Below are positions 1 to 64,000 of a DNA stretch of 64,000 bases, in pieces. The stretch lies in assembly GCF_003096275.1 (NCBI RefSeq), contig NZ_QENQ01000001.1:2476731-2540730 (forward strand), written 5' to 3'. The position numbers were made by a program, and so were the translations under genes. The notes under the pieces were generated by a model. That model did not search any database, was not told the DNA's origin, and saw nothing but the letters and a program-made list of their open reading frames with translations. Position 1 is the stretch's first letter. Each line of letters begins with the position of its first letter. The stretch comes from Sphingomonas pokkalii (lineage in GTDB: Bacteria; Pseudomonadota; Alphaproteobacteria; Sphingomonadales; Sphingomonadaceae).

Positions 1-465
1 CACCGCATCTGCGGCGGCCCCGCCGCCGGGCGCCGCGGTCGCGCCGGTGCCGCCGAGCGCCAGCCCGCCGGCCTTGTCCTTCAATTCGTTGACGATGCGC
101 TGGGCGAGCTTCGGGCCCACCCCGTTCGCCCGCGCGATCGTCGCCGCATCGGCGCGCGCCACGGCGGTGCGCAGTTCCTCGGGGGCAAGGATCGAAAGGA
201 TCGCCAGCGCCACCTTCGCCCCCACGCCCTGCACGCTGGTCAGCAGCTTGAACCAGTCGCGCTCGTCCGCGGTGGCGAAGCCCATCAGCCGGATCGAATC
301 CTCGCTGACCAGCATCTCGGTATGGATGGTCACCTGCTCGCCCACCGCGCCCAGTTTGTCGAGCGTCTTGGCCGAGGCGCCGACCAGATAGCCGACGCCG
401 TTCACGTCGATCACCGCATGATCGGCGCCGCTCGCCGCCAGCGCACCGCGCAGATGGGCGATCAT
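1..465 (-). CDS. ruvA: Holliday junction branch-migration protein RuvA (3' end beyond window)
   Basis: RuvA binds the four-way Holliday junction and loads the RuvB motor during recombinational repair in the cytoplasm. The start MIAHLRG is the classic RuvA N-terminus, leading into an OB-fold domain with the VNGVGYLV stretch. Two helix-hairpin-helix motifs follow, around residues 75-87 ([13 protein letters not shown]) and 107-121 ([15 protein letters not shown]). About 155 codons are present. The reading frame is still open at base 1, so the C-terminal RuvB-binding domain lies outside the window. An Ala/Gly-rich linker is reached at the window edge. ruvB would be expected next, off the left end. 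Confidence 0.95.
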
Positions 466-621
466 CGGAGGGGCCTCGGCGTGGCGATCGGAAGCGAGGT
501 CTGCTGGGTCACGTCGGTACATAAGCAGAACGACGCCCGCCGGAAAAGTGGGAATCGCCGCGCCCTCTGGCAATTCGCCGCAATGCTCCCCAATTCGGCC
601 GCGAAACAAAGGGGGCACCCG

Positions 622-1086
622 ATGATCGCTACGACGTTGTTGCTGCTCTGGCTCGCGCTGCTGGCCGCGGGCGACACGCCGACCGGCCGTCTGCTCCACC
701 GCGTGCTGGTCGTGGCACCGGCGCGTTGGGGGCTGCGCTGGTCGCGCGGCAATGTGATTCTGATCGTCTCCTTCCTGCTGTTCGCAACCTTCGTCCTCTG
801 GCTGATGGAAGAGGAAGGCGGCATTCTCGTCGGGATGATGGCGCCGGAACTGATCGGCTGGGTGACGATGTTCGACATCGGCGTGCTGGTCGATGCCGCA
901 CTCGCCACCGTCACGCTGGCATCGGCAATGCGGCTGCGCGGGTTCCGCCAGTGGGTCGCCGCCCGGATGCCGCGCCCCCGCGCCCGCCGGATGCGCCGCC
1001 CCGCCCGTCCGCGGGCGCCCGATCCGGAAGACGGGCGATGGACCTTCCCCAAAATCCATTGGCCACAACCGGCGCTCGCGGGCTAA
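622..1086 (+). CDS. small polytopic membrane protein of unknown function
   Basis: A 154-residue protein that I do not recognise. It has a hydrophobic N-terminus (residues 1-17), a strong membrane segment around 45-62 ending in an acidic EEE patch, and further hydrophobic stretches around 72-105. The tail is very basic ([10 protein letters not shown]) and probably cytoplasmic. The ATG at 622 follows a purine-rich AAAGGGGGC stretch. A longer in-frame extension back to 322 runs across the ruvA promoter region and is not credible. The stop lies 10 bases before the cobalamin adenosyltransferase start, so the two genes are probably cotranscribed. Confidence 0.6.
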
Positions 1087-1096
1087 CGACACGGCC

Positions 1097-1660
1097 ATGG
1101 TCAAGCTCAACAAGATCTATACCCGCACCGGCGATGCCGGCACCACCGGCCTGGCGGACGGCTCGCGCGTCTCCAAGGCATCGGCTCGGCTGGAGGCGAT
1201 CGGCGACGTCGACGAAGCGAACAGCGCGATCGGCGTGGCGCGCACCCACCTCGCCGGCGATCCGCTCGATGCCGTGCTGGCGCGCATCCAGAACGATCTG
1301 TTCGATCTCGGCGCCGATCTCGCCACGCCGGGCGACCGTGAAGGCGCGCTGCGGATCACGCCCGATCAGGTCGAATGGCTCGAATCGGCGATCGATAGCG
1401 CCAACGAATCGCTGGCGCCGCTCAACAGCTTCGTCCTGCCGGGCGGCAGCCCCGCCGCCGCCGCGATCCACCTCGCCCGCGCGATCACCCGCCGCGCCGA
1501 ACGCGCCGCCGTCGCCGCCAACGATCAGGGCACGCTCAGCGCCAACGCGCTTATCTATCTCAATAGACTTTCGGATTTTTTGTTCGTCGCAGCCCGCGTG
1601 ATGAACCAAAACGGACGTGACGACGTTCTCTGGGTGCCTGGGGGGCCACGCGACCAATAG
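1097..1660 (+). CDS. PduO-type ATP:cob(I)alamin adenosyltransferase
   Basis: Transfers the 5'-deoxyadenosyl group of ATP to cob(I)alamin to make adenosylcobalamin. The 187-residue length is normal for the PduO/MMAB family. The N-terminal nucleotide-binding signature [14 protein letters not shown] spans residues 9-22. The conserved helical segment with [13 protein letters not shown] is present, and the protein ends with the family-typical VLWVPGG. The ATG at 1097 gives the canonical start ([13 protein letters not shown]). No cobalamin riboswitch or other cobalamin gene is visible nearby, so the role is probably cofactor salvage for a B12 enzyme encoded elsewhere. Confidence 0.93.
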
Positions 1661-1726
1661 CCGTCCGGGCACGCTCATCCCTCCGTATGGGTTGCCTCGC
1701 GGGCAGGCTTGCGGTAGGAGAACAGA

Positions 1727-3004
1727 GTGAGAACGGAATCTGCCATCTCCGCTGCTCCCGCGGCGCTTGCCGATCGCTATGCGGCAGTGCGGGCGCTCAG
1801 CAGCGCGCTGGTCGCGCCGCTTTCGGATGCCGATGCGACGATCCAGTCGATGGACGATGCCTCGCCGGCCAAATGGCATCTCGCGCATACGACCTGGTTC
1901 TTCGAAACCTTCGTGCTGCGCGATCATGTGGCCGGGTATCGCCTGTTCGACGAACGCTGGCCGTTCCTGTTCAACAGCTATTACGAAGCGGAAGGGCAGC
2001 GCCATGCCCGTCCGCGCCGCGGGATGCTCTCCCGCCCGACGCTGGACGAGGTGCACGCCTATCGCGCGGCGGTGGACCACGCCATTTTTGAAGCGATTCC
2101 AATCCTTTCCCCCGAAGCTCAGGCACTGATCGCGCTCGGCTGCCAGCATGAGCAGCAGCACCAGGAATTGCTGCTCACCGACATGCTCCACCATTTCTCG
2201 GTCAATCCGCTGGCGCCGGCCGTCTGGCCGGCCGCTGCCAAGGTGCCGGTGGCGGTGCCCGGCCCGATCGGCTGGATACAGGGTGCGGACGGCATGGTGA
2301 CGATCGGCAGCGCCGGGCAACCTTCGCCACATCCGGCGGATTTCGCCTTCGATTGCGAAGGCCCGCGCCACCAGGCGCTGCTCACGCCCCACGCGCTGGC
2401 CGATCGCACCGTTACCAACGGCGAATGGGCGGCGTTCATCGCCGATGGCGGCTATGCCGATCCGCGCCACTGGCTATCGGACGGCTGGGCCTGGGTGCAG
2501 GCGAACCGCATCGGCGCCCCGCTCTACTGGCAGCAGATCGACGGCGTCTGGACACGCTTCGGCCTCGACGGCCGCCGCCCGATCGATCCGGCCGCGCCGG
2601 TGACGCATGTCAGCTTCTTCGAGGCCGATGCCTATGCCGGCTGGGCCGGGGCGCGATTGCCGACCGAGTTCGAATGGGAAGCCGCCGCCGCGGGCGCCGA
2701 TCCACGCTCCGGCAACCAGCTCGACGCCGCAGGCCCGGTCGAGCCGCGCCCGTCGACAAGTGGCCCGGCCTGGTTCGGCGATGTCTGGGAATGGACCGGC
2801 AGCGCCTATCGCCCCTATCCCGGCTTCCGTGCCGTCGAGGGTGCGGTCGGCGAATATAACGGCAAGTTCATGAGCGGGCAGTGCGTGCTGCGCGGCGGCA
2901 GCTGCGCCACCCCGCGCGGCCATGTCCGGGCGAGCTACCGCAATTTCTTCTATCCCCACCAGCGCTGGCAGTTCACCGGCGTACGTCTGGCGAAGGACCT
3001 CTGA
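1727..3004 (+). CDS. egtB: ergothioneine biosynthesis sulfoxide synthase EgtB
   Basis: Non-heme iron enzyme that joins a cysteine-derived thiol to the imidazole of hercynine using O2, the central step of ergothioneine synthesis. The 425-residue protein has an N-terminal DinB-like domain followed by an FGE-sulfatase (formylglycine-generating-enzyme) domain from about residue 195. Iron ligands are recognisable as H51 in [11 protein letters not shown] and H141/H145 in HEQQHQE. The C-terminal domain shows [21 protein letters not shown] and [10 protein letters not shown]. The GTG start at 1727 has a good TAGGAGA ribosome site at 1715-1721. It overlaps egtD by one base, indicating coupled translation. 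Confidence 0.95.
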
Positions 3005-3996
3005 TGCTCAAGCAGGAACTCGAAGACGGCCCATTCTCCTTCCACAGGGCAAGCCTTGCCGATCCCCATTTCCGCGCCGACGTGCTGGCCGGCCTCGCCG
3101 CCAGCCCGCGCGCGATCCCCGCGCGCTGGTTCTACGACCGCCGCGGCTCGGAACTGTTCGAGGCGATCACCGAGCTCCCCGAATATTATCCGACGCGCAC
3201 CGAAACGGCGCTGCTCGAATCGATCGCCGGCGATCTCGCCGCGCTGGCCGCGCCCGATGCGGCGGTCGTCGAATTCGGCTCGGGCTCGTCGGTGAAGACG
3301 CCGCGGCTGCTCCGCGCGATCGAGCCGGCCGCCTATGTGCCGATCGACATTTCGGGCGAATTCCTGCGCCACTCCGCCGCCCAACTTTCCCAGGCCTTTC
3401 CCGGCCTGCCGGTCTATCCGGTGGAAGCCGATTTCCTCCGCCCGGTGCCGCTGCCGGAGCAGGTGGCGAAGATGCCCAAGCTCGGCTTCTTTCCCGGCTC
3501 GACGATCGGCAACATGAACGCCTGGCACGCGATAGACCTGTTGCGGGCGATGCGCGAATGGCTCGGCGAAGGCGCCCGGCTGCTGATCGGGATGGACCGG
3601 GTCAAGTCGCCCGAGATCCTGGTCCCCGCCTATGACGATGCGTCGGGCGTGACGGCGGCGTTCAACCTCAACCTGCTGGAACGGATCAACCGCGAGCTGG
3701 ATGGCACGATTCCCATGGACGCCTTCCGTCACCGCGCGATCTGGAACGCCGACTATGCCCGGATCGAGATGCATCTCGAAGCCCAGCGCGACGTCGACTT
3801 CTCCGTGGCCGGCCGCCCCTTCCATCTGCGGGCGGGCGAGACGATCCACACCGAGAACAGCCACAAATACGGCCCCAACGGCGCGCGCCAGCTGCTCCGC
3901 GCCGGCGGCTGGACGCCGATCGAACAATGGACCGACGAGAAGGACTGGTTCGCGCTGATCCTCTGCGAGGCCCAGCCGCTTCGCCGGGCGCCCTAG
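3004..3996 (+). CDS. egtD: L-histidine N-alpha-methyltransferase EgtD
   Basis: Trimethylates histidine to hercynine with S-adenosylmethionine, supplying the EgtB substrate. The 330-residue length fits the family. ARWFYDRRGSELFE (40-53) and LPEYYPTRTE (58-67) are family signatures. The SAM-binding loop EFGSGSS is at 90-96 and the ribose-binding acidic stretch YVPIDIS follows. The ATG overlaps the egtB stop, so this is a two-gene operon. No egtA, egtC or egtE homologue is present, which agrees with bacterial pathways that use cysteine directly and other lyases. The gene ends just before a palindromic repeat region. Confidence 0.95.
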   Translation: MLKQELEDGPFSFHRASLADPHFRADVLAGLAASPRAIPARWFYDRRGSELFEAITELPEYYPTRTETALLESIAGDLAALAAPDAAVVEFGSGSSVKTPRLLRAIEPAAYVPIDISGEFLRHSAAQLSQAFPGLPVYPVEADFLRPVPLPEQVAKMPKLGFFPGSTIGNMNAWHAIDLLRAMREWLGEGARLLIGMDRVKSPEILVPAYDDASGVTAAFNLNLLERINRELDGTIPMDAFRHRAIWNADYARIEMHLEAQRDVDFSVAGRPFHLRAGETIHTENSHKYGPNGARQLLRAGGWTPIEQWTDEKDWFALILCEAQPLRRAP

Positions 3997-4012
3997 TTTC
4001 CTGGTTTCACAC

Positions 4013-4230
4013 AAAGGCGCGAAGCGCTCTGGTTCGCGCAGAGGCGCAGAGGACGCAGAGAAAAAGGAGGGGCGCTTCGCGCCAAGGGATGATTGTCTGG
4101 CGCCAGCTGGGCGTCACCCCACACAAATTCCCCCTCTGCGTCCTCCGCGCCTCTGCGCGCAAAAAACCTTCTTCTCTTCGCGACTTCGCGCCTTCGCGCG
4201 AAATGACGATCCCCGAACCAACCGGTTGAC
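4013..4230. repeat. intergenic long inverted repeat
   Basis: Non-coding DNA between egtD and the threonine aldolase gene, with two arms that can fold on each other. Bases 4037-4060 and 4134-4157 are reverse complements over 24 positions with a single mismatch. They are flanked by further runs of GCGAAG and CTTCGCG words (about 4018-4030 and 4175-4202). The layout looks like a small non-autonomous or REP-like chromosomal repeat. It could also act as a transcript-end hairpin for egtBD. Sequence alone does not say whether it is mobile. Confidence 0.7.
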
Positions 4231-4262
4231 CCTCGCCGAAGGAACCCGCAAGGCTCCCGTCC

Positions 4263-5264
4263 ATGCGCTTCTTTTCGGACAATGCCGCCGCCGTCTGCCC
4301 GCCCGTGCTCCAGGCGCTGGTCGACGCCAACACGCTCGATACCGCCTATGACGGCGATGCCTGGTCGCAGCGGCTCGACGGCGCCTTTTCCGATCTGTTC
4401 GGCACGCAGGTCCGCGCCCTCTGGGTGCCCACCGGGACGGCCGCGAACTGCCTCGCGCTCACCGCGCTCTGCCCGCCGCATGGCGGCATCGTCTGCCACC
4501 GCGACGCGCACATCAACTGCGACGAAGGCGGCGCGCCGGAGTTCTATACCCATGGCGCCAAGCTGCTCGCCGCCACCGGGCCCGGCGCCAAGCTGACGCC
4601 CGACGCCATCCGCGCGGTGATCGATCCGATCCGCCATGATGTGCATCAGGTGCAGCCGCACGCCATCTCGATCACCAACGCCACCGAATATGGCCTGGCC
4701 TATACGCCGGACGAGGTGGCGGCGATCGGCGATCTGGCAAAGGCGCGGAAGCTCGGCCTGCACATGGACGGCGCCCGCTTCGCCAATGCCATGGCGCATT
4801 GCGGCTGCCATCCCGGCGACGTCACCTGGCGCGCCGGGGTCGATGCGCTGAGCTTCGGCTTCGTCAAGAATGGCGGCATGAGCGCCGAGGCGCTGGTCTT
4901 CTTCCGGCCCGACCTCGCCGATGTGACGCTGTACCGCCGCAAGCGCGCCGGGCTGCTCTTCTCCAAGGGGCGCTATCTCGCCGCGCAGCTGCTGGCGATG
5001 GTGGAGAACGACGTGTGGCTGGCCAATGCCCGCGCCGCCAATGCCGGCGCGCGGCTGCTCGCCGAGGCGGCGGGCGACCGGTTGGTACATCCGGCGCAGG
5101 CGAACGAAGTGTTCCTGAAGGCGAACCCGCAGGAAGCCGAAGCCTTGCGCGCGCTCGGCTTCGACTTCTACGACTGGGCCGAGGGCGAAATCCGCCTCGT
5201 CACCAGCTGGGACCAGGCGGAGGAAGCGATCCGGCCGCTGGCGCAAGCGATCGCGGCGCTGTGA
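4263..5264 (+). CDS. ltaE: low-specificity L-threonine aldolase / beta-eliminating lyase
   Basis: PLP (pyridoxal phosphate)-dependent enzyme expected to cleave L-threonine or L-allo-threonine to glycine and acetaldehyde. The 333-residue protein shows the fold type I aldolase landmarks: PTGTAANCLAL near 56-66, LHMDGARFANA near 166-176, and the Schiff-base lysine K202 in SFGFVKNGG. The N-terminus MRFFSDNAA matches the family and supports the start. The upstream region is occupied by a repeat, so it is probably an independent transcript. A related beta-eliminating lyase specificity cannot be excluded from sequence. Confidence 0.85.
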   Translation: MRFFSDNAAAVCPPVLQALVDANTLDTAYDGDAWSQRLDGAFSDLFGTQVRALWVPTGTAANCLALTALCPPHGGIVCHRDAHINCDEGGAPEFYTHGAKLLAATGPGAKLTPDAIRAVIDPIRHDVHQVQPHAISITNATEYGLAYTPDEVAAIGDLAKARKLGLHMDGARFANAMAHCGCHPGDVTWRAGVDALSFGFVKNGGMSAEALVFFRPDLADVTLYRRKRAGLLFSKGRYLAAQLLAMVENDVWLANARAANAGARLLAEAAGDRLVHPAQANEVFLKANPQEAEALRALGFDFYDWAEGEIRLVTSWDQAEEAIRPLAQAIAAL

Positions 5265-5280
5265 GGGGTAGCCTCTTCAT

Positions 5281-5403
5281 CCTCCCCCGCCAGGGGCAGG
5301 TGTCGCGCGCCAGCGCGACGGAGGGGGCGGATGCCAGAACGACGGCGGTGGGGCTTCCTCCCCCTCCGTCGCCTTCGGCGCCACCTCCCCCTGGCGGGGG
5401 AGG
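5281..5403. repeat. palindromic intergenic repeat ending in a ribosome-binding site
   Basis: A nearly complete 123-base palindrome. The outer 16-base arms, 5281-5296 and 5388-5403, are exact reverse complements. An inner pair at 5315-5327 and 5360-5372 is also exact over 13 bases. The outer right arm ends in GGGGGAGG directly before the ATG of the DMT transporter at 5404. The repeat therefore supplies, and in the folded RNA could hide, that gene's ribosome site. It looks like a chromosomal REP-type element. Confidence 0.75.
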
Positions 5404-6330
5404 ATGGTGGTGAGCGGCCTCACCCAGCCCCCCCGCTCCGCCCGGGTGACGGTCCTCATCCCGTTCCTGCTGGTGACGCTGATCTGGGGCTCGACCTGGC
5501 TCGTCATCAAGGATCAGCTCGCGGTGGTGCCGCCAAGCTGGTCGGTCAGTTATCGCTTCCTGGTGGCGGGCGTGACCACGCTGATCTGGGCGGCCCTGCG
5601 CAAGGATCGGCTGTGGCTCGATGCGCGCGGGCTCGCCTTCGCCACAAGCCTCGGCCTCGCCCAGTTCGTGCTCAACTTCAACTTCGTCTATCGCGCGGAA
5701 GCGCACGTCACCTCGGGTGTCGTCGCCGTGGTCTATGCGCTGCTGCTGGTGCCGAACGCGCTCCTCGCCCGGATCTTCCTCGGCCAGCGCATGGGCCGGC
5801 AACTGCTGATCGGCTCGGTTGTGGCGATGGCCGGGGTAGCGCTGCTGTTCGTCCATGAAGCGCGCCTCAACCCGGTCGGGCCGCACGAGGCGCTGCTCGG
5901 CATCGGCATCGCGCTGGCAGGCGTGCTCTCTGCCTCGGTCGCCAACGTGATGCAGGCGACCCGCACCGCCAAGGCCTATCCGATGGCGACCACGCTCGGC
6001 TGGGCGATGCTGATCGGCGCCGGGCTCGATGCCGTGTTCGCGCTGGCGACGGTAGGGCCGCCGATGATCGAGGCGCGGCCCGCCTATCTGCTCGGCATCC
6101 TCTATCTGGGCGTGATCGGCTCCTCGATCACCTTCACCCTCTATTTCCAGCTGATTCGCACCATCGGCCCGGCCAAGGCCGCCTATACCAGCGTGCTGAT
6201 CCCGGTGATCGCGATGCTGCTGTCGACTCTGTTCGAAGGCTATCGCTGGTCGCTGCTCGCGGTCGGCGGCGGCGTGCTGGTGCTCGCCGGGCTGGTGCTG
6301 GCCCTCAGGGCACGCAGGCCCAACCGATAA
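5404..6330 (+). CDS. DMT-superfamily (EamA) transporter
   Basis: Inner-membrane permease of the drug/metabolite transporter superfamily; the substrate is unknown. The 308 residues hold about ten hydrophobic segments in two EamA repeats. The N-terminal LIWGSTWLVIKDQLAVVPP is a family hallmark, and the second repeat contains YLGVIGSSITFTLYFQLI. The ATG at 5404 is the first in-frame start and abuts the repeat-derived GGGGGAGG; a GTG at 5443 is an alternative. The 3' end overlaps the convergent epimerase gene by 91 bases. Confidence 0.85.
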   Translation: MVVSGLTQPPRSARVTVLIPFLLVTLIWGSTWLVIKDQLAVVPPSWSVSYRFLVAGVTTLIWAALRKDRLWLDARGLAFATSLGLAQFVLNFNFVYRAEAHVTSGVVAVVYALLLVPNALLARIFLGQRMGRQLLIGSVVAMAGVALLFVHEARLNPVGPHEALLGIGIALAGVLSASVANVMQATRTAKAYPMATTLGWAMLIGAGLDAVFALATVGPPMIEARPAYLLGILYLGVIGSSITFTLYFQLIRTIGPAKAAYTSVLIPVIAMLLSTLFEGYRWSLLAVGGGVLVLAGLVLALRARRPNR

Positions 6331-7070
6331 TCCGAATATTGCGGCCGCCAGCCGAGCAGCCGCTTCGCCTTGCCGTTCGCCACCCGTCGGTTCTCGGCAT
6401 AGAAGGCGCGCGAGGCGGCACTCAGTTCCACCGCATCGGGCGCCAGCTCCGGCCCCGGATCGGTCCCCAGCAGCATGGCGGCATAGGCCAGCACATCGGC
6501 CTGGGGCGCCGGATGATCGTCGGCCAGATTGTAGATGCCCGTCGGGCCGTCGAACGCCGCGATCACGCCGGCGACCAGGTCGTCGACATGCACCCGGCTG
6601 AACACCTGGCCCGGAAACTTCACCCGCACCGCGCCCGCCGCCATCCGCTCCAGCGCCGATCGCTCCGGCCCGTAGATTCCGGGCAGCCGGATCACACAGG
6701 CGCGCGGCAGCGCCGCCCAGTCCTGGTCCGCCGCCATCCGCGGCCCCCGCCGCCCGCGCAAGGGGGCGCTTTCGTCCACCCAGCCGCCGCCGGTATCGCC
6801 ATAGACGCCCGTGGAGGAGAGATAGCCCAGCCACGCCCCGCTCCTCGCCAGATCGCCGCCATAGGTCGCCAGCACCGGATCGCCCTCGCCCGGCGGGATG
6901 CTCGACAGGATGTGCGTCGCCGCCGCAATCCGGGCCCGCGTGCCCTCGACATCGCCGAAGGTCGCGCGCGTCACCGCCGCGACGTCGCCGCCGCGCGCGG
7001 CCACCGCCGCCATCAGGCGCGAGGCGCTGTAGCCGGGGCCGAAGACCAGCAGGCGCACGGCGCCGCTCAT
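6240..7070 (-). CDS. NAD(P)-dependent epimerase-like SDR protein
   Basis: An extended-SDR-like protein of 276 residues. The nucleotide-binding loop FGPGYSASR is at 10-18, and the GVYGDTGGGWVDE stretch (around residue 90) occupies the place of the YxxxK region in atypical sugar epimerases. RLPGIYGPERSALE and VHVDDLVAGVIAAF are typical of YeeZ-like family members. Its ATG overlaps the stop of the M28 peptidase gene by four bases, so it is the last gene of that operon. The last 91 bases run into the 3' end of the DMT gene because no earlier stop occurs, so the C-terminal tail is probably not functionally important. The substrate is unknown. Confidence 0.8.
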   Translation of the reverse strand: MSGAVRLLVFGPGYSASRLMAAVAARGGDVAAVTRATFGDVEGTRARIAAATHILSSIPPGEGDPVLATYGGDLARSGAWLGYLSSTGVYGDTGGGWVDESAPLRGRRGPRMAADQDWAALPRACVIRLPGIYGPERSALERMAAGAVRVKFPGQVFSRVHVDDLVAGVIAAFDGPTGIYNLADDHPAPQADVLAYAAMLLGTDPGPELAPDAVELSAASRAFYAENRRVANGKAKRLLGWRPQYSDYRLGLRALRASTSPASTSTPPPTASSDQR

Positions 7071-8692
7071 TGCCCGCCCTCCCCGCCGAACATCGTTCCG
7101 AAGAAATCGCCCCGGTTCCATGTCGGCCGCGCCTCCGCATCGGCCAGCGCCAGCACCGTCGCCTGCGCGACCCGCTTGAACCGCACCGCCGATTTCCAGT
7201 CGAACGGCAGATCGATCTGGTCGGACGGCTGGTGATAGTGGCGATTGAGGAATGTGCGGCCGGCGGCGGCGCCGGTTCCGCCCGGCCCGGTATCGATCGA
7301 AACTGCCGGAATGCCGGCCCGGACGAAGCTGTAGTGATCCGATCGCACGAAGAACATCTCCTCCGGCTCGGGGTCGGGAACCACCCCCAGCCCTTCGGCA
7401 CGCGCCGCCGCCGCCACTGCCGGGCCCAGGCTCGAACGCTCGCCGCCGAGCACTACCAGGTCGACCAGCGGATAGGTGAGGATCGGCATGTCGAGGTTCA
7501 CATCGGCGACGATCGATCCCTTCGGCACGGTGGGATAGCGCGTGAAATATGCAGAGCCGAGCAACCCCTTTTCCTCGGCCGTCAGCGCCAGGAACAGAAT
7601 CGATCGGCGGGGACGCCTGCCGCTTTCCTGGATCGCCCGCGCGATCTCGAGGATCATCGATACGCCCGCGGCATTGTCCATCGCGCCGTTGTAGATCGAA
7701 TCGCCCCGAACCTCCCTGCCGATGCCGATATGGTCGAGATGGGCGGTCAGCGCGACATATTGGCCGCGTAGCGTCGGATCGCGGCCTTCGATCAGGCCCA
7801 CCACATTGCGGCTGTCCCGCGTCGCGATCCGGGTCTTGTTCGCAACCGACAGATGGCCCACGAGCCGCCCGGTCGGCATCCGGTCGCCGCGCATATCGGC
7901 CGCCTGCACCTCCGCCCAGCGCATCGCGGCGCCGTCGAACAGCTTGGCGGCGCCGGCCTGGCTCACCTGCCCCACCACCGGCGCGCGGGGCGACGGGTCG
8001 TCGGTTGCCCCGTCCGGCCCCACCCATCCGGTGCGCGGATAGGCATAATAAGGCGCGATGCTTTCGACGCTGAAGTCCCGCCGCCGCGCCGCGGTCTCCA
8101 GCACCAGCACCGCCTTGGCGCCGCGCGCGCCGGCCAGCCGCGCCTTCTGCGCGTCGTCGTCAAAATGCGCGCGCACATCGGCCGGCAGGGCGGCGGGCGC
8201 GCCGGCCAGGATCGCCACGATCTTGCCCCGTACGTCCAGGCCCGCATAATCGTCGCGGCCCGCGGCCGCATAGACGATGCCATAGCCGGCGAAGACGATC
8301 TCGCCCTCGGCCTTGAAATCGGGCGCCGACGGCACCGGTTCGTTCACGAAATCCTTGCCGAAGAGGAAGGGCACGTCGCGTCCGCGCCGGCGCAGGGTCC
8401 AGGTTGCGCGTTCTGCCGGGCGATAGGTGGTAAGCGTCACCGGCTGGAACCAGCTGCCATCGGTACCGCCGGGCTTCAGCCCCGCCGCCAGCATCCGCGC
8501 GGCGACATAGTCGGCCGCCACGTCGAAATCGCGCGTGCCGGCCTCGCGCCCGCGCAGGGAATCGGCAGCGAGGAACTGGATATGCGCCTTCAGCGCCGCC
8601 TGTTCCGGCGTCAGCGCCGCCGGCTGCGCCACCGTCGCCACCGGGGCGGCAGCGAACAGCAGCAGCGCGACCAACGGCCGGAACATGCCCAT
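7067..8692 (-). CDS. secreted M28-family zinc peptidase with PA domain (copy 1)
   Basis: Di-zinc aminopeptidase family M28 of 541 residues. A signal peptide (cleavage near ATVAQP) points to export. A protease-associated insert lies around 128-260. Metal and catalytic residues are visible in order: LTAHLDHIG, GAMDNAAG, LTAEEKGLLGS, DVNLDMP and NRHYHQPSDQ. It lies next to a second M28 gene of the same architecture, 20 bases upstream on the same strand, suggesting tandem duplication and cotranscription. An alternative start is the ATG at 8686 (MFRP). Likely role: breakdown of peptides in the periplasm or outside the cell. Confidence 0.9.
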   Translation of the reverse strand: MGMFRPLVALLLFAAAPVATVAQPAALTPEQAALKAHIQFLAADSLRGREAGTRDFDVAADYVAARMLAAGLKPGGTDGSWFQPVTLTTYRPAERATWTLRRRGRDVPFLFGKDFVNEPVPSAPDFKAEGEIVFAGYGIVYAAAGRDDYAGLDVRGKIVAILAGAPAALPADVRAHFDDDAQKARLAGARGAKAVLVLETAARRRDFSVESIAPYYAYPRTGWVGPDGATDDPSPRAPVVGQVSQAGAAKLFDGAAMRWAEVQAADMRGDRMPTGRLVGHLSVANKTRIATRDSRNVVGLIEGRDPTLRGQYVALTAHLDHIGIGREVRGDSIYNGAMDNAAGVSMILEIARAIQESGRRPRRSILFLALTAEEKGLLGSAYFTRYPTVPKGSIVADVNLDMPILTYPLVDLVVLGGERSSLGPAVAAAARAEGLGVVPDPEPEEMFFVRSDHYSFVRAGIPAVSIDTGPGGTGAAAGRTFLNRHYHQPSDQIDLPFDWKSAVRFKRVAQATVLALADAEARPTWNRGDFFGTMFGGEGGQ

Positions 8693-8712
8693 CCTTGTCG
8701 CTCCCCGACCGG

Positions 8713-10362
8713 TTACTTCGCGCCCGGCCCCTCATAGGCAAGGCCGAAAAAGTCGCCCTTGTTCCACAGCGGCCGCTGATCGCCGTCGGCGATGGCCCGG
8801 GCGATGCGGTAGTTCACATCGACGAAGCGCACGCCCGACTGCCAGTTGATCGCCGGCTGCTGGTCGATCTGGTCGGAAGGCTGGTGATAGTGGTTCTTCA
8901 TGAAATGATCGATCGCGGCCCGGCCCGGTCCGCCGGCACCCGGCCACAGGAACACCGAAGGCACGCCCTTGCGCACGAAGTTATAGTGATCGCTGCGCAC
9001 GAAGATGTTCTCGCCCGGCAGCGGATCGTCAGACATCTTCACGCCGATCTCCGCCGCCGCCTTTTCGACGATCGGGCCGAGCGTGGAGTGGTTGGCACCG
9101 TACACCACGATATCCTCGAACGGATAGGTGATGATCGGCATGTCCAGGTTCACATCGGCAACGATCGTGCCCCTGGTCGTAGGATTGTTGGCGAAATAGT
9201 CGGAGCCGACCAGCCCCTTCTCCTCTGCCGTCACCGCCAGGAAAAGGATCGAACGGCGCGGCTTGGCCGCGGCCTTGAAGCGCTTGGCCTCTTCGATCAG
9301 CGAGGCGATGCCGATCGCATCGTCCAGTGCCCCATTGTTGATGGTATCGCCCTTCGCATCGGGCGATCCGACGCCGATATGATCGAGATGCGCCGAAAGC
9401 ACCACCACTTCACCGGCCAGCTTGGGATCGCTGCCCTCGATCATGCCGGCGACGTTGAAGCTCGGCAGCTTGGTAAGCGCCGTCTTGGCCGCAACCGTGA
9501 TCGTGCCCGGCAGCTGGAACGCCTTGAACGTCGCGCCATCCACCGCGGCGGCCTTGGCGATCGTCGCCCAGGGGGTCTTGGCGCCGGCGAACAGCTTCTC
9601 CGCACCGGCAAGGCTCACCATCCCCAGACTGGGCGTCCCCGGTGCAGGAATATGGCCGGTGCCATCGGCATTGCCCCAGGTGATGCGCGCGCGCCCGGAA
9701 TAAGCGACGTACGTCGAAAACGGCCGGGTCTTCGCCGTCAGCGGCGATTCGATCGTGATCGTGCCGATCGCGCCGCGCTTCCTGGCAATCTCCGCCTTGG
9801 CGGCGGGATTCTGGAAATGCGCGCCTTCCTCGCCCGGCAGGTTGGACGGGGCGCCGCCGAAATAGGCAACGATCTTCCCCTTCACGTCGACGCCCTTATA
9901 GTCGTCGCGCCCCAGCCCGACGATGCCATAACCGACGAATACCACCGGCGCCGTCAGGCTATATTCCGGCTGCGACGGATTGGCGGAGGCGATGAAGTCC
10001 TTGCCCGCGACAAGCGCGACCGGCGCCCCCTTGGCCCGCTGGATCGCCATCGCGCCGATGCCGTCCAGCTTGTAGCTGAGCAGCGGCACCTTCTGCAGAT
10101 AGCCGCCATCGTCGCCCGCCGGCTTCAGCCCGGCGGCATAGAATTGGGCGGCGACATATTGCGCGGCGATATCGAATTCCGGGCTACCCGCATCGCGCCC
10201 CTTCAGCACATCGGATGCAAGGAACATCACATGGCTCTTCAACGCAGCTTCCTCAGGCGGCAGCGGCGCGTTGATGACCGCATTTCGTTCCGCCGCGGTC
10301 TGCGCGAGGGCGGGCGATGCCGCGAGCAGGAAAAGAACAAGCGGCGCAGTCGATCGAAGCAT
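8713..10362 (-). CDS. secreted M28-family zinc peptidase with PA domain (copy 2)
   Basis: Paralogue of the downstream M28 gene, 549 residues. It carries a clear signal peptide (MLRSTAPLVLFLLAASPALA) and a PA insert around residues 125-260. The five metal/catalytic elements are LSAHLDHIG, GALDDAIG, VTAEEKGLVGS, DVNLDMP and NHYHQPSDQ. The ATG at 10362 follows an AGGGAATT ribosome site and gives the signal peptide at the extreme N-terminus; the frame is open further upstream but without export features. It is first in an operon with M28 copy 1 and the epimerase-like gene. The 193-base divergent region towards pepN should carry both promoters. Confidence 0.9.
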   Translation of the reverse strand: MLRSTAPLVLFLLAASPALAQTAAERNAVINAPLPPEEAALKSHVMFLASDVLKGRDAGSPEFDIAAQYVAAQFYAAGLKPAGDDGGYLQKVPLLSYKLDGIGAMAIQRAKGAPVALVAGKDFIASANPSQPEYSLTAPVVFVGYGIVGLGRDDYKGVDVKGKIVAYFGGAPSNLPGEEGAHFQNPAAKAEIARKRGAIGTITIESPLTAKTRPFSTYVAYSGRARITWGNADGTGHIPAPGTPSLGMVSLAGAEKLFAGAKTPWATIAKAAAVDGATFKAFQLPGTITVAAKTALTKLPSFNVAGMIEGSDPKLAGEVVVLSAHLDHIGVGSPDAKGDTINNGALDDAIGIASLIEEAKRFKAAAKPRRSILFLAVTAEEKGLVGSDYFANNPTTRGTIVADVNLDMPIITYPFEDIVVYGANHSTLGPIVEKAAAEIGVKMSDDPLPGENIFVRSDHYNFVRKGVPSVFLWPGAGGPGRAAIDHFMKNHYHQPSDQIDQQPAINWQSGVRFVDVNYRIARAIADGDQRPLWNKGDFFGLAYEGPGAK

Positions 10363-10555
10363 CGGAATTCCCTGAAGGTCGTAACAATATTTCAAGCCTA
10401 GCAGCGCGGCGATGTCCGTCAATCGCCCCGCGCGCCCGGCGGGGTGCAGCAGCAGGAAGGCGGCATGGTGCTGCACCGCAACCGCTTTTGCGCGAGAGCG
10501 CAGCACGACAGAATTTGAGTAGCGGGAGCGCCGGCTTCTCCTATATCGAGCGGGT

Positions 10556-13144
10556 ATGAGTGACGCCCGTATCGCCGCCGCAGCTCCCCAGGCCATTCGC
10601 CGCGAGGACTATCGCCAACCCGACTGGCTGGTGCCGGACATCGCGCTCGATTTCGATCTCGATCCTGCCGCGACGCGGGTGCGCGCCACGCTCCAGGTCA
10701 CTCGCAACGGCACGCACGATCGCCCGCTGGTGCTGAACGGAGACGGGCTGGTCGCGGTGTCGGTGAAAACCGACGGCGGCGATGCGCAGGGGTGGCGCAT
10801 CGAGGGGCAGGATCTGGTGATCCCGCTCCCCGGCGATGCCCATGTCATCGAAACCGAAGTGGTGATCGCGCCCGAGCGCAACACCCAGCTCCAGGGCCTC
10901 TATGCCTCGTCGGGGATGCTCTGCACCCAGTGCGAGGCCGAGGGCTTCCGCCGCATCACCTTCTTCCCCGATCGCCCGGACGTGCTCTCGAAGTACAAGG
11001 TGCGCATGACGGCGGATAAGGCGCGCTTCCCGGTGCTGCTCGCCAATGGCGATCCGATCGCGCAAGGCGATGCCGAAGGCGGCCGCCACTGGGCGGAGTG
11101 GCACGATCCCTTCCCCAAGCCGAGCTATCTGTTCGCGCTCGTCGCGGGCGATCTCGTCGCCAATACCGGCAGCTTCACGACCATGTCGGGCCGCGAGGTG
11201 CAGCTGGGCATCTATGTCCGCGCGCCCGATCTGCCCAAGACCGACCATGCCCTCCACGCGCTGAAGCTCAGCATGAAGTGGGACGAGGAGGTCTATGGCC
11301 GCGAGTACGACCTCGACGTGTTCAACATCGTCGCGGTCGACGATTTCAACTTCGGCGCGATGGAGAACAAGGGGCTGAACGTCTTCAACAGCCGCTACAT
11401 CCTCGCCGATCCCGACACTGCCACCGACTGGGACTATGACGCGATCGCCGCCGTCGTCGCCCACGAATATTTCCACAACTGGTCGGGCAACCGCGTCACC
11501 TGCCGCGACTGGTTCCAGCTGAGCCTGAAGGAAGGCTTCACCGTCTTCCGCGACCAGAGCTTCTCGGCCGATCAGGGCTCCGCCGCGGTCAAGCGGATCG
11601 AGGACGTGCGCAACTTGCGCGCCAGCCAGTTCCCGGAGGATGCGGGCCCGCTCGCCCACCCGGTCCGCCCGGACGAATATATCGAGATCTCGAACTTCTA
11701 CACGGCGACCATCTACAACAAGGGCGCCGAGCTGATCCGGATGATGGCCACCATCCTCGGCCCGAGCAAGTTCCGCGCCGCGACCGACCTCTATTTCGAT
11801 CGGTTCGACGGTACCGCTGCCACCTGCGAGGATTTCGTGGCGTGCATGGAGGAGGCCGGCGGGGTCGATCTCGGCCAGTTCCGCCGCTGGTACAGCCAGG
11901 CGGGCACGCCGCGCGTCTCCGCCAACCTTGTCCAGGACGGCGCCACCGCCCGGCTCGCGCTCGCCCAGACCGTGCCGCCCACGCCCGGCCAGCCGGTCAA
12001 GGAACCAATGGTCCTGCCGCTCAAGATCCGCCTGTTCGGCGAGAAGAGCGGCACGCCGCTGACCGACGAACAGCTGCTGCTGTTCGACAAGCCCGAGCAG
12101 GAGCTGCGCTTCGAGGCCCTGCCCGAACGCGCGGTCCTCTCGATCAACCGCGGCTTCTCCGCCCCGGTGATCGTCGATGCCAATCGCAGCGCCGCCGATC
12201 TCGCCTTCCTCTCGGCGCACGATGACGATCCCTTTGCGCGCTATGAGGCGATGCAGCAGCTGATGCTCGATACGCTCGTTGCGGCGGTGACCAGCGGCAA
12301 GGGCGACCATGCGGCGCTGATCGATGCCGTCCGCAATACGCTGACCGATCCGTCGCTTGATCGCGCCTTCATCGCCGAGGCGGTGCTGCTCCCGTCGGAC
12401 AGCTTCATCGGCGACCAGATGGCAGTGGTCGATCCGGAGGCGATCTACCGTGCCCGCGAAGCGCTGCGCGCTGATCTCGGCAAGGCGCTCGAGGGCGAAT
12501 GGCGGGCGGCCTATGAAGGCGCACGGGCCAATCGCTTCGAATATTCGCCGGCCGCCAACGGCGCGCGCCGCCTGAAGAACGTGGCGCTCGGCTATATCGC
12601 GGCGAGCGGCGCGGGCGATGCGGCGGCGCTGGCCTATGCGCAGTTCGACGCGGCCGACAACATGACCGATCGCCAGGGCGGTCTCGCCACGCTGGTCAAC
12701 GGCACGTCCGCGCTCCGCGAAAAGGCGATTCAAGCCTTCTACCAGCGCTATGCCGGCAACGCGCTGGTGCTGGACAAGTGGTTCCAGACCCAGGCGTTCT
12801 CCTCACGCGACGACACGCTTGCCGCCGTCGAGACGCTGGCGAAGCATCCGGACTTCACGCTTGCCAATCCCAACCGCGCCCGCGCGCTGATCGGCGCATT
12901 CAGCATGAACCAGCGCGCGTTCCACGATCGTTCGGGCCGCGGCTATCGCTTCGTCGCGGACCAGCTGATCGCGCTCGACAGGCTCAATCCGCAGACCGCC
13001 GCCAAGCTGGTGCCGCCGCTAGGCCGCTGGAAGCGCTTCGATGCGGATCGCGCCGCGCTGATGCGGGGCGAGCTGGAGCGGATCGTCGCCAGCCCCGGCC
13101 TGAGCAAGGACATGTTCGAGCAGGCCACCAAGTCGCTCGACTGA
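10556..13144 (+). CDS. pepN: aminopeptidase N (M1 family)
   Basis: Zinc aminopeptidase that removes N-terminal residues from peptides in the cytoplasm. The 862-residue length matches E. coli-type PepN. The exopeptidase motif GAMEN is in DFNFGAMENKGLN. The zinc site HEYFH occupies residues 303-307 with the third ligand E326 in SLKEGF, an exact HExxH-x18-E spacing. The C-terminal alpha-solenoid ends with KDMFEQATKSLD. There is no signal peptide, as expected. It ends just before a strong hairpin shared with the convergent phoD gene. Confidence 0.97.
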   Translation: MSDARIAAAAPQAIRREDYRQPDWLVPDIALDFDLDPAATRVRATLQVTRNGTHDRPLVLNGDGLVAVSVKTDGGDAQGWRIEGQDLVIPLPGDAHVIETEVVIAPERNTQLQGLYASSGMLCTQCEAEGFRRITFFPDRPDVLSKYKVRMTADKARFPVLLANGDPIAQGDAEGGRHWAEWHDPFPKPSYLFALVAGDLVANTGSFTTMSGREVQLGIYVRAPDLPKTDHALHALKLSMKWDEEVYGREYDLDVFNIVAVDDFNFGAMENKGLNVFNSRYILADPDTATDWDYDAIAAVVAHEYFHNWSGNRVTCRDWFQLSLKEGFTVFRDQSFSADQGSAAVKRIEDVRNLRASQFPEDAGPLAHPVRPDEYIEISNFYTATIYNKGAELIRMMATILGPSKFRAATDLYFDRFDGTAATCEDFVACMEEAGGVDLGQFRRWYSQAGTPRVSANLVQDGATARLALAQTVPPTPGQPVKEPMVLPLKIRLFGEKSGTPLTDEQLLLFDKPEQELRFEALPERAVLSINRGFSAPVIVDANRSAADLAFLSAHDDDPFARYEAMQQLMLDTLVAAVTSGKGDHAALIDAVRNTLTDPSLDRAFIAEAVLLPSDSFIGDQMAVVDPEAIYRAREALRADLGKALEGEWRAAYEGARANRFEYSPAANGARRLKNVALGYIAASGAGDAAALAYAQFDAADNMTDRQGGLATLVNGTSALREKAIQAFYQRYAGNALVLDKWFQTQAFSSRDDTLAAVETLAKHPDFTLANPNRARALIGAFSMNQRAFHDRSGRGYRFVADQLIALDRLNPQTAAKLVPPLGRWKRFDADRAALMRGELERIVASPGLSKDMFEQATKSLD

Positions 13145-13152
13145 TCCGACAA

Positions 13153-13180
13153 TCCCTCCTCCCCCGCCGGGGAGGAGGGA
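13153..13180. terminator. bidirectional hairpin between convergent pepN and phoD
   Basis: A perfect 12-base-pair inverted repeat (arms 13153-13164 and 13169-13180) with a 4-base loop lies 8 bases after the pepN stop and 7 bases before the phoD stop codon on the other strand. No T-run follows on either side, so it may work as a transcript-end stabiliser or as a repeat-derived attenuator. Confidence 0.6.
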
Positions 13181-13187
13181 TCCTGCC

Positions 13188-14810
13188 TCACGCCATCACG
13201 TTCCTTCCCCGCGTCACCGTCGCGCTGTGCCCGATGCTCGCCTTCAGGCTGCGCTCCTTCACCGTGTCGACGAACACCCAGTCGTTGCGCGCCTGTTCGG
13301 GCGTGAGGGTGAGCGCCATATAGCCGCGGCGGCTGGTGTCGCACCATTTCAGCTCAGGGTTCGCCTTCACCAGCGCCGCCGCGACGATCTTCGGATCGGT
13401 CTTGATCGCGCTTTCGAAGCCGGGTGAGGTCACCGCCTGGCCGGCGAATTCGACGCCGGCGGGCTTGCCGTCCTGGCCCAGATCATAGGCCCAGGCGTTA
13501 TGGCTGTCGCCGCACACCACCAGCAGGTTCGCGCCCATCGCCTGCGACGAAGCCAGGAACCGCGCCCGCGCCGCCGGATAGCCGCCCCAGTTGTCGAAGT
13601 TCATCGGCAAGCCGAGCTTCGCCGCCGTGACGCCCGCCTGCACATAGGCCTTGGCGCGCGGGTTCGCGTCGGGCGCCAGCCAGCCCAGCGCCTCGGCCGG
13701 GGTCACGGTGTTCCCCATGATCGTGCCGAAGCCGACCACCTGCCAGCGCTGCCCCGCCTTCACCGATCGGCGCATCGCATGGTCCAGCCACACCTCCTGC
13801 TCGCTGCCGAGCATCGTCGCCGCGGGGTCGTGCCATGCGCCGTCGCGGAAAGCGGTGAGCGCCTTCACCGGATCGGCCTCCTTGAACAGCGGCGCGAGGT
13901 CCGGCTGCTGGGTGCGGGCGAGCAGGCGGCTCTCGGTGCGGAAGAAGGTCGCCAGCGTGCCGATGTCATAGCTGCCCCACGGCGTTTCGGAGACCGGCAT
14001 CCACTCGCGGAACACCTGCATCGCCGCGGCCTTGCGCGTGCTCCAATCGCCCTCGCTGTCCGGCTGGTGATTCTCCGCCCCGCCTTCCCAGCTGTCGTTC
14101 GCGCTTTCGTGGTCGTCCCACTGGATCAGCATGGGCTTGGCCGCGTGCAGCGCCTGCAGGTCCGGGTCGGCGCGGTAGCTGGCATAGCGCAACCGGTAAT
14201 CGGCAAGATGCACCATCTCGCCCACCGGCTCGGGCAGTCGTCCGCCGATGGCGCCGCCGGCCGGCGCATAGCCGCCCTGCTTATATTCGTAGAGATAGTC
14301 GCCGAGATGGATCCACAGATCGATGTCGTCGCGCGTCGCGGCATGGCCATAGGCGTTGAAATAGCCGAACGGCAGGTTCGAGCAGGAGAAGATGGCGATG
14401 CCGAAGCGGCTGGCGTCGCCCAGCGGCAGCGTCTTGGTGCGCCCCACCGGCGAGAAGCTGCCGTCCGGCGCTACGAAGCGGTAGAAATAGCGCGTGTCCG
14501 GCAAAAGGCCCGCCACCGTCACCTTGGCGGTATGGTCGCGCCACGGGCCGGTGATCTGCGCGCCTTCCGCGACGATCTGGGTGAAGTCGGCGCTGGTGGC
14601 GATCTGGGCGCGCAGCTTCACCGCGCCGCCATCGGCCGGAACGTAGCGCGTCCAGAGCAGCATCGTGTCCGGCCCCGGCTCGCCGCTCGCCACCGAATGG
14701 GTGAAGCCGCGCGCGGCCAGCTGGGCCAGCGCCACGCCCGGAAGCGCCAGCGCGCCGATCCCCAGGGTTCCGGCAAGCAGCAGCGATCGACGGTCGATAC
14801 GAAGGGTCAT
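13188..14810 (-). CDS. phoD: PhoD-type alkaline phosphatase, Tat-exported
   Basis: Calcium/iron-dependent phosphodiesterase/phosphomonoesterase of the PhoD family, 540 residues, acting outside the cytoplasmic membrane. The N-terminus has a twin-arginine signal (IDRRSLLLAG), with cleavage expected after GVALA. An N-terminal beta-sandwich precedes the metallophosphatase domain, which contains HLGDYLYEY, WDDHESANDSW and VVCGDSHNAW. No other phosphate-regulon gene or obvious Pho box was seen in the 5' region. It is convergent with pepN. Confidence 0.92.
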   Translation of the reverse strand: MTLRIDRRSLLLAGTLGIGALALPGVALAQLAARGFTHSVASGEPGPDTMLLWTRYVPADGGAVKLRAQIATSADFTQIVAEGAQITGPWRDHTAKVTVAGLLPDTRYFYRFVAPDGSFSPVGRTKTLPLGDASRFGIAIFSCSNLPFGYFNAYGHAATRDDIDLWIHLGDYLYEYKQGGYAPAGGAIGGRLPEPVGEMVHLADYRLRYASYRADPDLQALHAAKPMLIQWDDHESANDSWEGGAENHQPDSEGDWSTRKAAAMQVFREWMPVSETPWGSYDIGTLATFFRTESRLLARTQQPDLAPLFKEADPVKALTAFRDGAWHDPAATMLGSEQEVWLDHAMRRSVKAGQRWQVVGFGTIMGNTVTPAEALGWLAPDANPRAKAYVQAGVTAAKLGLPMNFDNWGGYPAARARFLASSQAMGANLLVVCGDSHNAWAYDLGQDGKPAGVEFAGQAVTSPGFESAIKTDPKIVAAALVKANPELKWCDTSRRGYMALTLTPEQARNDWVFVDTVKERSLKASIGHSATVTRGRNVMA

Positions 14811-15079
14811 GATTCAGGCGTCCCGTGGTTTTGGTACGATGGCGCTTGCAGCCCATTGGTTTCGTGTTCGTGACAGGCGGCGAAAGCTGGGCTACGCCAG
14901 CCGGCGAATCGGAATTCGGGGCGTATCAACAGGGGAACGCAACCTGCCGGCCGGAGCACCGCCGACAGTACGGAGACGATGACGCGCGTGACCTTTTCCA
15001 TGCTCGAGCCCGACATGCCGGGCCCGCAGACCCGCCGCTGCGCCGCCGAACCATGCCCTTCGTCCCGGCGGGGCCGCTG

Positions 15080-16627
15080 ATGGCCACGCGAATCGCGTCT
15101 GTGGGGCTGATCGATTCGCGCTCGGGTCTCGGCGCGGCGATCGCGGCGTTGCCGCGCTGGCTGGTCCTGCTCGTTGCCGCCGTCGCGGTGCGCGCCGTCA
15201 CCTTCGGCAACCCCGTGGTGCATGTCGACGAGCAGTTCTACTGGGTCACGGCCGAGCGGATGCTGCACGGCGCGCTGCCCTTTGTCGACATCTGGGATCG
15301 CAAGCCGATCGGCCTGTTCCTGCTCTATGCCCCGGCCGCGGCCCTCGGCGCGCCCTGGGGCATCCTCGCCTATCAGGTCATGGCGCTGGCGGCGGTGGTC
15401 GCGACGGCGATGATGATCGGGCGGATCGCCGATCGGGTGGGCTGGCGGGCCGGCGCGCTGCCGGCGGCGCTGCTCTATGTCTTCATGCTCAACGTCGCCG
15501 ACGGCCAGGGCGGCCAGGCGCCGGTGTTTTACAATCTTCTTACCGCCTCTGCACTAACCCTGGTCCTACCCCGCCCCGACGATCGCAGCGAGGATCGTGC
15601 CCGAATCGGCCGCGCGGTCGCGGCGATGCTGCTGATCGGCCTTGCCCTGCAGATCAAATATTCGGTGCTGTTCGAAGGGCTGTTCCTGGGCCTGTGGCTG
15701 CTGTTCCGCGAGGTCCGGCTGGGGGCAGGCGCGATCCATGTCCTGCGCCGCGGCGTCGCCTATGCCGGCATGGCGGCGCTGCCGACGCTCGCCGCCGCCG
15801 CCTTCTATGCGTCGCTCGGCCATTTCAACGAATGGTTCTACGCCAATTTCGGCTCGATCCTCGATCGCCGTAGCGATCCGCTACTCGATCTGGTGGGCGC
15901 CTTTTTCGAAGTGATGGTGCCGCTCGCGCCGTTGTTGGCGATCAGTTGGCTCGGCTGGCGCGATCTTGCCCGCGCACGGGCCGTCGCGGCGCCCGCGATG
16001 CTGCTCTTCGGTTGGCTGGTGAGCGCGATGGTCGGGCTGATCGTCTTCGGCTCCTGGTTCCCGCATTATGCGCTGCCGGTGATGCTGCCGGGTTGCCTGT
16101 GCTGCGCCGCCTGGTTCTCCCAGGATCGCCGCGCGCCGCGAATCGCCGCGCCGCTGCTGCTGGCGGTGATGCTCGTCGCCGGCGTTGGCCTCGTCCTCGC
16201 CGCCCAGGCAAAGCGGGGGAACCGGGAGCAGCTGGAAACGATCACCGATGCGATCGGCCGCGGCCCGGGCTGCCTGTACGTTCATTCCGGCGATTCGATG
16301 CTCTACGGCTATACCGGGCGGTGCGCGCTAAGTCCGTGGCTGTTCCCCAGCCACCTGTCGCGCGAACGCGAAAACGGCGCGATCGGGGTCGATCAGTTCG
16401 CCGAGGTCGACCGCATCTTCGCCCGCCGCCCTGCGATCGTCGTGATGCGCTCCCCCTTCCGCGGCGAGCGCCTGGCCGTCCGCGAACGCACGATGCGCCA
16501 CCTGCAGCGCCTCGGCTATGCGGTGCGCGGCCACTACCTGCTTGGGCAGACCCCGATCACCCTTTATGCGGCGCCCGGCGTGGCGATCGGCGATCCACCG
16601 CGTCGCGTCGCGAACAGCCGGGCATAA
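15080..16627 (+). CDS. GT39-like polytopic glycosyltransferase
   Basis: Integral membrane enzyme of the dolichyl/polyprenyl-phosphate-sugar transferase type (GT39/ArnT-like), about 515 residues. The catalytic first periplasmic loop is recognisable in VHVDEQFYWVTAERML, followed by IWDRKPIGLFLLYAP. About ten hydrophobic helices follow, and a soluble C-terminal part starts near residue 400. It should transfer a sugar from a lipid carrier to an envelope acceptor; neither substrate is known. The ATG at 15080 follows a weak GGCGGGG; ATG 15053 is an alternative. The 3' end overlaps the convergent GT4 gene by 64 bases. Confidence 0.75.
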   Translation: MATRIASVGLIDSRSGLGAAIAALPRWLVLLVAAVAVRAVTFGNPVVHVDEQFYWVTAERMLHGALPFVDIWDRKPIGLFLLYAPAAALGAPWGILAYQVMALAAVVATAMMIGRIADRVGWRAGALPAALLYVFMLNVADGQGGQAPVFYNLLTASALTLVLPRPDDRSEDRARIGRAVAAMLLIGLALQIKYSVLFEGLFLGLWLLFREVRLGAGAIHVLRRGVAYAGMAALPTLAAAAFYASLGHFNEWFYANFGSILDRRSDPLLDLVGAFFEVMVPLAPLLAISWLGWRDLARARAVAAPAMLLFGWLVSAMVGLIVFGSWFPHYALPVMLPGCLCCAAWFSQDRRAPRIAAPLLLAVMLVAGVGLVLAAQAKRGNREQLETITDAIGRGPGCLYVHSGDSMLYGYTGRCALSPWLFPSHLSRERENGAIGVDQFAEVDRIFARRPAIVVMRSPFRGERLAVRERTMRHLQRLGYAVRGHYLLGQTPITLYAAPGVAIGDPPRRVANSRA

Positions 16628-17763
16628 TAGTCCATCAGCATCGCGGCGTGGTCCTCGTCGCTGCGCACCCGCGCCGACGCGACCCGCGCCGCCTGGCGCA
16701 ATATCCCCTGGTCCCGCCCGAACAGGCGGCGGATCGCGTCCGCAGCCGACAGCGTATCGCGCGCGGCATAGGTTTCGGCGAACAGAGGATCGGCGATCTC
16801 GGCGAAGCCGCCCTCGTCCGGCCCGATCAGCGGCAAGCCGGACGCCAGCGCTTCCCACGCGACCAGCCCGAACGGTTCGGCATCCGATCCATGGATCAGC
16901 GCATCGCAGCTCGCCATGATCCGCGACAGCCGCAACCGATCATAGACCGGGCGGAAAATCCGGATATGCGGACTTCCGGCAATCAGCGCCTCCAGCTGCT
17001 TGCGCTGCGGGCCGTCGCCCAGCAGCATCAACCCCACCGGCAGATCATTGGCAGCGGCTTCCACCGCGTCGATCACCAGCGGCCAGCGCTTTTCCTTGTG
17101 GTGCCGCCCCAGCCCGAGCAACAGATGCCCCTCTGGGGGCAACCCCAATTGGGCCAGCATCGATGCGCGCAGCTTCTCATCGCGCAGATCGGGGGAGAAC
17201 CAGTCGCGCTCGATCCCCAGCGGCACCGACGCGTCGACGCGCAGCCCGCGCCGGCGAAAGCGCTTGGCCAGCGCCGGCCCGTTCGTCACGAACGCATCAT
17301 AGTGTTCGAGGAAGCGGCCCATGTAACGGGTATACCAGGCGAAGGCCTGTTCCACCTGATGCGGCGTAGCGACGCTGTCCAGCCAGCGCTGCGGATACGC
17401 GCCGACCAGATCGCCATGCGCGAAGAACACCTTCAGCGCATCGCCCTTCCAATGGGCCACCGTCCAGGCCGGCAGCCAGGGTGAACTGTTCTCGACGATA
17501 TCGGGCGCCAGGCGATCCAGCGCCGCCCACACCGGCTCGTCCTTCACGAAGATGCGATAGTTGCGGTCGAGCAGCAACGGCGGGGCCTTGATCCAGTGGA
17601 TCGCGCCGCCGCCGGGACGCTCCTCCACGCCGTCTCCGGCGCCGGGGGCGACGACGATCAGTTCATGGCCCAGATCGGCCAGGATGCCCATCTTGCGATC
17701 CAGATAGGTGCGGACACCGCCGCCGGTCGGCGAATAGAATTCGTTGACGTCGACGATGCGCAT
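16564..17763 (-). CDS. glycosyltransferase family 4
   Basis: Cytoplasmic or membrane-associated retaining glycosyltransferase, 399 residues with a GT-B fold. The N-terminal half starts MRIVDVNEFYSPTGGGVRT with the glycine-rich acceptor loop. The C-terminal half shows LLGLGRHHKEKRW and the E-x7-E nucleotide-sugar motif in DAEPFGLVAWEAL. It is the third gene of a minus-strand operon, starting 9 bases after the DUF2141 gene and downstream of a polytopic membrane protein. The acceptor is unknown; a lipid or surface glycan is a reasonable inference from the neighbours. Confidence 0.85.
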   Translation of the reverse strand: MRIVDVNEFYSPTGGGVRTYLDRKMGILADLGHELIVVAPGAGDGVEERPGGGAIHWIKAPPLLLDRNYRIFVKDEPVWAALDRLAPDIVENSSPWLPAWTVAHWKGDALKVFFAHGDLVGAYPQRWLDSVATPHQVEQAFAWYTRYMGRFLEHYDAFVTNGPALAKRFRRRGLRVDASVPLGIERDWFSPDLRDEKLRASMLAQLGLPPEGHLLLGLGRHHKEKRWPLVIDAVEAAANDLPVGLMLLGDGPQRKQLEALIAGSPHIRIFRPVYDRLRLSRIMASCDALIHGSDAEPFGLVAWEALASGLPLIGPDEGGFAEIADPLFAETYAARDTLSAADAIRRLFGRDQGILRQAARVASARVRSDEDHAAMLMDYYARLFATRRGGSPIATPGAA

Positions 17764-17772
17764 GCCGCTCCT

Positions 17773-18297
17773 TCAGTCGAGCGGACCGAATCCTCCAAGC
17801 CCGCGGAGATATTGTGCACGAATGTTCACGCGGGTAATCCCGTTCCCGGAAACATTGATCGTCGCCTGGCGCAATTTGGGGCGGCTGCGCCCCAGCCGCT
17901 GGTTCGATACGAAGCCGGCGCCGTCGGACCAGAAGTTGAACTTGTTCTTGCCGTCGCGATCATGGGTGAACAGCACCGCATAGGTGCCCGGCGCGGGCAC
18001 GCGAATGCACATCGTCACCGCGCCGGAGGGCGGCGTGTTGGCCCAGATCCGGCGGAAGGTCTTGCCCTCGCGCACGAGATCGTGATCGTCCTTCAGAAAG
18101 TCTTCCTCGGTCGCCGGATAAAGCTCCAGCTTCAGCCGGCCGCTGCGATCCTTCAGGCCGATCACATTGACTTCGATCGCCGGGCCATGGCCACTGGCGC
18201 AGGCGGCCGCATCCTCGCCCAGAACCTGGGCGCGGGCGACGCTCGAAAGGCCCGATACGGTGATCGCCGCCGCGACGAACAGGGCGGTGCGGTTCAT
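17773..18297 (-). CDS. DUF2141-domain secreted protein
   Basis: A 174-residue exported protein. A signal peptide ends near SVARAQ and is followed by a beta-rich DUF2141-type domain (IEVNVIGLKDRSGRLKLELY, then PGTYAVLFTHDRDGKNKF). The family is widespread and has no established function. The ATG overlaps the stop of the upstream membrane protein by four bases, and the GT4 gene follows after 9 bases, so the three are translated as a unit. The product should sit in the periplasm next to the membrane partner. Confidence 0.8.
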   Translation of the reverse strand: MNRTALFVAAAITVSGLSSVARAQVLGEDAAACASGHGPAIEVNVIGLKDRSGRLKLELYPATEEDFLKDDHDLVREGKTFRRIWANTPPSGAVTMCIRVPAPGTYAVLFTHDRDGKNKFNFWSDGAGFVSNQRLGRSRPKLRQATINVSGNGITRVNIRAQYLRGLGGFGPLD

Positions 18298-19220
18298 GCT
18301 TCTTTCCTCTTCAGCACGGCGTGCACGCCGAATCCCAGGATCAGGATGATGTGCGCCACCAGCGACAGGCCGGCGATCAGCGCCATCAGCTCCGACAGCG
18401 CCTCGCCCTGACCGATGATCATGATAGCGAAGCTGGCGAACAGCAGTTCCTTGTTCGGCACCAGCGGCAGGCGCCAGGCCAGCAGCCGCCCGGCCGACAG
18501 CAGCAGCCAGATGCCGACCGAAACCTGGGGCATCGCGAAGTGCCAGGCAAAGGCGATCAGCACCGAACTGCTCACGATGCGCAGGCAATGGATGCCGAAT
18601 ACCCACCACAGCTGGCCCCGCGGCAGCGAGAAGACGCGCTTGGAAAAGATCAGGAACGGCAGCGACATCGCGAAGATCACCGCGATCGAACCCATCAGCG
18701 TGTTGAATTCGGCCGGCTTCAGCAGATCGATGCCGAAGGGCAGCGCCATCGCCACCACCGCCAGCGTCATCGCGTTGCCGGCGATGGCGGAAAGGATCGT
18801 CACGTCCTTCACGGCGCCGAACGGCGCCGCAACCATCTGGGTGCGCTGCCGCGCCCAGGCGTAGAAATAGGCCTCGCCCGAATAGCCGAGCAGCACCTCG
18901 TTCGCGATCCGCTTCTTGTGCAGCGCGATCATCCCGTCGATCGGGATCCGCCACAGCCGGCGGAAGATGATGTAATCGAAGGTCGGCGAGCCCAGATAAT
19001 AGAGCAGGAACACCAGGTAGAAGAGCGGGTTGGTCGGCAACGCGCGCGCCAGCCCGGCGAGCCCGCCGGAGAAGAGCTCGCGGCCCAGCCCGATCACCAT
19101 CAGCAGCGTCAGCGCGCCGCCCAGCCACATCGGCCAGCGACGCTTGATCTTCTCCACCGGCTCCAAGCCTGCGAGATCTGGTGCGCCGGGGATTGCGGCC
19201 TCGACTACGCTTGTGTTCAA
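18294..19220 (-). CDS. polytopic membrane protein of unknown function, operon with DUF2141 and GT4
   Basis: About 308 residues with seven to eight hydrophobic segments between residue 30 and the C-terminus. It contains motifs such as YYLGSPTFDYIIFRRLWRIP and GYSGEAYFYAWAR. The topology resembles lipid flippase-like families, but I do not recognise it. The start is uncertain: TTG at 19220 has a GGGAGG ribosome site, while the frame is open to a TTG at 19271. It is the first gene of a three-gene operon with the DUF2141 protein and GT4 enzyme, which suggests a role in handling a glycosylated lipid. That role is inference only. Confidence 0.65.
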   Translation of the reverse strand: MNTSVVEAAIPGAPDLAGLEPVEKIKRRWPMWLGGALTLLMVIGLGRELFSGGLAGLARALPTNPLFYLVFLLYYLGSPTFDYIIFRRLWRIPIDGMIALHKKRIANEVLLGYSGEAYFYAWARQRTQMVAAPFGAVKDVTILSAIAGNAMTLAVVAMALPFGIDLLKPAEFNTLMGSIAVIFAMSLPFLIFSKRVFSLPRGQLWWVFGIHCLRIVSSSVLIAFAWHFAMPQVSVGIWLLLSAGRLLAWRLPLVPNKELLFASFAIMIIGQGEALSELMALIAGLSLVAHIILILGFGVHAVLKRKEA

Positions 19221-19409
19221 CGAAGCCTCCCGGGCCTGCCTGTTCAAACCGTTCAAATGTGCCACCGACAAGACCGAAACAATCTCTATGCTTTCCGCGT
19301 TTCGGCGTTCACCGGAGGTTCGGCGCTTGGCGCGGGATCAGGCGAATGTCACCACATTGCGGTTTATTCCGGCAGCGATTTGGGCTTTAGAAAGGCAATC
19401 TGCAAGTAG

Positions 19410-20504
19410 ATGCTGTACCGCTCGCCCCCCCATATGCCCCTGCACATCCTCTCGTTCGCAGAGACGCTGCAGGGCGGCGGCGTCGAACGTGCGCTGCTCC
19501 GCATGGCCGCGGGCTGGGTCGAACGGGGGCACCGCGTCACCCTCGTCCTCGGCGACTGCGCGGGGCCGCTCGCATCGGAAGTGCCCGCCGGCGTAACCAT
19601 CGTCGAGCTCGGCAGCCGGCATTATCCGATCCTTATCCGGCTGGCGGGGGTGATTCGCCGCGCCGATCCCGATATCCTGTTCTGCCCCGGCAACTACTAT
19701 ACCGCGATCGCGGCGATCACCCGGTTGCGGCTCGGCAGCCGGATGCCGCCGGTGGTCGCCAAGGTTTCGAACGCGCTGGTGCGTCCCGAAATGGCGCGAA
19801 TCTTCGCCTGGGGCTATCGCAAGTGGCTGCAGATGCACCCGCTGTTCCTCGACCATCTCGTGGCCATGACGCCGGCCATGGCGAACGAGGCGATCGCCGA
19901 AATGGCGATGCCGCGCCGGCGGGTGAGCGTGATCGCCAATCCGCCGGCCGCACCGATTCCCGATGCCGATCCGCTGCCGCTGCCGCACGGCCGCTACATC
20001 GTCGGCGTGGGGCGCCTCGAACCGCAAAAGCGCTGGGACCGGCTGATCGCCGCCCTGCCGCGACTCGCCGATCGCTCGGTCCAGTTGCTGCTGCTCGGCG
20101 AAGGCACCGCGCGCGCCGCGCTGGAGGCGCAGGTGGCGCAGCTCGGCCTTGCCGCCCGCGTCTTCATGCCGGGGCATGTCAGCGATCCGCTGCCCGCGCT
20201 GAAGGGCGCGGCCGTGGCGGCGCTCACCTCCGATTATGAAGGGGTGCCGGGGGTGATTCGCGAGGCGCTGTCGCAGGGGACGCCGGTGGTCGCGACCGAA
20301 GCCAGCGTCGCGGTGCGGGAGATCATCGATGCGCCCGGCCTCGGCACCGTCGTCTCGCGCGAAGACGGCGATGCGCTGGTCACCGCGCTCGATCACTGGC
20401 TGATCCCCGGCCGCGAACGTCCCGAGCCGCGCACCGATCCGGGCGATCCGGTCGGCGAGTATCTCGCGCTGTTCAGCCGGCTCGCCGGTCAGCGCATCGC
20501 ATAG
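19410..20504 (+). CDS. glycosyltransferase family 4
   Basis: GT-B glycosyltransferase of 364 residues from ATG 19410 (or 356 from ATG 19434, MPLHILSF). The N-terminal acceptor loop ETLQGGGVERALLRMA and the C-terminal VGVGRLEPQKRWD and SDYEGVPGVIREALSQG (E-x7-E region) define the family. It resembles LPS-core or exopolysaccharide GT4 enzymes of the 'glycosyltransferase, hexosyl on lipid carrier' type. It diverges from the membrane protein/DUF2141/GT4 operon across about 190 bases and is convergent with, and overlaps by 16 bases, the TonB receptor gene. Confidence 0.85.
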   Translation: MLYRSPPHMPLHILSFAETLQGGGVERALLRMAAGWVERGHRVTLVLGDCAGPLASEVPAGVTIVELGSRHYPILIRLAGVIRRADPDILFCPGNYYTAIAAITRLRLGSRMPPVVAKVSNALVRPEMARIFAWGYRKWLQMHPLFLDHLVAMTPAMANEAIAEMAMPRRRVSVIANPPAAPIPDADPLPLPHGRYIVGVGRLEPQKRWDRLIAALPRLADRSVQLLLLGEGTARAALEAQVAQLGLAARVFMPGHVSDPLPALKGAAVAALTSDYEGVPGVIREALSQGTPVVATEASVAVREIIDAPGLGTVVSREDGDALVTALDHWLIPGRERPEPRTDPGDPVGEYLALFSRLAGQRIA

Positions 20505-22546
20505 CGCAGGCCGATCCACAGCGTCCGCGGGGTGGCGCGTTCGATCACGCCGCCGCCGCTGATCGCCGCCTGCACCTCGGCATCGAACAGATTCTCCGCG
20601 CGCGCCTCGGCTCGGAGCGCACGGGTGACCGCCACGCCCAGCGTCGCATCCACCGTCCATGCCGGATCGAGCCGGGCGCTGTTCAGGTCGTCCTCGAACC
20701 GCGCGCCGGCATAGCGCGCCGTGACCAAGGCATTCGCCGCCGCCGTCGCCCAGGCGAGCGTGCCCGATCCCTGGAAGCGCGGCGTCTGCGCCGGGCGCAA
20801 CCCGTTCAGCGGTGCCGCCGCGCCCGATGCCTGCACGCGGCTGTCGGCATAGGCCCAGGAACCGGCAAGCCGCCACGCCCCCTGCGTCCAGCGTGCGTCG
20901 AGCTCGACGCCCCTGGCTTCCACCGCGTCCAGATTCTGCCGCATCCGATAGGCGCCCGCTGCGCCGACAAAGCCGACGCCGGGGAAATTTCCCGGGCCGC
21001 GGGCCAGCGTCACATTGGCGATGGCGCCGTCCAGCCGGTTCCAATAGCCGGTCGCACGCAGCACCAGCGCACTGGCCGGACAAAGGTCCAACCCCACTTC
21101 CCCGCCCCATAGCCGCTCGGGTGCCAGGGCCGCGTTCGCCGCGGTGGCATCGGCACCGGCGCGGAAAGGCCGGTACAGCTCGTTGAGGGTCGGCAGCCGC
21201 CAGCCGCGATACCCCGCCGCGCGCAGGTGCAGCGCACCGACCGCATAGGCCACGCCCAGCCGCCCGGTCGGCTCCCAGCCGCGGCGATCGCGGTAGCGGG
21301 TATCGGTGATCGCCGGGCCGCTCGCCAGCGGGCGCTCGGCCAGGCTGCCGTCGGCGATCGTCCAATGGTCCAGCCGCCCGCCGGCATCGAGCGTCCAGCC
21401 GCCATGGATATAGCTGGCATTTGCGAAGCCGCCGGCCGTCAGGCTGGCGCCGCCCGCCACGCGCCGCCGCGTCGGGCTGGTGCCGATGAAGCTGTACAGC
21501 TCGCGCGTCTCGCCCGAAACGCGGCGCAGATCGCCCCCCAGCCGCAACGTGATGCCGCCGCCCACCGGCGGCGCGATCTCGATCCGGCCGCCGATGCCGG
21601 TCGCCGGCACTGCCTGCTGCACCACCGGGAGAACCGAGTCGCGCGCACCGGAAATGCTGGCGAAGCCGCTGTCGAACTGGCGCACCTGGAGATAGCCGAG
21701 CACCGACCAGCCCCATTCGCCCCGCTGCCCGTCGCCGCGCCGCACCAGCCGCACGCTGGCATCGGCGCCCTTGCTCCGCACATCGGTAAAAGCGGTGCCG
21801 CGATCGCGCCGGTCGCTGAAGCCGGACACGTTTGCCTGCAGCTCGGTGCCGTGGCCGACGTCGGCCACGCCGCGCACCGCCAGGCTCGCCTGGTCGTAGG
21901 GCGCGGCGCGGTCCACCGGCCCCGGCCGCACGATTGGCACGAACCCGTCGCTGCGGCCATATTGTCCGGCGATGGTCAGGAAGCCGCCCTGCACCGGCAG
22001 CGCCGCCACGCCGCTCGCATCGATGCTGTCGCGGCTGCCATAGAAGGCGCTGAGGTTCAGCGTGCCCAACTCGGCGGGGCTGCCGCTCTCCAGCTCCACC
22101 GTGCCCGCCAACGCTCCCGGCCCGGCAAAGCCGCTGCCGCCGCCGCGCGTGACCCGCACCGAGGCGAGGCGGCCGGGCAGGTACGCCGGAAACGGCACCC
22201 AGCCGCCGAACGGATCGGCCTGGGGCACCCCGTCCAGCAGCAACAGCGCACGGCTGGAGGCGTTGCCGCCCAGGCCCCGCAGCGTGATCCCCTGGCTGGT
22301 CGGATGGGCCGAGCTGGAGGTCGACCGCCGGAACTGCACCAGCCCGGCGACATCGGCGAGCACATCCTCGATTCGGTTGCTGGCGGTATCGGCCAGTCGC
22401 GCCCGATCGATCGTCGCCACCGCATAGGCGGCATCGCCCGGCGGCGCCTCCAGGCCACGCCCGGTGACGATGATTTCGCTCTCCTGTGCCAGCGCCGGGC
22501 TCGCGACACACAGGGCAATCAGCGCGCAGCCGATCCGATCAAGCAC
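20489..22546 (-). CDS. TonB-dependent outer-membrane receptor
   Basis: Energy-coupled outer-membrane channel of 685 residues. A signal peptide (cut ASPALA-QE) is followed by a TonB-box-like EIIVTG, then a plug domain with IEDVLADVAGLVQFRR, ITLRGLGGNASSRALLLLDG and RVTRGGGSGFAGPGALAG. A beta-barrel follows, ending in aromatic-rich LWIGLRYAMR. The best start is GTG 22546, which puts the signal peptide at the N-terminus and overlaps the maiA stop by eight bases; the frame is open to 22708 without export features. The plug resembles BtuB/small-siderophore receptors. No riboswitch or Fur box precedes it and the ligand is unknown. Confidence 0.85.
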   Translation of the reverse strand: MLDRIGCALIALCVASPALAQESEIIVTGRGLEAPPGDAAYAVATIDRARLADTASNRIEDVLADVAGLVQFRRSTSSSAHPTSQGITLRGLGGNASSRALLLLDGVPQADPFGGWVPFPAYLPGRLASVRVTRGGGSGFAGPGALAGTVELESGSPAELGTLNLSAFYGSRDSIDASGVAALPVQGGFLTIAGQYGRSDGFVPIVRPGPVDRAAPYDQASLAVRGVADVGHGTELQANVSGFSDRRDRGTAFTDVRSKGADASVRLVRRGDGQRGEWGWSVLGYLQVRQFDSGFASISGARDSVLPVVQQAVPATGIGGRIEIAPPVGGGITLRLGGDLRRVSGETRELYSFIGTSPTRRRVAGGASLTAGGFANASYIHGGWTLDAGGRLDHWTIADGSLAERPLASGPAITDTRYRDRRGWEPTGRLGVAYAVGALHLRAAGYRGWRLPTLNELYRPFRAGADATAANAALAPERLWGGEVGLDLCPASALVLRATGYWNRLDGAIANVTLARGPGNFPGVGFVGAAGAYRMRQNLDAVEARGVELDARWTQGAWRLAGSWAYADSRVQASGAAAPLNGLRPAQTPRFQGSGTLAWATAAANALVTARYAGARFEDDLNSARLDPAWTVDATLGVAVTRALRAEARAENLFDAEVQAAISGGGVIERATPRTLWIGLRYAMR

Positions 22547-23180
22547 CCGGCGAGACCCGATCCGGATGCGCAGCCGCAAAGGCCGGATTCGCCAGCGCCG
22601 CCGCTTCCGCCCGCAACAGCAGCGGATAGCCGTCCAGCGGCACCGAGAAGCGGCGCGCGTTGAACAGCTGCGGCACCAGGAAGCAATCCGAAATGTCGGG
22701 CGCGGCACCGCCCAGAAACGGCCCGTCCTGCGGCAGTGCCGCCGCCATCGCCTCCAGCGCCGTGAAGCCTTCGGTCATCCAATGCGCGGTCCAGGCCGAA
22801 CGCGCCGCGGCATCGGCACCGAGCGTCTGCTCCAGATAGCGCATCACCCGCAGGTTGTTGATCGGATGCACGTCCATGCCGATCACCATCGCCCGCGCCA
22901 GCGCCGCGGCCCGCGCCTCGGGCGCGGCGGGAATCAGTCGCGGCGCGGGATGGCGGGCGTCGAGCCAGTCGAGAATGGCGAAGCTCTGGGTGAGGACGAT
23001 GCCGTCCGCCTCCAGCGCCGGCACCAGCCCCTGCGGGTTGCGGGCGAGATGCGCGGGGCTGCGCTGGGCGTTCTCCAGCAGCGGGATTTCGTGGCGCACA
23101 TAGTCCACGCCCTTCAGGTTGAGCGCGATCCGGACCCGATACCCCGCCGAGGAGCGGAAATAGTCGTACAGCACCAGCAT
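22539..23180 (-). CDS. maiA: maleylacetoacetate isomerase (zeta-class GST)
   Basis: Glutathione-dependent isomerase of tyrosine/homogentisate breakdown, 213 residues. The N-terminal thioredoxin-like domain has the zeta-class SSAGYRVRIAL (10-20) with the catalytic serines. LTQSFAILDWLD is the glutathione gamma-Glu-binding segment. The C-terminal helical domain contains HPINNLRVMRYLE. It starts 14 bases after the upstream permease gene and overlaps the following TonB receptor. No other tyrosine catabolic gene is present, so a general GST role is the alternative. Confidence 0.82.
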   Translation of the reverse strand: MLVLYDYFRSSAGYRVRIALNLKGVDYVRHEIPLLENAQRSPAHLARNPQGLVPALEADGIVLTQSFAILDWLDARHPAPRLIPAAPEARAAALARAMVIGMDVHPINNLRVMRYLEQTLGADAAARSAWTAHWMTEGFTALEAMAAALPQDGPFLGGAAPDISDCFLVPQLFNARRFSVPLDGYPLLLRAEAAALANPAFAAAHPDRVSPGA

Positions 23181-23194
23181 CGGCTTCAATCCCC

Positions 23195-24298
23195 CTACGA
23201 CGTTTCGCCGTCGGAATCGTCGTCGCTTTTCGGCTTCTTGCCGTTGAGGCGGGCGTTGCTCTCCAGCGCGACCTTGATCATCGCCACCATCGGATCGGCC
23301 AGCGCCAGCCCGAGCACGCCGAACAGCGTGCCCGAGAGGATCTGCGAGGACAGCGTCAGCGCCGGCGGCAGATCGACGGTGCGCTTCGCGACCATCGGGA
23401 TCACCACATAGCCGTCGAAATTCTGCACGGCGAAATAGATGATGATCGCCCAGATGCCGGTTTCCTGGCCTGCACTGAAGCCCACCGCCGCCATCAGCAC
23501 GCCGGAAATGATCGCCCCGACATTGGGAATGAACGCCAGCACGCCGGTGATGATGCCGAGCAGCAGCGCCATCGGCACGCCCGCAACGCTGAGGCAGATC
23601 CAGGTCAGCACGCCTTCGAACAACATGCCCAGCAGGCGCCCGGCGAGCAGGCGCCGCATCGTCGTCGCCATGCCACCCAGCATCTGCGCAAAGGCGTGGC
23701 GCTGGTCGAGCGGGACCATCCATTGCAGCCCGCGCTCGTAGATGCGCGGTTCCAGCGCCACGAACAGGCCAAGGATCAGAATCATCACCATGCTGGTCAC
23801 CGCGCCGATCGCGGTGCCGACAGCGCTGGTGAGCTTGCCGACCGAACCGAGCGCCTCGCGCAGCATCCCGTTGATGTCCGATCGGCCGGGCATCAGCCCC
23901 ATATCGGAGGCCCAGCGCCCGACGCGGTTGGCCTGCGCCTCCAGCGTGGTGCGCAACTGCTCCGCCTGGTCGGCGATCTGCATCCCGGTGCGGTAGAAGA
24001 CGAGGCCGAAAAAGGCGAAGACCAGCAGCAGCACCAGCGCGATGCGCAGCCCCCGCGGGATCGGCAGCACCTTGCCCAGCAGCCGCGCGCCGCCATCGAG
24101 CATGGAGGCGAAGACGAGGCCGGCAAAGATGATCAGCAGCGGCTGGATCAGCAGCACGATCAGGGCGATGCCCACCGCCATGCCCAGCCACACCGCCGCC
24201 TTCTTGAATTCGGCGCGGATGGCGGGATCGCGAAACTCATTGGGTCCGGGCGCCTGCACCACGCGGACGCGCGCCGATTCCAGGGGATCGTTGCTCAT
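23195..24298 (-). CDS. AI-2E-family (PerM/YdiK-like) membrane permease
   Basis: Inner-membrane protein of 367 residues from the AI-2 exporter superfamily. Paired N-terminal helices (residues about 36-75) are followed by a long soluble loop and a C-terminal cluster with LLGIITGVLAFIPNVGAIISG and NFDGYVVIPMVAKRTVDLPP, both family signatures. The charged tail is KKPKSDDDSDGETS. Its ATG overlaps the lepB stop by four bases. In many alphaproteobacteria lepB is followed by rnc and era; here that position is taken by this permease. The substrate cannot be told. Confidence 0.85.
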   Translation of the reverse strand: MSNDPLESARVRVVQAPGPNEFRDPAIRAEFKKAAVWLGMAVGIALIVLLIQPLLIIFAGLVFASMLDGGARLLGKVLPIPRGLRIALVLLLVFAFFGLVFYRTGMQIADQAEQLRTTLEAQANRVGRWASDMGLMPGRSDINGMLREALGSVGKLTSAVGTAIGAVTSMVMILILGLFVALEPRIYERGLQWMVPLDQRHAFAQMLGGMATTMRRLLAGRLLGMLFEGVLTWICLSVAGVPMALLLGIITGVLAFIPNVGAIISGVLMAAVGFSAGQETGIWAIIIYFAVQNFDGYVVIPMVAKRTVDLPPALTLSSQILSGTLFGVLGLALADPMVAMIKVALESNARLNGKKPKSDDDSDGETS

Positions 24299-25185
24299 TT
24301 GCCCTCGCGGCTGGGGTGAAGCGAAATGCCCGTCCGATCGCCGCGAAAACCGCTGAACCAGGTCAGCGGGTTCCAGGTCGACGATCCGTCGCGGGAGAAG
24401 GTGATGAACTCTGCCCGGCCGCCGATATTCTCCCACGGCACCGGACCGCCCAGCCCGTTCTGCTCCAGGCTGAAGCGGCTGTCGGCGCTGTTGTCGCGAT
24501 TGTCGCCCATCAGGAACACATGATCCTTGGGCACCGTCACCGGGCCATAATGATCGCCCGGCGAATCGCCCAGATCGGCCACATCATAGCTGGCGCCGCC
24601 GGGCAGCGTCTCGCGGAACAGAGTCAGGCTGCAATACGCCTTGCCGCCATGGGTGACGCGCCGTCCCTGGTAGAAGACCGATCCGCCGCGCTCCGGATCG
24701 GGATCGCAGCGGGTATTGCCGTCGATCGGTATCAGCCGTTCGCCCAGCGCCACGCGCGGCACCGGCTTGCCGTTGATCCAGACGACACCGTCCCGAACGG
24801 CGATCGTGTCGCCGGGCAGGCCGATCACCCGCTTGATATAGTCGGTGCTTTGCTGGGGCGGCGTGACGATCACGATATCGCCGCGGGCCGGCAACGCGCC
24901 GAGCAGGCGGCCCGGAATCGGCGGCAGCAAATGGAAGGTCGGCGTGACGAACGAATAGCCATAGGGATATTTGGTCACGATCAGCTGATCGCCCACCCGC
25001 AGCGTCGGCAGCATCGATTCGGACGGGATGTAGAAGGGCTTGGCGATCAGGCTGTGAAAGGCGAGCACGCCCAGCACCAGCCACAGGATTCCCACGAACT
25101 CGGACCACCAGTCGGTGCCCTGGCTCGTCGCGCGTCGCCGCCGCTCGATCCGTTTGCTGTTCAGCGCCAGCTCGTCCACCCCCAC
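24295..25185 (-). CDS. lepB: signal peptidase I
   Basis: Membrane-bound serine/lysine protease that removes Sec signal peptides at the periplasmic face. 296 residues: a basic N-terminus, one membrane helix (about 26-46), and the nucleophile S57 in IPSESMLPTL. The general base K118 is in DYIKRVIGLPGD, and the GDNRDNSADSR box follows. The GTG start at 25185 shares its last G base position with the acpS stop (TAGTG), and the stop overlaps the permease gene, so translation of the series is strongly coupled. Confidence 0.95.
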   Translation of the reverse strand: MGVDELALNSKRIERRRRATSQGTDWWSEFVGILWLVLGVLAFHSLIAKPFYIPSESMLPTLRVGDQLIVTKYPYGYSFVTPTFHLLPPIPGRLLGALPARGDIVIVTPPQQSTDYIKRVIGLPGDTIAVRDGVVWINGKPVPRVALGERLIPIDGNTRCDPDPERGGSVFYQGRRVTHGGKAYCSLTLFRETLPGGASYDVADLGDSPGDHYGPVTVPKDHVFLMGDNRDNSADSRFSLEQNGLGGPVPWENIGGRAEFITFSRDGSSTWNPLTWFSGFRGDRTGISLHPSREGK

Positions 25186-25598
25186 TATGCGTCCTTTTCT
25201 GCCGGTATGGCTTCGATCATCACCATCGCGAACGCCCAGGGATGATCGTCCGTCAGCGTCAGGTGCACGCGCGCCACGTGTCCCGGCGGTGTCAGGGCGT
25301 CAAGCCGGGCCTTCGCCCCACCCGTCAGCGCCAGGATCGGCGCACCGGAAGGGGCATTCACCACGCCGATGTCCTTCAGGAACACGCCGTGCTTGAAGCC
25401 GGTTCCGACCGCCTTGGAAAATGCTTCCTTCGCCGCAAACCGCTTGGCAAGCGTGGCGGCGTAATTGTGCGGCCGTTTTGCCGCCTTGGCCAGTTCCAGA
25501 TCGGTAAAGGCCCGCTCCTCGAACCGCTTGCCGAAGCGATCGAGCGAATGCTGGATCCGCTCGATATTGCACAGGTCCGATCCCAGCCCGAGGATCAT
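25185..25598 (-). CDS. acpS: holo-[acyl-carrier-protein] synthase
   Basis: Transfers 4'-phosphopantetheine from CoA to apo-ACP. The 137-residue length is normal. The two magnesium-binding residues are visible: D8 in [11 protein letters not shown] and E58 in [27 protein letters not shown] near the C-terminus is also conserved. It follows pdxJ after a 157-base repeat-containing gap and leads directly into lepB. The pdxJ-acpS-lepB order is common in alphaproteobacteria. Confidence 0.95.
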
Positions 25599-25602
25599 AT
25601 TT

Positions 25603-25750
25603 CCTTCTCCCGAAAGCGAAAGAGGAAGGGCGCCGCCAACGCCAGCGGAGGGGTGAGGCGGGGTGCGGTTCCCGGGCGGATCGCCAGCAACGCCCGCGTC
25701 TCGCCCTCTCCCCGCCCCTCTCGCGCTTGCGGGAGAGGGGGAAGGGCAAG
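25603..25750. repeat. imperfect inverted repeat between pdxJ and acpS
   Basis: Two G/C-rich arms (about 25603-25632 and 25719-25750) are imperfect reverse complements built around TCTCCCG-AAGCG and GCGCTTGCGGGAGA. They could fold into a long hairpin in the pdxJ-acpS transcript. The composition (CCCTCTCCCC) matches the repeat after ctaD at 30087-30224, suggesting one repeat family. Confidence 0.5.
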
Positions 25751-25755
25751 GAAGC

Positions 25756-26484
25756 TCACCGGGCCGAATCCATCAGGCTGCGCATCCGCTGCACCACCGG
25801 GGCAAGGCCGTCGAAGATCGCCTCGCCGATCAGGAAATGGCCGATGTTCAGCTCCATCACCTGCGGGATCGCCGCGATCGGTACCACATTCTCGAAGGTC
25901 AGGCCGTGGCCGGCATGGGGTTCGATGCCGTTGCGCGCCGCCAGCGCCGCCGCGTCGGCAAGACGCTTCAGCTCCACCGCGATATCCTCGCCCTCCAGCT
26001 CGGCATAGCGGCCGGTGTGCAGCTCAACGACCGGCGCGCCCAGCCGGATCGCCGCATCGATCTGCCGCGCCTCCGGCTCGATGAACAGCGAGACGCGGCT
26101 GCCATTGTCGCGCAGCTTCGCCACCATCGGCGCCAGCAGATCGAACAGGCCGGCCGCATCCAGCCCGCCCTCGGTGGTCCGCTCCTCGCGCTTCTCGGGC
26201 ACGATGCACACGGCATGGGGGCGATGGCGAATCGCGATCGCCAGCATCTCTTCGGTCGCGGCCATTTCGAGGTTCAACGGCACGGTCAGTTCGGTGGCCA
26301 GCCGCGCGATGTCCGCATCGGTGATGTGGCGCCGGTCCTCGCGCAGATGGGCGGTGATGCCATCCGCCCCCGCCTCGGCCGCCAGCAGCGCCGCGCGCAC
26401 GGGATCGGGGTAGCCGCTGCCCCGCGCGTTCCGCACCGTCGCGACATGGTCGATATTGACCCCGAGGCGCAGCCGGCCGGTCAT
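25756..26484 (-). CDS. pdxJ: pyridoxine 5'-phosphate synthase
   Basis: Condenses 1-deoxyxylulose 5-phosphate with 3-amino-2-oxopropyl phosphate to give pyridoxine 5'-phosphate in the DXP-dependent vitamin B6 pathway. 242 residues with a TIM barrel. The N-terminal [15 protein letters not shown], the [12 protein letters not shown] loop, [11 protein letters not shown] and [10 protein letters not shown] are family signatures. The ATG overlaps the pyrE stop by four bases. The frame runs open upstream, but [13 protein letters not shown] is clearly the true N-terminus. Confidence 0.96.
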
Positions 26485-27074
26485 GCCGGGATCGCCCGGC
26501 TTCCTGGCTTGGTCGCCGGGATCGCCGCCAGCTCGGGCGGCAGCTGATCGGCGGGATAGGCCGGCACGTCCAGCTTGGTCAGCGAAATCAGCGGCACGCC
26601 GACATCGGCCTTGCCGTTCGAACGATCGACGATGCACGCCGCGCCGACCAGCGTACCCGGATGCTTCTGGATCGCGGCGATGCACTCGCGCGAGGAAAGC
26701 CCCGTGGTGACGATGTCCTCCACCATCACCACGCGAGCACCTTCGGGAATCTCGAAGCCGCGGCGCAGCTGGAACTCGCCGTCCTCGCGCTCGACGAACA
26801 CCGCCTTGCAGCCCAGCGCCCGCGCCGTCTCATAGCCGGGGATGATCCCGCCGATCGCCGGGGAGACGACAATATCGATCTGGCCAAAGGTCGCGCGAAT
26901 CAGCGCGCCCAGCGCGCTGCACACCCGCTCGGTGCGCACCGGATCCTCGAAAATCCGCATCTTCTGGAGAAATACGGGAGAGCGCAAACCGGAAGACAGG
27001 ATAAAATGCCCCTCCAGCAATGCCCCGGCATCGCGAAACTCGTCGAGGATGGCATCTCCGGTCAATGTCTGCAC
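26481..27074 (-). CDS. pyrE: orotate phosphoribosyltransferase
   Basis: Joins orotate to PRPP to form OMP in pyrimidine synthesis. The 197-residue protein has [13 protein letters not shown] near the substrate site and the PRPP loop [13 protein letters not shown] at 115-127. [10 protein letters not shown] supports the short-form bacterial family. It is the first gene of the minus-strand pyrE-pdxJ-acpS-lepB series and is divergent from ctaC across 161 bases. The C-terminal tail [12 protein letters not shown] is slightly extended and runs into pdxJ. Confidence 0.95.
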
Positions 27075-27143
27075 TCCAAAGCAATCGATGGCCGCGATCC
27101 TTTAAGTGGCGGAAGCAGCGTCCGCAACCGCGCGCGAAAAAGG

Positions 27144-27171
27144 TTGAGAATGGGCTTTTCCGGGCTATACC
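27144..27171 (+). promoter_or_regulatory. candidate sigma-70 promoter of the cytochrome oxidase locus
   Basis: TTGAGA (27144-27149) and TATACC (27166-27171) are separated by 16 bases, a good match to -35/-10 elements. They lie about 65 bases upstream of the ctaC ATG at 27236 in the pyrE-ctaC divergent region. A GGAGAGGGG ribosome site at 27214-27222 follows. The pattern is suggestive only; the transcription start is not known. Confidence 0.45.
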
Positions 27172-27235
27172 TTCCGTAACATGGGCCGGTGCGAGGTCCT
27201 GGTTGTGCGTACCTGGAGAGGGGTGGCCACACACG

Positions 27236-28357
27236 ATGCGCAATCTTTCGTTTACGTCGATATTGCTGGCCGCTGGGCTGGCCTTTGCTTCGCCGACGGT
27301 GGCACAGACCGCCGCGACGGAACCCGTTGCAACCGCCGCCCCTGCGCCGGCGGCTTCCCCGGCCGCGCCCGCCGCCAAGGTCGCGGATCCCACCGTCGAC
27401 GCCAAGGGCGTGCCGCTCACCCGGCCCGAACCGGGTGTCGGCCAGCCGGTCGACAAGGCCATTTCGCTCCAGCCGCAGGTAACGCCCACGGGCGAGGAAG
27501 CGCACTGGTTCCACAACACCATCCTGCTGCCGCTGATCACGATCATCTCGATCTTCGTGCTGCTGCTGCTGGTGTGGGTGATCCTCCGCTATCGCCGCGC
27601 CGCGAACCCCACGCCCTCGCGCACCAGCCATAATACCGCGATCGAAATCGTGTGGACGCTGGCGCCGGTGCTGATCCTGGTGGCGATCGCCATTCCCTCG
27701 ATCAAGCTGCTCGCCGCCCAGTTCAAGCCTGCGCCGAAGAATGCGGTGACGCTGAAGGCGATCGGCAACCAGTGGTTCTGGTCGTACGAATATCCCGACA
27801 ATGGCGGCATCCAGCTGACGGCCAACATGCTCAAGGAAGGCGATCAGGTCGGCAAGGGCCAGCGCTATCGCACCGATGCCGATGGCCCCCGCCTGCTCGC
27901 CACCGACCAGCGCGTGGTGCTGCCGGTCGGCGTGCCGATTCGTCTGGTTACGACCGCCACCGACGTGATCCACAGCTGGGCCGTGCCCGCCTTCTGGATC
28001 AAGCTCGATGCGATTCCGGGCCGGCTGAACGAGACGAGCTTCATCATCCCGAAGGAAGGCGTCTATTTCGGCCAATGCTCCGAACTCTGCGGCGCGCGCC
28101 ACGCCTTCATGCCGATCGCGGTCGAGGCGGTGAGCCCGGCCAAGTTCGCGCAATGGGTCGCCGCGAAGGGCGGCACCATGCCGGGGGCCAAGGCCGAACC
28201 GGCGAGCACGACGGCGATCGGCAACGACGCGACCGACGCCGCCACTGCCAACGGCACCGCCGAAGCCGCACCCACCGTCGCCGCCACCGCCTCCCCGGCA
28301 CCGTCCAACACGCCTGCGACCGCGAACCCCGCCGGCGCCGGCAACACGGGCAACTGA
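27236..28357 (+). CDS. ctaC: cytochrome c oxidase subunit II
   Basis: CuA-bearing subunit that accepts electrons from cytochrome c. 373 residues: a signal peptide (cut TVAQ-TA), an Ala/Pro-rich linker to about residue 60, two membrane helices (around 95-118 and 135-155), and a cupredoxin domain. CuA ligands are visible in DVIHSW and GQCSELCGARHAFM (Cys281 and Cys285). A further 60-residue Ala/Thr/Pro-rich tail after the CuA domain is longer than usual and probably disordered in the periplasm. It is three bases from ctaD. Confidence 0.96.
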   Translation: MRNLSFTSILLAAGLAFASPTVAQTAATEPVATAAPAPAASPAAPAAKVADPTVDAKGVPLTRPEPGVGQPVDKAISLQPQVTPTGEEAHWFHNTILLPLITIISIFVLLLLVWVILRYRRAANPTPSRTSHNTAIEIVWTLAPVLILVAIAIPSIKLLAAQFKPAPKNAVTLKAIGNQWFWSYEYPDNGGIQLTANMLKEGDQVGKGQRYRTDADGPRLLATDQRVVLPVGVPIRLVTTATDVIHSWAVPAFWIKLDAIPGRLNETSFIIPKEGVYFGQCSELCGARHAFMPIAVEAVSPAKFAQWVAAKGGTMPGAKAEPASTTAIGNDATDAATANGTAEAAPTVAATASPAPSNTPATANPAGAGNTGN

Positions 28358-28360
28358 GCC

Positions 28361-30013
28361 ATGACCGATACCGCGCTCCCCTATGCCGCCGCGCACGACG
28401 CGCATCACCACGATGCCGATCACAAGCCGGGCTTCTTCGCCCGCTGGTTCATGTCGACCAACCACAAGGATATCGGCACGCTCTACCTGATCTTCGCGAT
28501 CTTCGCCGGCATCATCGGCGGCGCGATCTCGGGCATCATGCGCGCCGAACTGATGCAGCCGGGCATCCAGTATCTGCCCTGGTGGGTGGCCAAGCTGCAC
28601 GGCGAAGGCACGTTCGACGAAGCGATGCACTTCTGGAACGTGCTGATCACCGCGCACGGCCTGATCATGGTGTTCTTCATGGTGATGCCGGCGATGATCG
28701 GCGGTTTCGGCAACTGGTTCGTGCCGATCATGATCGGCGCGCCGGACATGGCCTTCCCGCGGATGAACAACATCTCGTTCTGGCTCACCGTGGCCGGCTT
28801 CGTGCTGCTGATGCTTTCGCCCTTCGTCGGGGTGGGCGCCGGCACGGGCTGGACGGTCTATGCGCCGCTATCCACCTATGGCGAGCCAGGGCCGTCGGTC
28901 GATTTCGCGATCTTCTCGCTCCACCTCGCGGGCGCCGCATCGATCCTCGGCGCGATCAACTTCATCACGACGATCTTCAACATGCGCGCACCGGGCATGA
29001 CGCTGCACAAGATGCCGCTGTTCGCCTGGTCGGTGCTGGTCACCGCCTTCCTGCTTCTGCTGGCGCTGCCGGTGCTCGCCGCGGCGATCACTATGCTGAT
29101 CACCGATCGCAACTTCGGCACCGCCTTCTACGATCCGCAGTACGGCGGCGATCCGGTGCTCTACCAGCATCTGTTCTGGTTCTTCGGCCACCCCGAAGTC
29201 TACATCATGATCCTGCCGGGCTTCGGCATCATCAGCCACATCGTCGCGACGTTCAGCCGCAAGCCGGTGTTCGGCTATCTCGGCATGGCCTATGCGATGG
29301 TGGCGATCGGGCTGGTCGGCTTCGTCGTCTGGGCGCACCACATGTTCACCACCGGCCTGCCGGTCGCGGTGAAGATGTACTTCACCGCCGCGACCATGGT
29401 GATCGCGGTGCCGACGGGCGTGAAGATCTTCTCCTGGATCGCGACGATGTGGGGCGGCTCGATCAGCTTCAAGACGCCGATGGTCTGGGCGATCGGCTTC
29501 ATCTTCATGTTCACCGTCGGCGGCGTGACCGGCGTCGTCCTCGCCAATGGCGGCGTCGACGATTACATGCAGGACACCTATTACGTCGTCGCGCACTTCC
29601 ACTATGTGCTGTCGCTGGGCGCGGTGTTCAGCCTGTTCGCCGGCTTCTACTATTGGTTCCCGAAGATGACGGGCAAGATGTACAACGAGTTCCTCGGCCA
29701 GGTGCACTTCTGGGTGTTCTTCGCCGGCGTGAACCTGCTGTTCTTCCCGATGCACTTCCTGGGGCTCCAGGGTATGCCGCGCCGCATCCCCGACTATACG
29801 GACCAATATGCCTATTGGAACCATATGGCGACGGTCGGCTATATGGTGATGGCTGCGGGCATGGCGGTGTTCTTCGTCAACCTGATCTACTCGCTGCTCG
29901 CCGGCAAGAAGGCCGAAGCCAATCCCTGGGGCGAAGGCGCGACGACGCTCGAATGGACCCTGTCGAGCCCCCCGCCCTTCCACCAGTTCGAGACGCTGCC
30001 CAAGATCGACTAA
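28361..30013 (+). CDS. ctaD: cytochrome c oxidase subunit I (aa3-type)
   Basis: Catalytic heme-copper subunit that reduces oxygen and pumps protons. The 550 residues have twelve membrane helices. Family landmarks are [14 protein letters not shown], the D-channel region with [13 protein letters not shown], the CuB/crosslink motif [13 protein letters not shown], the CuB histidines [10 protein letters not shown], and the heme ligands in [12 protein letters not shown]. The His-rich N-terminus ([10 protein letters not shown]) is an ornament seen in relatives. It is followed by a clear terminator at 30037-30069, so ctaC-ctaD form their own unit here. Confidence 0.97.
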
Positions 30014-30036
30014 GTCGATACGGGTTGGAGAGGATG

Positions 30037-30069
30037 GCGCCCCGGAAGGAAACTTCCGGGGCGCTTTTT
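30037..30069 (+). terminator. Rho-independent terminator after ctaD
   Basis: An exact 11-base-pair stem (30037-30047 with 30054-30064) and a 6-base loop are followed at once by five T residues (30065-30069). It lies 24 bases after the ctaD stop and would end the ctaC-ctaD transcript before the receptor gene and the rest of the oxidase assembly genes. Confidence 0.85.
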
Positions 30070-30086
30070 CGTGGGCGACTGAACTT

Positions 30087-30224
30087 TCCCCCTCACCCTT
30101 CCCACCGCCTTTGGCGGCGGGCCCCTTCCCTCTCCCACAAGGGGAGAGGGAGTTGGACGCCCCTTCTCCCTCTCCCCTTGTGGGAGAGGGAGGGAGCCGC
30201 AAAGCGGCGGAAGGGTGAGGGGGA
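30087..30224. repeat. nested palindromic intergenic repeat
   Basis: A 138-base palindrome. The outer 14-base arms 30087-30100 and 30211-30224 are exact reverse complements. An inner pair 30128-30150 and 30168-30190 is exact over 23 bases. It sits between the ctaD terminator and the 3' end of the convergent siderophore receptor gene, at the junction where the oxidase locus is interrupted. Confidence 0.75.
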
Positions 30225-30245
30225 CCACGCTACCTTGCAGATGCC

Positions 30246-32342
30246 TCAGAAGCGCGTCGACGCCGTCACCCGGAAATTGCGCGGTGCGCCCGGCATCGTC
30301 CACACATTGGCGTAGGCGCTGGCGATGTAATAGGTGTCGAAGATATTATCGATGTCCGCCCGCAGCGTCAGGCGATCGTTCAGCGCGACGCTCAGATTCG
30401 CCCGTGCGATCGTGTAGGCCGGCAGGCGATAGGCGGTACCGAACGGATCGCCGGCACGCTTGCCGACATGGCTGACGCCACCACCCAGCGCGAACCGCCC
30501 CAAGGTCTGCTGCACGAACAGGCTGCCCATATCGTCCGGCACGTTGCTCAGCGGCGTGCCGATCAGCGCCGCATTGGCATCGTTGCGCACCGTCGCGTCG
30601 AGATGGGTGTAGGTACCCGTCACCAGCAGCCCGTCCGCCGCCTTCCAGTTCAGCTCGATCTCACCGCCGCGCGAGCGCTGCCGCCCGATCTGCGTCCTTA
30701 CGAACGGATCGATCGCGTTGGGATTCAGCACGTTGCGCTTGATCATGTCGAACAGCGCCGCCTGGCCGGTCAACCGCCCGCCGAACAGCGCGAACTTCAC
30801 ACCCGCCTCGGTCGAATGGCTGCGTTCGGCGTTGAACGTCGTCGTGCCGTCGGAGGGATTCAACCGCAGCGATTCGCCCCAGCTGGCATAAAAGGCCAGC
30901 GCCGCGCTCGCCCGCCAGGTCAGCGCCACGCGCGGCGTCACGCCCCTGTCCCGGGTTTCCAGGCGCCGGTTCGCCGCCAGCCGGTTGATCACCGTCTCGC
31001 GGAAGCTGTTCCACCGCGCGCCGAGCAGCAGGGTGAACGGCCCCGCCCCGATCAGGTCCTGCGCATAGACGCTTTCGCTCCGGAACCGGGTGTAGCGGCT
31101 GGCAAAGGCCGGCGGCACCGGCAGGGCAGCCTGGCTATAGACGGGATCGAACAGGTCGATCGGCAGCAGCGGCCGGGTGGCGGTTCCCCGCGCGCGATCC
31201 AGCACGAAGTCCATGGCGTGGCGCACGCGGTCCGCACCGATGCGCAGGTCGTGCGTCATGCCGAACAGCGTTCCCTTGGCGGTCAGTTCGACGCGCAGCG
31301 ACAGGTCGTTCCAGTCGAAATCATGATAGCGCCGATCGCGCCCGGCGGTTCGGCCATCGGCCTGCAACCCGCGCGGCCCGAAATCGACCATGGTGCCATA
31401 GCCGCGCAGCGATCCGTCACGCTGGCTCGCGCCCAGTTCCAGCCGCATGTCCTTGCCCAGATCGGCGAACAGGCTCGCCTGCTGCCACAGGCTGTTCTGC
31501 ACGATATGGCCATCGCCGGGTTCGCCCAGAAAGGTGCGCCGGTCCATCGCCCGCGCATTGCCGCCAACCGCCACGATGCCGCGATCGAGCACGCTGGTAT
31601 TGCGCATATATTCGGCCTGGTAGAGCAGCCGCAGCCCGTCCAGCGGCCGCCAGGCGATCGACGGCGCGATCAGCCGCCGCGATCCGTCGACATGTTCGCG
31701 GAAGCTGTCCCGCTGCTCCGCCACGCCGATCAGCCGCGCCGAAAGCCCTTGCGCCAGCGGCCCGGTCACATCCGCCGTCGCCCGCAGGCTGTTCCAGCTG
31801 CCATAGCTCAGATCGGCGGAACCCTGGAAGCGATCGAGCGGCGCCTTGGTGACGAGGTTGATCGCGCCGCCCGGCTCGCCCAGCCCGGAAAGCGCCGCCG
31901 TCGCGCCCTTCAGGACCTCGACCTGCTGGATCGTCGCGGTATCGATCGGTGCGTTGAAGCCGAAATTGCTGCTGAATCGGTTGATGCGGATATCGGGGCC
32001 GGCATTCTCGTCGCCGGCAAAGCCGCGAATCGAAACCTTGTCCCACAGCCCGCCGAAATCATTCTGCCGGGCAACGCCGCCGGCCAGATCGAACACATCG
32101 CCCAGCCGCGTCGCGTTCACCGCATCGAGCAGGTCCCGATCAAGCACCCGAACCGATTGCGGATAGGCCATCGGAGAGACGTCACTGCCGAGAATGCTGG
32201 CGCTCGCCGCGCGTGCGGTGACGATGATGTCGTCGCGCGCGCCCGCCGGGGCCTCCTGCGCCATCGCAGGCAGCGGCGCCAAGCAGCCATATGCGGCAAG
32301 CAGCAGCGCCCGGCGCTTGGAGTTGGTGGTCGTGGTAGACAT
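30246..32342 (-). CDS. TonB-dependent siderophore receptor
   Basis: Outer-membrane iron-siderophore importer of 698 residues. A signal peptide (cut near LPAMAQ) is followed by a TonB-box-like DDIIVTA. The plug domain contains SVRVLDRDLLDAV, VSIRGFAGDENAGPDIRINR and VEVLKGATAALSGLGEPGGAINLVTK, the FhuA/FpvA-type siderophore-receptor signature. The barrel ends with NFRVTASTRF. A candidate Fur box lies 70-90 bases upstream. It sits on the opposite strand inside the oxidase locus, between ctaD and ctaB. Confidence 0.92.
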   Translation of the reverse strand: MSTTTTNSKRRALLLAAYGCLAPLPAMAQEAPAGARDDIIVTARAASASILGSDVSPMAYPQSVRVLDRDLLDAVNATRLGDVFDLAGGVARQNDFGGLWDKVSIRGFAGDENAGPDIRINRFSSNFGFNAPIDTATIQQVEVLKGATAALSGLGEPGGAINLVTKAPLDRFQGSADLSYGSWNSLRATADVTGPLAQGLSARLIGVAEQRDSFREHVDGSRRLIAPSIAWRPLDGLRLLYQAEYMRNTSVLDRGIVAVGGNARAMDRRTFLGEPGDGHIVQNSLWQQASLFADLGKDMRLELGASQRDGSLRGYGTMVDFGPRGLQADGRTAGRDRRYHDFDWNDLSLRVELTAKGTLFGMTHDLRIGADRVRHAMDFVLDRARGTATRPLLPIDLFDPVYSQAALPVPPAFASRYTRFRSESVYAQDLIGAGPFTLLLGARWNSFRETVINRLAANRRLETRDRGVTPRVALTWRASAALAFYASWGESLRLNPSDGTTTFNAERSHSTEAGVKFALFGGRLTGQAALFDMIKRNVLNPNAIDPFVRTQIGRQRSRGGEIELNWKAADGLLVTGTYTHLDATVRNDANAALIGTPLSNVPDDMGSLFVQQTLGRFALGGGVSHVGKRAGDPFGTAYRLPAYTIARANLSVALNDRLTLRADIDNIFDTYYIASAYANVWTMPGAPRNFRVTASTRF

Positions 32343-32413
32343 GCGGCGCGGCCCCGGATTCGTTTCTGTGGTTTGAAACGGCAGGCAGTACCGCCGTGTG
32401 ATCGGCGCTTATT

Positions 32414-32452
32414 CGTATTGATAATGATCCCCAATAGGTACGCTAATGATCC
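32414..32452 (-). promoter_or_regulatory. candidate Fur-box pair upstream of the siderophore receptor
   Basis: GATAATGAT at 32420-32428 matches nine consecutive bases of the Fur consensus. A second TAATGATCC copy at 32444-32452 repeats bases 32422-32430 at a spacing of 22 bases, about two helical turns. Both lie in the AT-richer stretch 70-110 bases upstream of the receptor start. Regulation by iron through Fur is a reasonable inference. Confidence 0.5.
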
Positions 32453-32615
32453 GCTTTAACAGCGAGCCACTCTTGCGTTGTGCAAACGCTTCCACTGGGC
32501 GACGGGGCGGGATACAAGCGTAACGAATATCGGCAGGCGGGAAATTCCGGATTTCCCCGGTGCCGCACGGCAATGCCGCGCGTTCAGCCCCTGCCCATCC
32601 CCTCAGGAGACTCTC

Positions 32616-32903
32616 ATGCGCAACGCCCCTTATGCGGACTGGATGAAAATCGGCATCGACAGCTGGATGCTCGGTTGGGAAGCCTCCACCGTAATCGGGC
32701 TGCGGATGGCGAAGCTGGCGGCCGGCGGGCCGGGGGCATCCGCCGAAGCGCAGCGGATGGTGGCGGAAAAGATGCAGGCCGCCTGGGAACTCCAGGTCGC
32801 CGCCGCGACCGGCAGGCTCGGCAGCACGCCCCAGGCCCAGGCGAGCAAGGCGCTGCGCCATTATCGCCGCAAGGTGCGCGCCAATGCCAAGCGATTGGGC
32901 TGA
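32616..32903 (+). CDS. small phasin-like protein of unknown function
   Basis: A 95-residue soluble protein starting at ATG 32616 after a good CAGGAGA ribosome site (32604-32610). It is mostly amphipathic helix (WMKIGIDSWMLGWEAS, then long Ala/Gln/Lys-rich helices). It ends with a basic RHYRRKVRANAKRLG. The helical pattern recalls phasin-type or polyhydroxyalkanoate-associated small proteins, but this is weak evidence and I do not assign a function. It lies between the siderophore receptor promoter and ctaB, 42 bases before ctaB. Confidence 0.7.
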   Translation: MRNAPYADWMKIGIDSWMLGWEASTVIGLRMAKLAAGGPGASAEAQRMVAEKMQAAWELQVAAATGRLGSTPQAQASKALRHYRRKVRANAKRLG

Positions 32904-32945
32904 GGGCACTTCCCCGCGCCTGAACAGCGCCGTATATCGGGGCGG

Positions 32946-33851
32946 ATGATGTCCGCTGCCAACGCCAATCCCGCCTTGCCCGCCGATTGGCGCGATTTCC
33001 TCGCCCTTACCAAGCCGCGCGTGATGACGCTGGTGGTGTTCACCGGCCTGTGCGGCATGCTCGCGGCGCCGGTGCCGATCCATCCGGTGCTGGGCTTCAC
33101 CGCGATCCTGTGCATCGCGCTCGGGGCCGGTGCGGCCGGCGCGCTCAACCAATGGTATGAAGCCGATCTGGATGCGAAGATGAAGCGCACCCAGGGCCGG
33201 CCGCTGCCGGCGGGCCGCATGGAGCGCCAGTCGGCGCTGCATTTCGGCGTTTGGCTCGCGGCGTTCAGCCTGTTCCTGATGTATGTCGCGATCAACTGGG
33301 TGGCGACGCTGATCCTCGCCGTCTCGATCCTGTTCTACGTCTTCGTCTATACGATCTGGCTCAAGCGTCGCACGCCGCAGAACATCGTCATCGGCGGCGC
33401 GGCGGGTGCCTTTCCGCCGTTGATCGGCTGGGCGGCGGCGACGGGCGATGTGGCGACGCTGCCGCTGCTCCTCTTCGCGCTGATCTTTCTGTGGACGCCG
33501 CCGCATTTCTGGGCGCTCGCGCTGTTCGTGAAGACCGATTACGCCAATGCCGGCGTGCCGATGCTGCCGGTCGTCGCCGGCGAGCGCACCACCCGCATCC
33601 AGATCGGCCTCTATACCCTGCCGATGATCGCCGCCGCCGCCGCGCCCTGGCCGCTGGGGCTGACCGGCATGGTCTATGGCCTCACCGCCGCGCTGATGTC
33701 CGGCATCTTCCTGGCGATGGCGGTGCAGGTCGCCACCCGTCGCACCGCGCCGGAAGACGGTATGATTCCGGAAAAGCGCCTGTTCAAATTTTCGATACTC
33801 TATCTGTTCGTGCTATTCGGCGCGCTGGTGATCGACAGGTGGGTGGGATGA
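32946..33851 (+). CDS. ctaB: protoheme IX farnesyltransferase (heme O synthase)
   Basis: Membrane UbiA-type prenyltransferase that farnesylates heme b to heme o, the precursor of heme a in the oxidase. 301 residues and about nine helices. Catalytic motifs are visible in [19 protein letters not shown] (Asp-rich site) and [15 protein letters not shown] (second Asp site); [11 protein letters not shown] is family-specific. It starts the second part of the oxidase locus and overlaps the next small gene by four bases. Confidence 0.96.
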
Positions 33852-34018
33852 ACGATCCACGCGGAGAGGATGTGATTCATATGCCGGCATCGGAGCTGGA
33901 GTTGATCCGCGCCCGCCAGCGCGCCCGCGCGCGGGTGATGGCGCTGCTGCTCGGCGCGTTCGTGGTCCTGGTCTTCGCCATTTCGATCGTGAAGATGAAG
34001 CTGGGCCATAGCGGATGA
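33848..34018 (+). CDS. small single-helix protein between ctaB and ctaG (CoxF-like)
   Basis: A 56-residue protein. The N-terminal 30 residues are polar and Arg-rich ([13 protein letters not shown]). One membrane helix follows (about 31-48), then a short KMKLGHSG tail. It overlaps ctaB by four bases and ctaG by four bases. A short single-span gene at this place is conserved in alphaproteobacterial oxidase loci, often called CoxF or a small assembly protein. Its function is not established. The overlaps make a coding role very likely despite the size. Confidence 0.8.
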
Positions 34019-34554
34019 GGATCAGCCGCAACCTGCGCGTTGGCCTGATGGGTGCCGTGCTGGTCTGCGGCATGACCGGGCTGGGCTTCGCCGCGGTGCC
34101 GCTCTACCGGATATTCTGCGAGGCGACCGGGCTGAACGGCACCACCCAGCGCGGGCTGCGCGCGCCGGGTGCCACCGGCCAGAAGATCACCGTCGCGTTC
34201 GACAGCAATGTCAGCCCCAAACTGCCGTGGAAGTTCGCCCCCGAGCGCCGCGCCGATACGATCGATATCGGCGGCCGCGACATGGCGTTCTTCACCGCGA
34301 CCAATCAGTCGTCCAGGCCGATCACCGGCACTGCGACGTTCAACGTCACGCCCGCCCAGGTCGGTAAATATTTCACCAAGATCCAGTGCTTCTGCTTCAC
34401 CCAGCAGACACTGCAACCCGGCGAAACGGTGCGGATGCCGGTGATCTTCTTCGTCGATCCCAAGATCCTCAACGATCCGGATGCCCGCGACGTGCAGGAA
34501 ATCACGCTGTCCTACACATTTTATCCAGTGGATTCGGCGAAGACACCAAGCTAG
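34015..34554 (+). CDS. ctaG: cytochrome c oxidase copper-assembly protein CtaG/Cox11
   Basis: Delivers copper to the CuB centre of subunit I. 179 residues: one N-terminal membrane anchor (about 8-28), then an immunoglobulin-like periplasmic domain. The copper-binding pair is C125/C127 in IQCFCFTQQ, and the third conserved cysteine C35 is in YRIFCEATG. VDPKILNDPDARDVQEITLSYTF closes the domain. It overlaps the preceding small gene by four bases. Confidence 0.96.
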   Translation: MRISRNLRVGLMGAVLVCGMTGLGFAAVPLYRIFCEATGLNGTTQRGLRAPGATGQKITVAFDSNVSPKLPWKFAPERRADTIDIGGRDMAFFTATNQSSRPITGTATFNVTPAQVGKYFTKIQCFCFTQQTLQPGETVRMPVIFFVDPKILNDPDARDVQEITLSYTFYPVDSAKTPS

Positions 34555-34590
34555 CATCGCGCCAAATTAGAGAGAGGATTGGGGACACCC

Positions 34591-35475
34591 ATGGCTGGAG
34601 CAAAGAACCACCAGTACCATATCCTGCCGCCGAGCATCTGGCCGCTGCTGGGCTCGCTGGGCGGGCTCATTCTCGCCTCGGGCGCGGTCCTGTGGATGCA
34701 CAAGATGGCGAACGGCACGCTGGTGCTCACCACCGGCTTCGCGCTGGTGCTGCTCACCATGTTCGGCTGGTGGGGCAAGGTGATCCAGGAAGCCCATGCC
34801 GGCGATCACACGCCGATCGTGCAGCTCCACCTGCGCTACGGCATGATCCTGTTCATCGCCTCCGAAGTGATGTTCTTCGTCGGCTGGTTCTGGGCCTGGT
34901 TCGATTTCTCGCTCTTCCCCTCCACCGTCGAAGCGGTCGGCGGCACCTGGCCGCCCAAGGGCATGGAAGTGCTCGATGCGTGGCAGTTCCCGCTGCTCAA
35001 CACGCTGATCCTGCTCTGCTCGGGCTGCACCGTCACCTGGGCGCATCACGGCCTGATCCACAATGAGCGCGGCGGCGCGCTGAAGGGCGCCTGGGGCCTG
35101 ATCGGTGTCGGTGAGAACGATACGGTGAAGAAGGGCCTCTGGCTCACCGTCGTGCTCGGCCTGCTGTTCAGCTGCCTGCAGGCCTATGAGTATATGGAAG
35201 CCCCCTTCCCCTTCAAGGCGGCGTCGGAACATGGCTCCAGCTATGGCGGCGCCTTCTTCATGGCGACCGGCTTTCACGGCTTCCATGTCATTGTCGGCAC
35301 CATCTTCCTCATCGTGAACCTGGTGCGCGCCTATCGCGGCGATTTCACGCCACGCCAGCATTTCGGTTTCGAAGCCGCGGCCTGGTACTGGCACTTCGTC
35401 GACGTGGTGTGGCTGTTCCTGTTCGCATCCATCTATGTATGGGGTGGTTGGGGCGCGCCGGTGCACGCCGGCTGA
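34591..35475 (+). CDS. ctaE: cytochrome c oxidase subunit III
   Basis: Structural membrane subunit of the aa3 oxidase, 294 residues with seven helices. The N-terminus MAGAKNHQYHILPPSIWP is family-typical and supports ATG 34591; a TTG at 34579 is in frame but less likely. ASEVMFFVGWFWAWFDFSLFP and FHGFHVIVGTIFL are subunit III signatures, and it ends with WYWHFVDVVWLFLF. The DUF983 gene follows after one base. Confidence 0.96.
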   Translation: MAGAKNHQYHILPPSIWPLLGSLGGLILASGAVLWMHKMANGTLVLTTGFALVLLTMFGWWGKVIQEAHAGDHTPIVQLHLRYGMILFIASEVMFFVGWFWAWFDFSLFPSTVEAVGGTWPPKGMEVLDAWQFPLLNTLILLCSGCTVTWAHHGLIHNERGGALKGAWGLIGVGENDTVKKGLWLTVVLGLLFSCLQAYEYMEAPFPFKAASEHGSSYGGAFFMATGFHGFHVIVGTIFLIVNLVRAYRGDFTPRQHFGFEAAAWYWHFVDVVWLFLFASIYVWGGWGAPVHAG

Positions 35476-35476
35476 G

Positions 35477-35875
35477 GTGGCCGATCCCCTCCCTGATCCC
35501 GCCGGGGGCGGCAGTCCGCTGCCGCCCCCGATCGCGTCCGGCCTGTATGGCTGCTGCCCGCGCTGCGGCGCCAAGACGCTGTTCCGCCGCTTCGCCACCT
35601 TCGCCGATCACTGCCCGGCCTGCGGGCTCGATTTCTCCGCCTTCAATGTCGGCGACGGGCCGGTGGTGTTCCTCACCCTCGGCATCGGCGCCTTCGTCAC
35701 GATCCTGGCGCTATGGGTGGAATTCACCTTCTCGCCGCCCTTCTACGTCCATATTCTGCTGTGGATACCGATCACCCTCGTGCTGACGGTGCTGGCGTTG
35801 CGCGTGTCGAAGGGGCTGCTGCTGGCGCTGGAGTATCGCAACAAGGCGCAGGAAGGGCGCCTGCGCAAGGATTGA
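35477..35875 (+). CDS. DUF983 zinc-ribbon membrane protein
   Basis: A 132-residue protein with an N-terminal zinc ribbon (C27/C30 in CPRCG and C46/C49 in CPACG) and two membrane helices (about 65-85 and 92-112). It occurs in alphaproteobacterial oxidase loci and is probably an assembly or maturation factor, though the role is not established. The GTG at 35477 starts one base after the ctaE stop. The frame is open back to an ATG at 35435 inside ctaE, which is unlikely to be used. Confidence 0.85.
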   Translation: MADPLPDPAGGGSPLPPPIASGLYGCCPRCGAKTLFRRFATFADHCPACGLDFSAFNVGDGPVVFLTLGIGAFVTILALWVEFTFSPPFYVHILLWIPITLVLTVLALRVSKGLLLALEYRNKAQEGRLRKD

Positions 35876-35876
35876 G

Positions 35877-36518
35877 ATGCGCCGCCTGCCGCCGATCCCC
35901 ACCCTGCTCGTCGCCCTTGCCGTCGCGGCGATGCTCGCGCTGGGGGTCTGGCAGCTCCAGCGCCGCCACGAGAAGAACGCCGCACTGGCGCTCTATGCCG
36001 CCAACAGGATGCAGCCGACGATCACGCTGGAAGGCGGCGATCGCGATCCGGCGCTGCTCTTCCGCCATGCCCGCACCGCCTGTCTTTCGGTCACCGGCTG
36101 GGCGCGGCAAGGCGGACGCGGCACGCGCGGCACCAAGGGCTGGCGCCAGATCGCCACCTGCCGCACCCATATCGGCGCGCAGCTTGCCGTGGATATGGGC
36201 GTCACCACCAATGTCGGCTTCCAGCCCCACTGGCCCGGGGGCATGGTCAGCGGCACCATCACCCAGTTGCCGGACCACCGCCCGCTGATCGCCGCGATGC
36301 TCGATCCCGCCCCCCGCGCGCTGATGCTCGTCTCGGATCGCGCCGCGCCGGGGCTGGAGCCGAGCGCCCCGCCCGACCTGTCGAGCGTGCCGAACAACCA
36401 CCTCGCTTATGCGGTGCAATGGTTCCTGTTCGCGGGCGTCGCCATCATCATCTACGTCCTCGCGCTGCGCCTGCGCGCCCGCGCCGCGACTCAGCCTTCG
36501 CCCTCGGCCGGCGGATAG
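35877..36518 (+). CDS. SURF1-family oxidase assembly protein
   Basis: Heme a insertion/assembly factor of the oxidase, 213 residues with two membrane helices at the ends (about 7-25 and 178-200) and a periplasmic domain between. [14 protein letters not shown] after helix 1 and [17 protein letters not shown] at helix 2 are SURF1 signatures. The start lies one base after the DUF983 stop. The central domain is shorter than in the typical 230-250-residue family members. The end overlaps the convergent trhO gene by 28 bases, and it is the last gene of the oxidase locus. Confidence 0.9.
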
Positions 36519-37468
36519 ACTTTCCCGACATGCGGCTCGCCGCGCGTGGCGGCGAAGCATTCCTGCCGCTGCCGCTCGCGATAGCGTGCCCGGTCTTCCT
36601 CGGTCCGCTCGTCATAGCACGCCGCGCAGCTCACCCCTTCCTCGAACCGCGGCGAGCGCCGGTCCTCGGCGCTGACCGGCCGGCGGCAGGCATGGCACAG
36701 CCCATAGCTGCCCGGCGCCAGCCCGTGCGCCACCGTCACCCGCTGGTCGAACACGAAGCATTCGCCCTCCCACAGGCTTTGCTCGGCGGGCACCTTCTCC
36801 AGATAGTTGAGGATACCGCCCTTCAGGTGGAATACCTGCTCGATGCCCTCGGACTTCAGGAACGCCGTCGATTTCTCGCAGCGTATGCCGCCGGTGCAGA
36901 ACATCGCCACCTTGGGCGGGGTCTCGCCGCGCTCCAGCAGTTCCGCGCGATGCGCGCGAAACCAGTCGGGGAAGTCGCGGAAGCTCTTGGTCTTGGGATC
37001 GATCGCGCCGCGAAACGTGCCCGCCGCCACTTCATAGTCGTTGCGCGTATCGATCACGATCGTGCCCGGATCGGCGATCAGCGCGTTCCAGTCCTCCGGC
37101 GCGACATAGGTACCCACGCTCGCCAGCGGATCGATATCCGGCTGGCCCATCGTCACGATCTCGCGCTTCAGCCGCACCTTCATCCGGTAGAAAGGCTGCT
37201 CGGCCGCCCGCGAATATTTCACGTCCAGCCCGGCGCAGCCCGGCAGCCCGCGCACATGCGCCACCACCGCCGCGATGGCATCGTCGCTGCCCGCGATCGT
37301 GCCGTTCACGCCTTCGCGCGCCAGCAGCAACGTGCCCTTCACCGCCTGCCCGCAGCACAAGGCGGCCAGCGGCCCCTGCAACGCCGCCGGATCGTCGAAC
37401 CGGGTAAACTGGTAGAGCGCCGCCACGCAGATCGGCAGCGCGGCACTATCCTGCGCGTGATCGTCCAT
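36491..37468 (-). CDS. trhO: tRNA uridine(34) hydroxylase TrhO (rhodanese-domain)
   Basis: Oxygen-dependent enzyme that makes 5-hydroxyuridine at the wobble position of certain tRNAs. 325 residues. An N-terminal UPF0176-type domain contains [16 protein letters not shown] rhodanese domain follows with the active-site loop [16 protein letters not shown]-terminal Cys-rich segment (CHACRRP, then [20 protein letters not shown]) completes the family pattern. ATG 37468 gives the usual N-terminus. It lies on the opposite strand between SURF1 and thrC, and its start is 79 bases from the divergent thrC start. Confidence 0.92.
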
Positions 37469-37547
37469 CGCCGTGCCTCTAGCGGGATTCGCCGCCCAAG
37501 CACAGCTATCTTGTCCCGCCCGCGCCTGCCGGGTAACGCGATCGGCC

Positions 37548-38939
37548 ATGCAGTATCACAGCACGCGCGGCGCCGCCCCTTCGCTGGGCTTTCGGGACGT
37601 CACCCTCACCGGTCTGGCCAGCGATGGCGGCCTCTATGTTCCGACCGCCTGGCCGAGCTTCTCGGCCGCGGACATCGCAAGCCTGCGCGGCCTCTCCTAT
37701 GTCGAGACGGCGGTGCGGGTCATGCTGCCCTTCGTCACCCCGGACCTCTCCGAAGACGAGCTGCGCCAGCTCTGCACCCAGGCCTATGGCCGCTTCGCCC
37801 ATGCCGCGGTGACCCCGCTCGTCCAGATCGACCAGCAGCACTGGCTGCTCGAACTGTTCCACGGCCCAACCCTCGCCTTCAAGGATGTGGCGCTCCAGCT
37901 GCTCGGCCTGTTGTTCGAAAAGTTCCTGGCCGGCACCAACCAGCATCTGACGATCGTCGGCGCGACCTCGGGCGATACCGGCAGCGCCGCGATCGATGCC
38001 GTCGCCGGCCGCATCGGCGTCGACATCTTCATGCTGCACCCGCGCGGACGCGTGTCCGACGTGCAGCGCCGCCAGATGACCACCGTGCTCGCCCCCAACG
38101 TCCACAACATCGCGATCGAGGGCAGCTTCGACGATGCCCAGGCGCTGGTGAAGGCGATGTTCAACGATGCGGACTTTTCCGGCCGCTTCCAGCTGAGCGC
38201 GGTCAATTCGATCAACTGGGCCCGGCTGATGGCGCAGGTGGTCTATTATTTCTACGCCGCCGTCCGCTTGGGCGCACCGGACCGGGCCGTGGCCTTCTCC
38301 GTCCCCACCGGCAATTTCGGGGACGTCTTCGCCGGCTATGTCGCGGCGCGCATGGGCCTGCCCATCGCCAAGCTGGTCGTCGCGACCAACGTCAACGACA
38401 TCCTCCACCGTGCGCTGTCGGCCGGCGATTATTCGGCGGGCACCGTCACGCCCACCGCCGCACCGTCGATGGACATCCAGGTCAGCTCGAACTTCGAACG
38501 CCTGCTGTTCGATCTCGCCGGCGGGTCCGTCGCCGATCAGATGCGCGGCTTCGAATCGACCCGCGCGATGCAGCTCACCAACATGCAGCGCGAAGGCGCG
38601 GCCAAGCTGTTCACCAGCGACGCGATCGATGCCGACGGCATGAACGAAGCGATGCGCTGGGCCTGTGCAGAGGCGGGCCAGGTGATCGATCCGCACACCG
38701 CGATCGGCCTCGCCGCCGCCCAGCGCGCCGGCTTGGCCGCAGACGTACCGGTCGTCACGCTCGCAACCGCGCATCCCGCCAAGTTCCGCGACGCGGTCGA
38801 ACGCGCCACCGGCGTCCGTCCGCAGGTGCCCGGCCGCATCGGCGACCTGTTCGAACGCCAGGAGCGGTACGACACGCTGCCTGCCACCTTCGACGCGATC
38901 ACCGGCTACATCGCCGAGCGCGCACACGCCCGGCCGTGA
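37548..38939 (+). CDS. thrC: threonine synthase
   Basis: PLP enzyme that converts O-phosphohomoserine to threonine. 463 residues. The N-terminus MQYHSTRG and the [10 protein letters not shown] segment are typical. The PLP lysine is K112 in [27 protein letters not shown] and [15 protein letters not shown] bind the cofactor phosphate. The end ([17 protein letters not shown]) matches longer bacterial ThrC. The stop overlaps the GTG start of the next methyltransferase gene. Confidence 0.96.
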
Positions 38940-39805
38940 AACTCGTCACCCTCACCGGCGCGCCCTGGGCGGACTATGGGCTGATCGATTCGGGCCATGG
39001 CCGCAAGCTCGAACGCTATGGCGCCTATCGCTTCATTCGCCCCGAGCCCCAGGCCTTGTGGGCGCCCGCCTCGGCCGACTGGGACGCCCATGCCGAATTC
39101 GTCCCCGGCTCCGACGAGGATGGCGGCGGCCGCTGGGAATATCTGAAGCCGGTGCCCCGCGAAGGCTGGCCGCTGGCGTGGCGCGAGGTGCGCTTCACCG
39201 CCCAGACCACGCCCTTCCGCCACCTCGGCTTCTTCCCGGACATGGCGCCGGTCTGGGAGTGGATGCGCGGCCGCGTCGACGGCATGGACGCGCCGGAGTG
39301 CATGAACCTGTTCGGCTATACCGGGGTCGGCTCGCTGGCGCTGGCGGCGGCGGGCGCCAAGGTGACGCATGTCGACGCCTCGAAGAAATCGGTGATGGAG
39401 GGCAAGGCCAACGCCGTGCTCTCCGGCATGGCCGACAAGCCGATCCGCTGGATGATCGACGACGCGATGAAATTCACCGCGCGCGAGGTGCGCCGCGGGC
39501 GGCGCTATGACGGCATCATCCTCGATCCCCCAAAATGGGGCCGCGGGCCCAATGGCGAGGTGTGGAAGCTGGAGGAAGGCCTGCCGTCGCTGATCGACGA
39601 CGTGGCCAAGCTGCTCGACGAGAACTCGCGCTTTCTGTTCCTCACCGTGTACGCGGTGCGCATGTCGGCGCTGGCGATCGGCGAACTGGTCCGCCAGGCG
39701 ATGGCGGACAAGGGCGGCACGGTCGAGGCCGGCGAGCTGACGGTGCGCGAGGAAGCGCGCGGGCTGGAACTGCCGACCGCGATTTTTGCGCGGTGGTCGC
39801 GCTAG
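38936..39805 (+). CDS. class I SAM-dependent methyltransferase (RlmI-like)
   Basis: A 289-residue methyltransferase resembling the C-terminal catalytic domain of 23S rRNA cytosine-C5 methyltransferases of the RlmI/YccW group. The SAM loop LFGYTGVGSLALAAAGA is near residue 125 and is followed by VTHVDASKKSV. The catalytic-type motif DPPKWGRGP is near 200. There is no PUA domain at the N-terminus, which is an unrelated 80-residue segment (GAPWADYGLIDSG). The GTG start overlaps the thrC stop by three bases, so it is coupled to thrC. The exact target is inferred. Confidence 0.85.
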   Translation: MKLVTLTGAPWADYGLIDSGHGRKLERYGAYRFIRPEPQALWAPASADWDAHAEFVPGSDEDGGGRWEYLKPVPREGWPLAWREVRFTAQTTPFRHLGFFPDMAPVWEWMRGRVDGMDAPECMNLFGYTGVGSLALAAAGAKVTHVDASKKSVMEGKANAVLSGMADKPIRWMIDDAMKFTAREVRRGRRYDGIILDPPKWGRGPNGEVWKLEEGLPSLIDDVAKLLDENSRFLFLTVYAVRMSALAIGELVRQAMADKGGTVEAGELTVREEARGLELPTAIFARWSR

Positions 39806-39839
39806 CCTTGGACGCCGGCAAGGGCCCGCGCACACCCTT

Positions 39840-40184
39840 TCACTTCGCGCGCTTGCCCGCCTGATAGGCCCTTCGCACCGACGCAGGCATGCGCTGTGCC
39901 AGCAGAATGGCGGCGGCGCCCGGGCAATGGCGTTTGCTCGCCAGGTGCGCGTCGAACCTGGTCTGCGGGTTCAGTGGATCATAGGCTCGACAAAAGACGC
40001 TCGCAGCTTGCGCTACTCGAGCAGCAAGCGCAGCCCTTCCGGCCTCCGTTTCAAGCGCCAGATCGCCATAGCCGACCGCCATGCGAAGCGGCGTAGCTTC
40101 CCGCGCGTGCGGCGTAGCTTCCCGCGCGTGCGGCGTGGCGCACGCCGACAGGAGCGCGGCGCAGGGGAGCACCAGCAACTTCAT
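39840..40184 (-). CDS. UrcA-family secreted protein with internal tandem repeat
   Basis: A 114-residue exported protein with a lipobox-like LLSACA at the end of the signal peptide. The mature N-terminus carries a tandem ATPHARE repeat (2.4 copies). A UrcA-type domain follows: VGYGDLALETEAGRAALAARV, a conserved Cys in VFCRAYDP and a second in RHCPGAA, as expected for the disulfide of the family. UrcA proteins are common in sphingomonads and have no established function. The 21-base DNA repeat underlying ATPHARE is listed separately. Confidence 0.8.
   Translation of the reverse strand: MKLLVLPCAALLSACATPHAREATPHAREATPLRMAVGYGDLALETEAGRAALAARVAQAASVFCRAYDPLNPQTRFDAHLASKRHCPGAAAILLAQRMPASVRRAYQAGKRAK
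40091..40132. repeat. 21-base tandem repeat inside the urcA-like gene
   Basis: Bases 40091-40111 and 40112-40132 are identical 21-base units, followed by a partial third copy to about 40139. The unit length is a multiple of three, so expansion or loss keeps the reading frame and would only change the number of ATPHARE units behind the signal peptide. Confidence 0.85.
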
Positions 40185-40290
40185 CGTTTCTCTCCAGATT
40201 TAAAGAGCGGGATACCGCCGTCGCGACGCGCGCGGACCTCCCTCGGCGGAGCGGCGGCGGCCGATGCACGTCGCCACCCCCGGCAGGATT

Positions 40291-40821
40291 TCAGGGCACG
40301 CGCTTGAAGTGGAACTCGCGGACGAAAGGCGCGCCGCTAGCATCCACCGCAGCGGCCGACTCGGTCATCTCGCATCCATCGGCGGAGACGACATAGACCC
40401 GAACCGAGCCCAGCATCTGCTTCTTGGCCAGCCCCATCACCAGCACGTTCGGCGCCGGCGAGCGGAAGGCGGCGCTATCCGCCTCGGACAGGTCCCCCTC
40501 GCCGGGAGCGGCGGCGCCGTCGCGGCGATAGCGCACCGCCATGTGGCGGACACTGCCGTCGGGCGCGGTGATGTCGACGGTCGTTCGCCATTGGTCCGCG
40601 CCGACCGGCTCGAATGTGAAGCGAACCCGCTTGGGCGGCGGACCGTACTTCTCCGGCATGCGGGTGAGGTCGAGCTCCCATGCCCCGACGAACGGCGACG
40701 AGGCCGCTGCCGCGCCTGCAAACACGGGCTCGTCGGGACGAGGTACTGCACTTGCCGTCATGGCGAGGAGGACGGTCACTGCCGCACCGGCAAGGATGGG
40801 ATGCGTAAAGGACGGTCGCAT
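40291..40821 (-). CDS. secreted protein of unknown function
   Basis: A 176-residue protein with a signal peptide (cut near TASAVP). The mature part is beta-strand rich and begins FVGAWELDLTRMPEKYGPPPKRVRFTFE, then VDITAPDGSVRHMAVRYRRDG. This layout recalls lipocalin-like or DUF-type secreted domains, but I do not recognise the family. A possible Cys in DGCEMTES is unpaired. It lies between the UrcA gene and the PadR-linked membrane protein on the same strand. About 150 non-coding bases (40822-40974) separate it from the gene upstream. Confidence 0.65.
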   Translation of the reverse strand: MRPSFTHPILAGAAVTVLLAMTASAVPRPDEPVFAGAAAASSPFVGAWELDLTRMPEKYGPPPKRVRFTFEPVGADQWRTTVDITAPDGSVRHMAVRYRRDGAAAPGEGDLSEADSAAFRSPAPNVLVMGLAKKQMLGSVRVYVVSADGCEMTESAAAVDASGAPFVREFHFKRVP

Positions 40822-40974
40822 GGCTTCTTCTCCTCAAGTACCGGGATCAGCCCCGGTTTTTGTCGCGATCACGTGTCGCGTCACGGCACCGCGCGGGCGC
40901 ACGGTCTGGGTTTCCGGGACGGTGCGCCCCGGAAAGGTCTCAGCGACAGAAGTCGTGCGTGCGGTCGTGGGCGC

Positions 40975-41613
40975 TTACCGCGCCTGCGCTAGCCCGCTTG
41001 ACAGCTGGCTATGCCACCGCGCGACGACCGCGATCGTGGCTAGTTCGATGGCGAGTACCGCGCCTTGCAGCACCACCTGCCGCCCATCGAGGAACAGCGC
41101 CGCCATGAACAGGATCAGGGTGGCGGTCGCGGCAAGGCAGATGCTGCCCCAGCGCGTTGCACCGGCCCAGTCGCGCTCCAGCGTAAGCCAGCCTACGCGC
41201 AGATGACCGAGCCCGATCATCACCTGCAGCATGGCCAGTGCCGGAATCGCGGCTTGGTAGACGCTCGGCAGCAGGTCCTGTCTGGGGCTGCGTTCCAGTA
41301 GCGCGCCGGCCAGCCCGTGCTGGTCCGGGTAGAGATAGGGCAGGCCAAACAGCGCACAGCCGATCTGCAGCGCTGCCATCGGCAGCACCATGCCGAGCAC
41401 CAGTGCGTAGCTGGTGAGGAGGAAATGCCCCTGCTCGCTTGTAAACATCGCACGCCACGCCGCTGTAAGGCAGCCGAACGCGAAGGGCAGCGCCTCCCCG
41501 GCCGCCGCCGCGGCCTCGAGTTCCGCCTCCATGGCCGACGCCCAATCGGCATGACGTTCACCGAGGCAGGCTCTCGCCAGCCGCAGCAGGGCCCGAGCAA
41601 CGAAGAGGGTCAT
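40975..41613 (-). CDS. membrane protein paired with PadR regulator
   Basis: A 212-residue protein. The first 45 residues are soluble and helical (ARACLGERHADWASAMEAELE), with four hydrophobic helices afterwards (about 58-80, 112-135, 147-170, 172-195). The W-x-x-AM-x-x-E-x pattern in the N-terminus is seen in small membrane proteins paired with PadR or ECF regulators, where it may sense or sequester. The ATG overlaps the padR stop by four bases, so both are one operon. The function is otherwise unknown; the frame is open to 41739 but ATG 41613 fits the overlap. Confidence 0.75.
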   Translation of the reverse strand: MTLFVARALLRLARACLGERHADWASAMEAELEAAAAAGEALPFAFGCLTAAWRAMFTSEQGHFLLTSYALVLGMVLPMAALQIGCALFGLPYLYPDQHGLAGALLERSPRQDLLPSVYQAAIPALAMLQVMIGLGHLRVGWLTLERDWAGATRWGSICLAATATLILFMAALFLDGRQVVLQGAVLAIELATIAVVARWHSQLSSGLAQAR

Positions 41614-41912
41614 GCGAGTGCTCCCTTGAACGGCCGATCGGCGATGGTGTCGGCAAGCTCCCGCGCCACCGCGTAGCCGGCCGCCGTCAATCGGTAGGCA
41701 TGGCGGGCGGGCCGTCCCGGCTGCGCAGGCTCGCGCCACTCGGCCTCTACGAGCCCCTGTTCGGTCATCCGCATCAGCAGCGGATAAAGGGTACCGGACA
41801 ACAGTCCGGTCGCCTTCATCAGCTCATAGCCATGCCGCCAGACATCGCGTTCCTCCGCAAGGACCTGCAGGAGAAGGCGCATCTGCTTCGAGGGTTGCCG
41901 CTTCCGAACCAT
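41610..41912 (-). CDS. PadR-family transcriptional regulator
   Basis: A short 100-residue PadR/winged-helix repressor. The HTH is visible in YELMKATGLLSGTLYPLLMRMTEQGLVE, and the wing contains GRPARHAYRLTAAGY, both typical. The C-terminal dimerisation helix is short (subfamily 2). It probably represses its own operon with the membrane protein; a palindromic site lies immediately upstream. The inducer is unknown. Confidence 0.9.
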   Translation of the reverse strand: MVRKRQPSKQMRLLLQVLAEERDVWRHGYELMKATGLLSGTLYPLLMRMTEQGLVEAEWREPAQPGRPARHAYRLTAAGYAVARELADTIADRPFKGALA

Positions 41913-41920
41913 GAGCCTAA

Positions 41921-41936
41921 TACAACATATGTAGAT
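41921..41936 (-). promoter_or_regulatory. candidate PadR operator upstream of the padR operon
   Basis: The 8-base palindrome ACATATGT (41925-41932) sits 13 bases before the padR start in the only AT-rich stretch of this region (41918-41942). PadR proteins often bind ATGT-N-ACAT-like palindromes overlapping their own promoter. The assignment rests on position and symmetry only. Confidence 0.4.
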
Positions 41937-42283
41937 TTAAGAGTCAAGCGGAGGGTCTGCTGGGCGGCATTCCTTGAACGAGCTCAATTCGTATCCCATA
42001 TGTTCTTACCGGCAGGAGACCTGCCCATCGCTCTTTGAACGTGCTGGAAACATGCGCACGAGAATGCACCGTGCGCATTCGCGTGTGAACTTAGCGAATC
42101 GCGCACGGGTGTGAACTTTGGCAACTTAGCGAGGTCGAAACCGTGCGGCGCGTGCGCCTCGACGCCCGCCGTCATCCCCGGCAAAAGCGGCGGTCGCCGT
42201 TGCAACTCGAACCGGCATGGCGGACGGATCCCGTTTCCCCCGGGATGACAATTTCGACGATTGGAAAGGGAAAACGCCAGCCC
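41937..42283. other. structured non-coding interval between padR and the HAD gene
   Basis: A 347-base interval without a credible gene. It contains an exact 9-base inverted repeat (42052-42060 with 42070-42078). It also has two copies of GTGTGAACTT (42083-42092 and 42109-42118), with ACTTAGCGA repeated at 42089-42097 and 42124-42132. A repeat-like pair GTCATCCC/GGGATGAC lies at 42171-42178 and 42242-42249, resembling dispersed sphingomonad palindromes. It lies downstream of the HAD gene and upstream of padR, both on the minus strand. Confidence 0.5.
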
Positions 42284-42910
42284 TCAGCCGGCGAGCACGC
42301 CCAGCCGCACCAGCTCGGCGCGGAACGCCTCGGCGCCGGTGAACACCACGCCGTGGATGCCCTGCGCCCGCGCCGCTTCGACATTCACCGGCAGATCGTC
42401 GACGAACACCGCGTCCGGGCCCTGCAGCCCGAATCGCTCCAGCGCGAGCGTATAGATGGCGGGATCGGGCTTGGTCAGCTTCTCGTCGCCCGAGACGACG
42501 ATGTCCTGGAAGCGGCCGAACAGCCAGTCGACCTGCGGCATCCAGGCCCGCCAGAATTCGCCGGAGAAGTTGGTGATGCCGTATAGCGGCACGCCCGCCG
42601 AATCGAGTTCCTCGACCAGCGCCGCCATGCCGGGGATCGGCGGCCCCAGTTGCTCGCCAAAGCGCGGCCCCCACAGCGCGATCTTGTCGGCATGTTCGGG
42701 GTATAGCGCGCTCAGCTCCGCCGAGGTCTCGGCGAAGGGGCGGCCAGCGTCATGCTGGAAATGCCATTCCTTGGTGACGACCTGCGACAGAAACGCGTCG
42801 AGCGCCTGCTCGGTGTCGAACAGGCGCTCGTACAGCCGTCGCGGTTCCCAGGGGAACAGGACGTTGCCGACGTCGAAGATAACGGCGTGCGGCACAGTCC
42901 CCACGCGCAA
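42284..42910 (-). CDS. HAD-family hydrolase (YihX-like)
   Basis: A 208-residue haloacid-dehalogenase-type phosphatase. Motif I is FDVGNVLF with nucleophile D13; G15 replaces the usual second aspartate, as in YihX/HAD-IA members that start FDxGNV. Motif II is ITNFSG, motif III KPDPAIY and motif IV VFVDDLPVN. YihX dephosphorylates alpha-glucose-1-phosphate; the same activity here is only a family-based guess. It starts 5 bases after rpmJ, so it is probably cotranscribed with it. Confidence 0.88.
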   Translation of the reverse strand: MRVGTVPHAVIFDVGNVLFPWEPRRLYERLFDTEQALDAFLSQVVTKEWHFQHDAGRPFAETSAELSALYPEHADKIALWGPRFGEQLGPPIPGMAALVEELDSAGVPLYGITNFSGEFWRAWMPQVDWLFGRFQDIVVSGDEKLTKPDPAIYTLALERFGLQGPDAVFVDDLPVNVEAARAQGIHGVVFTGAEAFRAELVRLGVLAG

Positions 42911-42915
42911 AGGGC

Positions 42916-43041
42916 TTAGCCCTGGCGTGCCTTGAAACGCTTCTGCGTCTTGTTGATCACGTAGATCCGGCCACGGCGGCGGATAACGCGGTTGTCGCGG
43001 TGCCGCCCCTTGAGCGACTTCAATGAATTCACGATCTTCAT
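42916..43041 (-). CDS. rpmJ: 50S ribosomal protein L36 (type without zinc cysteines)
   Basis: A 41-residue basic protein, [17 protein letters not shown] at the N-terminus and [12 protein letters not shown] at the end. It is the longer L36 form that lacks the Cys/His zinc-ribbon ligands of the 37-residue form. The frame is open far upstream, but MKIVNS is the family start. In alphaproteobacteria this is usually the only L36. It is the first gene of a minus-strand pair with the HAD phosphatase, and the 207 bases upstream (43042-43248) also carry the promoter of the divergent lipoprotein gene. Confidence 0.93.
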
Positions 43042-43248
43042 GACCGATTCGCTTCTCAAATTATCTGGAATGCCGGAAAGAGGCGCCCGCCTATAAGCGC
43101 GGGGGCAGGAAGTCAAGGCAAAGCCGCGCAAATGCGTCTGATCGCGCCGTTCGGGCGTTTCGACGGCGGGAAGACGGCGGAACCGACTCGACCGCATGGC
43201 GGTTGGCAGGATACAGCCGTTGCGGCCGCGAAACAGGAGTGCGTGTTC

Positions 43249-43860
43249 GTGAATCAGTATCTGCGTTTTGCCTTGCTTGCCACCCTGCCCGTGCTGGCGG
43301 CGGGATGCACCTCCACCACCGGGCGGACGCCGATCGACGTCACCCGCTACCACCTCGGCCAGGCGATGGAGCGGACAACCGTCACCATCATGCCGATGAG
43401 CGGGGCGATGGACGTCAGCGCCGAATATCGCGTCTATGCCGATGCCGTGCAGGCGGAGCTGAACCGGCTGGGCTATGTGCCCGCCACCAGCGATCGCCCG
43501 GCAGGCTATATCGCCTCGGTATCGTTCACCCGGTCGACCCGCGGGGTGATCCAGGATCGCCCCCCGGTTTCGGTCGGGCTGGGCGGCGGCAGCTTCGGCG
43601 GCGGTCGCGGCGGCGGTGTCGGCCTGGGCGGCGGCGTCTCCTTCGGGCTCGGCAAGGGCAAGCAGCATGAGATCCTGGTTTCGCAGCTCTGGGTGCAGCT
43701 CCGCCGCCGCGCCGGCGAAAGCGTGATCTGGGAAGGCCGCGCCGAAACCACCGGCGTGGGGGTGAAGGACAATCAGCCCGCCGCCACCGCCCAGCGCCTC
43801 GCCGCCGCGCTGTTCAAGGACTTTCCGGGCGAGTCCGGCATCACTATTACGGTGAAATGA
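43249..43860 (+). CDS. DUF4136-type lipoprotein
   Basis: A 203-residue exported lipoprotein. A signal peptide ends in the lipobox LAAGC, followed by [17 protein letters not shown]. The middle resembles DUF4136, and a long Gly-rich loop (about residues 107-130, [15 protein letters not shown]) precedes the conserved WEGRAETTG and [15 protein letters not shown]. The GTG at 43249 is chosen because CAGGAG at 43234-43239 lies nine bases upstream; an in-frame GTG at 43243 is too close. It overlaps the M14 gene by four bases. Function unknown. Confidence 0.8.
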
Positions 43861-44975
43861 GCATCCAGATCAGCGCCGCCTTCGATAGCGGCAATATCCG
43901 CGTCGTCGCCATCGATGGCGATACCGTCGACCTCGAGATCGTGAAGGATCACGAGTCCGACTTCTACCAGTGGTTCCACTTCCGCGTCACCGGCGCGAAA
44001 GGAAGGGCGCTGACGCTGCGGATTCTCAACGCCGCCGGCTCGGCCTATCCGTTCGGCTGGCCGGGCTACAAGGCGCGCTGGTCGGCGGATCGCGAATCGT
44101 GGCGGATGACCGATACCGACTATGCAGACGGCGTCCTCACCATCCGCCACACCTGCCAGATGGCGATCACCTGGTTCGCCTATTTCGCGCCCTATTCGAT
44201 GGAGCGCCACCATGATCTGGTCAGCCGCATCGCGCTGGCCGAAGGTGTGACGCACCGCCAGCTCGGCACGACGCTCGACGGCCAGCCGATCGACTGCCTC
44301 ACGCTGGGCGAGGGGCCGAAGCAGGTCTGGCTCTATGCCCGTCAGCATCCCGGCGAGAGCATGGCCGAATGGTGGATGGAGGGCGCGCTGGAGTTCCTGA
44401 CCGACGAAGACAATGCCGTCGCCCGCGATCTGCGGGCCAGGGCGACCTTCCACTGCGTCCCGAACATGAACCCCGATGGTTCGCTGCGCGGCCATCTGCG
44501 CACCAATGCGGCGGGAGTGAACCTCAACCGCGAATGGCACACCCCTACGCCGGAGCGCAGCCCGGAAGTGCTGGCGGTGCGCAACGCGATGGATGAAACC
44601 GGCGTGCACTTCGCCATGGACGTCCATGGCGACGAGGCGATCCCGGCCAATTTCCTCGCCGGATTCGAAGGCATTCCGAGCTGGACCGACGCACTCGGCG
44701 AGAAATTCTACGAATTCGGCCGGCGGCTCGCCGCGCACACCCCCGATTTCCAGACCGAGCTCGGCTATGACAAGTCGCCCCCGGGCAGAGCGAACCTGGC
44801 CATGTCGACCAACCAGCTGGCCGAGCGGTTCGGCGCGGTATCGATGACGCTGGAAATGCCGTTCAAGGATCATGACGCCAATGCCGATTCCGAATTCGGC
44901 TGGTCCCCGATCCGCAGCAAGCTGCTCGCCCATGCCTGTCTGGAGACGCTGGCAAGCATGATCGACGATCTGTGA
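43857..44975 (+). CDS. M14-family zinc carboxypeptidase (cytosolic CCP-like)
   Basis: A 372-residue metallocarboxypeptidase of the AGBL/cytosolic carboxypeptidase type, with no signal peptide. The N-terminal beta domain (about 1-115) is characteristic of this subfamily. Zinc ligands H164 and E167 lie in ARQHPGE, and the third histidine is in MDVHGDE. The substrate-binding arginine region NLNREW and the catalytic glutamate in MTLEMPF follow. It may trim C-terminal residues from peptides or modified proteins. It overlaps both the lipoprotein gene upstream and the broken GNAT gene downstream. Confidence 0.92.
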
Positions 44976-45432
44976 TCGCCATCCGGGAGGGCGGGCTGGA
45001 CGAGCCCCAGGTGCAGGAGCTGCTCCGGCTCCACGCCGCGGGATGCTCGCCAATTCGCCCCCCGACAGCTGCCATTTCCTCGACCTGTCCGGCCTCCAGA
45101 CGCCGGACATCAGCTTCTGGAGCGCGTGGGACCAGGAAGCGTTGCTCGGCATCGGCGCGCTCAAACAGCTGGACGCCGCGCATGGCGAGCTCAAATCGAT
45201 GCGCACCGCCCCCGCCCATCTCGGCAAGGGCATCGGCGCCGCGATTTTGGACCATATCCTGACCACCGCCCGCACCCGCGGCCTCCGGCGCCTGAGCCTG
45301 GAAACCGGCACCGCCCCGGCGTTCGAACCGGCGCTGCGGCTCTATACACGGTACGGGTTTGCGCCGTGCGCAGCCTTTGCCGACTATCGCGACGACGATC
45401 CCCACAGCCGTTTCCTCACCCGAAGGCTATAG
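44972..45432 (+). pseudogene. GNAT N-acetyltransferase with a one-base frameshift
   Basis: The intact gene would start at GTG 44972, overlapping the M14 stop, with [20 protein letters not shown]. The next conserved part (MLANSPPDSCHFLDLSGLQ, then APAHLGKGIGAAILDHI and LYTRYGFAPC) is in another frame starting at 45043. Joining the two requires one missing base near 45042 (after GCGGG). The acetyl-CoA motif HLGKGIGAAI is intact. So either the gene was inactivated recently, or one base was lost in sequencing, or a shorter 129-residue protein starts at ATG 45043 without the first strand and helix of the fold. Confidence 0.7.
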
Positions 45433-45514
45433 TCGCCCCCGCCGCGGGGGGCCGGCAGCAATGGCCTGCGCGCGCGATTCGGCGATCCGGGTTATTGCAA
45501 CCGGAGCTGCGTGA

Positions 45515-45536
45515 ATTACGTTATAGGTGCTGTAAT
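45515..45536 (+). promoter_or_regulatory. candidate operator of the RES toxin-antitoxin operon
   Basis: ATTAC (45515-45519) and GTAAT (45532-45536) form an inverted repeat with a 12-base spacer in an AT-rich patch ending 22 bases before the antitoxin ATG. A weak TTGCAA (45495-45500) / TACGTT (45517-45522) promoter with a 16-base gap overlaps it. Autorepression by the antitoxin is common in such modules; here it is inference. Confidence 0.35.
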
Positions 45537-45558
45537 CTCTCTGTGCTAACGAGATCGG

Positions 45559-46452
45559 ATGTCTCCAGACACCAAGACCAGGGCGCTCGCGCCGGATGCG
45601 AGCGAGATCGAAACACATCTCGTGTCGCACCTTGTGGCAGCCATCGCCGAAAGCGCGACGCCCTTGACGCAGCACGCGATCAGCAAAGACGTGCTGGTAC
45701 AGGTAAAGGCGAAAACGAAGATCAAGCGCGTCAGGCCGTATTCGGGATCTGTGCGCGGGCGTGCTGGCAGCGGGAAATTTCGCTTCGTCCGAAAGGGGGA
45801 AACCGAAAGTCTGGAAAGCCCCGAGCAGATCGAGGCGCCGGACGTTTCGGCATCGGATCTTGCGCTTGCCGTGCGCAAGGCGCTTCGCGGCACGGTGGCG
45901 GAAAGCGGCGGGCAACTGGTTCTGCTCGATCCCAATGTCCTGCGCATTGCGGAGGTCGTCGACCGTGCGCTGCCATCGGCGCGCGACCATCATTCGGAAG
46001 CGACGATCGAAAAGCTGGTCGATGCGCTGGTAGAGACGCAGGATCCGGTCGCAACCATCCGCGCGCAGATCGACACGCGGAACGCCAAAGCGCGCGTCGC
46101 CTTCATGGGCAAGTTCATGACCTATTCGGCCGAAGAGGTAACCGCGGAGTCCGGCAGCCAGGCGCGCAACCGCAGCCAGACCGCCAGCCGTTGGAAGTCG
46201 GAAGGGAAGATCTTTTCGATCCCCTGGCTGGGCCAGGAACGATTCCCTGCCTTCCAGTTCAAGGACGGCCGGCCGCTCGCGGTCATCGCGGATATCTTGC
46301 GCGCATTGCCCGACAGCATGTCCGCATGGGAGACCGCCTTCTGGTTCGTATCCACCAATGGCTGGCTCGACGGCGCAGCACCATGCGACAAGCTCGCCGA
46401 CCCCAGGATTGTCGATGCCGCACGGCTTGAAGGTGAGGCGGTTATTGGATGA
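45559..46452 (+). CDS. putative antitoxin of a RES-type toxin-antitoxin pair (long form)
   Basis: A 297-residue protein immediately upstream of, and overlapping by four bases, a RES-domain toxin gene. The C-terminal third (about 185-285: SRWKSEGKIFSIPWLGQERFP then DGRPLAVIADIL and WFVSTNGWLDGA) resembles the MbcA/ParS/Xre antitoxin C-terminal domain. The first 180 residues are extra: a helical segment (IETHLVSHLVAAIAES), a basic KAKTKIKRVRPY stretch and another helical region. Typical RES antitoxins have 130-160 residues. Function inferred from position and the C-terminal similarity. Confidence 0.7.
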   Translation: MSPDTKTRALAPDASEIETHLVSHLVAAIAESATPLTQHAISKDVLVQVKAKTKIKRVRPYSGSVRGRAGSGKFRFVRKGETESLESPEQIEAPDVSASDLALAVRKALRGTVAESGGQLVLLDPNVLRIAEVVDRALPSARDHHSEATIEKLVDALVETQDPVATIRAQIDTRNAKARVAFMGKFMTYSAEEVTAESGSQARNRSQTASRWKSEGKIFSIPWLGQERFPAFQFKDGRPLAVIADILRALPDSMSAWETAFWFVSTNGWLDGAAPCDKLADPRIVDAARLEGEAVIG

Positions 46453-47096
46453 CGGGCGGGCCAAGCACCGGGCCAGTCCCCGCCCCGCCGGCCGATCTGG
46501 AATGTAGCGGCTTCTTGCTTGCGGCGGGAACACGGCTGCACCGCATTCATGACGACCAGTTTGCGCCCTGTGCGTTCAACCCGGGATATGGCCATTCTCG
46601 CTTTGCGCCTTTCGAGGTGGGCGGCGTCAAAATCCCCACGGCCTATGCCGCAACGAACCTGGAATGCGCGGTCTATGAAACCATCTTCCATGACATCGAT
46701 GCGACCGCGCCGATCAAATCGGTCCGCTGGTCTGCCCTGCAGCCGTTGCGCTACTCGATCGTGGAACTGAAGCGGGAAGTTTCGCTCGCAGCCCTGTTCT
46801 CGGCAGACCTGCTCAAATTGGGCCTGGAGCGGGGACAACTGATCGACACGCCGAAATCGACCTATCCGGCTACCCAGGCCTGGTCACCGGCGATTCACGG
46901 ATCGCCGGGCGCGCATGACGGGATGATCTGGGTTTCCCGCAAATTCGATCTTGAGAAGGCAATGATGCTCTTCGGTGACAGGATCAAAGCCGCCGATTGG
47001 GAGGTTGTCGAATCGACCTGGGTCACGCGTGATCCCGAAACGTTACGCACGGTCGAGGAGCTGGCAAACCGCTCGGGCATATTGATCGCCCGCTGA
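46449..47096 (+). CDS. RES-domain NAD+-degrading toxin
   Basis: A 215-residue RES-family protein. Known RES toxins phosphorolyse or hydrolyse NAD+ and stop growth until the antitoxin binds. The family triad region is recognisable: Arg in LHRIHDDQFAP (R32), Glu in ATNLECAVYETIFHD (E72 and E77), and Ser in MIWVSRKFD. The RES letters themselves fit this order. The ATG overlaps the upstream antitoxin stop by four bases. The base composition is slightly lower in GC than the neighbouring genes, as is common for mobile modules. Confidence 0.85.
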   Translation: MTGGPSTGPVPAPPADLECSGFLLAAGTRLHRIHDDQFAPCAFNPGYGHSRFAPFEVGGVKIPTAYAATNLECAVYETIFHDIDATAPIKSVRWSALQPLRYSIVELKREVSLAALFSADLLKLGLERGQLIDTPKSTYPATQAWSPAIHGSPGAHDGMIWVSRKFDLEKAMMLFGDRIKAADWEVVESTWVTRDPETLRTVEELANRSGILIAR

Positions 47097-47142
47097 CCAC
47101 GCCGCGCTGGCACCATGGTGCCAGCCACAGCCCTCCTGCCTC

Positions 47143-47940
47143 CTACTCCTCCTCCACCCCCGGCCACTCGATCACCCCGCGATAGGGCGACGCATTCTCC
47201 CCCACCCGGATGAAATGCGCCTCGGGATCGTCCTCCAGCGCGTCGGCTGCATCTTCGCCGCCGAGATCGATCTGCGCGTCCGCCGCCGCACGCCGGGCGG
47301 CGCAGGCTTCCAGTGCGGTGGCGATCGTCGCCTGCGCCTCGGCATCCAGCGTCACGCAGGCAAAATCCTCCAGCACCGCCGATGCGCGGTCGGTGCGCAG
47401 GGCGGCGCTGCCGCCGGAGCCATCGCCGGTGATCACCGTGCGCACTGTCGTGGTGCTCGCCGCCGCGGCCGCCTCGCCATCGCCATTGCCTGCCGCCGCG
47501 CGGGCGGAGAAATAGTTGATCGTGGTGCGCTTGCCATTCGCGTCCTGGCCATAATGGCGCAGGCAGAACATCAGCAGCGCATCGTTGCGCTTGCGGCGGA
47601 AGCCCATCAGCTTGCCGCGATCGAACACCGGGATCAGCTCGCCTTCGATCGCGCGGGTAAACGCTTCATCCTTCAATCGGGCCAGCCCGAAATCGAGCGC
47701 GGCATCCCAGGCGCGGCGAAAGTCCTCGGCGCCGTCCGCCCGGCGGAGCGTATAGGCGTTGGCCTGCGACATGTTCACCATATTCGCGGCCCGCCGCACC
47801 GATCCGGTATCGGCCAGCGCTTCGATGAATGCCTTTTGCCGCTCGGGCGTCCAGCCGTCATGGCGGTTCGTCTTGCGCGGCACCGGCTCGAACGCCGGCA
47901 AATCGCGCGCCTCACGCGCTACGGGAACCCGATTCTGCAT
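47143..47940 (-). CDS. HTH protein resembling a phage terminase small subunit
   Basis: A 265-residue protein. An N-terminal helix-turn-helix region (WTPERQKAFIEALADTGSV, RRAANMVNMSQANAYTLRR) looks like the DNA-binding part of terminase small subunits, and FGLARLKDEAFTRAIEGE follows. The C-terminal half is acidic and low in complexity (GEAAAAASTTTVRTV, DLGGEDAADALEDDPEA). There are no other phage genes here. The ATG at 47940 follows a strong GGGGGAG site; the frame is open to 47973. It is convergent with the RES toxin and could be a chromosomal regulator. Function unknown. Confidence 0.7.
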   Translation of the reverse strand: MQNRVPVAREARDLPAFEPVPRKTNRHDGWTPERQKAFIEALADTGSVRRAANMVNMSQANAYTLRRADGAEDFRRAWDAALDFGLARLKDEAFTRAIEGELIPVFDRGKLMGFRRKRNDALLMFCLRHYGQDANGKRTTINYFSARAAAGNGDGEAAAAASTTTVRTVITGDGSGGSAALRTDRASAVLEDFACVTLDAEAQATIATALEACAARRAAADAQIDLGGEDAADALEDDPEAHFIRVGENASPYRGVIEWPGVEEE

Positions 47941-48049
47941 CACCCCTGCTCCCCCAAATTGGCCAACCGGCAAGCCTGTACCGATTTTGGAGGCTGTAGG
48001 AAAGGATTTTGTTCTCTATTTGTTCACTACGACAGCGGAACAGGGCGAT

Positions 48050-48160
48050 CGCACAAACCCCGTCCTTCCGCGTAGGCGGGGATCCATTGGCGCCGATGCC
48101 GCGGTTCTTTCCCCGGAACGCAAGCCGAATGGATTCCTGCCTTCGCGGGAAGGCCGGGAT
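48050..48160. repeat. imperfect inverted repeat in the 47941-48221 gap
   Basis: The segment 48064-48090 and the reverse complement of 48125-48153 share most of a GGATTCCTGCCTTCGCGGGAAGG-like word in inverted order. This is a dispersed palindrome typical of sphingomonad-like genomes. The rest of the 281-base gap, which includes the promoter side of the terminase-like gene, shows no gene. Confidence 0.55.
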
Positions 48161-48221
48161 AGTATTGGGCGGGCACAACCTCCGACTGTCGACGGCGATT
48201 GCCCTGCCCGGCAGAGGAGGA

Positions 48222-48578
48222 TCAGGCGGCCGCCACCCCCTCGGCGAACTGATCATAGGCCCGCAGCGCATCGGCCGCGTACATCAGCGCCGGGCCGCCG
48301 CCCATATAGACGCACATCGCCATCACCTCGGCCACTTCCGCGCGGCTGGCGCCCATCCCCACCAGCGCCTTGGCGTGGAAGCCGATGCAACCGTCGCAGC
48401 GCTGGGTGACCCCGATCGCCAGCGCGATCAGCTCCTTGGTCTTGGCGTCGATGGCCCCTTCTGCACCGGCCGCCTTCGCCATGGCGTGGAAGCCCGCCAT
48501 CGTTTCGGGCGCCAGCTTCCGCAACTGCGCCGAATAGGCCGAAATGTCCTGGGTGAGCGCGCGATAATCCTTGGCCAT
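48222..48578 (-). CDS. carboxymuconolactone decarboxylase-family (AhpD-like) protein
   Basis: A 118-residue CMD-family protein with the redox CxxC-type active site C61/C64 and H68 in QRCDGCIGFHAKAL, and the conserved E in EVAEVMAMCVYMGGGPA. Such proteins act as peroxidase-linked disulfide reductases (AhpD) or related thiol redox enzymes. The ribosome site GGGAG precedes ATG 48578. It diverges from the ArsR regulator across a 50-base palindrome-containing region, so both directions are probably controlled by it. Confidence 0.88.
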   Translation of the reverse strand: MAKDYRALTQDISAYSAQLRKLAPETMAGFHAMAKAAGAEGAIDAKTKELIALAIGVTQRCDGCIGFHAKALVGMGASRAEVAEVMAMCVYMGGGPALMYAADALRAYDQFAEGVAAA

Positions 48579-48600
48579 GGGGCAACTCCCAATTGATTCA

Positions 48601-48626
48601 CATATCTATTAATTGATATAGATGTG
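48601..48626. promoter_or_regulatory. palindromic operator between CMD and arsR-like genes
   Basis: CATATCTAT (48601-48609) and ATAGATGTG (48618-48626) are inverted repeats with 8 of 9 positions paired and an 8-base spacer, in a very AT-rich divergent promoter region. The right arm ends two bases before the regulator ATG, so binding should block its own expression. This is the expected layout for an ArsR-type repressor such as BigR or SqrR. Confidence 0.65.
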
Positions 48627-48628
48627 GA

Positions 48629-48958
48629 ATGAAGGCAAGTCCCCCCGTGCATTCCCTGATGGAAGCGATGGCGCCCAAGGCGGCCGGCGCTGCCGCCTTG
48701 CTCTCCGGCCTGGCCAACCCCCACCGGCTGATGATCCTGTGCGCGCTGGTGGAAGGCGAACGCAACGTCGGCGCGTTGATCGCGGCAACCGGCATCGCCC
48801 CGACCTCGATGTCGCAACACCTCAATAAGCTGAAAGACGAGGGCATCGTCACCGCCCGGCGCGCGCATCGCACGCTGTTCTATTCGATCACCCACCCCGC
48901 CGCCCGTGACCTGATGGCGGTGCTCCACGCGCATTTCTGCGGAAAGGAAGAGGCATGA
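48629..48958 (+). CDS. ArsR-family regulator of the BigR/SqrR (persulfide-sensing) type
   Basis: A 109-residue winged-helix repressor. The recognition helix is in IAPTSMSQHLNKLKDEG. C38 in MILCALVEG and C104 in HFCGKEEA are 66 residues apart, the same spacing as the persulfide-reacting pair of SqrR and BigR. No metal-binding CxC motif of the ArsR/SmtB metal sensors is present. The stop overlaps the ATG of the rhodanese gene. The persulfide role is inferred from the cysteines and the sulfur-transferase partner. Confidence 0.85.
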   Translation: MKASPPVHSLMEAMAPKAAGAAALLSGLANPHRLMILCALVEGERNVGALIAATGIAPTSMSQHLNKLKDEGIVTARRAHRTLFYSITHPAARDLMAVLHAHFCGKEEA

Positions 48959-49482
48959 CTGCCACCATCGACGCCCGCGAGGCGCACCGCCTGCTCGCCC
49001 GCGGCGACGCACTACTGATCGATGTGCGCGAACCAGACGAATTTCGTGCGAGCCATATCCCCTATGCCGCATCGATGCCGCTCGGCGCGCTGCCGTCGCT
49101 GCTCGCGGATGCCGTTCTACCGGCCGGTCGCCTGCTGATCTTCCAATGCCAGAAGGGCGGGCGCGGCGGCCAGGCTTGTGCGCTGGCAGAAGGGATGCTG
49201 GGCGATCGGGTGCGCAACCTCACCGGCGGGATCGAGGCCTGGGCCGCAGCCGGGCTGCCGCTGGCGGGCGCGGGCGCACCGCGTGTCTCGATCTTCCGCC
49301 AGGTGCAGATGATCGTCGGCCTGCTCGTGCTGGGCTTCACGCTGCTGGGGCTGGCGGGGTTCGCGCCGGGCTTCTACGCAGCCGGGTTCTTCGGTTTCAT
49401 GCTCGCATTCGCCGGGTTCAGCGGCTGGTGTGGACTGGGGATGCTGCTGCAGCGGATGCCCTGGAACCAGGGGGCGGCCTGA
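48955..49482 (+). CDS. rhodanese with C-terminal DUF2892 membrane helices (YgaP-like)
   Basis: Sulfurtransferase of 175 residues. The rhodanese domain covers 1-105, with the active-site cysteine C65 in FQCQKGGRGG. A C-terminal DUF2892-type helix pair (about 115-165, VGLLVLGFTLLGLAGFAPGF) anchors it in the inner membrane. E. coli YgaP has the same layout and is also encoded next to an ArsR-type regulator. It overlaps the regulator gene by four bases. It should take up or release sulfane sulfur during sulfide or cyanide stress. Confidence 0.9.
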   Translation: MTATIDAREAHRLLARGDALLIDVREPDEFRASHIPYAASMPLGALPSLLADAVLPAGRLLIFQCQKGGRGGQACALAEGMLGDRVRNLTGGIEAWAAAGLPLAGAGAPRVSIFRQVQMIVGLLVLGFTLLGLAGFAPGFYAAGFFGFMLAFAGFSGWCGLGMLLQRMPWNQGAA

Positions 49483-49493
49483 GCCCTCCCCAC

Positions 49494-49528
49494 GAAAAAG
49501 CCCCCGCCGTTGCCGGCAGGGGGCCTTT
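49494..49528. terminator. bidirectional terminator between rhodanese and typA
   Basis: AAAAAG, a GC-rich stem (GCCCCCGCCG / CGGCAGGGGGC, one bulge) and CCTTT form a hairpin between two convergent genes. The A-run on the left and T-run on the right make it usable in both directions. It lies 12 bases from the rhodanese stop and 21 bases from the typA stop. Confidence 0.75.
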
Positions 49529-49548
49529 CTGCACCGCATCGGCGCGCC

Positions 49549-51390
49549 TCAGGCGGCCGACTTCGCCCGGCTGGCGCGCTTGCGCTCGTTCGGGTCGAGG
49601 AAGCGCTTGCGCAGGCGGATGTTCTTCGGCGTCACTTCCACCATCTCGTCGTCGTCGATGTACGCAATGGCCTGTTCCAGCGTCATCTTCTTCGGCGGAG
49701 TCAGGCGGATCGCGTCGTCCTTGCCGCCCGAAGCGCGGAAGTTGGTCAACTGCTTCGCCTTCATCGGATTGACCTCGAGGTCTTCCGTCTTGGCGTTCTC
49801 GCCGATGATCATGCCTTCATACAGCGCTTCGCCATGGCCGACGAACAGGATGCCGCGCTCTTCGAGCGGACCCAGCGCATAGCCTTGGGCTTCGCCGGCG
49901 CCGTTGGAGATCAGCACGCCGTTCTTGCGGCCTTCGATCTTGCCCTTGTACGGCCCGTACTTCTCGAACAGGCGGTTCATGATGCCGGTGCCGCGGGTGT
50001 CCGACAGGAACTCCCCGTGATAGCCGATCAGGCCGCGCGACGGTGCCGAGAAGGTGATGCGGGTCTTGCCGCCACCCGACGGACGCATGTCGGTCATCTC
50101 GGCCTTGCGCTGGTTCATCTTGTCGACGACCGTGCCGGAGAATTCTTCGTCCACGTCGATCACGACGGTTTCGTACGGCTCTTCACGGCCGTTCTCGCCT
50201 TCCTGGAACAGCACGCGCGGACGGCTGATGCCGAGCTCGAAGCCTTCGCGACGCATCGTCTCAATCAGCACGCCAAGCTGAAGCTCGCCGCGGCCGGCGA
50301 CTTCGAAGCTGTCCTTGTCCTCGCTCTCGGTGATCTTGATCGCGACGTTCGATTCCGCTTCGCGGAACAGGCGGTCGCGGATCATGCGGCTGGTCACCTT
50401 GGTGCCTTCGCGGCCCGCCATCGGCGAGTCGTTGACGGCGAAGCGCATCGACAGCGTCGGCGGATCGATCGGCTGCGCCTGCAGCGGCACGCTGACCGAG
50501 GTATCCGCGATGGTGTTCGACACGGTGGCGACGGCGAGGCCGGCAAGGCTGATGATGTCGCCCGCCTTGGCTTCGTCGACCGGCACGCGGTCCAGGCCAC
50601 GGAACGACAGGATCTTGGAAGCGCGACCGGTCTCGATGATCTTGCCGTCATTGTCGAGCGCGTGGATCGGCTGGTTCAGGCGCACCGTGCCGCTCTCGAC
50701 ACGGCCGGTGAGGATACGGCCGAGGAAGTTGTCGCGGTCGAGCAGCGTGACGAGGAACTTGAACTCCGCGTCCGGGTCCACCTTTGGCGGCGGGACATGT
50801 TCGACGATCTTTTCGAATAGCGGGGTCAGCGTGCCCTCGCGCGCATCCGGATCGGTCGAGGCATAGCCGTTACGGCCCGAGGCGTATAGCACCGGGAAGT
50901 CGAGTTGTTCGTCGGTTGCTTCGAGCGTGACAAAGAGATCGAACACTTCGTCGAGCACTTCCTGCACGCGCGAATCGGCACGGTCGATCTTGTTGACGAC
51001 CACGATCGGACGCAGGCCCAGCTTCAGCGCCTTGCCGGTGACGAACTTGGTCTGCGGCATCGCGCCTTCGGACGAATCGACCAGCAGGATCACGCCGTCG
51101 ACCATGCTCAGGATGCGCTCCACCTCGCCGCCGAAGTCGGCGTGGCCGGGCGTGTCGACGATGTTGATGCGGATGCTGTTCTCTTCCGTGCCGTCCGGCG
51201 ACCAGTCGACCGAGGTCGGCTTGGCGAGAATCGTGATCCCGCGCTCCTTTTCGAGGTCGTTCGAGTCCATCGCACGCTCTTCGACGCGCTGGTTGTCACG
51301 GAAGGTGCCGGACTGGCGGAAGAGCTGGTCGACGAGGGTGGTCTTGCCATGGTCGACGTGCGCGATGATCGCGACGTTGCGGAGATTCAT
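49549..51390 (-). CDS. typA: translational GTPase TypA/BipA
   Basis: Ribosome-associated GTPase of the EF-G/LepA group, involved in 50S assembly and stress adaptation. 613 residues. G1 HVDHGKTT starts at 11; the switch has [10 protein letters not shown]3 DTPGHADF and G4 VNKIDRAD. The C-terminal BipA-specific part contains [20 protein letters not shown]. The ATG at 51390 follows CAGGAAATCGC and gives [16 protein letters not shown], the family start. The basic tail [22 protein letters not shown] is typical. Confidence 0.97.
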
Positions 51391-51492
51391 GCGATTTCCT
51401 GATTGGCGCGGAAGCGCGCGTTCGGGCGGCCCCATAGCGGAATTTGTGCGCCGCGGGAAGGCCCCCCGCCAACAGCGATGTCCCGGTTCGGT

Positions 51493-52026
51493 CTAGGCGA
51501 TCCGATAGACCGTGATTCGCACGGCCGGGCCGGAACCGGGAGGCGGCGCGCCGATCGTGCCCGTGAACACCGATTGGTTCAACCAGCCATGCGGCCCTTC
51601 CGGCACCTCGAACCAGGGAATCGTGCGCAGATAGGGCCGCGCCGGATCGCGACTGATCAGCCCCTTGTTGATGACGTGGATCAGCGTGCCGTCCTCCGCC
51701 TGCATCATATAATCGGCATAAACGTCGAGGCAGCCGTCCGGCCGCTCCAGTTGCCAGTCCATGCCGCCGGGCAGCACCTTACCGCGGATCCGCGGCCCTT
51801 CGAAGGTACCACCGGTAATCGGAATGCGATTGCGCGTGCCATAGGGGGTCTTGCCCACCGGAGTGGCGGGCGCCAGCGTTACAATCGCTTCATAGGCGAA
51901 TTCCAGCGGCAGGCTGTGCAGCCGCTCGGGTCCGGCGCCTTGCGCCAGTGCGCGATCCGCACCGCCGGCGGCAAGGCCGATCGCGCCCAATGTGCCGAGA
52001 AGCTCGCGCCGCGCGACCCCACCCAT
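51493..52026 (-). CDS. DUF3237-domain secreted protein
   Basis: A 177-residue protein. The N-terminus has a Tat-like [17 protein letters not shown] signal with cleavage near RALAQ. The body carries [35 protein letters not shown] and the [19 protein letters not shown] signature of DUF3237, a family of unknown function. ATG 52026 is chosen because CGGGAG lies seven bases upstream; ATGs at 52041 and 52056 are in frame without good ribosome sites. It lies between typA and telA. Confidence 0.8.
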
Positions 52027-52176
52027 ATCGCTCTCCCGCATAACAAGTACCGTCATAAGCGCCAGGCAGCGCGCCGGAATCAAGTTGAATCCCGCAGTGT
52101 GGTATCTACATGACACGCTTGCGGGACGCCCGCTTCGCCTGCATGGTTGCGGCACGGAGTTGGAGAGAGAGTGACG

Positions 52177-53385
52177 ATGGCGACGGAAACTGCGACGGCC
52201 GATCAGAACCTGGTGCTGACGCCCCCCGATCCCGTTCCGGTTGTGGCGCCGGAAAAGGCTGCCGGACTCGTGCCCGTGGAAGACACCAAGAAGACCGAAC
52301 TCGACAAGCGCGTCGACGGCTTCATCGACGATCTGATCGCGCAGGACGTGAACTCGCCGGAGTTCGGCAAGCGCGTCGATGCGATCGCGGCGATGGGCCA
52401 GAAGGAAATCCGCGACGCCGCTGGCCAGTCGAACCGCTTCCTCGATCGCCCGGTCCGCGCGATGGGCAGCGACGGCGGCGTCGGCGCCGACCTGCTGGCG
52501 CTGCGCAAGACGGTGGAGGAGCTCGATCCCTCGCGCAACGGCAAGCTGATCGGCGGCAAGGACGGTTTCCTGTCGAAGCTCTTCGGCGGCGGCGGCGGGC
52601 TCACCCAGTATTTCCGCAAGTACCAGTCGTCGCAGAGCCACATCAACGCGGTGCTCAAGAGCCTGGCCAACGGCAAGGACGAGCTGCTGCAGGACAATGC
52701 CGCGATCGCCACCGAGCGCGCCAATCTGTGGAACGCGATGGGGCGCCTGGAGCAGATGATCTATCTCTCCAAGGCGATGGACGCGAAGCTCGAGGACAAG
52801 GCCAACGAGCTGGATCACACCGATCCCGCCAAGGCCAAGGCGATCCGCGAGACCGCGCTCTTCTATGTCCGCCAGCGCACCCAGGATCTGCTCACCCAGA
52901 TGGCGGTGACGGTGCAGGGCTATCTCGCGCTCGATCTGGTCAAGAAGAACAATGTCGAGCTGATCAAGGGCGTCGACCGCGCCTCGACCACCACCGTCTC
53001 GGCACTGCGCACCGCGGTGACCGTCGCGCAGGCGCTCAACAACCAGAAGCTGGTGCTCGACCAGATCACCGCGCTCAACACCACGACGGCCAACCTGATC
53101 GAATCGACCGGCCAGCTGCTCAAGAGCCAGACCGCGGCGATCCACGAACAGGCGGCGAGCGCGACGATTCCCGTCGAGACGCTGCAGCGCGCCTTCCAGA
53201 ACATCTATGACACGATGGACGCGATCGACACCTTCAAGCTGAAGGCGCTCGACAGCATGAAGGTGACCGTCAACACGCTGTCGAACGAAGTCGAGAAGTC
53301 GAAGGGCTATATCGCCCGCGCCGAGGGCGCCGAGCAGAACCGCCTGAGCGGCCCGGCCGACGGCTTCAAGCTGGAGGCGATGTAA
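52177..53385 (+). CDS. telA: TelA-family toxic-anion resistance protein
   Basis: A 402-residue, largely helical cytoplasmic protein of the TelA/YaaN family, linked to tellurite and other toxic-anion tolerance though the mechanism is not settled. The central region with LAALRKTVEELDP-like and FGGGGGLTQYFRKYQSSQSH segments and the long coiled helices (AIATERANLWNAM, KANELDHTDPAKAKA) are typical. The C-terminal part has ESTGQLLKSQT. ATG 52177 follows TTGGAGAGAGAG. The next gene begins 6 bases on, and the two form a conserved pair. Confidence 0.88.
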   Translation: MATETATADQNLVLTPPDPVPVVAPEKAAGLVPVEDTKKTELDKRVDGFIDDLIAQDVNSPEFGKRVDAIAAMGQKEIRDAAGQSNRFLDRPVRAMGSDGGVGADLLALRKTVEELDPSRNGKLIGGKDGFLSKLFGGGGGLTQYFRKYQSSQSHINAVLKSLANGKDELLQDNAAIATERANLWNAMGRLEQMIYLSKAMDAKLEDKANELDHTDPAKAKAIRETALFYVRQRTQDLLTQMAVTVQGYLALDLVKKNNVELIKGVDRASTTTVSALRTAVTVAQALNNQKLVLDQITALNTTTANLIESTGQLLKSQTAAIHEQAASATIPVETLQRAFQNIYDTMDAIDTFKLKALDSMKVTVNTLSNEVEKSKGYIARAEGAEQNRLSGPADGFKLEAM

Positions 53386-53391
53386 GCCGCG

Positions 53392-54102
53392 ATGCCGAGT
53401 GACGTGGACCGCCTGCTCGCCCGCGGCGAGGAACTGATCGAGCGTTCGCGCGCCCGCACCGAAGGCGCGCTCGCCACCCGCACGCGCAAGCGGCGCGAGG
53501 CGGAGATCCTCGCCCGGCTCGGCCGGATCGCGGCGGCGGATGCAGTGATCATCCTCGCCGCGATCGTCATCGGCATGTTCGTGCCGCTTGGCATGTTCGG
53601 TGCGCTGGCGGTGATGGCGCTGCTGATCCTGGCGACGTTCGTCTTCGCCTCGCTGCCCGTCACCAGCGCGCCGCGCGTCGAGCAGTTGGTGCAGGTGCCG
53701 CTCAAGGCGCTGCCCGCCACCACCGAGCGCTGGCTGGAAACGCAGCGGCTGGCCCTGCCCGCCCCCGCCCGCACGCTGGTCGATTCGATCGGGGTGAAGC
53801 TGGAGACGCTGGCGCCGCAACTCGCGCGGCTGGACGAAAGCTCGCCCGCTGCCAACGAAGTCCGCAAGCTGATCGGCGAACAGCTGCCGGAACTCGTCAA
53901 TGGCTATGGCCGCGTGCCGGCGCCGCTGCGTGCCGTGCCCCGCAACGGCCTTACCCCGGATCAGCAGCTCGCGCAGGGCCTGCAGGTGATCGACGAGGAA
54001 ATCGCCGAGATGACGGCGCAGCTTGCGCAAGGCGACCTCGATGCGCTGGCGACGCGCGGCCATTTCCTCCAGATCAAGTACAAGGACGACGAACTGGGCT
54101 GA
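53392..54102 (+). CDS. XpaC-like membrane protein paired with TelA
   Basis: A 236-residue protein. A basic N-terminal helix (residues 1-45) is followed by a hydrophobic hairpin (about 50-90, VIILAAIVIGMFVPLGMFG). Helical domains follow with PARTLVDSIGVKLETLA and LQVIDEEIAEMTAQLAQGDLDAL. The order telA followed by a TM-hairpin plus helical protein matches the Bacillus yaaN-xpaC and related alphaproteobacterial pairs. The molecular role is unknown. The stop is followed by a 100-base gap to the M61 gene without a clear terminator. Confidence 0.75.
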   Translation: MPSDVDRLLARGEELIERSRARTEGALATRTRKRREAEILARLGRIAAADAVIILAAIVIGMFVPLGMFGALAVMALLILATFVFASLPVTSAPRVEQLVQVPLKALPATTERWLETQRLALPAPARTLVDSIGVKLETLAPQLARLDESSPAANEVRKLIGEQLPELVNGYGRVPAPLRAVPRNGLTPDQQLAQGLQVIDEEIAEMTAQLAQGDLDALATRGHFLQIKYKDDELG

Positions 54103-54202
54103 GCCTTTTCACCCCTTGCCCCTGGGACATTCCCGAGCAACAATGTTACGCGATCCGGGCGCTTTCTTGCTCGTGAGAAGCACATAAAAGGGGCCGTTGC
54201 CG

Positions 54203-56092
54203 ATGTTTCGCGCCATATCGTTCGCCAGCCTTTTGCTGGCCACCACCACGCCTGTGCTGGCGCAGAATTCGGCGCCCCAGCCGGTACCGATCGTCGAAAC
54301 GATTCCAGCCGCGCGGGACATTCCCTATCCCGGAACGATCAAGCTCGATGTCGACGCGACCGACACGCTGCGCGGCATCTTCCGGGTGCGGGAGACGATC
54401 CCGGTCGCCAAGTCCGGTCGCGTCACCCTGCTCTTCCCCGAATGGCTGCCCGGCAAGCACGGCCCGCGCGGCGAGATCGAGAAGCTGGCGGGACTGCAGA
54501 TCCGCGCCGGCGGCAAGCGCCTGCCCTGGACGCGGGATGCGGTGGACATGTTCGCCTTCCATATCGATGTGCCGAACGGCGCCAAGCAGATCGACATGGA
54601 GTTCCAGTTCGTCTCCGCGACCGAGGGCGACCAGGGCCGCATCGTCATGACGCCGGAGATGATGAGCCTGCAGTTCAATTCGCTCAGCCTCTATCCGGCC
54701 GGGTATTTCACCCGACGCATCCCGATCCAGGCGACAGTGAAATATCCCGAAGGATGGAGCGCCGCCGGGGCGGTTCCGGCCAAGGCTACCGGCTCCACCT
54801 ATGCCTATGCGGCAACCAGCTACGAGATCCTGATGGATTCGCCGGTGATCGCCGGCCGCTATTACCGCAAGTTCCCGCTGACCGAGCGGGTGACGCTGGA
54901 TGTCGTCGCCGACAGCGCCGAGGAACTGGATGCCAAGCCGGAACAGATCGCTGCGCACAAGCGGCTGGTCGAACAGGCAGTGAAGACGTTCGGCGCGCAG
55001 CATTATGATCACTATCATTTCCTGCTGTCGATCAGCGACAAGCTGGGCGGCATCGGGCTGGAGCATCACCGCAGTTCGGAAAACGGCGTACGGCCCGGTT
55101 ATTTCACAAAATGGGCCGAGCAGGCGAGCGCACGCAATCTGCTGCCACACGAATTCACCCATAGCTGGGACGGCAAATATCGCCGCGGCGCGGAACTCTG
55201 GACCCCGGATTTCCGGATGCCGATGCGCGACCAGTCGTTGTGGGTGTATGAAGGCCAGACGCAGTTCTGGGGCTATGTCTTCCAGGCCCGGTCGGGTCTG
55301 GTATCCAAGGAAGAGACGCTGGAAGGCTATGCCGGCATCATGGCAGCGCTCGATACCCGGGCCGGTCGCCAATGGCGCCCGCTGATCGATACGACCAACG
55401 ATCCGATCATCACCCCGCGGGCGCCGAAGGGATGGACCAGCTGGCAGCGTTCGGAAGATTATTACAACGAAGGCCTGCTGGTCTGGATGGAAGTCGATTC
55501 GATCCTGCGCGAACAGAGCAAGGGCACCAAATCGATCGACGATTTCGCGCGCATCTTCTTCGGCGGCCGCGACGGCGATTTCGGTGAAGTCACCTTCACG
55601 TTCGACGATGTCGTGAAGACGCTGGAGGGAATCCAGCCCTATGAATGGCGCAAACTGCTCACCGCGCGCCTGCATGAGGTTTCGGACCGCGCGCCGCTGA
55701 AGGGTTTCGAACGGAACGGCTACAAGCTCGTCTACACCGATGTGCCGAACAAGATGACGCGATCCGGCACCACGGATCTCAGCTATTCCCTGGGCCTGGC
55801 GCTCGGCAAGAGCGGGATCACGGGCGTTGCCTGGGACAGCCCGGCGTTCAAGGCCGGCATCACCATTGCCGACGAAATCGTTGCCGTGAACGGCCGCGCC
55901 TATTCGAGCGAGTCGCTTGTCGAGGCGATCAAGGCGGCGAAGGGCACCAAGGTACCGGTCCAGTTAACCCTGAAACGGGACGATCGTTACCGAGAGGTTA
56001 GCATCGACTATCATGACGGGCTGCGCTATCCGCACCTCGTCAAGACGGTCGAAGGAGAGGCTGGCCTCGACAAGCTGCTCCAACCCCGCTGA
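54203..56092 (+). CDS. M61-family glycyl aminopeptidase with PDZ domain
   Basis: Secreted zinc peptidase of 629 residues. A signal peptide (cut near VLAQN) is followed by an N-terminal beta domain. The catalytic domain has HEFTH at 316-320 (H316, E317, H320) and the third ligand E350 in YEGQTQFWG. A C-terminal PDZ domain spans about 520-600, with AWDSPAFKAGITIADEIVAVNG. ATG 54203 has AAAAGGGG at 54186-54193 as the ribosome site. M61 enzymes cleave N-terminal glycine or alanine; the PDZ domain probably holds the substrate tail. Confidence 0.9.
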   Translation: MFRAISFASLLLATTTPVLAQNSAPQPVPIVETIPAARDIPYPGTIKLDVDATDTLRGIFRVRETIPVAKSGRVTLLFPEWLPGKHGPRGEIEKLAGLQIRAGGKRLPWTRDAVDMFAFHIDVPNGAKQIDMEFQFVSATEGDQGRIVMTPEMMSLQFNSLSLYPAGYFTRRIPIQATVKYPEGWSAAGAVPAKATGSTYAYAATSYEILMDSPVIAGRYYRKFPLTERVTLDVVADSAEELDAKPEQIAAHKRLVEQAVKTFGAQHYDHYHFLLSISDKLGGIGLEHHRSSENGVRPGYFTKWAEQASARNLLPHEFTHSWDGKYRRGAELWTPDFRMPMRDQSLWVYEGQTQFWGYVFQARSGLVSKEETLEGYAGIMAALDTRAGRQWRPLIDTTNDPIITPRAPKGWTSWQRSEDYYNEGLLVWMEVDSILREQSKGTKSIDDFARIFFGGRDGDFGEVTFTFDDVVKTLEGIQPYEWRKLLTARLHEVSDRAPLKGFERNGYKLVYTDVPNKMTRSGTTDLSYSLGLALGKSGITGVAWDSPAFKAGITIADEIVAVNGRAYSSESLVEAIKAAKGTKVPVQLTLKRDDRYREVSIDYHDGLRYPHLVKTVEGEAGLDKLLQPR

Positions 56093-56129
56093 GACGGGGG
56101 GAAAGCCAACCAATAGGTCTAGGGAAACC

Positions 56130-56669
56130 ATGCGCATCGATCTGATTCCTGTCGGGGACGATCCCCCCAACAACCTGAACGTCGTCATCGAAGTGCCGGT
56201 CGGCGGCGAGCCGGTGAAGTATGAGTTCGACAAGGCGAGCGGCGCGCTGTTCGTCGATCGCATCCTGCACACGCCGATGCGCTATCCGGCCAACTATGGC
56301 TTCGTACCGCACACGCTGTCGCCCGACGGCGACCCGCTCGACGCGCTCGTCATCGCCCGCTCGCCCTTCGTGCCGGGCTGCGTGGTGCGTGCGCGCCCGA
56401 TCGCGGTGCTGAAGCTGGAAGACGAAGCCGGCGGCGACGAGAAGCTGGTCTGCGTGCCGGTCGACAGCACCTTCCCTTATTATTCGGACGTCGGCGAGCG
56501 TTCTGACCTTCCCTCGATCGTGCTGCAGCAGATCGAGCATTTCTTCACCCACTATAAGGACCTGGAGTCCGAAAAGTGGGTGCGGATCGGCAACTGGGGC
56601 GATGCCGCCGAAGCGCGCCAGATCGTCCTCGAGGCGATCGAGGCCGCGAAGAAGGCCAAGGCCGCCTGA
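56130..56669 (+). CDS. ppa: inorganic pyrophosphatase (family I)
   Basis: Hydrolyses pyrophosphate to phosphate and drives biosynthetic reactions. The 179-residue length is normal. The family signature DGDPLDALVIA is present, together with the substrate-binding KYEFDKASG and the ANYGFVPHT loop. VGERSDLPSIVLQQIEHFF and the C-terminal EHFFTHYKDLESEKWVRIGN match bacterial PPases. The ATG follows TCTAGGGA. It is placed between the M61 peptidase and a DUF1345 gene, with 37 bases to the former. Confidence 0.96.
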   Translation: MRIDLIPVGDDPPNNLNVVIEVPVGGEPVKYEFDKASGALFVDRILHTPMRYPANYGFVPHTLSPDGDPLDALVIARSPFVPGCVVRARPIAVLKLEDEAGGDEKLVCVPVDSTFPYYSDVGERSDLPSIVLQQIEHFFTHYKDLESEKWVRIGNWGDAAEARQIVLEAIEAAKKAKAA

Positions 56670-56677
56670 GCCAGAAC

Positions 56678-57334
56678 GTGCGGCGGCGCGGGGCCCGACC
56701 CCGAGGGGTCGGCAACGTCCTCGCGCCGCCGCGCTTTCTCGCCTTCGCCGCGACGACGATCGCGGCAGGGCTGTTCCTGGTGCCGCAACTCGGCATCCGC
56801 GCCGGCGCGATGCTCGCCTTCGATATCGGCGCAGCGCTGTTCCTCGCACTCTGCGTGCCGATGCTGAAGCACCAGTCCGATGCGATGCGGCGTTCGGCGT
56901 GCAACAACGATGCGAACCGGCTGGTGCTGCTGGGCATCACCGGCGCCGTCACCATCATCATCCTGATCGCGATCGCCAGCGAGCTGATGGCGCGCAAGGC
57001 GCCCCAGCCCGCGCAGCTCGCGCTGATCATCGGCACGCTCGCGCTCAGCTGGACGTTCAGCAACGCCGTCTATGCGCTGCATTATGCGCACCTCTTCTAC
57101 AGCGAAGCACCGGGCGGCCGCGACAAGGGCGGGCTGGAATTTCCCAAGACGCCCGAGCCCAATTACTGGGACTTCCTCTATTTCGCCTTCTGCCTGGGCA
57201 TGACCTTCCAGACCAGCGACGTCTCGATCACGACGCGGCAGCTGCGCCGGGTGGTGACGCTGCACTGTCTGGCCGCTTTCGTGTTCAACCTGGGCGTGGT
57301 GGCCTTCACGATCAACGTTCTCGGCGGTAGTTGA
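56678..57334 (+). CDS. DUF1345 membrane protein
   Basis: A 218-residue membrane protein of the DUF1345 family (function unknown). There are five to six hydrophobic segments and the characteristic ALSWTFSNAVYALHYAHLFY followed by GGLEFPKTPEPNYWDFLYFAFCLGMTFQ. The GTG at 56678 is the most likely start; the open frame continues back into ppa and no ATG precedes the first helix. A CxxCxx-like redox site is absent. The stop is 41 bases before the PHP hydrolase start. Confidence 0.8.
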   Translation: MRRRGARPRGVGNVLAPPRFLAFAATTIAAGLFLVPQLGIRAGAMLAFDIGAALFLALCVPMLKHQSDAMRRSACNNDANRLVLLGITGAVTIIILIAIASELMARKAPQPAQLALIIGTLALSWTFSNAVYALHYAHLFYSEAPGGRDKGGLEFPKTPEPNYWDFLYFAFCLGMTFQTSDVSITTRQLRRVVTLHCLAAFVFNLGVVAFTINVLGGS

Positions 57335-57375
57335 GCGGCAGGGCATCCGCCCGAACCCAGCCTGCCGGAGAATCC

Positions 57376-58518
57376 ATGTTCCGTGTCGCCGCCCTCGCGC
57401 TTGCCGTGCTACTTGCGCCTGCTGCCTCCGCCCAGACCAATGACAAGTTCGTCGTCGCCAGCCTGACCGACGGCGTGTGGATGAAGGGCGACCTGCACGT
57501 CCACTCGCGGCACAGCAAGGATTCGACCAACCACAGCGAGGCGCGGATCATCGCCGATGCCGAACGTGCCGGCTTCGACTTCCTGCTGATCAGCGACCAT
57601 GACAACCATGTGAACGGCGACACCGCGCACCACACCTGGAGCGACCCGGAATTCCATTCGGACAAGCTGCTGCTGCTCTACGGCGCGGAATGGACGACCG
57701 TGCGCGGCCATGCCGTGATCCTCTCGGCCAAGCCCTATGACCACCAGAAGCTGTTCGACATCCGCGATGCCCGCGATGTGGCGGTGCAGAAGGTGAAGGA
57801 CGGCCTTGGCGTGCACCTTTCGGCCAACCACCCGACCAACAAGGACCATTTCGGCTATTCCTACGACATGGTCGATTCGCTGGAGGTGTGGAACACCGTC
57901 CGCTGGGCACCGAACAAGACCAACCTGATGGTGTGGGACGACATGCTGAGTTCGGGCCGAAAGATCGGCGCGCGGGGCGGCAGCGATTCGCACCATGGCA
58001 CGGTCCCGGGCAGCACCGCGCCCCAGGCGCTGGAGGCGACCGCCAACAATATCGGCACGCCGACCACCTGGGTGTTCGCGCCCGCCCGCACCCGCGAGGC
58101 GGTGATCGCCGCGATCGGCCGCGGCCGCGCCTCGATCAGCGCCAACCCCTATGCCCCGCGCGTCGAGCTGACCGCGGACGTGAACGGCGACGGCAAGGCC
58201 GACATGATGATGGGTGACAATGCCAAGGCGCCTGCCGGCCCCGTGCGCTTTACCGTGCGCCTCTCGGGCAAGCGCGAGGCAGGGACGTATCGCGTCCGCG
58301 TCATCAAGAACGCCGGCGAACTCGCAACCCTCGACATCGGCGCGGACGGCACGCTGGGCTTTACCGACACGCCCGAGGCCAAGGGCCGCAGCTATTACCG
58401 GGTCGAAGTGGAAGGCCCGCAGACGCCCTATCCGGGCGTGGACAATTTCCAGAAGGTCGCCGGGCCGATGGTCGCGATCTCCAACCCGATCTTCTTCAAC
58501 TTCGACCCGAATTTCTGA
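57376..58518 (+). CDS. PHP-type metallohydrolase (CehA/McbA family), secreted
   Basis: A 380-residue exported phosphoesterase-fold hydrolase. A signal peptide (cut near SAQTN) leads into the PHP metal site: H41/H43 in GDLHVHSRHS, SDHDNHVNG, and the third cluster GARGGSDSHHG. The N-terminal 250 residues form the PHP barrel; a C-terminal beta domain with a DVNGDGKADMMMG (calcium-loop-like) follows. CehA relatives cleave phosphonate or carbamate esters. The substrate is unknown. The ATG follows CCGGAGAATCC. Confidence 0.85.
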   Translation: MFRVAALALAVLLAPAASAQTNDKFVVASLTDGVWMKGDLHVHSRHSKDSTNHSEARIIADAERAGFDFLLISDHDNHVNGDTAHHTWSDPEFHSDKLLLLYGAEWTTVRGHAVILSAKPYDHQKLFDIRDARDVAVQKVKDGLGVHLSANHPTNKDHFGYSYDMVDSLEVWNTVRWAPNKTNLMVWDDMLSSGRKIGARGGSDSHHGTVPGSTAPQALEATANNIGTPTTWVFAPARTREAVIAAIGRGRASISANPYAPRVELTADVNGDGKADMMMGDNAKAPAGPVRFTVRLSGKREAGTYRVRVIKNAGELATLDIGADGTLGFTDTPEAKGRSYYRVEVEGPQTPYPGVDNFQKVAGPMVAISNPIFFNFDPNF

Positions 58519-58525
58519 AGGGGCG

Positions 58526-58550
58526 TGGTGGCGCCGTTACAGCGCCACCA
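58526..58550. terminator. hairpin shared by convergent PHP and GH31 genes
   Basis: An exact 9-base-pair inverted repeat (58526-58534 with 58542-58550) and a 7-base loop. The GH31 stop codon (58537-58539 on the minus strand) lies inside the loop. It lies seven bases after the PHP gene stop, so it probably ends or stabilises both transcripts. No T-run is present. Confidence 0.55.
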
Positions 58551-60888
58551 CCACCTGCCTGCCGTCATAGACGATCTCGCGGCCCGGCGCTTCGGCAAGG
58601 CCGGTTCCCGCGCCCGGCGCGACCGTCACCACCCGGAAGCGCCGCGTCTTCGCCATGCCGGGATAGCGGCCCTCGCGCGCGCCGATCGTCAGCGTGCCCG
58701 CCTTGTCGTTCAGCACCAGGTCGATCGTGGCCCGCTCGCCGCGCTTCCAGCCCTGGCCATCCCCGGCATCGTCATACAGGGTGAAGCGGCCATCGGCGCC
58801 GCGATAGACGCGCAGCTCGATCGGACGGTCGGGGGACTGGGCGGCATAGTGCACCGGCGATCCGAGCGGCAGGATCGTCCCCGCCGCCACCTGCACCGGA
58901 ATCTGCCCGATCGGTGCGGCGACCTGGATCCGCGCGCCGCCCGCATGGCGCGCACCGCTCCAGAAATCGATCCAGTCGGTGCCCGCCGGCAAATAGACCG
59001 CGCGCGCGGTCGCGCCCTGCTCGATCACCGGGCTCACCAGCAGGTTGCGGCCGAACAGATACTGGTCGCGCAGGTCCTGCGCCTTGGCGTCGTTCGGGAA
59101 CACCATCCCCGCCGGATAGAGGAACGAAGCGCCATGCGCCGCCACTTGCCAGCTCTGCGCGTAGATAAAAGGTAGCAGCCGGTAGCGCAGCGCCACCGCG
59201 TCGAGCAGCGGCTGGCGGACGCTTTCGGGGAAGCTGTAGACCTCCTTGCCGTCGCCGGTGCCGTGGATGCGGAACATCGGGTTGAACACGGCGAACTGCA
59301 GCCAGCGGGTGAACAGCTCCTGATAGGCGGGATCCTTGGGGCTGCCGCCGAAGAAGCCGCCGATATCCGCCGACCAGAAGGGATTGCCGGTCATCGAGAA
59401 ATTGACGCCCGCCGGGATCTGCCTGGCGAACACGTCCCACCGCCCGCTCACATCGCCCGACCAAGTGAAGGCGCCGTTGCGTTGCTGCCCTGCCCAGGCC
59501 GAACGGGTGAGTAACAGCGGTCGCTTGCCAGCATAATCGGCTGCCATGCCGTCATGCACCGCGGTGGTATGCATCAGCGGATAGGCATTGAAGAGCTGCG
59601 CACCCGGCCCCGCGGCCGTATTCACCTCGGCCATTTCGCCCCAATGGCCGCCAAGTTCCGCCTCGCTTCCGTCGAGCCAGTAGCCGTCGAATCCCGCCTT
59701 CCCCAGACGATCGGAGATCTGCCGCCAGTACAGCGCGCGGGCCTTGGACGAGAAGGCATCGTACCAGCGGCCTTCACCGGCGGGGTACACGTTCGGGTAG
59801 GTCTTTGGGTACAGGCCGCCGATCGCATCGAGCGCCTTGCTATTCTCCAGCCCCAGATCGAATCGCGGCCAGACCGATACGATGCTGTGCAGATTCTGCC
59901 GGTGCAGCGTATCGAGCATCGCCTTGGGATCCGGGAAGCGGCTTGCATCCATCTCGTGGCTGCCCCAGCGGCCGGCCGGCCAATATTGCCAGTCCTGCAC
60001 GACCGCATCGAGGGGAATGCCCAGCCGGCGATACTCGGCCGCCACGCCGAGCAGTTCGGCCTGCGAGCCATAGCGTTCCTTCGACTGCCACAGCCCCCAG
60101 GCCCAGCGCGGCAGCAGCGAGGCAGCGCCGGTGAGCTGGCGATAGGCGCCGATCACCTGGTCGACGTCCGGCCCCGCGAACAGGAAATAGTCGACGCCCT
60201 CGCCCGCCTGCGACCGGAAGACGATGCGGTTGCCCGCCTGCGGGGTATCCACCGCGACCTCGGTGACCGCGGCATTGTTCCAGAACAGCCCGAACCCGGC
60301 GGGCGAGACCAGCACCGGCACGCCGACATCGGTGTTCGCCTGCTGCAGCCGGACGATCGTACCACGATAATCGAGCAGGCCCGCCTGATGCTGGCCGAGG
60401 CCATAGACGGCGCGTCCTTCGGGAGCCGCGAAAACGAGCTGGACGGCACCATCAGCGGCGGGCGTACCGCCGAGGCGCCGTCGATAGAGATCGGTCTCGG
60501 CGACCAGCGGCTTCCCGTCGGCGCCAAGCAGCGCCACCGCGCCGGTCTTGCGATCGACGCTGATCCGCATCGCCGGAGTGGCCAGCAGATAACGTTCCGG
60601 CTGCTGGTCAAGCGTCCATGCCACCTTGGCCGGCTGGCCAACCAGCGCGAGATCCGGCGTCCGCTCTGCCCCTTCGCGCAGCATCGAGACGCGAAGGATA
60701 TGATCGCCCCAGACGGTGAGCGCCAGCACGCCCTGCGCGGTGCGGAAGGTGGCCCCCGTCGAGTTCTGCGCGAGCAGCGTCGCGCCCTCGGCGGTGGCAG
60801 CCTGAAGCGGCACGGCCTGCGCGAAAAAACTCGGCGCAATGGTCGCGGTAAGTGCTGCGCCAAACAGCAGAAGCGACTTGGCTTTCAT
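58537..60888 (-). CDS. GH31-family alpha-glycosidase, secreted
   Basis: A 783-residue GH31 enzyme of the alpha-glucosidase/alpha-xylosidase type. A signal peptide (cut near FFAQA) places it in the periplasm or outside. The nucleophile D406 is in GYWLDGSEAE, and the acid/base residue D479 is in WSGDVSGRW. The substrate-binding LLPRWAWGLWQSKERYG precedes them. A C-terminal beta domain ends with VYDGRQVVVAL. ATG 60888 is preferred because GGGGAG lies nine bases upstream; ATG 60894 is close. The exact glycan substrate cannot be told. Confidence 0.9.
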   Translation of the reverse strand: MKAKSLLLFGAALTATIAPSFFAQAVPLQAATAEGATLLAQNSTGATFRTAQGVLALTVWGDHILRVSMLREGAERTPDLALVGQPAKVAWTLDQQPERYLLATPAMRISVDRKTGAVALLGADGKPLVAETDLYRRRLGGTPAADGAVQLVFAAPEGRAVYGLGQHQAGLLDYRGTIVRLQQANTDVGVPVLVSPAGFGLFWNNAAVTEVAVDTPQAGNRIVFRSQAGEGVDYFLFAGPDVDQVIGAYRQLTGAASLLPRWAWGLWQSKERYGSQAELLGVAAEYRRLGIPLDAVVQDWQYWPAGRWGSHEMDASRFPDPKAMLDTLHRQNLHSIVSVWPRFDLGLENSKALDAIGGLYPKTYPNVYPAGEGRWYDAFSSKARALYWRQISDRLGKAGFDGYWLDGSEAELGGHWGEMAEVNTAAGPGAQLFNAYPLMHTTAVHDGMAADYAGKRPLLLTRSAWAGQQRNGAFTWSGDVSGRWDVFARQIPAGVNFSMTGNPFWSADIGGFFGGSPKDPAYQELFTRWLQFAVFNPMFRIHGTGDGKEVYSFPESVRQPLLDAVALRYRLLPFIYAQSWQVAAHGASFLYPAGMVFPNDAKAQDLRDQYLFGRNLLVSPVIEQGATARAVYLPAGTDWIDFWSGARHAGGARIQVAAPIGQIPVQVAAGTILPLGSPVHYAAQSPDRPIELRVYRGADGRFTLYDDAGDGQGWKRGERATIDLVLNDKAGTLTIGAREGRYPGMAKTRRFRVVTVAPGAGTGLAEAPGREIVYDGRQVVVAL

Positions 60889-60950
60889 GGACATTCTCTC
60901 CCCTGACGCTACCGTCTTGCTGCATTCTTGTCAGACAATATGGGGAGCGC

Positions 60951-61304
60951 CTAGTCCTTTTTCCGCGCCTTGCGCGGTGGCGCCCGCAACCCGGCCGCTA
61001 TCGCCAGCCGCGCCCACTCACGTAGCGCATCGGCATCGTCATAGGCCTCGGCGGGCGCGCGGCGATAGTGCATCACCATCGTGCGGCCCTTGGCATCATA
61101 GGTGAAGCGATCGGCGCCGGCGGCGTCCCAGGCGGCATCGCTCTCCGCATCGGCCTTGAACCAGAGTTCGTCGAAGGCGAGAATCGCGAACACCGTGCCG
61201 TCACAATAGAGCGTCGCCCCGCCCATCATCCTGCGCATCGTCACCGTGCCGATCGGGGCCAGCGCCTCGCGCACCCATTCGACCAGCCCGGTGTCGAGCG
61301 CCAT
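60951..61304 (-). CDS. TfoX N-terminal-domain protein
   Basis: A 117-residue protein consisting of the TfoX_N domain: VEWVREALAPIGTVTMRRMMGGATLYCDG and FAILAFDELWFKADAES. The C-terminal domain of full TfoX/Sxy is missing, so a competence role is not supported; short TfoX_N proteins have no established function. The basic tail RAPPRKARKKD may bind nucleic acid. It overlaps the SMR gene by one base and ends a four-gene operon. Confidence 0.88.
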   Translation of the reverse strand: MALDTGLVEWVREALAPIGTVTMRRMMGGATLYCDGTVFAILAFDELWFKADAESDAAWDAAGADRFTYDAKGRTMVMHYRRAPAEAYDDADALREWARLAIAAGLRAPPRKARKKD

Positions 61305-61627
61305 CAGTGGCCGCCGCCTGCCAGCCGCAGCCCGGCGATGCAGCCGACCAGGCCGACGATCAGCAGGATACGCACCCCGCTCACCGGCTCGCCGAACCAG
61401 AGCATGCCGACGATCACCGTGCCGAGCGCACCGATCCCACCCCACACGGCGTAGGCCGTCCCCAGCGGCACCGTGCGCGAGGCCATTTCGAGCAGCGCCA
61501 TCGAAACCGCGATGAAGGCGAGGAAAGCCAGCGTCCAGGGAATGTTGCGGAACCCCTCGGTGAAGCGCATGCAGGTGGTGAAGCCCACTTCGCACAGCCC
61601 GCCGAGCAGCAGATAGATCCAGCCCAT
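61304..61627 (-). CDS. small multidrug resistance (SMR/SugE-like) transporter
   Basis: A 107-residue four-helix exporter. The conserved membrane glutamate E13 is in GGLCEVGFTT, and YAVWGGIGALGT and LWFGEPVSGVRILLIVGLVGCI match the SMR family. SugE-type members export guanidinium or quaternary ammonium ions, and the sequence is closest to that type. It overlaps the GNAT gene upstream by one base and the TfoX-like gene downstream by one base, forming part of a dense operon. Confidence 0.9.
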   Translation of the reverse strand: MGWIYLLLGGLCEVGFTTCMRFTEGFRNIPWTLAFLAFIAVSMALLEMASRTVPLGTAYAVWGGIGALGTVIVGMLWFGEPVSGVRILLIVGLVGCIAGLRLAGGGH

Positions 61628-62106
61628 CAGCGACCGGCCAGCGCCCGAAGTGCGTCGCCGGTCACCCGCTGCACCGTCCATTCGTCCATGCCGACTGCCC
61701 CCATCGCGCGGTAGAAATCGATCGCCGGCTGGTTCCAATCGAGGACCGACCATTCGAACCTGCCATAACCGCGTTCCACCGCGATATCGGCCAAATGCCG
61801 CAGAAGCGCCTTGCCGACCCCCGCCCCACGCGCGGCCGGCGTAACGTACAGGTCTTCCAGATACATGCCCGGCAGCCCCGTCCAGGTGGAGAAGTTCTGG
61901 AAGAACAGCGCGAAGCCCAGCGGCGCGCCGTCGGCGCCTTCGGCGATCACCGCCTCGGCAGCGGGGCGGGGGCCGAACAGCGCCGCTTCCAGCATTGCCT
62001 CGGTCGCCACCACCGCGTCAGGCTCCCGTTCGAAGGCCGCGAGTTCGCGAACGAAGGCGATAATCTGCGGCACATCGGCGGCCGTTGCGAAACGAATATG
62101 TGTCAT
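61627..62106 (-). CDS. GNAT-family acetyltransferase (diamine-acetyltransferase-like)
   Basis: A 159-residue acetyltransferase. The acetyl-CoA loop is ARGAGVGKALLRHL, preceded by GMYLEDLYVTPAAR and followed by RFEWSVLDWNQPAIDFYRAMGA. The arrangement resembles spermidine/spermine or diamine N-acetyltransferase (SSAT-like) enzymes. Its ATG overlaps the DMT permease gene stop by four bases, so substrate export and acetylation may be linked. That link is inferred. Confidence 0.88.
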   Translation of the reverse strand: MTHIRFATAADVPQIIAFVRELAAFEREPDAVVATEAMLEAALFGPRPAAEAVIAEGADGAPLGFALFFQNFSTWTGLPGMYLEDLYVTPAARGAGVGKALLRHLADIAVERGYGRFEWSVLDWNQPAIDFYRAMGAVGMDEWTVQRVTGDALRALAGR

Positions 62107-62993
62107 GCTCCAGCCTCGGTCTGTGGAGCGGGTGCCACGCGGCCACGGATCGCGAGCAGACAGCCCAGGATGATGAGCAGCGCGCCGCCGACCGTCCAGG
62201 CCGAGACCCGTTCGTCGAACACGACATAGCCGAGCAGCGCTGCCCAAACGAAAGCGGTATACTCCACCGGAGCCAGCACCTGCGCCTCGGCAAGGCCATA
62301 GGCCCAGGCGAGCAGCACCGCAGAAACCGATCCGACCAGCGCCGCCCCGAGAATCCACGGCCAGATCGCCAGGTCCGGCATCGCGGAAAACCAGGGCGCG
62401 CCCGGGAGCAGCAGCAGCGTCAGCACGATACTGGTGAACAGCGCCACTTCGATGGGATCGGCGATCTGGGCCTGGCGCCGCAACATGATCAGGCTACCGG
62501 CATACAGGATCGAAGCGGCGAAGACCGCGACCGAGCCGAGCACGACATCGGTCGAGGCGTTGGCCTGTGCCTGTCCGGCCGCGATCGCGAGCACCCCCAG
62601 GCTGGCGACCATCGATCCCCCGATCGCGGCGCGGCGGATCGTTTCGCCAAGAAAGGCGGCGGCCAGAAACAGGGCGATCAGCGGGGCCAGGAAGGTAAGC
62701 GCAACGCCCTGCGCCATGGTGACCCGCACCAACCCCCAGAAAAACAGCACCACCGAACTGCCCGCAAGCACGCCGCGCCCGAGATGCAGCCCCAACGCCT
62801 GCCGGCTGGGCCATGGCGTACGCCGCATCAGAAAGATGGGGCCGAGCAGCACGATCGCCCCAACCGATCGCCAAAGCACCGCGCTGTACGCGCCGTGCGC
62901 GATCGACATGCCCTTCATCACCGCGTCCATCAGCGAATAATTGGCAATGCCGATAGCGGCTACGGCAAAGGCGAAAGCAGGCGACCGTTTCAT
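62103..62993 (-). CDS. DMT-superfamily (EamA) transporter
   Basis: A 296-residue permease with ten hydrophobic segments in two EamA repeats. LLGPIFLMRRTPWPS and the glycine-rich LAPVEYTAFVWAALLGYVVFDE are family markers. It differs in sequence from the DMT protein at 5404-6330. It is the first gene of a packed minus-strand operon (DMT, GNAT, SMR, TfoX-like). The only non-coding upstream space is 96 bases. Confidence 0.88.
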   Translation of the reverse strand: MKRSPAFAFAVAAIGIANYSLMDAVMKGMSIAHGAYSAVLWRSVGAIVLLGPIFLMRRTPWPSRQALGLHLGRGVLAGSSVVLFFWGLVRVTMAQGVALTFLAPLIALFLAAAFLGETIRRAAIGGSMVASLGVLAIAAGQAQANASTDVVLGSVAVFAASILYAGSLIMLRRQAQIADPIEVALFTSIVLTLLLLPGAPWFSAMPDLAIWPWILGAALVGSVSAVLLAWAYGLAEAQVLAPVEYTAFVWAALLGYVVFDERVSAWTVGGALLIILGCLLAIRGRVAPAPQTEAGA

Positions 62994-63089
62994 ACCCGCC
63001 GGTTAACGGCATCGGCCAGCGTTGGCGAGGGGCGCGCAAAGTTTAGCGCCGGGTACCGTGCCGCGCGCCCTCGAGAACCGGCCGCGCGC

Positions 63090-63401
63090 TTACCGGATAT
63101 GTCGGGCGCGAATCGCGCCGACCAGCAGGTCGTCCAGCAGCGCCAGCATTGCGCCCGCGGCAAGAATCGCTACGGCCGCAGCGACGAGCAACGGCGCGCG
63201 ATCGCCCCCCTGCATCGCCAGCGCCACAAGCCGCAACGCCGGTACCAGCAATGCCGCCGCCACCCCGCGCCGCAGCCAGCGCGCGATCCACCCGGTCCAT
63301 CCCTGGCGGCCGCCCAGCCGAAGCGCGACAAGACGGGCGAGGAACAATGCCGCCACCACCGCGCCCGCGTCGATCAGCGCGGCATTGGGTTCGGGGTTCA
63401 C
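63090..63401 (-). CDS. small membrane protein after ispG
   Basis: A 103-residue protein with three to four hydrophobic helices (about 10-25, 45-60, 68-90). I do not recognise it. The ATG overlaps the ispG stop by four bases, so it is translated with ispG. The C-terminus is short and basic (AIRARHIR). The 96 bases between it and the DMT operon hold no recognisable terminator. Confidence 0.6.
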
Positions 63402-64000
63402 TCCGCCGCTTGGGGCGTCGCGGCGTTCGCGGCTTCGATCTCGGCGGCCTTGGCCTCGACGAGCTTGACGATGTGATCGAGCATGTCGGCATCCTCGACC
63501 GTATGGTCGGTCAGGCCCGACAGATAGACCATGTGCTTGCCGTTGCCGCCGCCGGTGAGGCCGATATCGGTCTCGCGCGCCTCGCCGGGGCCGTTGACGA
63601 CGCAGCCGAGCACCGAGAGCGACAGCGGCGTGCGGATGTGCTGGAGCCGTTCTTCCAGCGCCTGCACGGTGCGGATCACGTCGAAGCCCTGCCGCGCGCA
63701 GCTGGGGCAGGAGACGACGCGCACGCCGCGATTACGGATGCCGAGCGCCTTGAGGATCTCGAAGCCGACGCGCACTTCCTCCTCGGGCTCGGCCGAGAGG
63801 CTGACGCGGATCGTATCGCCGATGCCGAACCACAAGAGCGAGCCGATGCCGATCGCCGACTTGACCGTGCCGCCGACGAACCCGCCCGCTTCGGTGATGC
63901 CCAGGTGCAGCGGGCAATCGACCGCGTCGGCCAGCTGCTGATAGGCGGCGACCGCGAGGAACACGTCGCTCGCCTTCACCGCCACCTTGAATTCGTGGAA
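63398..64000 (-). CDS. ispG: 4-hydroxy-3-methylbut-2-enyl diphosphate synthase (5' end beyond window)
   Basis: Iron-sulfur enzyme of the MEP isoprenoid pathway. Only the C-terminal 200 residues are inside the window; the reading frame continues past base 64000 with [25 protein letters not shown] and [16 protein letters not shown] are conserved. The [4Fe-4S] cysteines are in [10 protein letters not shown] (first two) and in [13 protein letters not shown] short Ala/Glu-rich tail follows the family end. It is followed, with a four-base overlap, by a small membrane protein. Confidence 0.96.

Follow-up and report, generated by a model that had tools for sequence, protein, structure and literature searches.

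The gene for an ArsR-type repressor with two cysteines in Sphingomonas pokkalii is followed by a YgaP-like gene and faces a divergent gene for a CxxC protein of the CMD/AhpD family, which raises the question of whether this CMD protein takes part in a persulfide response or is a mere neighbour. The YgaVP-type switch itself is known; what is added here is a CMD gene whose subfamily accompanies sulfide/persulfide genes. An initial annotation had read the locus as persulfide-sensing and had seen in the CMD protein a tie between sulfane sulfur and peroxide or thiol redox.

Layout of the locus and its three proteins

The ORF listing of the window, the whole 64,000-nucleotide stretch of DNA that was analysed, confirmed the three reading frames (CMD, ArsR and YgaP-like) where they had initially been placed (Table 1). 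The ArsR and YgaP-like frames share 4 bp (ATGA) and CMD is transcribed divergently from ArsR, with start codons 50 bp apart, so that both the overlap and the divergent orientation held. Fold assignments of the proteins were clear at sequence level. The hairpin beyond the YgaP-like gene is a probable terminator, which would separate the ArsR-YgaP unit from a convergent typA/bipA gene (window 49549-51435, minus strand; TypA/BipA by Pfam). The typA/bipA gene end also adjoins locus L008, and an unannotated 628-aa gene of equal length adjoins L016 and L017. A phage origin was set aside: in a comparison of the three proteins with PHROGs, CMD and YgaP had no match and ArsR matched nothing but unnamed families.

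Table 1 Features of the divergent CMD and ArsR-YgaP locus (window coordinates)
Feature	Position	Strand	Basis
CMD/AhpD-type protein, 118 aa, E49-x11-C61-x2-C64-x3-H68	48222..48578	-	ORF, Pfam CMD, 5dik match
Candidate -35 TTGATT of ArsR-YgaP promoter	48593..48598	+	By eye; same in window and three congeners
Dyad ATATC-N8-GATAT, candidate operator for both divergent genes	48602..48619	.	Symmetry, genome uniqueness, conserved core
Candidate -10 ATATAG, 17 nt from -35	48616..48621	+	By eye; weak
ArsR repressor, BigR/SqrR/YgaV/HlyU kind, C38 and C104	48629..48958	+	ORF, Pfam, alignments
YgaP-like rhodanese (loop C65-QKGGR) fused to YgaP-type membrane domain (C159)	48955..49482	+	ORF, Pfam
GC-rich hairpin, then T run on minus strand; probable terminator	49501..49522	.	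Sequence scan

The ArsR protein (109 aa) is an ArsR/SmtB winged-helix protein by its matches to Pfam HTH_5 (46 bits, above cut-off) and NF033788 (72.6 versus a cut-off of 55). Its only cysteines, at positions 38 and 104, are 66 residues apart, within the 66-67 of the SqrR/BigR/YgaV repressors, and each aligns with cysteines of BigR (3pqj), HlyU and chains 13ct/6o8k, which we take to be SqrR; the initial comparison of the pair with SqrR and BigR is thereby borne out. Among solved structures its best relatives were BigR (65.6 bits), SqrR (59.5), HlyU (58.8), NolR (57.9) and YgaV (55.1), and because these are about equidistant we file it with the group rather than with a single ortholog. Cysteine spacing, ArsR fold and scores (66 and 60 bits) are thus shared with BigR of Xylella/Agrobacterium and SqrR of Rhodobacter, whereas the presumed targets here are YgaP and CMD and not Blh/TauE or sqr, and the protein stays below the curated cut-off of the BigR equivalog NCBIfam NF040642 (75.5 versus 155 bits). 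The cysteine pair was present in 26 of the 30 CMD-adjacent ArsRs, a set that includes the window and congeners that were not dereplicated; the exceptions were L029 (N/A), L093 (R/R), L202 (C/H) and L084, which is cut by a contig end. Taken together, the cysteine pair, its recurrence in the 26 proteins and the YgaVP-type gene pair give good family-level support to the reading of a persulfide-sensing locus, and ArsR is likely to sense persulfide. H100 and H102 lie beside C104 in the window protein and in those of its congeners, and the closest ArsRs from other genera in this comparison, L019 and L141, have not kept them; next to C104, the two histidines may be metal or haem ligands.

The YgaP-like protein matched PF00581 and PF11127 above both cut-offs (Rhodanese 58.5 bits, YgaP-like_TM 31.5 bits), with C65 in its rhodanese loop and C159 in the membrane domain, in agreement with the sulfurtransferase proposed initially. 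The locus therefore has the arrangement of E. coli ygaVP, in which a two-cysteine ArsR gene is directly followed by a rhodanese-YgaP membrane fusion and autorepression is presumed. It differs in that ygaVP as described contains no CMD gene (PMC9774250, in part), in that its dyad is not like ATTC-N8-GAAT, and in that its ArsR scores 55 bits to YgaV. YgaV is a sulfide-responsive repressor of ygaVP with a C31-C98 tetrasulfide (PMC9774250, in part), and thiocyanate, which YgaP may export, binds to that protein near C159 (PMC4730233, in part). Exactly two YgaP-type membrane domains above cut-off are found in the genome, one at the window locus and one at a second locus, L002. Close to ArsR and CMD, the rhodanese fusion gives way to a stand-alone YgaP-type membrane domain, of 63-75 aa where called as a gene, in L021, L022, L024, L025, L029 and L071 (also L060); the domains of L021, L029 and L080 have a CPAY...NTC motif in common, and the membrane part of YgaP may be the half that is retained. 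In L029 the ArsR that goes with such a domain lacks the cysteine pair.

For the CMD protein, matches above cut-off to Pfam PF02627 (78 bits) and TIGR00778, together with the CxxC-xxxH motif and its upstream glutamate (E49, C61, C64, H68), indicate the CMD fold. Its best solved relative is 5dik (E 4e-35), which we take to be Lpg0406, and the spacing of the four residues is presumably that of the AhpD relay. The motif and, by sequence, the fold are thus those of the AhpD/CMD family, but the AhpD subfamily model TIGR00777 gave no match at E 0.001, and close relatives of the window protein adjoin sulfur genes and seldom a peroxiredoxin. All 44 sulfur-linked relatives retain E49, C61, C64 and H68, and unlinked ones nearly always do too, so that by themselves these residues are no pointer to sulfur. 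In one congener (L008:1421-1710) ArsR and YgaP are whole but the CMD gene lacks its first part, and what remains of it does not share the reading frame of the apparent start; an assembly error could alternatively account for this. Selenocysteine in the relative L127, which has TGA at the C64 position, was set aside because its genome gave no SelB match above cut-off; a broken gene or sequencing error is more likely.

The intergenic gap and its dyad

The 50-bp gap has 36% G+C, compared with 67% for the window, and contains the 18-bp dyad ATATC-TATTAATT-GATAT. Since an equal degree of symmetry arose in 45 of 3000 dinucleotide-shuffled versions of the gap, symmetry alone is suggestive and not strong. 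In an exact-match search of the 4.22-Mb genome, ATATC-N8-GATAT occurred once, at this gap, and no further ArsR targets emerged from that search. The window and three of its congeners (L005, L006, L008) have identical letters in the dyad core AATTGATAT and in the TTGATT hexamer, and the outer arms vary. A palindromic operator had been proposed at the start of the regulator gene: the dyad is present and lies inside 48595-48630, but upstream of the ArsR start codon, and it may be the operator. A promoter consensus scan of the gap detected none, and both hexamers were picked by eye; the candidate -10, which is weak, would leave the ArsR mRNA nearly leaderless.

The SqrR-type box ATTC-N8-GAAT was absent from all 20 gaps tested (the window gap and 19 others) and was therefore rejected as the operator in the gap; the window dyad does share with the published box its TC-N8-GA core. 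This box is not strictly defining, since it is missing from the YgaV site at katG as well (PMC9774250, in part). A REP-like inverted repeat upstream of CMD was likewise dropped, none of at least 14 nt being found.

Comparison of divergent ArsR-gene gaps of other bacteria revealed that the gap motif tracks the recognition helix of the adjoining ArsR, as read from the ArsR comparison; some of these gaps extend roughly 30 bases into the ArsR reading frame. One group comprised nine ArsR-CMD gaps with the helix SALSQHL and the gap of L002 (SACSQHL), where the divergent neighbour is not CMD. TTAG-N4-8-CTAA was present in eight of these ten gaps (0.11 expected), each time with a spacer of 6 by eye and lacking only in L071 and L002, and GATAT or ATATC in two (2.4 expected). 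In the eight gaps with an SMSQHL helix, by contrast, GATAT or ATATC occurred in all (3.5 expected), the pair ATATC-N6-12-GATAT in four (0.06 expected) and TTAG-N4-8-CTAA in none. As six of the eight are the window and its congeners (L018, with a gap identical to that of L006, was left out), independent support comes from L019, the only one outside them with the pair, and L141, with a single half-site. Of two further gaps, that of L114 has TTAG-N-CTAA and that of L096 neither pair.

CMD genes beside sulfur genes in other genomes

Relatives, picked by CMD similarity alone, comprised 80 named-genome loci (the best 80 of 468) together with loci sampled from the genus, class, order and phylum and 58 further regions; nine weak places (G261, G279, G391, G451, G307, G437, G302 and two of G359) fell outside this set. 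Of the 221 loci entered, L195 was dropped for want of a CMD match, and 154 loci were left after dereplication at 85% of CMD. An ArsR, YgaP-TM or rhodanese gene lay within 1 kb of CMD in 34 of 103 loci at 48% identity or above compared with 1 of 51 below (Fisher p = 2e-6), a line that was set after the table was seen. Adding SQR-, PDO- and TauE-like genes raised this to 44/103 versus 1/51 (p = 8e-9), and ArsR alone gave 22/103 versus 0/51 (p = 6e-5). By identity band, linkage to the three core genes was 8/19 at 60% or above, 18/56 at 54-60%, 8/28 at 48-54%, 1/19 at 43-48% and 0/32 below 43%, and 9, 24, 11, 1 and 0 with the added genes. These counts are lowered by loci that end less than 1 kb from CMD, and the gene profiles are somewhat more sensitive in the 80 named-genome loci, whose neighbouring genes went into part of them, than in the control band.

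Position gave a similar picture: among 54 named loci with full flanks, a core gene was found at 0-1 kb in 23, and in the next four 1-kb shells in 3, 1, 4 and 6. Within the best 80 of 468 named loci, a core gene lay within 1 kb in 31 (38 with SQR/PDO/TauE-like genes added) and any of these genes within 5 kb in 48. On a CMD tree of 153 rows, 45 of them linked, with few columns and many open forks, the linked label changed 25 times compared with 39.2 when shuffled, and none of 500 shuffles was as low. The linkage of CMD to sulfur genes is thus real but not universal, as 59 of the 103 close relatives had no tested sulfur gene within 1 kb, including L020, L023, L030 and L069 at 63-72% identity (the L020 contig stops 316 bp upstream).

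The linkage takes unlike arrangements. A divergent ArsR-YgaP pair occurs in Sphingomonas, Xanthomonas chitinilytica and Massilia, a divergent ArsR with a stand-alone YgaP-TM in Diaphorobacter, Alcaligenes and other Proteobacteria, and an Fnr-type regulator with YgaP-TM in Rhodopseudomonas; CMD also appears in RND-TolC clusters with SQR-like genes and in SQR-PDO-TauE-like clusters. In L158 a tight operon runs PDO-like, YgaP-TM, rhodanese, CMD, SQR-like, TauE-like, with CMD sharing one base with rhodanese and four with the SQR-like gene, and in L142 a tight run consists of ArsR, YgaP, CMD, PDO-like and Fnr-type genes. SQR and PDO are profile-based names, and the proteins that were spot-checked fell below NCBIfam curated cut-offs: the PDO-like ones matched the metallo-beta-lactamase fold and, under the cut-off, GloB and Blh about equally, and the SQR-like one matched type III SQR, again under the cut-off. 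CMD lay within or close to RND-TolC efflux clusters that carry an SQR-like flavoprotein in L031, L032, L044, L055, L059, L065, L072 and L078 (Burkholderiales, Sphingomonadales).

By tblastn with four sequences of the window genome, which is less sensitive than the sulfur-gene profiles, 3 of the 154 loci (L206, L093, L193) had a peroxiredoxin gene no more than 1 kb from CMD. Of the two sides that CMD had initially been thought to join, sulfane sulfur is therefore supported by the identity and shell counts, whereas the peroxide link was set aside as the main reading on neighbourhood.

Linkage is rare when viewed from the regulator. Among 129 ArsR matches in 106 of 299 phylum genomes, compared by eye with CMD places, five directly adjoined CMD (G000, G558, G182, G487 and G588, the last being L202 with C/H instead of the pair) and a further four lay about 4-6 kb away (G562, G596, G714, G612). 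In the genus of the window, CMD stood beside ArsR and YgaP in 4 of 61 genomes (G000, G054, G023, G002), in one with a broken CMD.

A probable persulfide-responsive unit and its alternatives

On balance, we read the whole unit as a YgaVP-type, persulfide-responsive two-way promoter with a CxxC CMD protein that probably reduces or carries persulfides. This reading starts from the observed gene order, cysteine pair, dyad and recurrent CMD-sulfur linkage, and takes persulfide sensing and derepression by ArsR from what is known of its family. A reduced ArsR dimer on the dyad would repress both ArsR-YgaP (rightward) and CMD (leftward), and low-molecular-weight persulfides would form a polysulfide link between C38 and C104, take ArsR off the DNA and allow expression of both sides. 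YgaP would move sulfane sulfur at the membrane, and CMD, with its CxxC motif in an AhpD fold, would reduce or carry protein and thiol persulfides, lower the signal and possibly reset the sensor. Control of CMD by ArsR at the window locus is quite likely; that its chemistry is directed at persulfides has a little less than an even chance.

Should the locus instead serve defence against thiol oxidants or peroxide, ArsR would sense H2O2 or disulfide stress via C38/C104 and CMD would be a true AhpD-like peroxidase. The AhpD-type motif retained by CMD fits this, as do the AhpD-like RclX needed to protect P. aeruginosa from HOCl and HOSCN (PMC7950407, in part), the ArsR-type H2O2 sensor RexT (PMC8960804, in part) and the sulfenic acid that can form on BigR cysteines (PMC5823870, in part). 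We nevertheless consider it unlikely, as the recurring partners are SQR-, PDO- and TauE-like genes, rhodanese and YgaP-TM, with a peroxiredoxin nearby in only the three loci of a single-sequence search (though the partner might yet be an AhpC encoded far away), and CMD is unmatched by TIGR00777.

It is somewhat more improbable that this is an ordinary ygaVP locus and the divergent CMD gene a mere neighbour that shares the intergenic space and stands outside the function. ygaVP has been described as a two-gene operon (PMC9774250, in part), the CMD gene of L008 is broken beside an intact ArsR and YgaP, and only 5 of 129 ArsRs of this kind have CMD beside them; against this, the linkage recurs in unlike arrangements and distant families, stands out in the identity-band and positional controls, and clusters on the CMD tree. 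A metal or haem sensor with C38/C104 and H100/H102 as ligands, and no polysulfide bridge, appears very improbable: the two histidines do flank C104 in the window protein and congeners and YgaV does bind haem, but haem affects YgaV DNA binding little (both PMC9774250, in part), the window protein has no third cysteine for a CxC-type site, and the ArsRs of L019 and L141 do without H100/H102.

Extending the persulfide reading beyond the window, we tentatively suggest that the CMD subfamily might be a dedicated part of a bacterial sulfide-oxidation/persulfide-response module. Its CxxC proteins would either accept sulfane sulfur from SQR or rhodanese or act as persulfide reductases, with the sulfur passed to persulfide dioxygenase or released as H2S, and would in addition reset the adjacent tetrasulfide-bridged repressor. 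SQR requires a sulfur acceptor; for this role, or for a SqrR-type reset, a CxxC protein whose gene accompanies those of the sensor, of YgaP and of SQR- and PDO-like proteins is a direct candidate. If true, one subfamily of the large CMD/AhpD redox family would gain a testable role in sulfide biology.

Among the matches listed in our literature search, which covered mostly papers open without subscription, we recognised no link of CMD/AhpD to BigR/SqrR/YgaV sensors, persulfide, SQR, PDO or DUF2892. A survey names sqr, sox, pdo, rhodanese, shdr, RND, TauE and YeeE as neighbours of two-cysteine ArsRs, with CMD not among them in its section 2.1 (PMC12423496). The BigR operon and BigR disulfide (PMC5823870, in part) and BigR and FisR of A. 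baumannii (PMC7315123, in part) have been described, and the terms AhpD, CMD, carboxymucon-, peroxidase and hydroperoxid- are absent from the main text of the latter. In Rhodobacter capsulatus, bridged SqrR is reset by thioredoxin-2 (PMC10044876, in part). An S. aureus sulfide/nitroxyl study has ahpD and ahpF among strongly up-regulated Fe-/PerR-regulated genes (PMC5480029, in part), and a P. aeruginosa sulfane sulfur paper has the CMD-type PA0269 in its cysteine-peptide table, with BigR, SqrR and ArsR unnamed in the part covered (PMC13295329).

A search of the window genome for two SQR types, run without a positive control, found neither. The genome holds two more ArsRs of the two-cysteine kind, L002 and L003. 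At L002 (contig C1, about 1807100), a two-cysteine ArsR, a YgaP-like rhodanese and a TauE exporter are accompanied by a divergent Blh-like dioxygenase, which lacks its N-terminal part and stays below the NCBIfam cut-off for whole Blh; this locus is nearer to the BigR layout than the window locus is. By eye, its promoter has a CTAATATATTAG element and no ATATC-N-GATAT pair, and with this different element the L002 and window sensors may be insulated from one another. L003 (C1, about 2086500) is an orphan ArsR with both cysteines beside glycosyltransferase-like and AAA_33 kinase-like genes.
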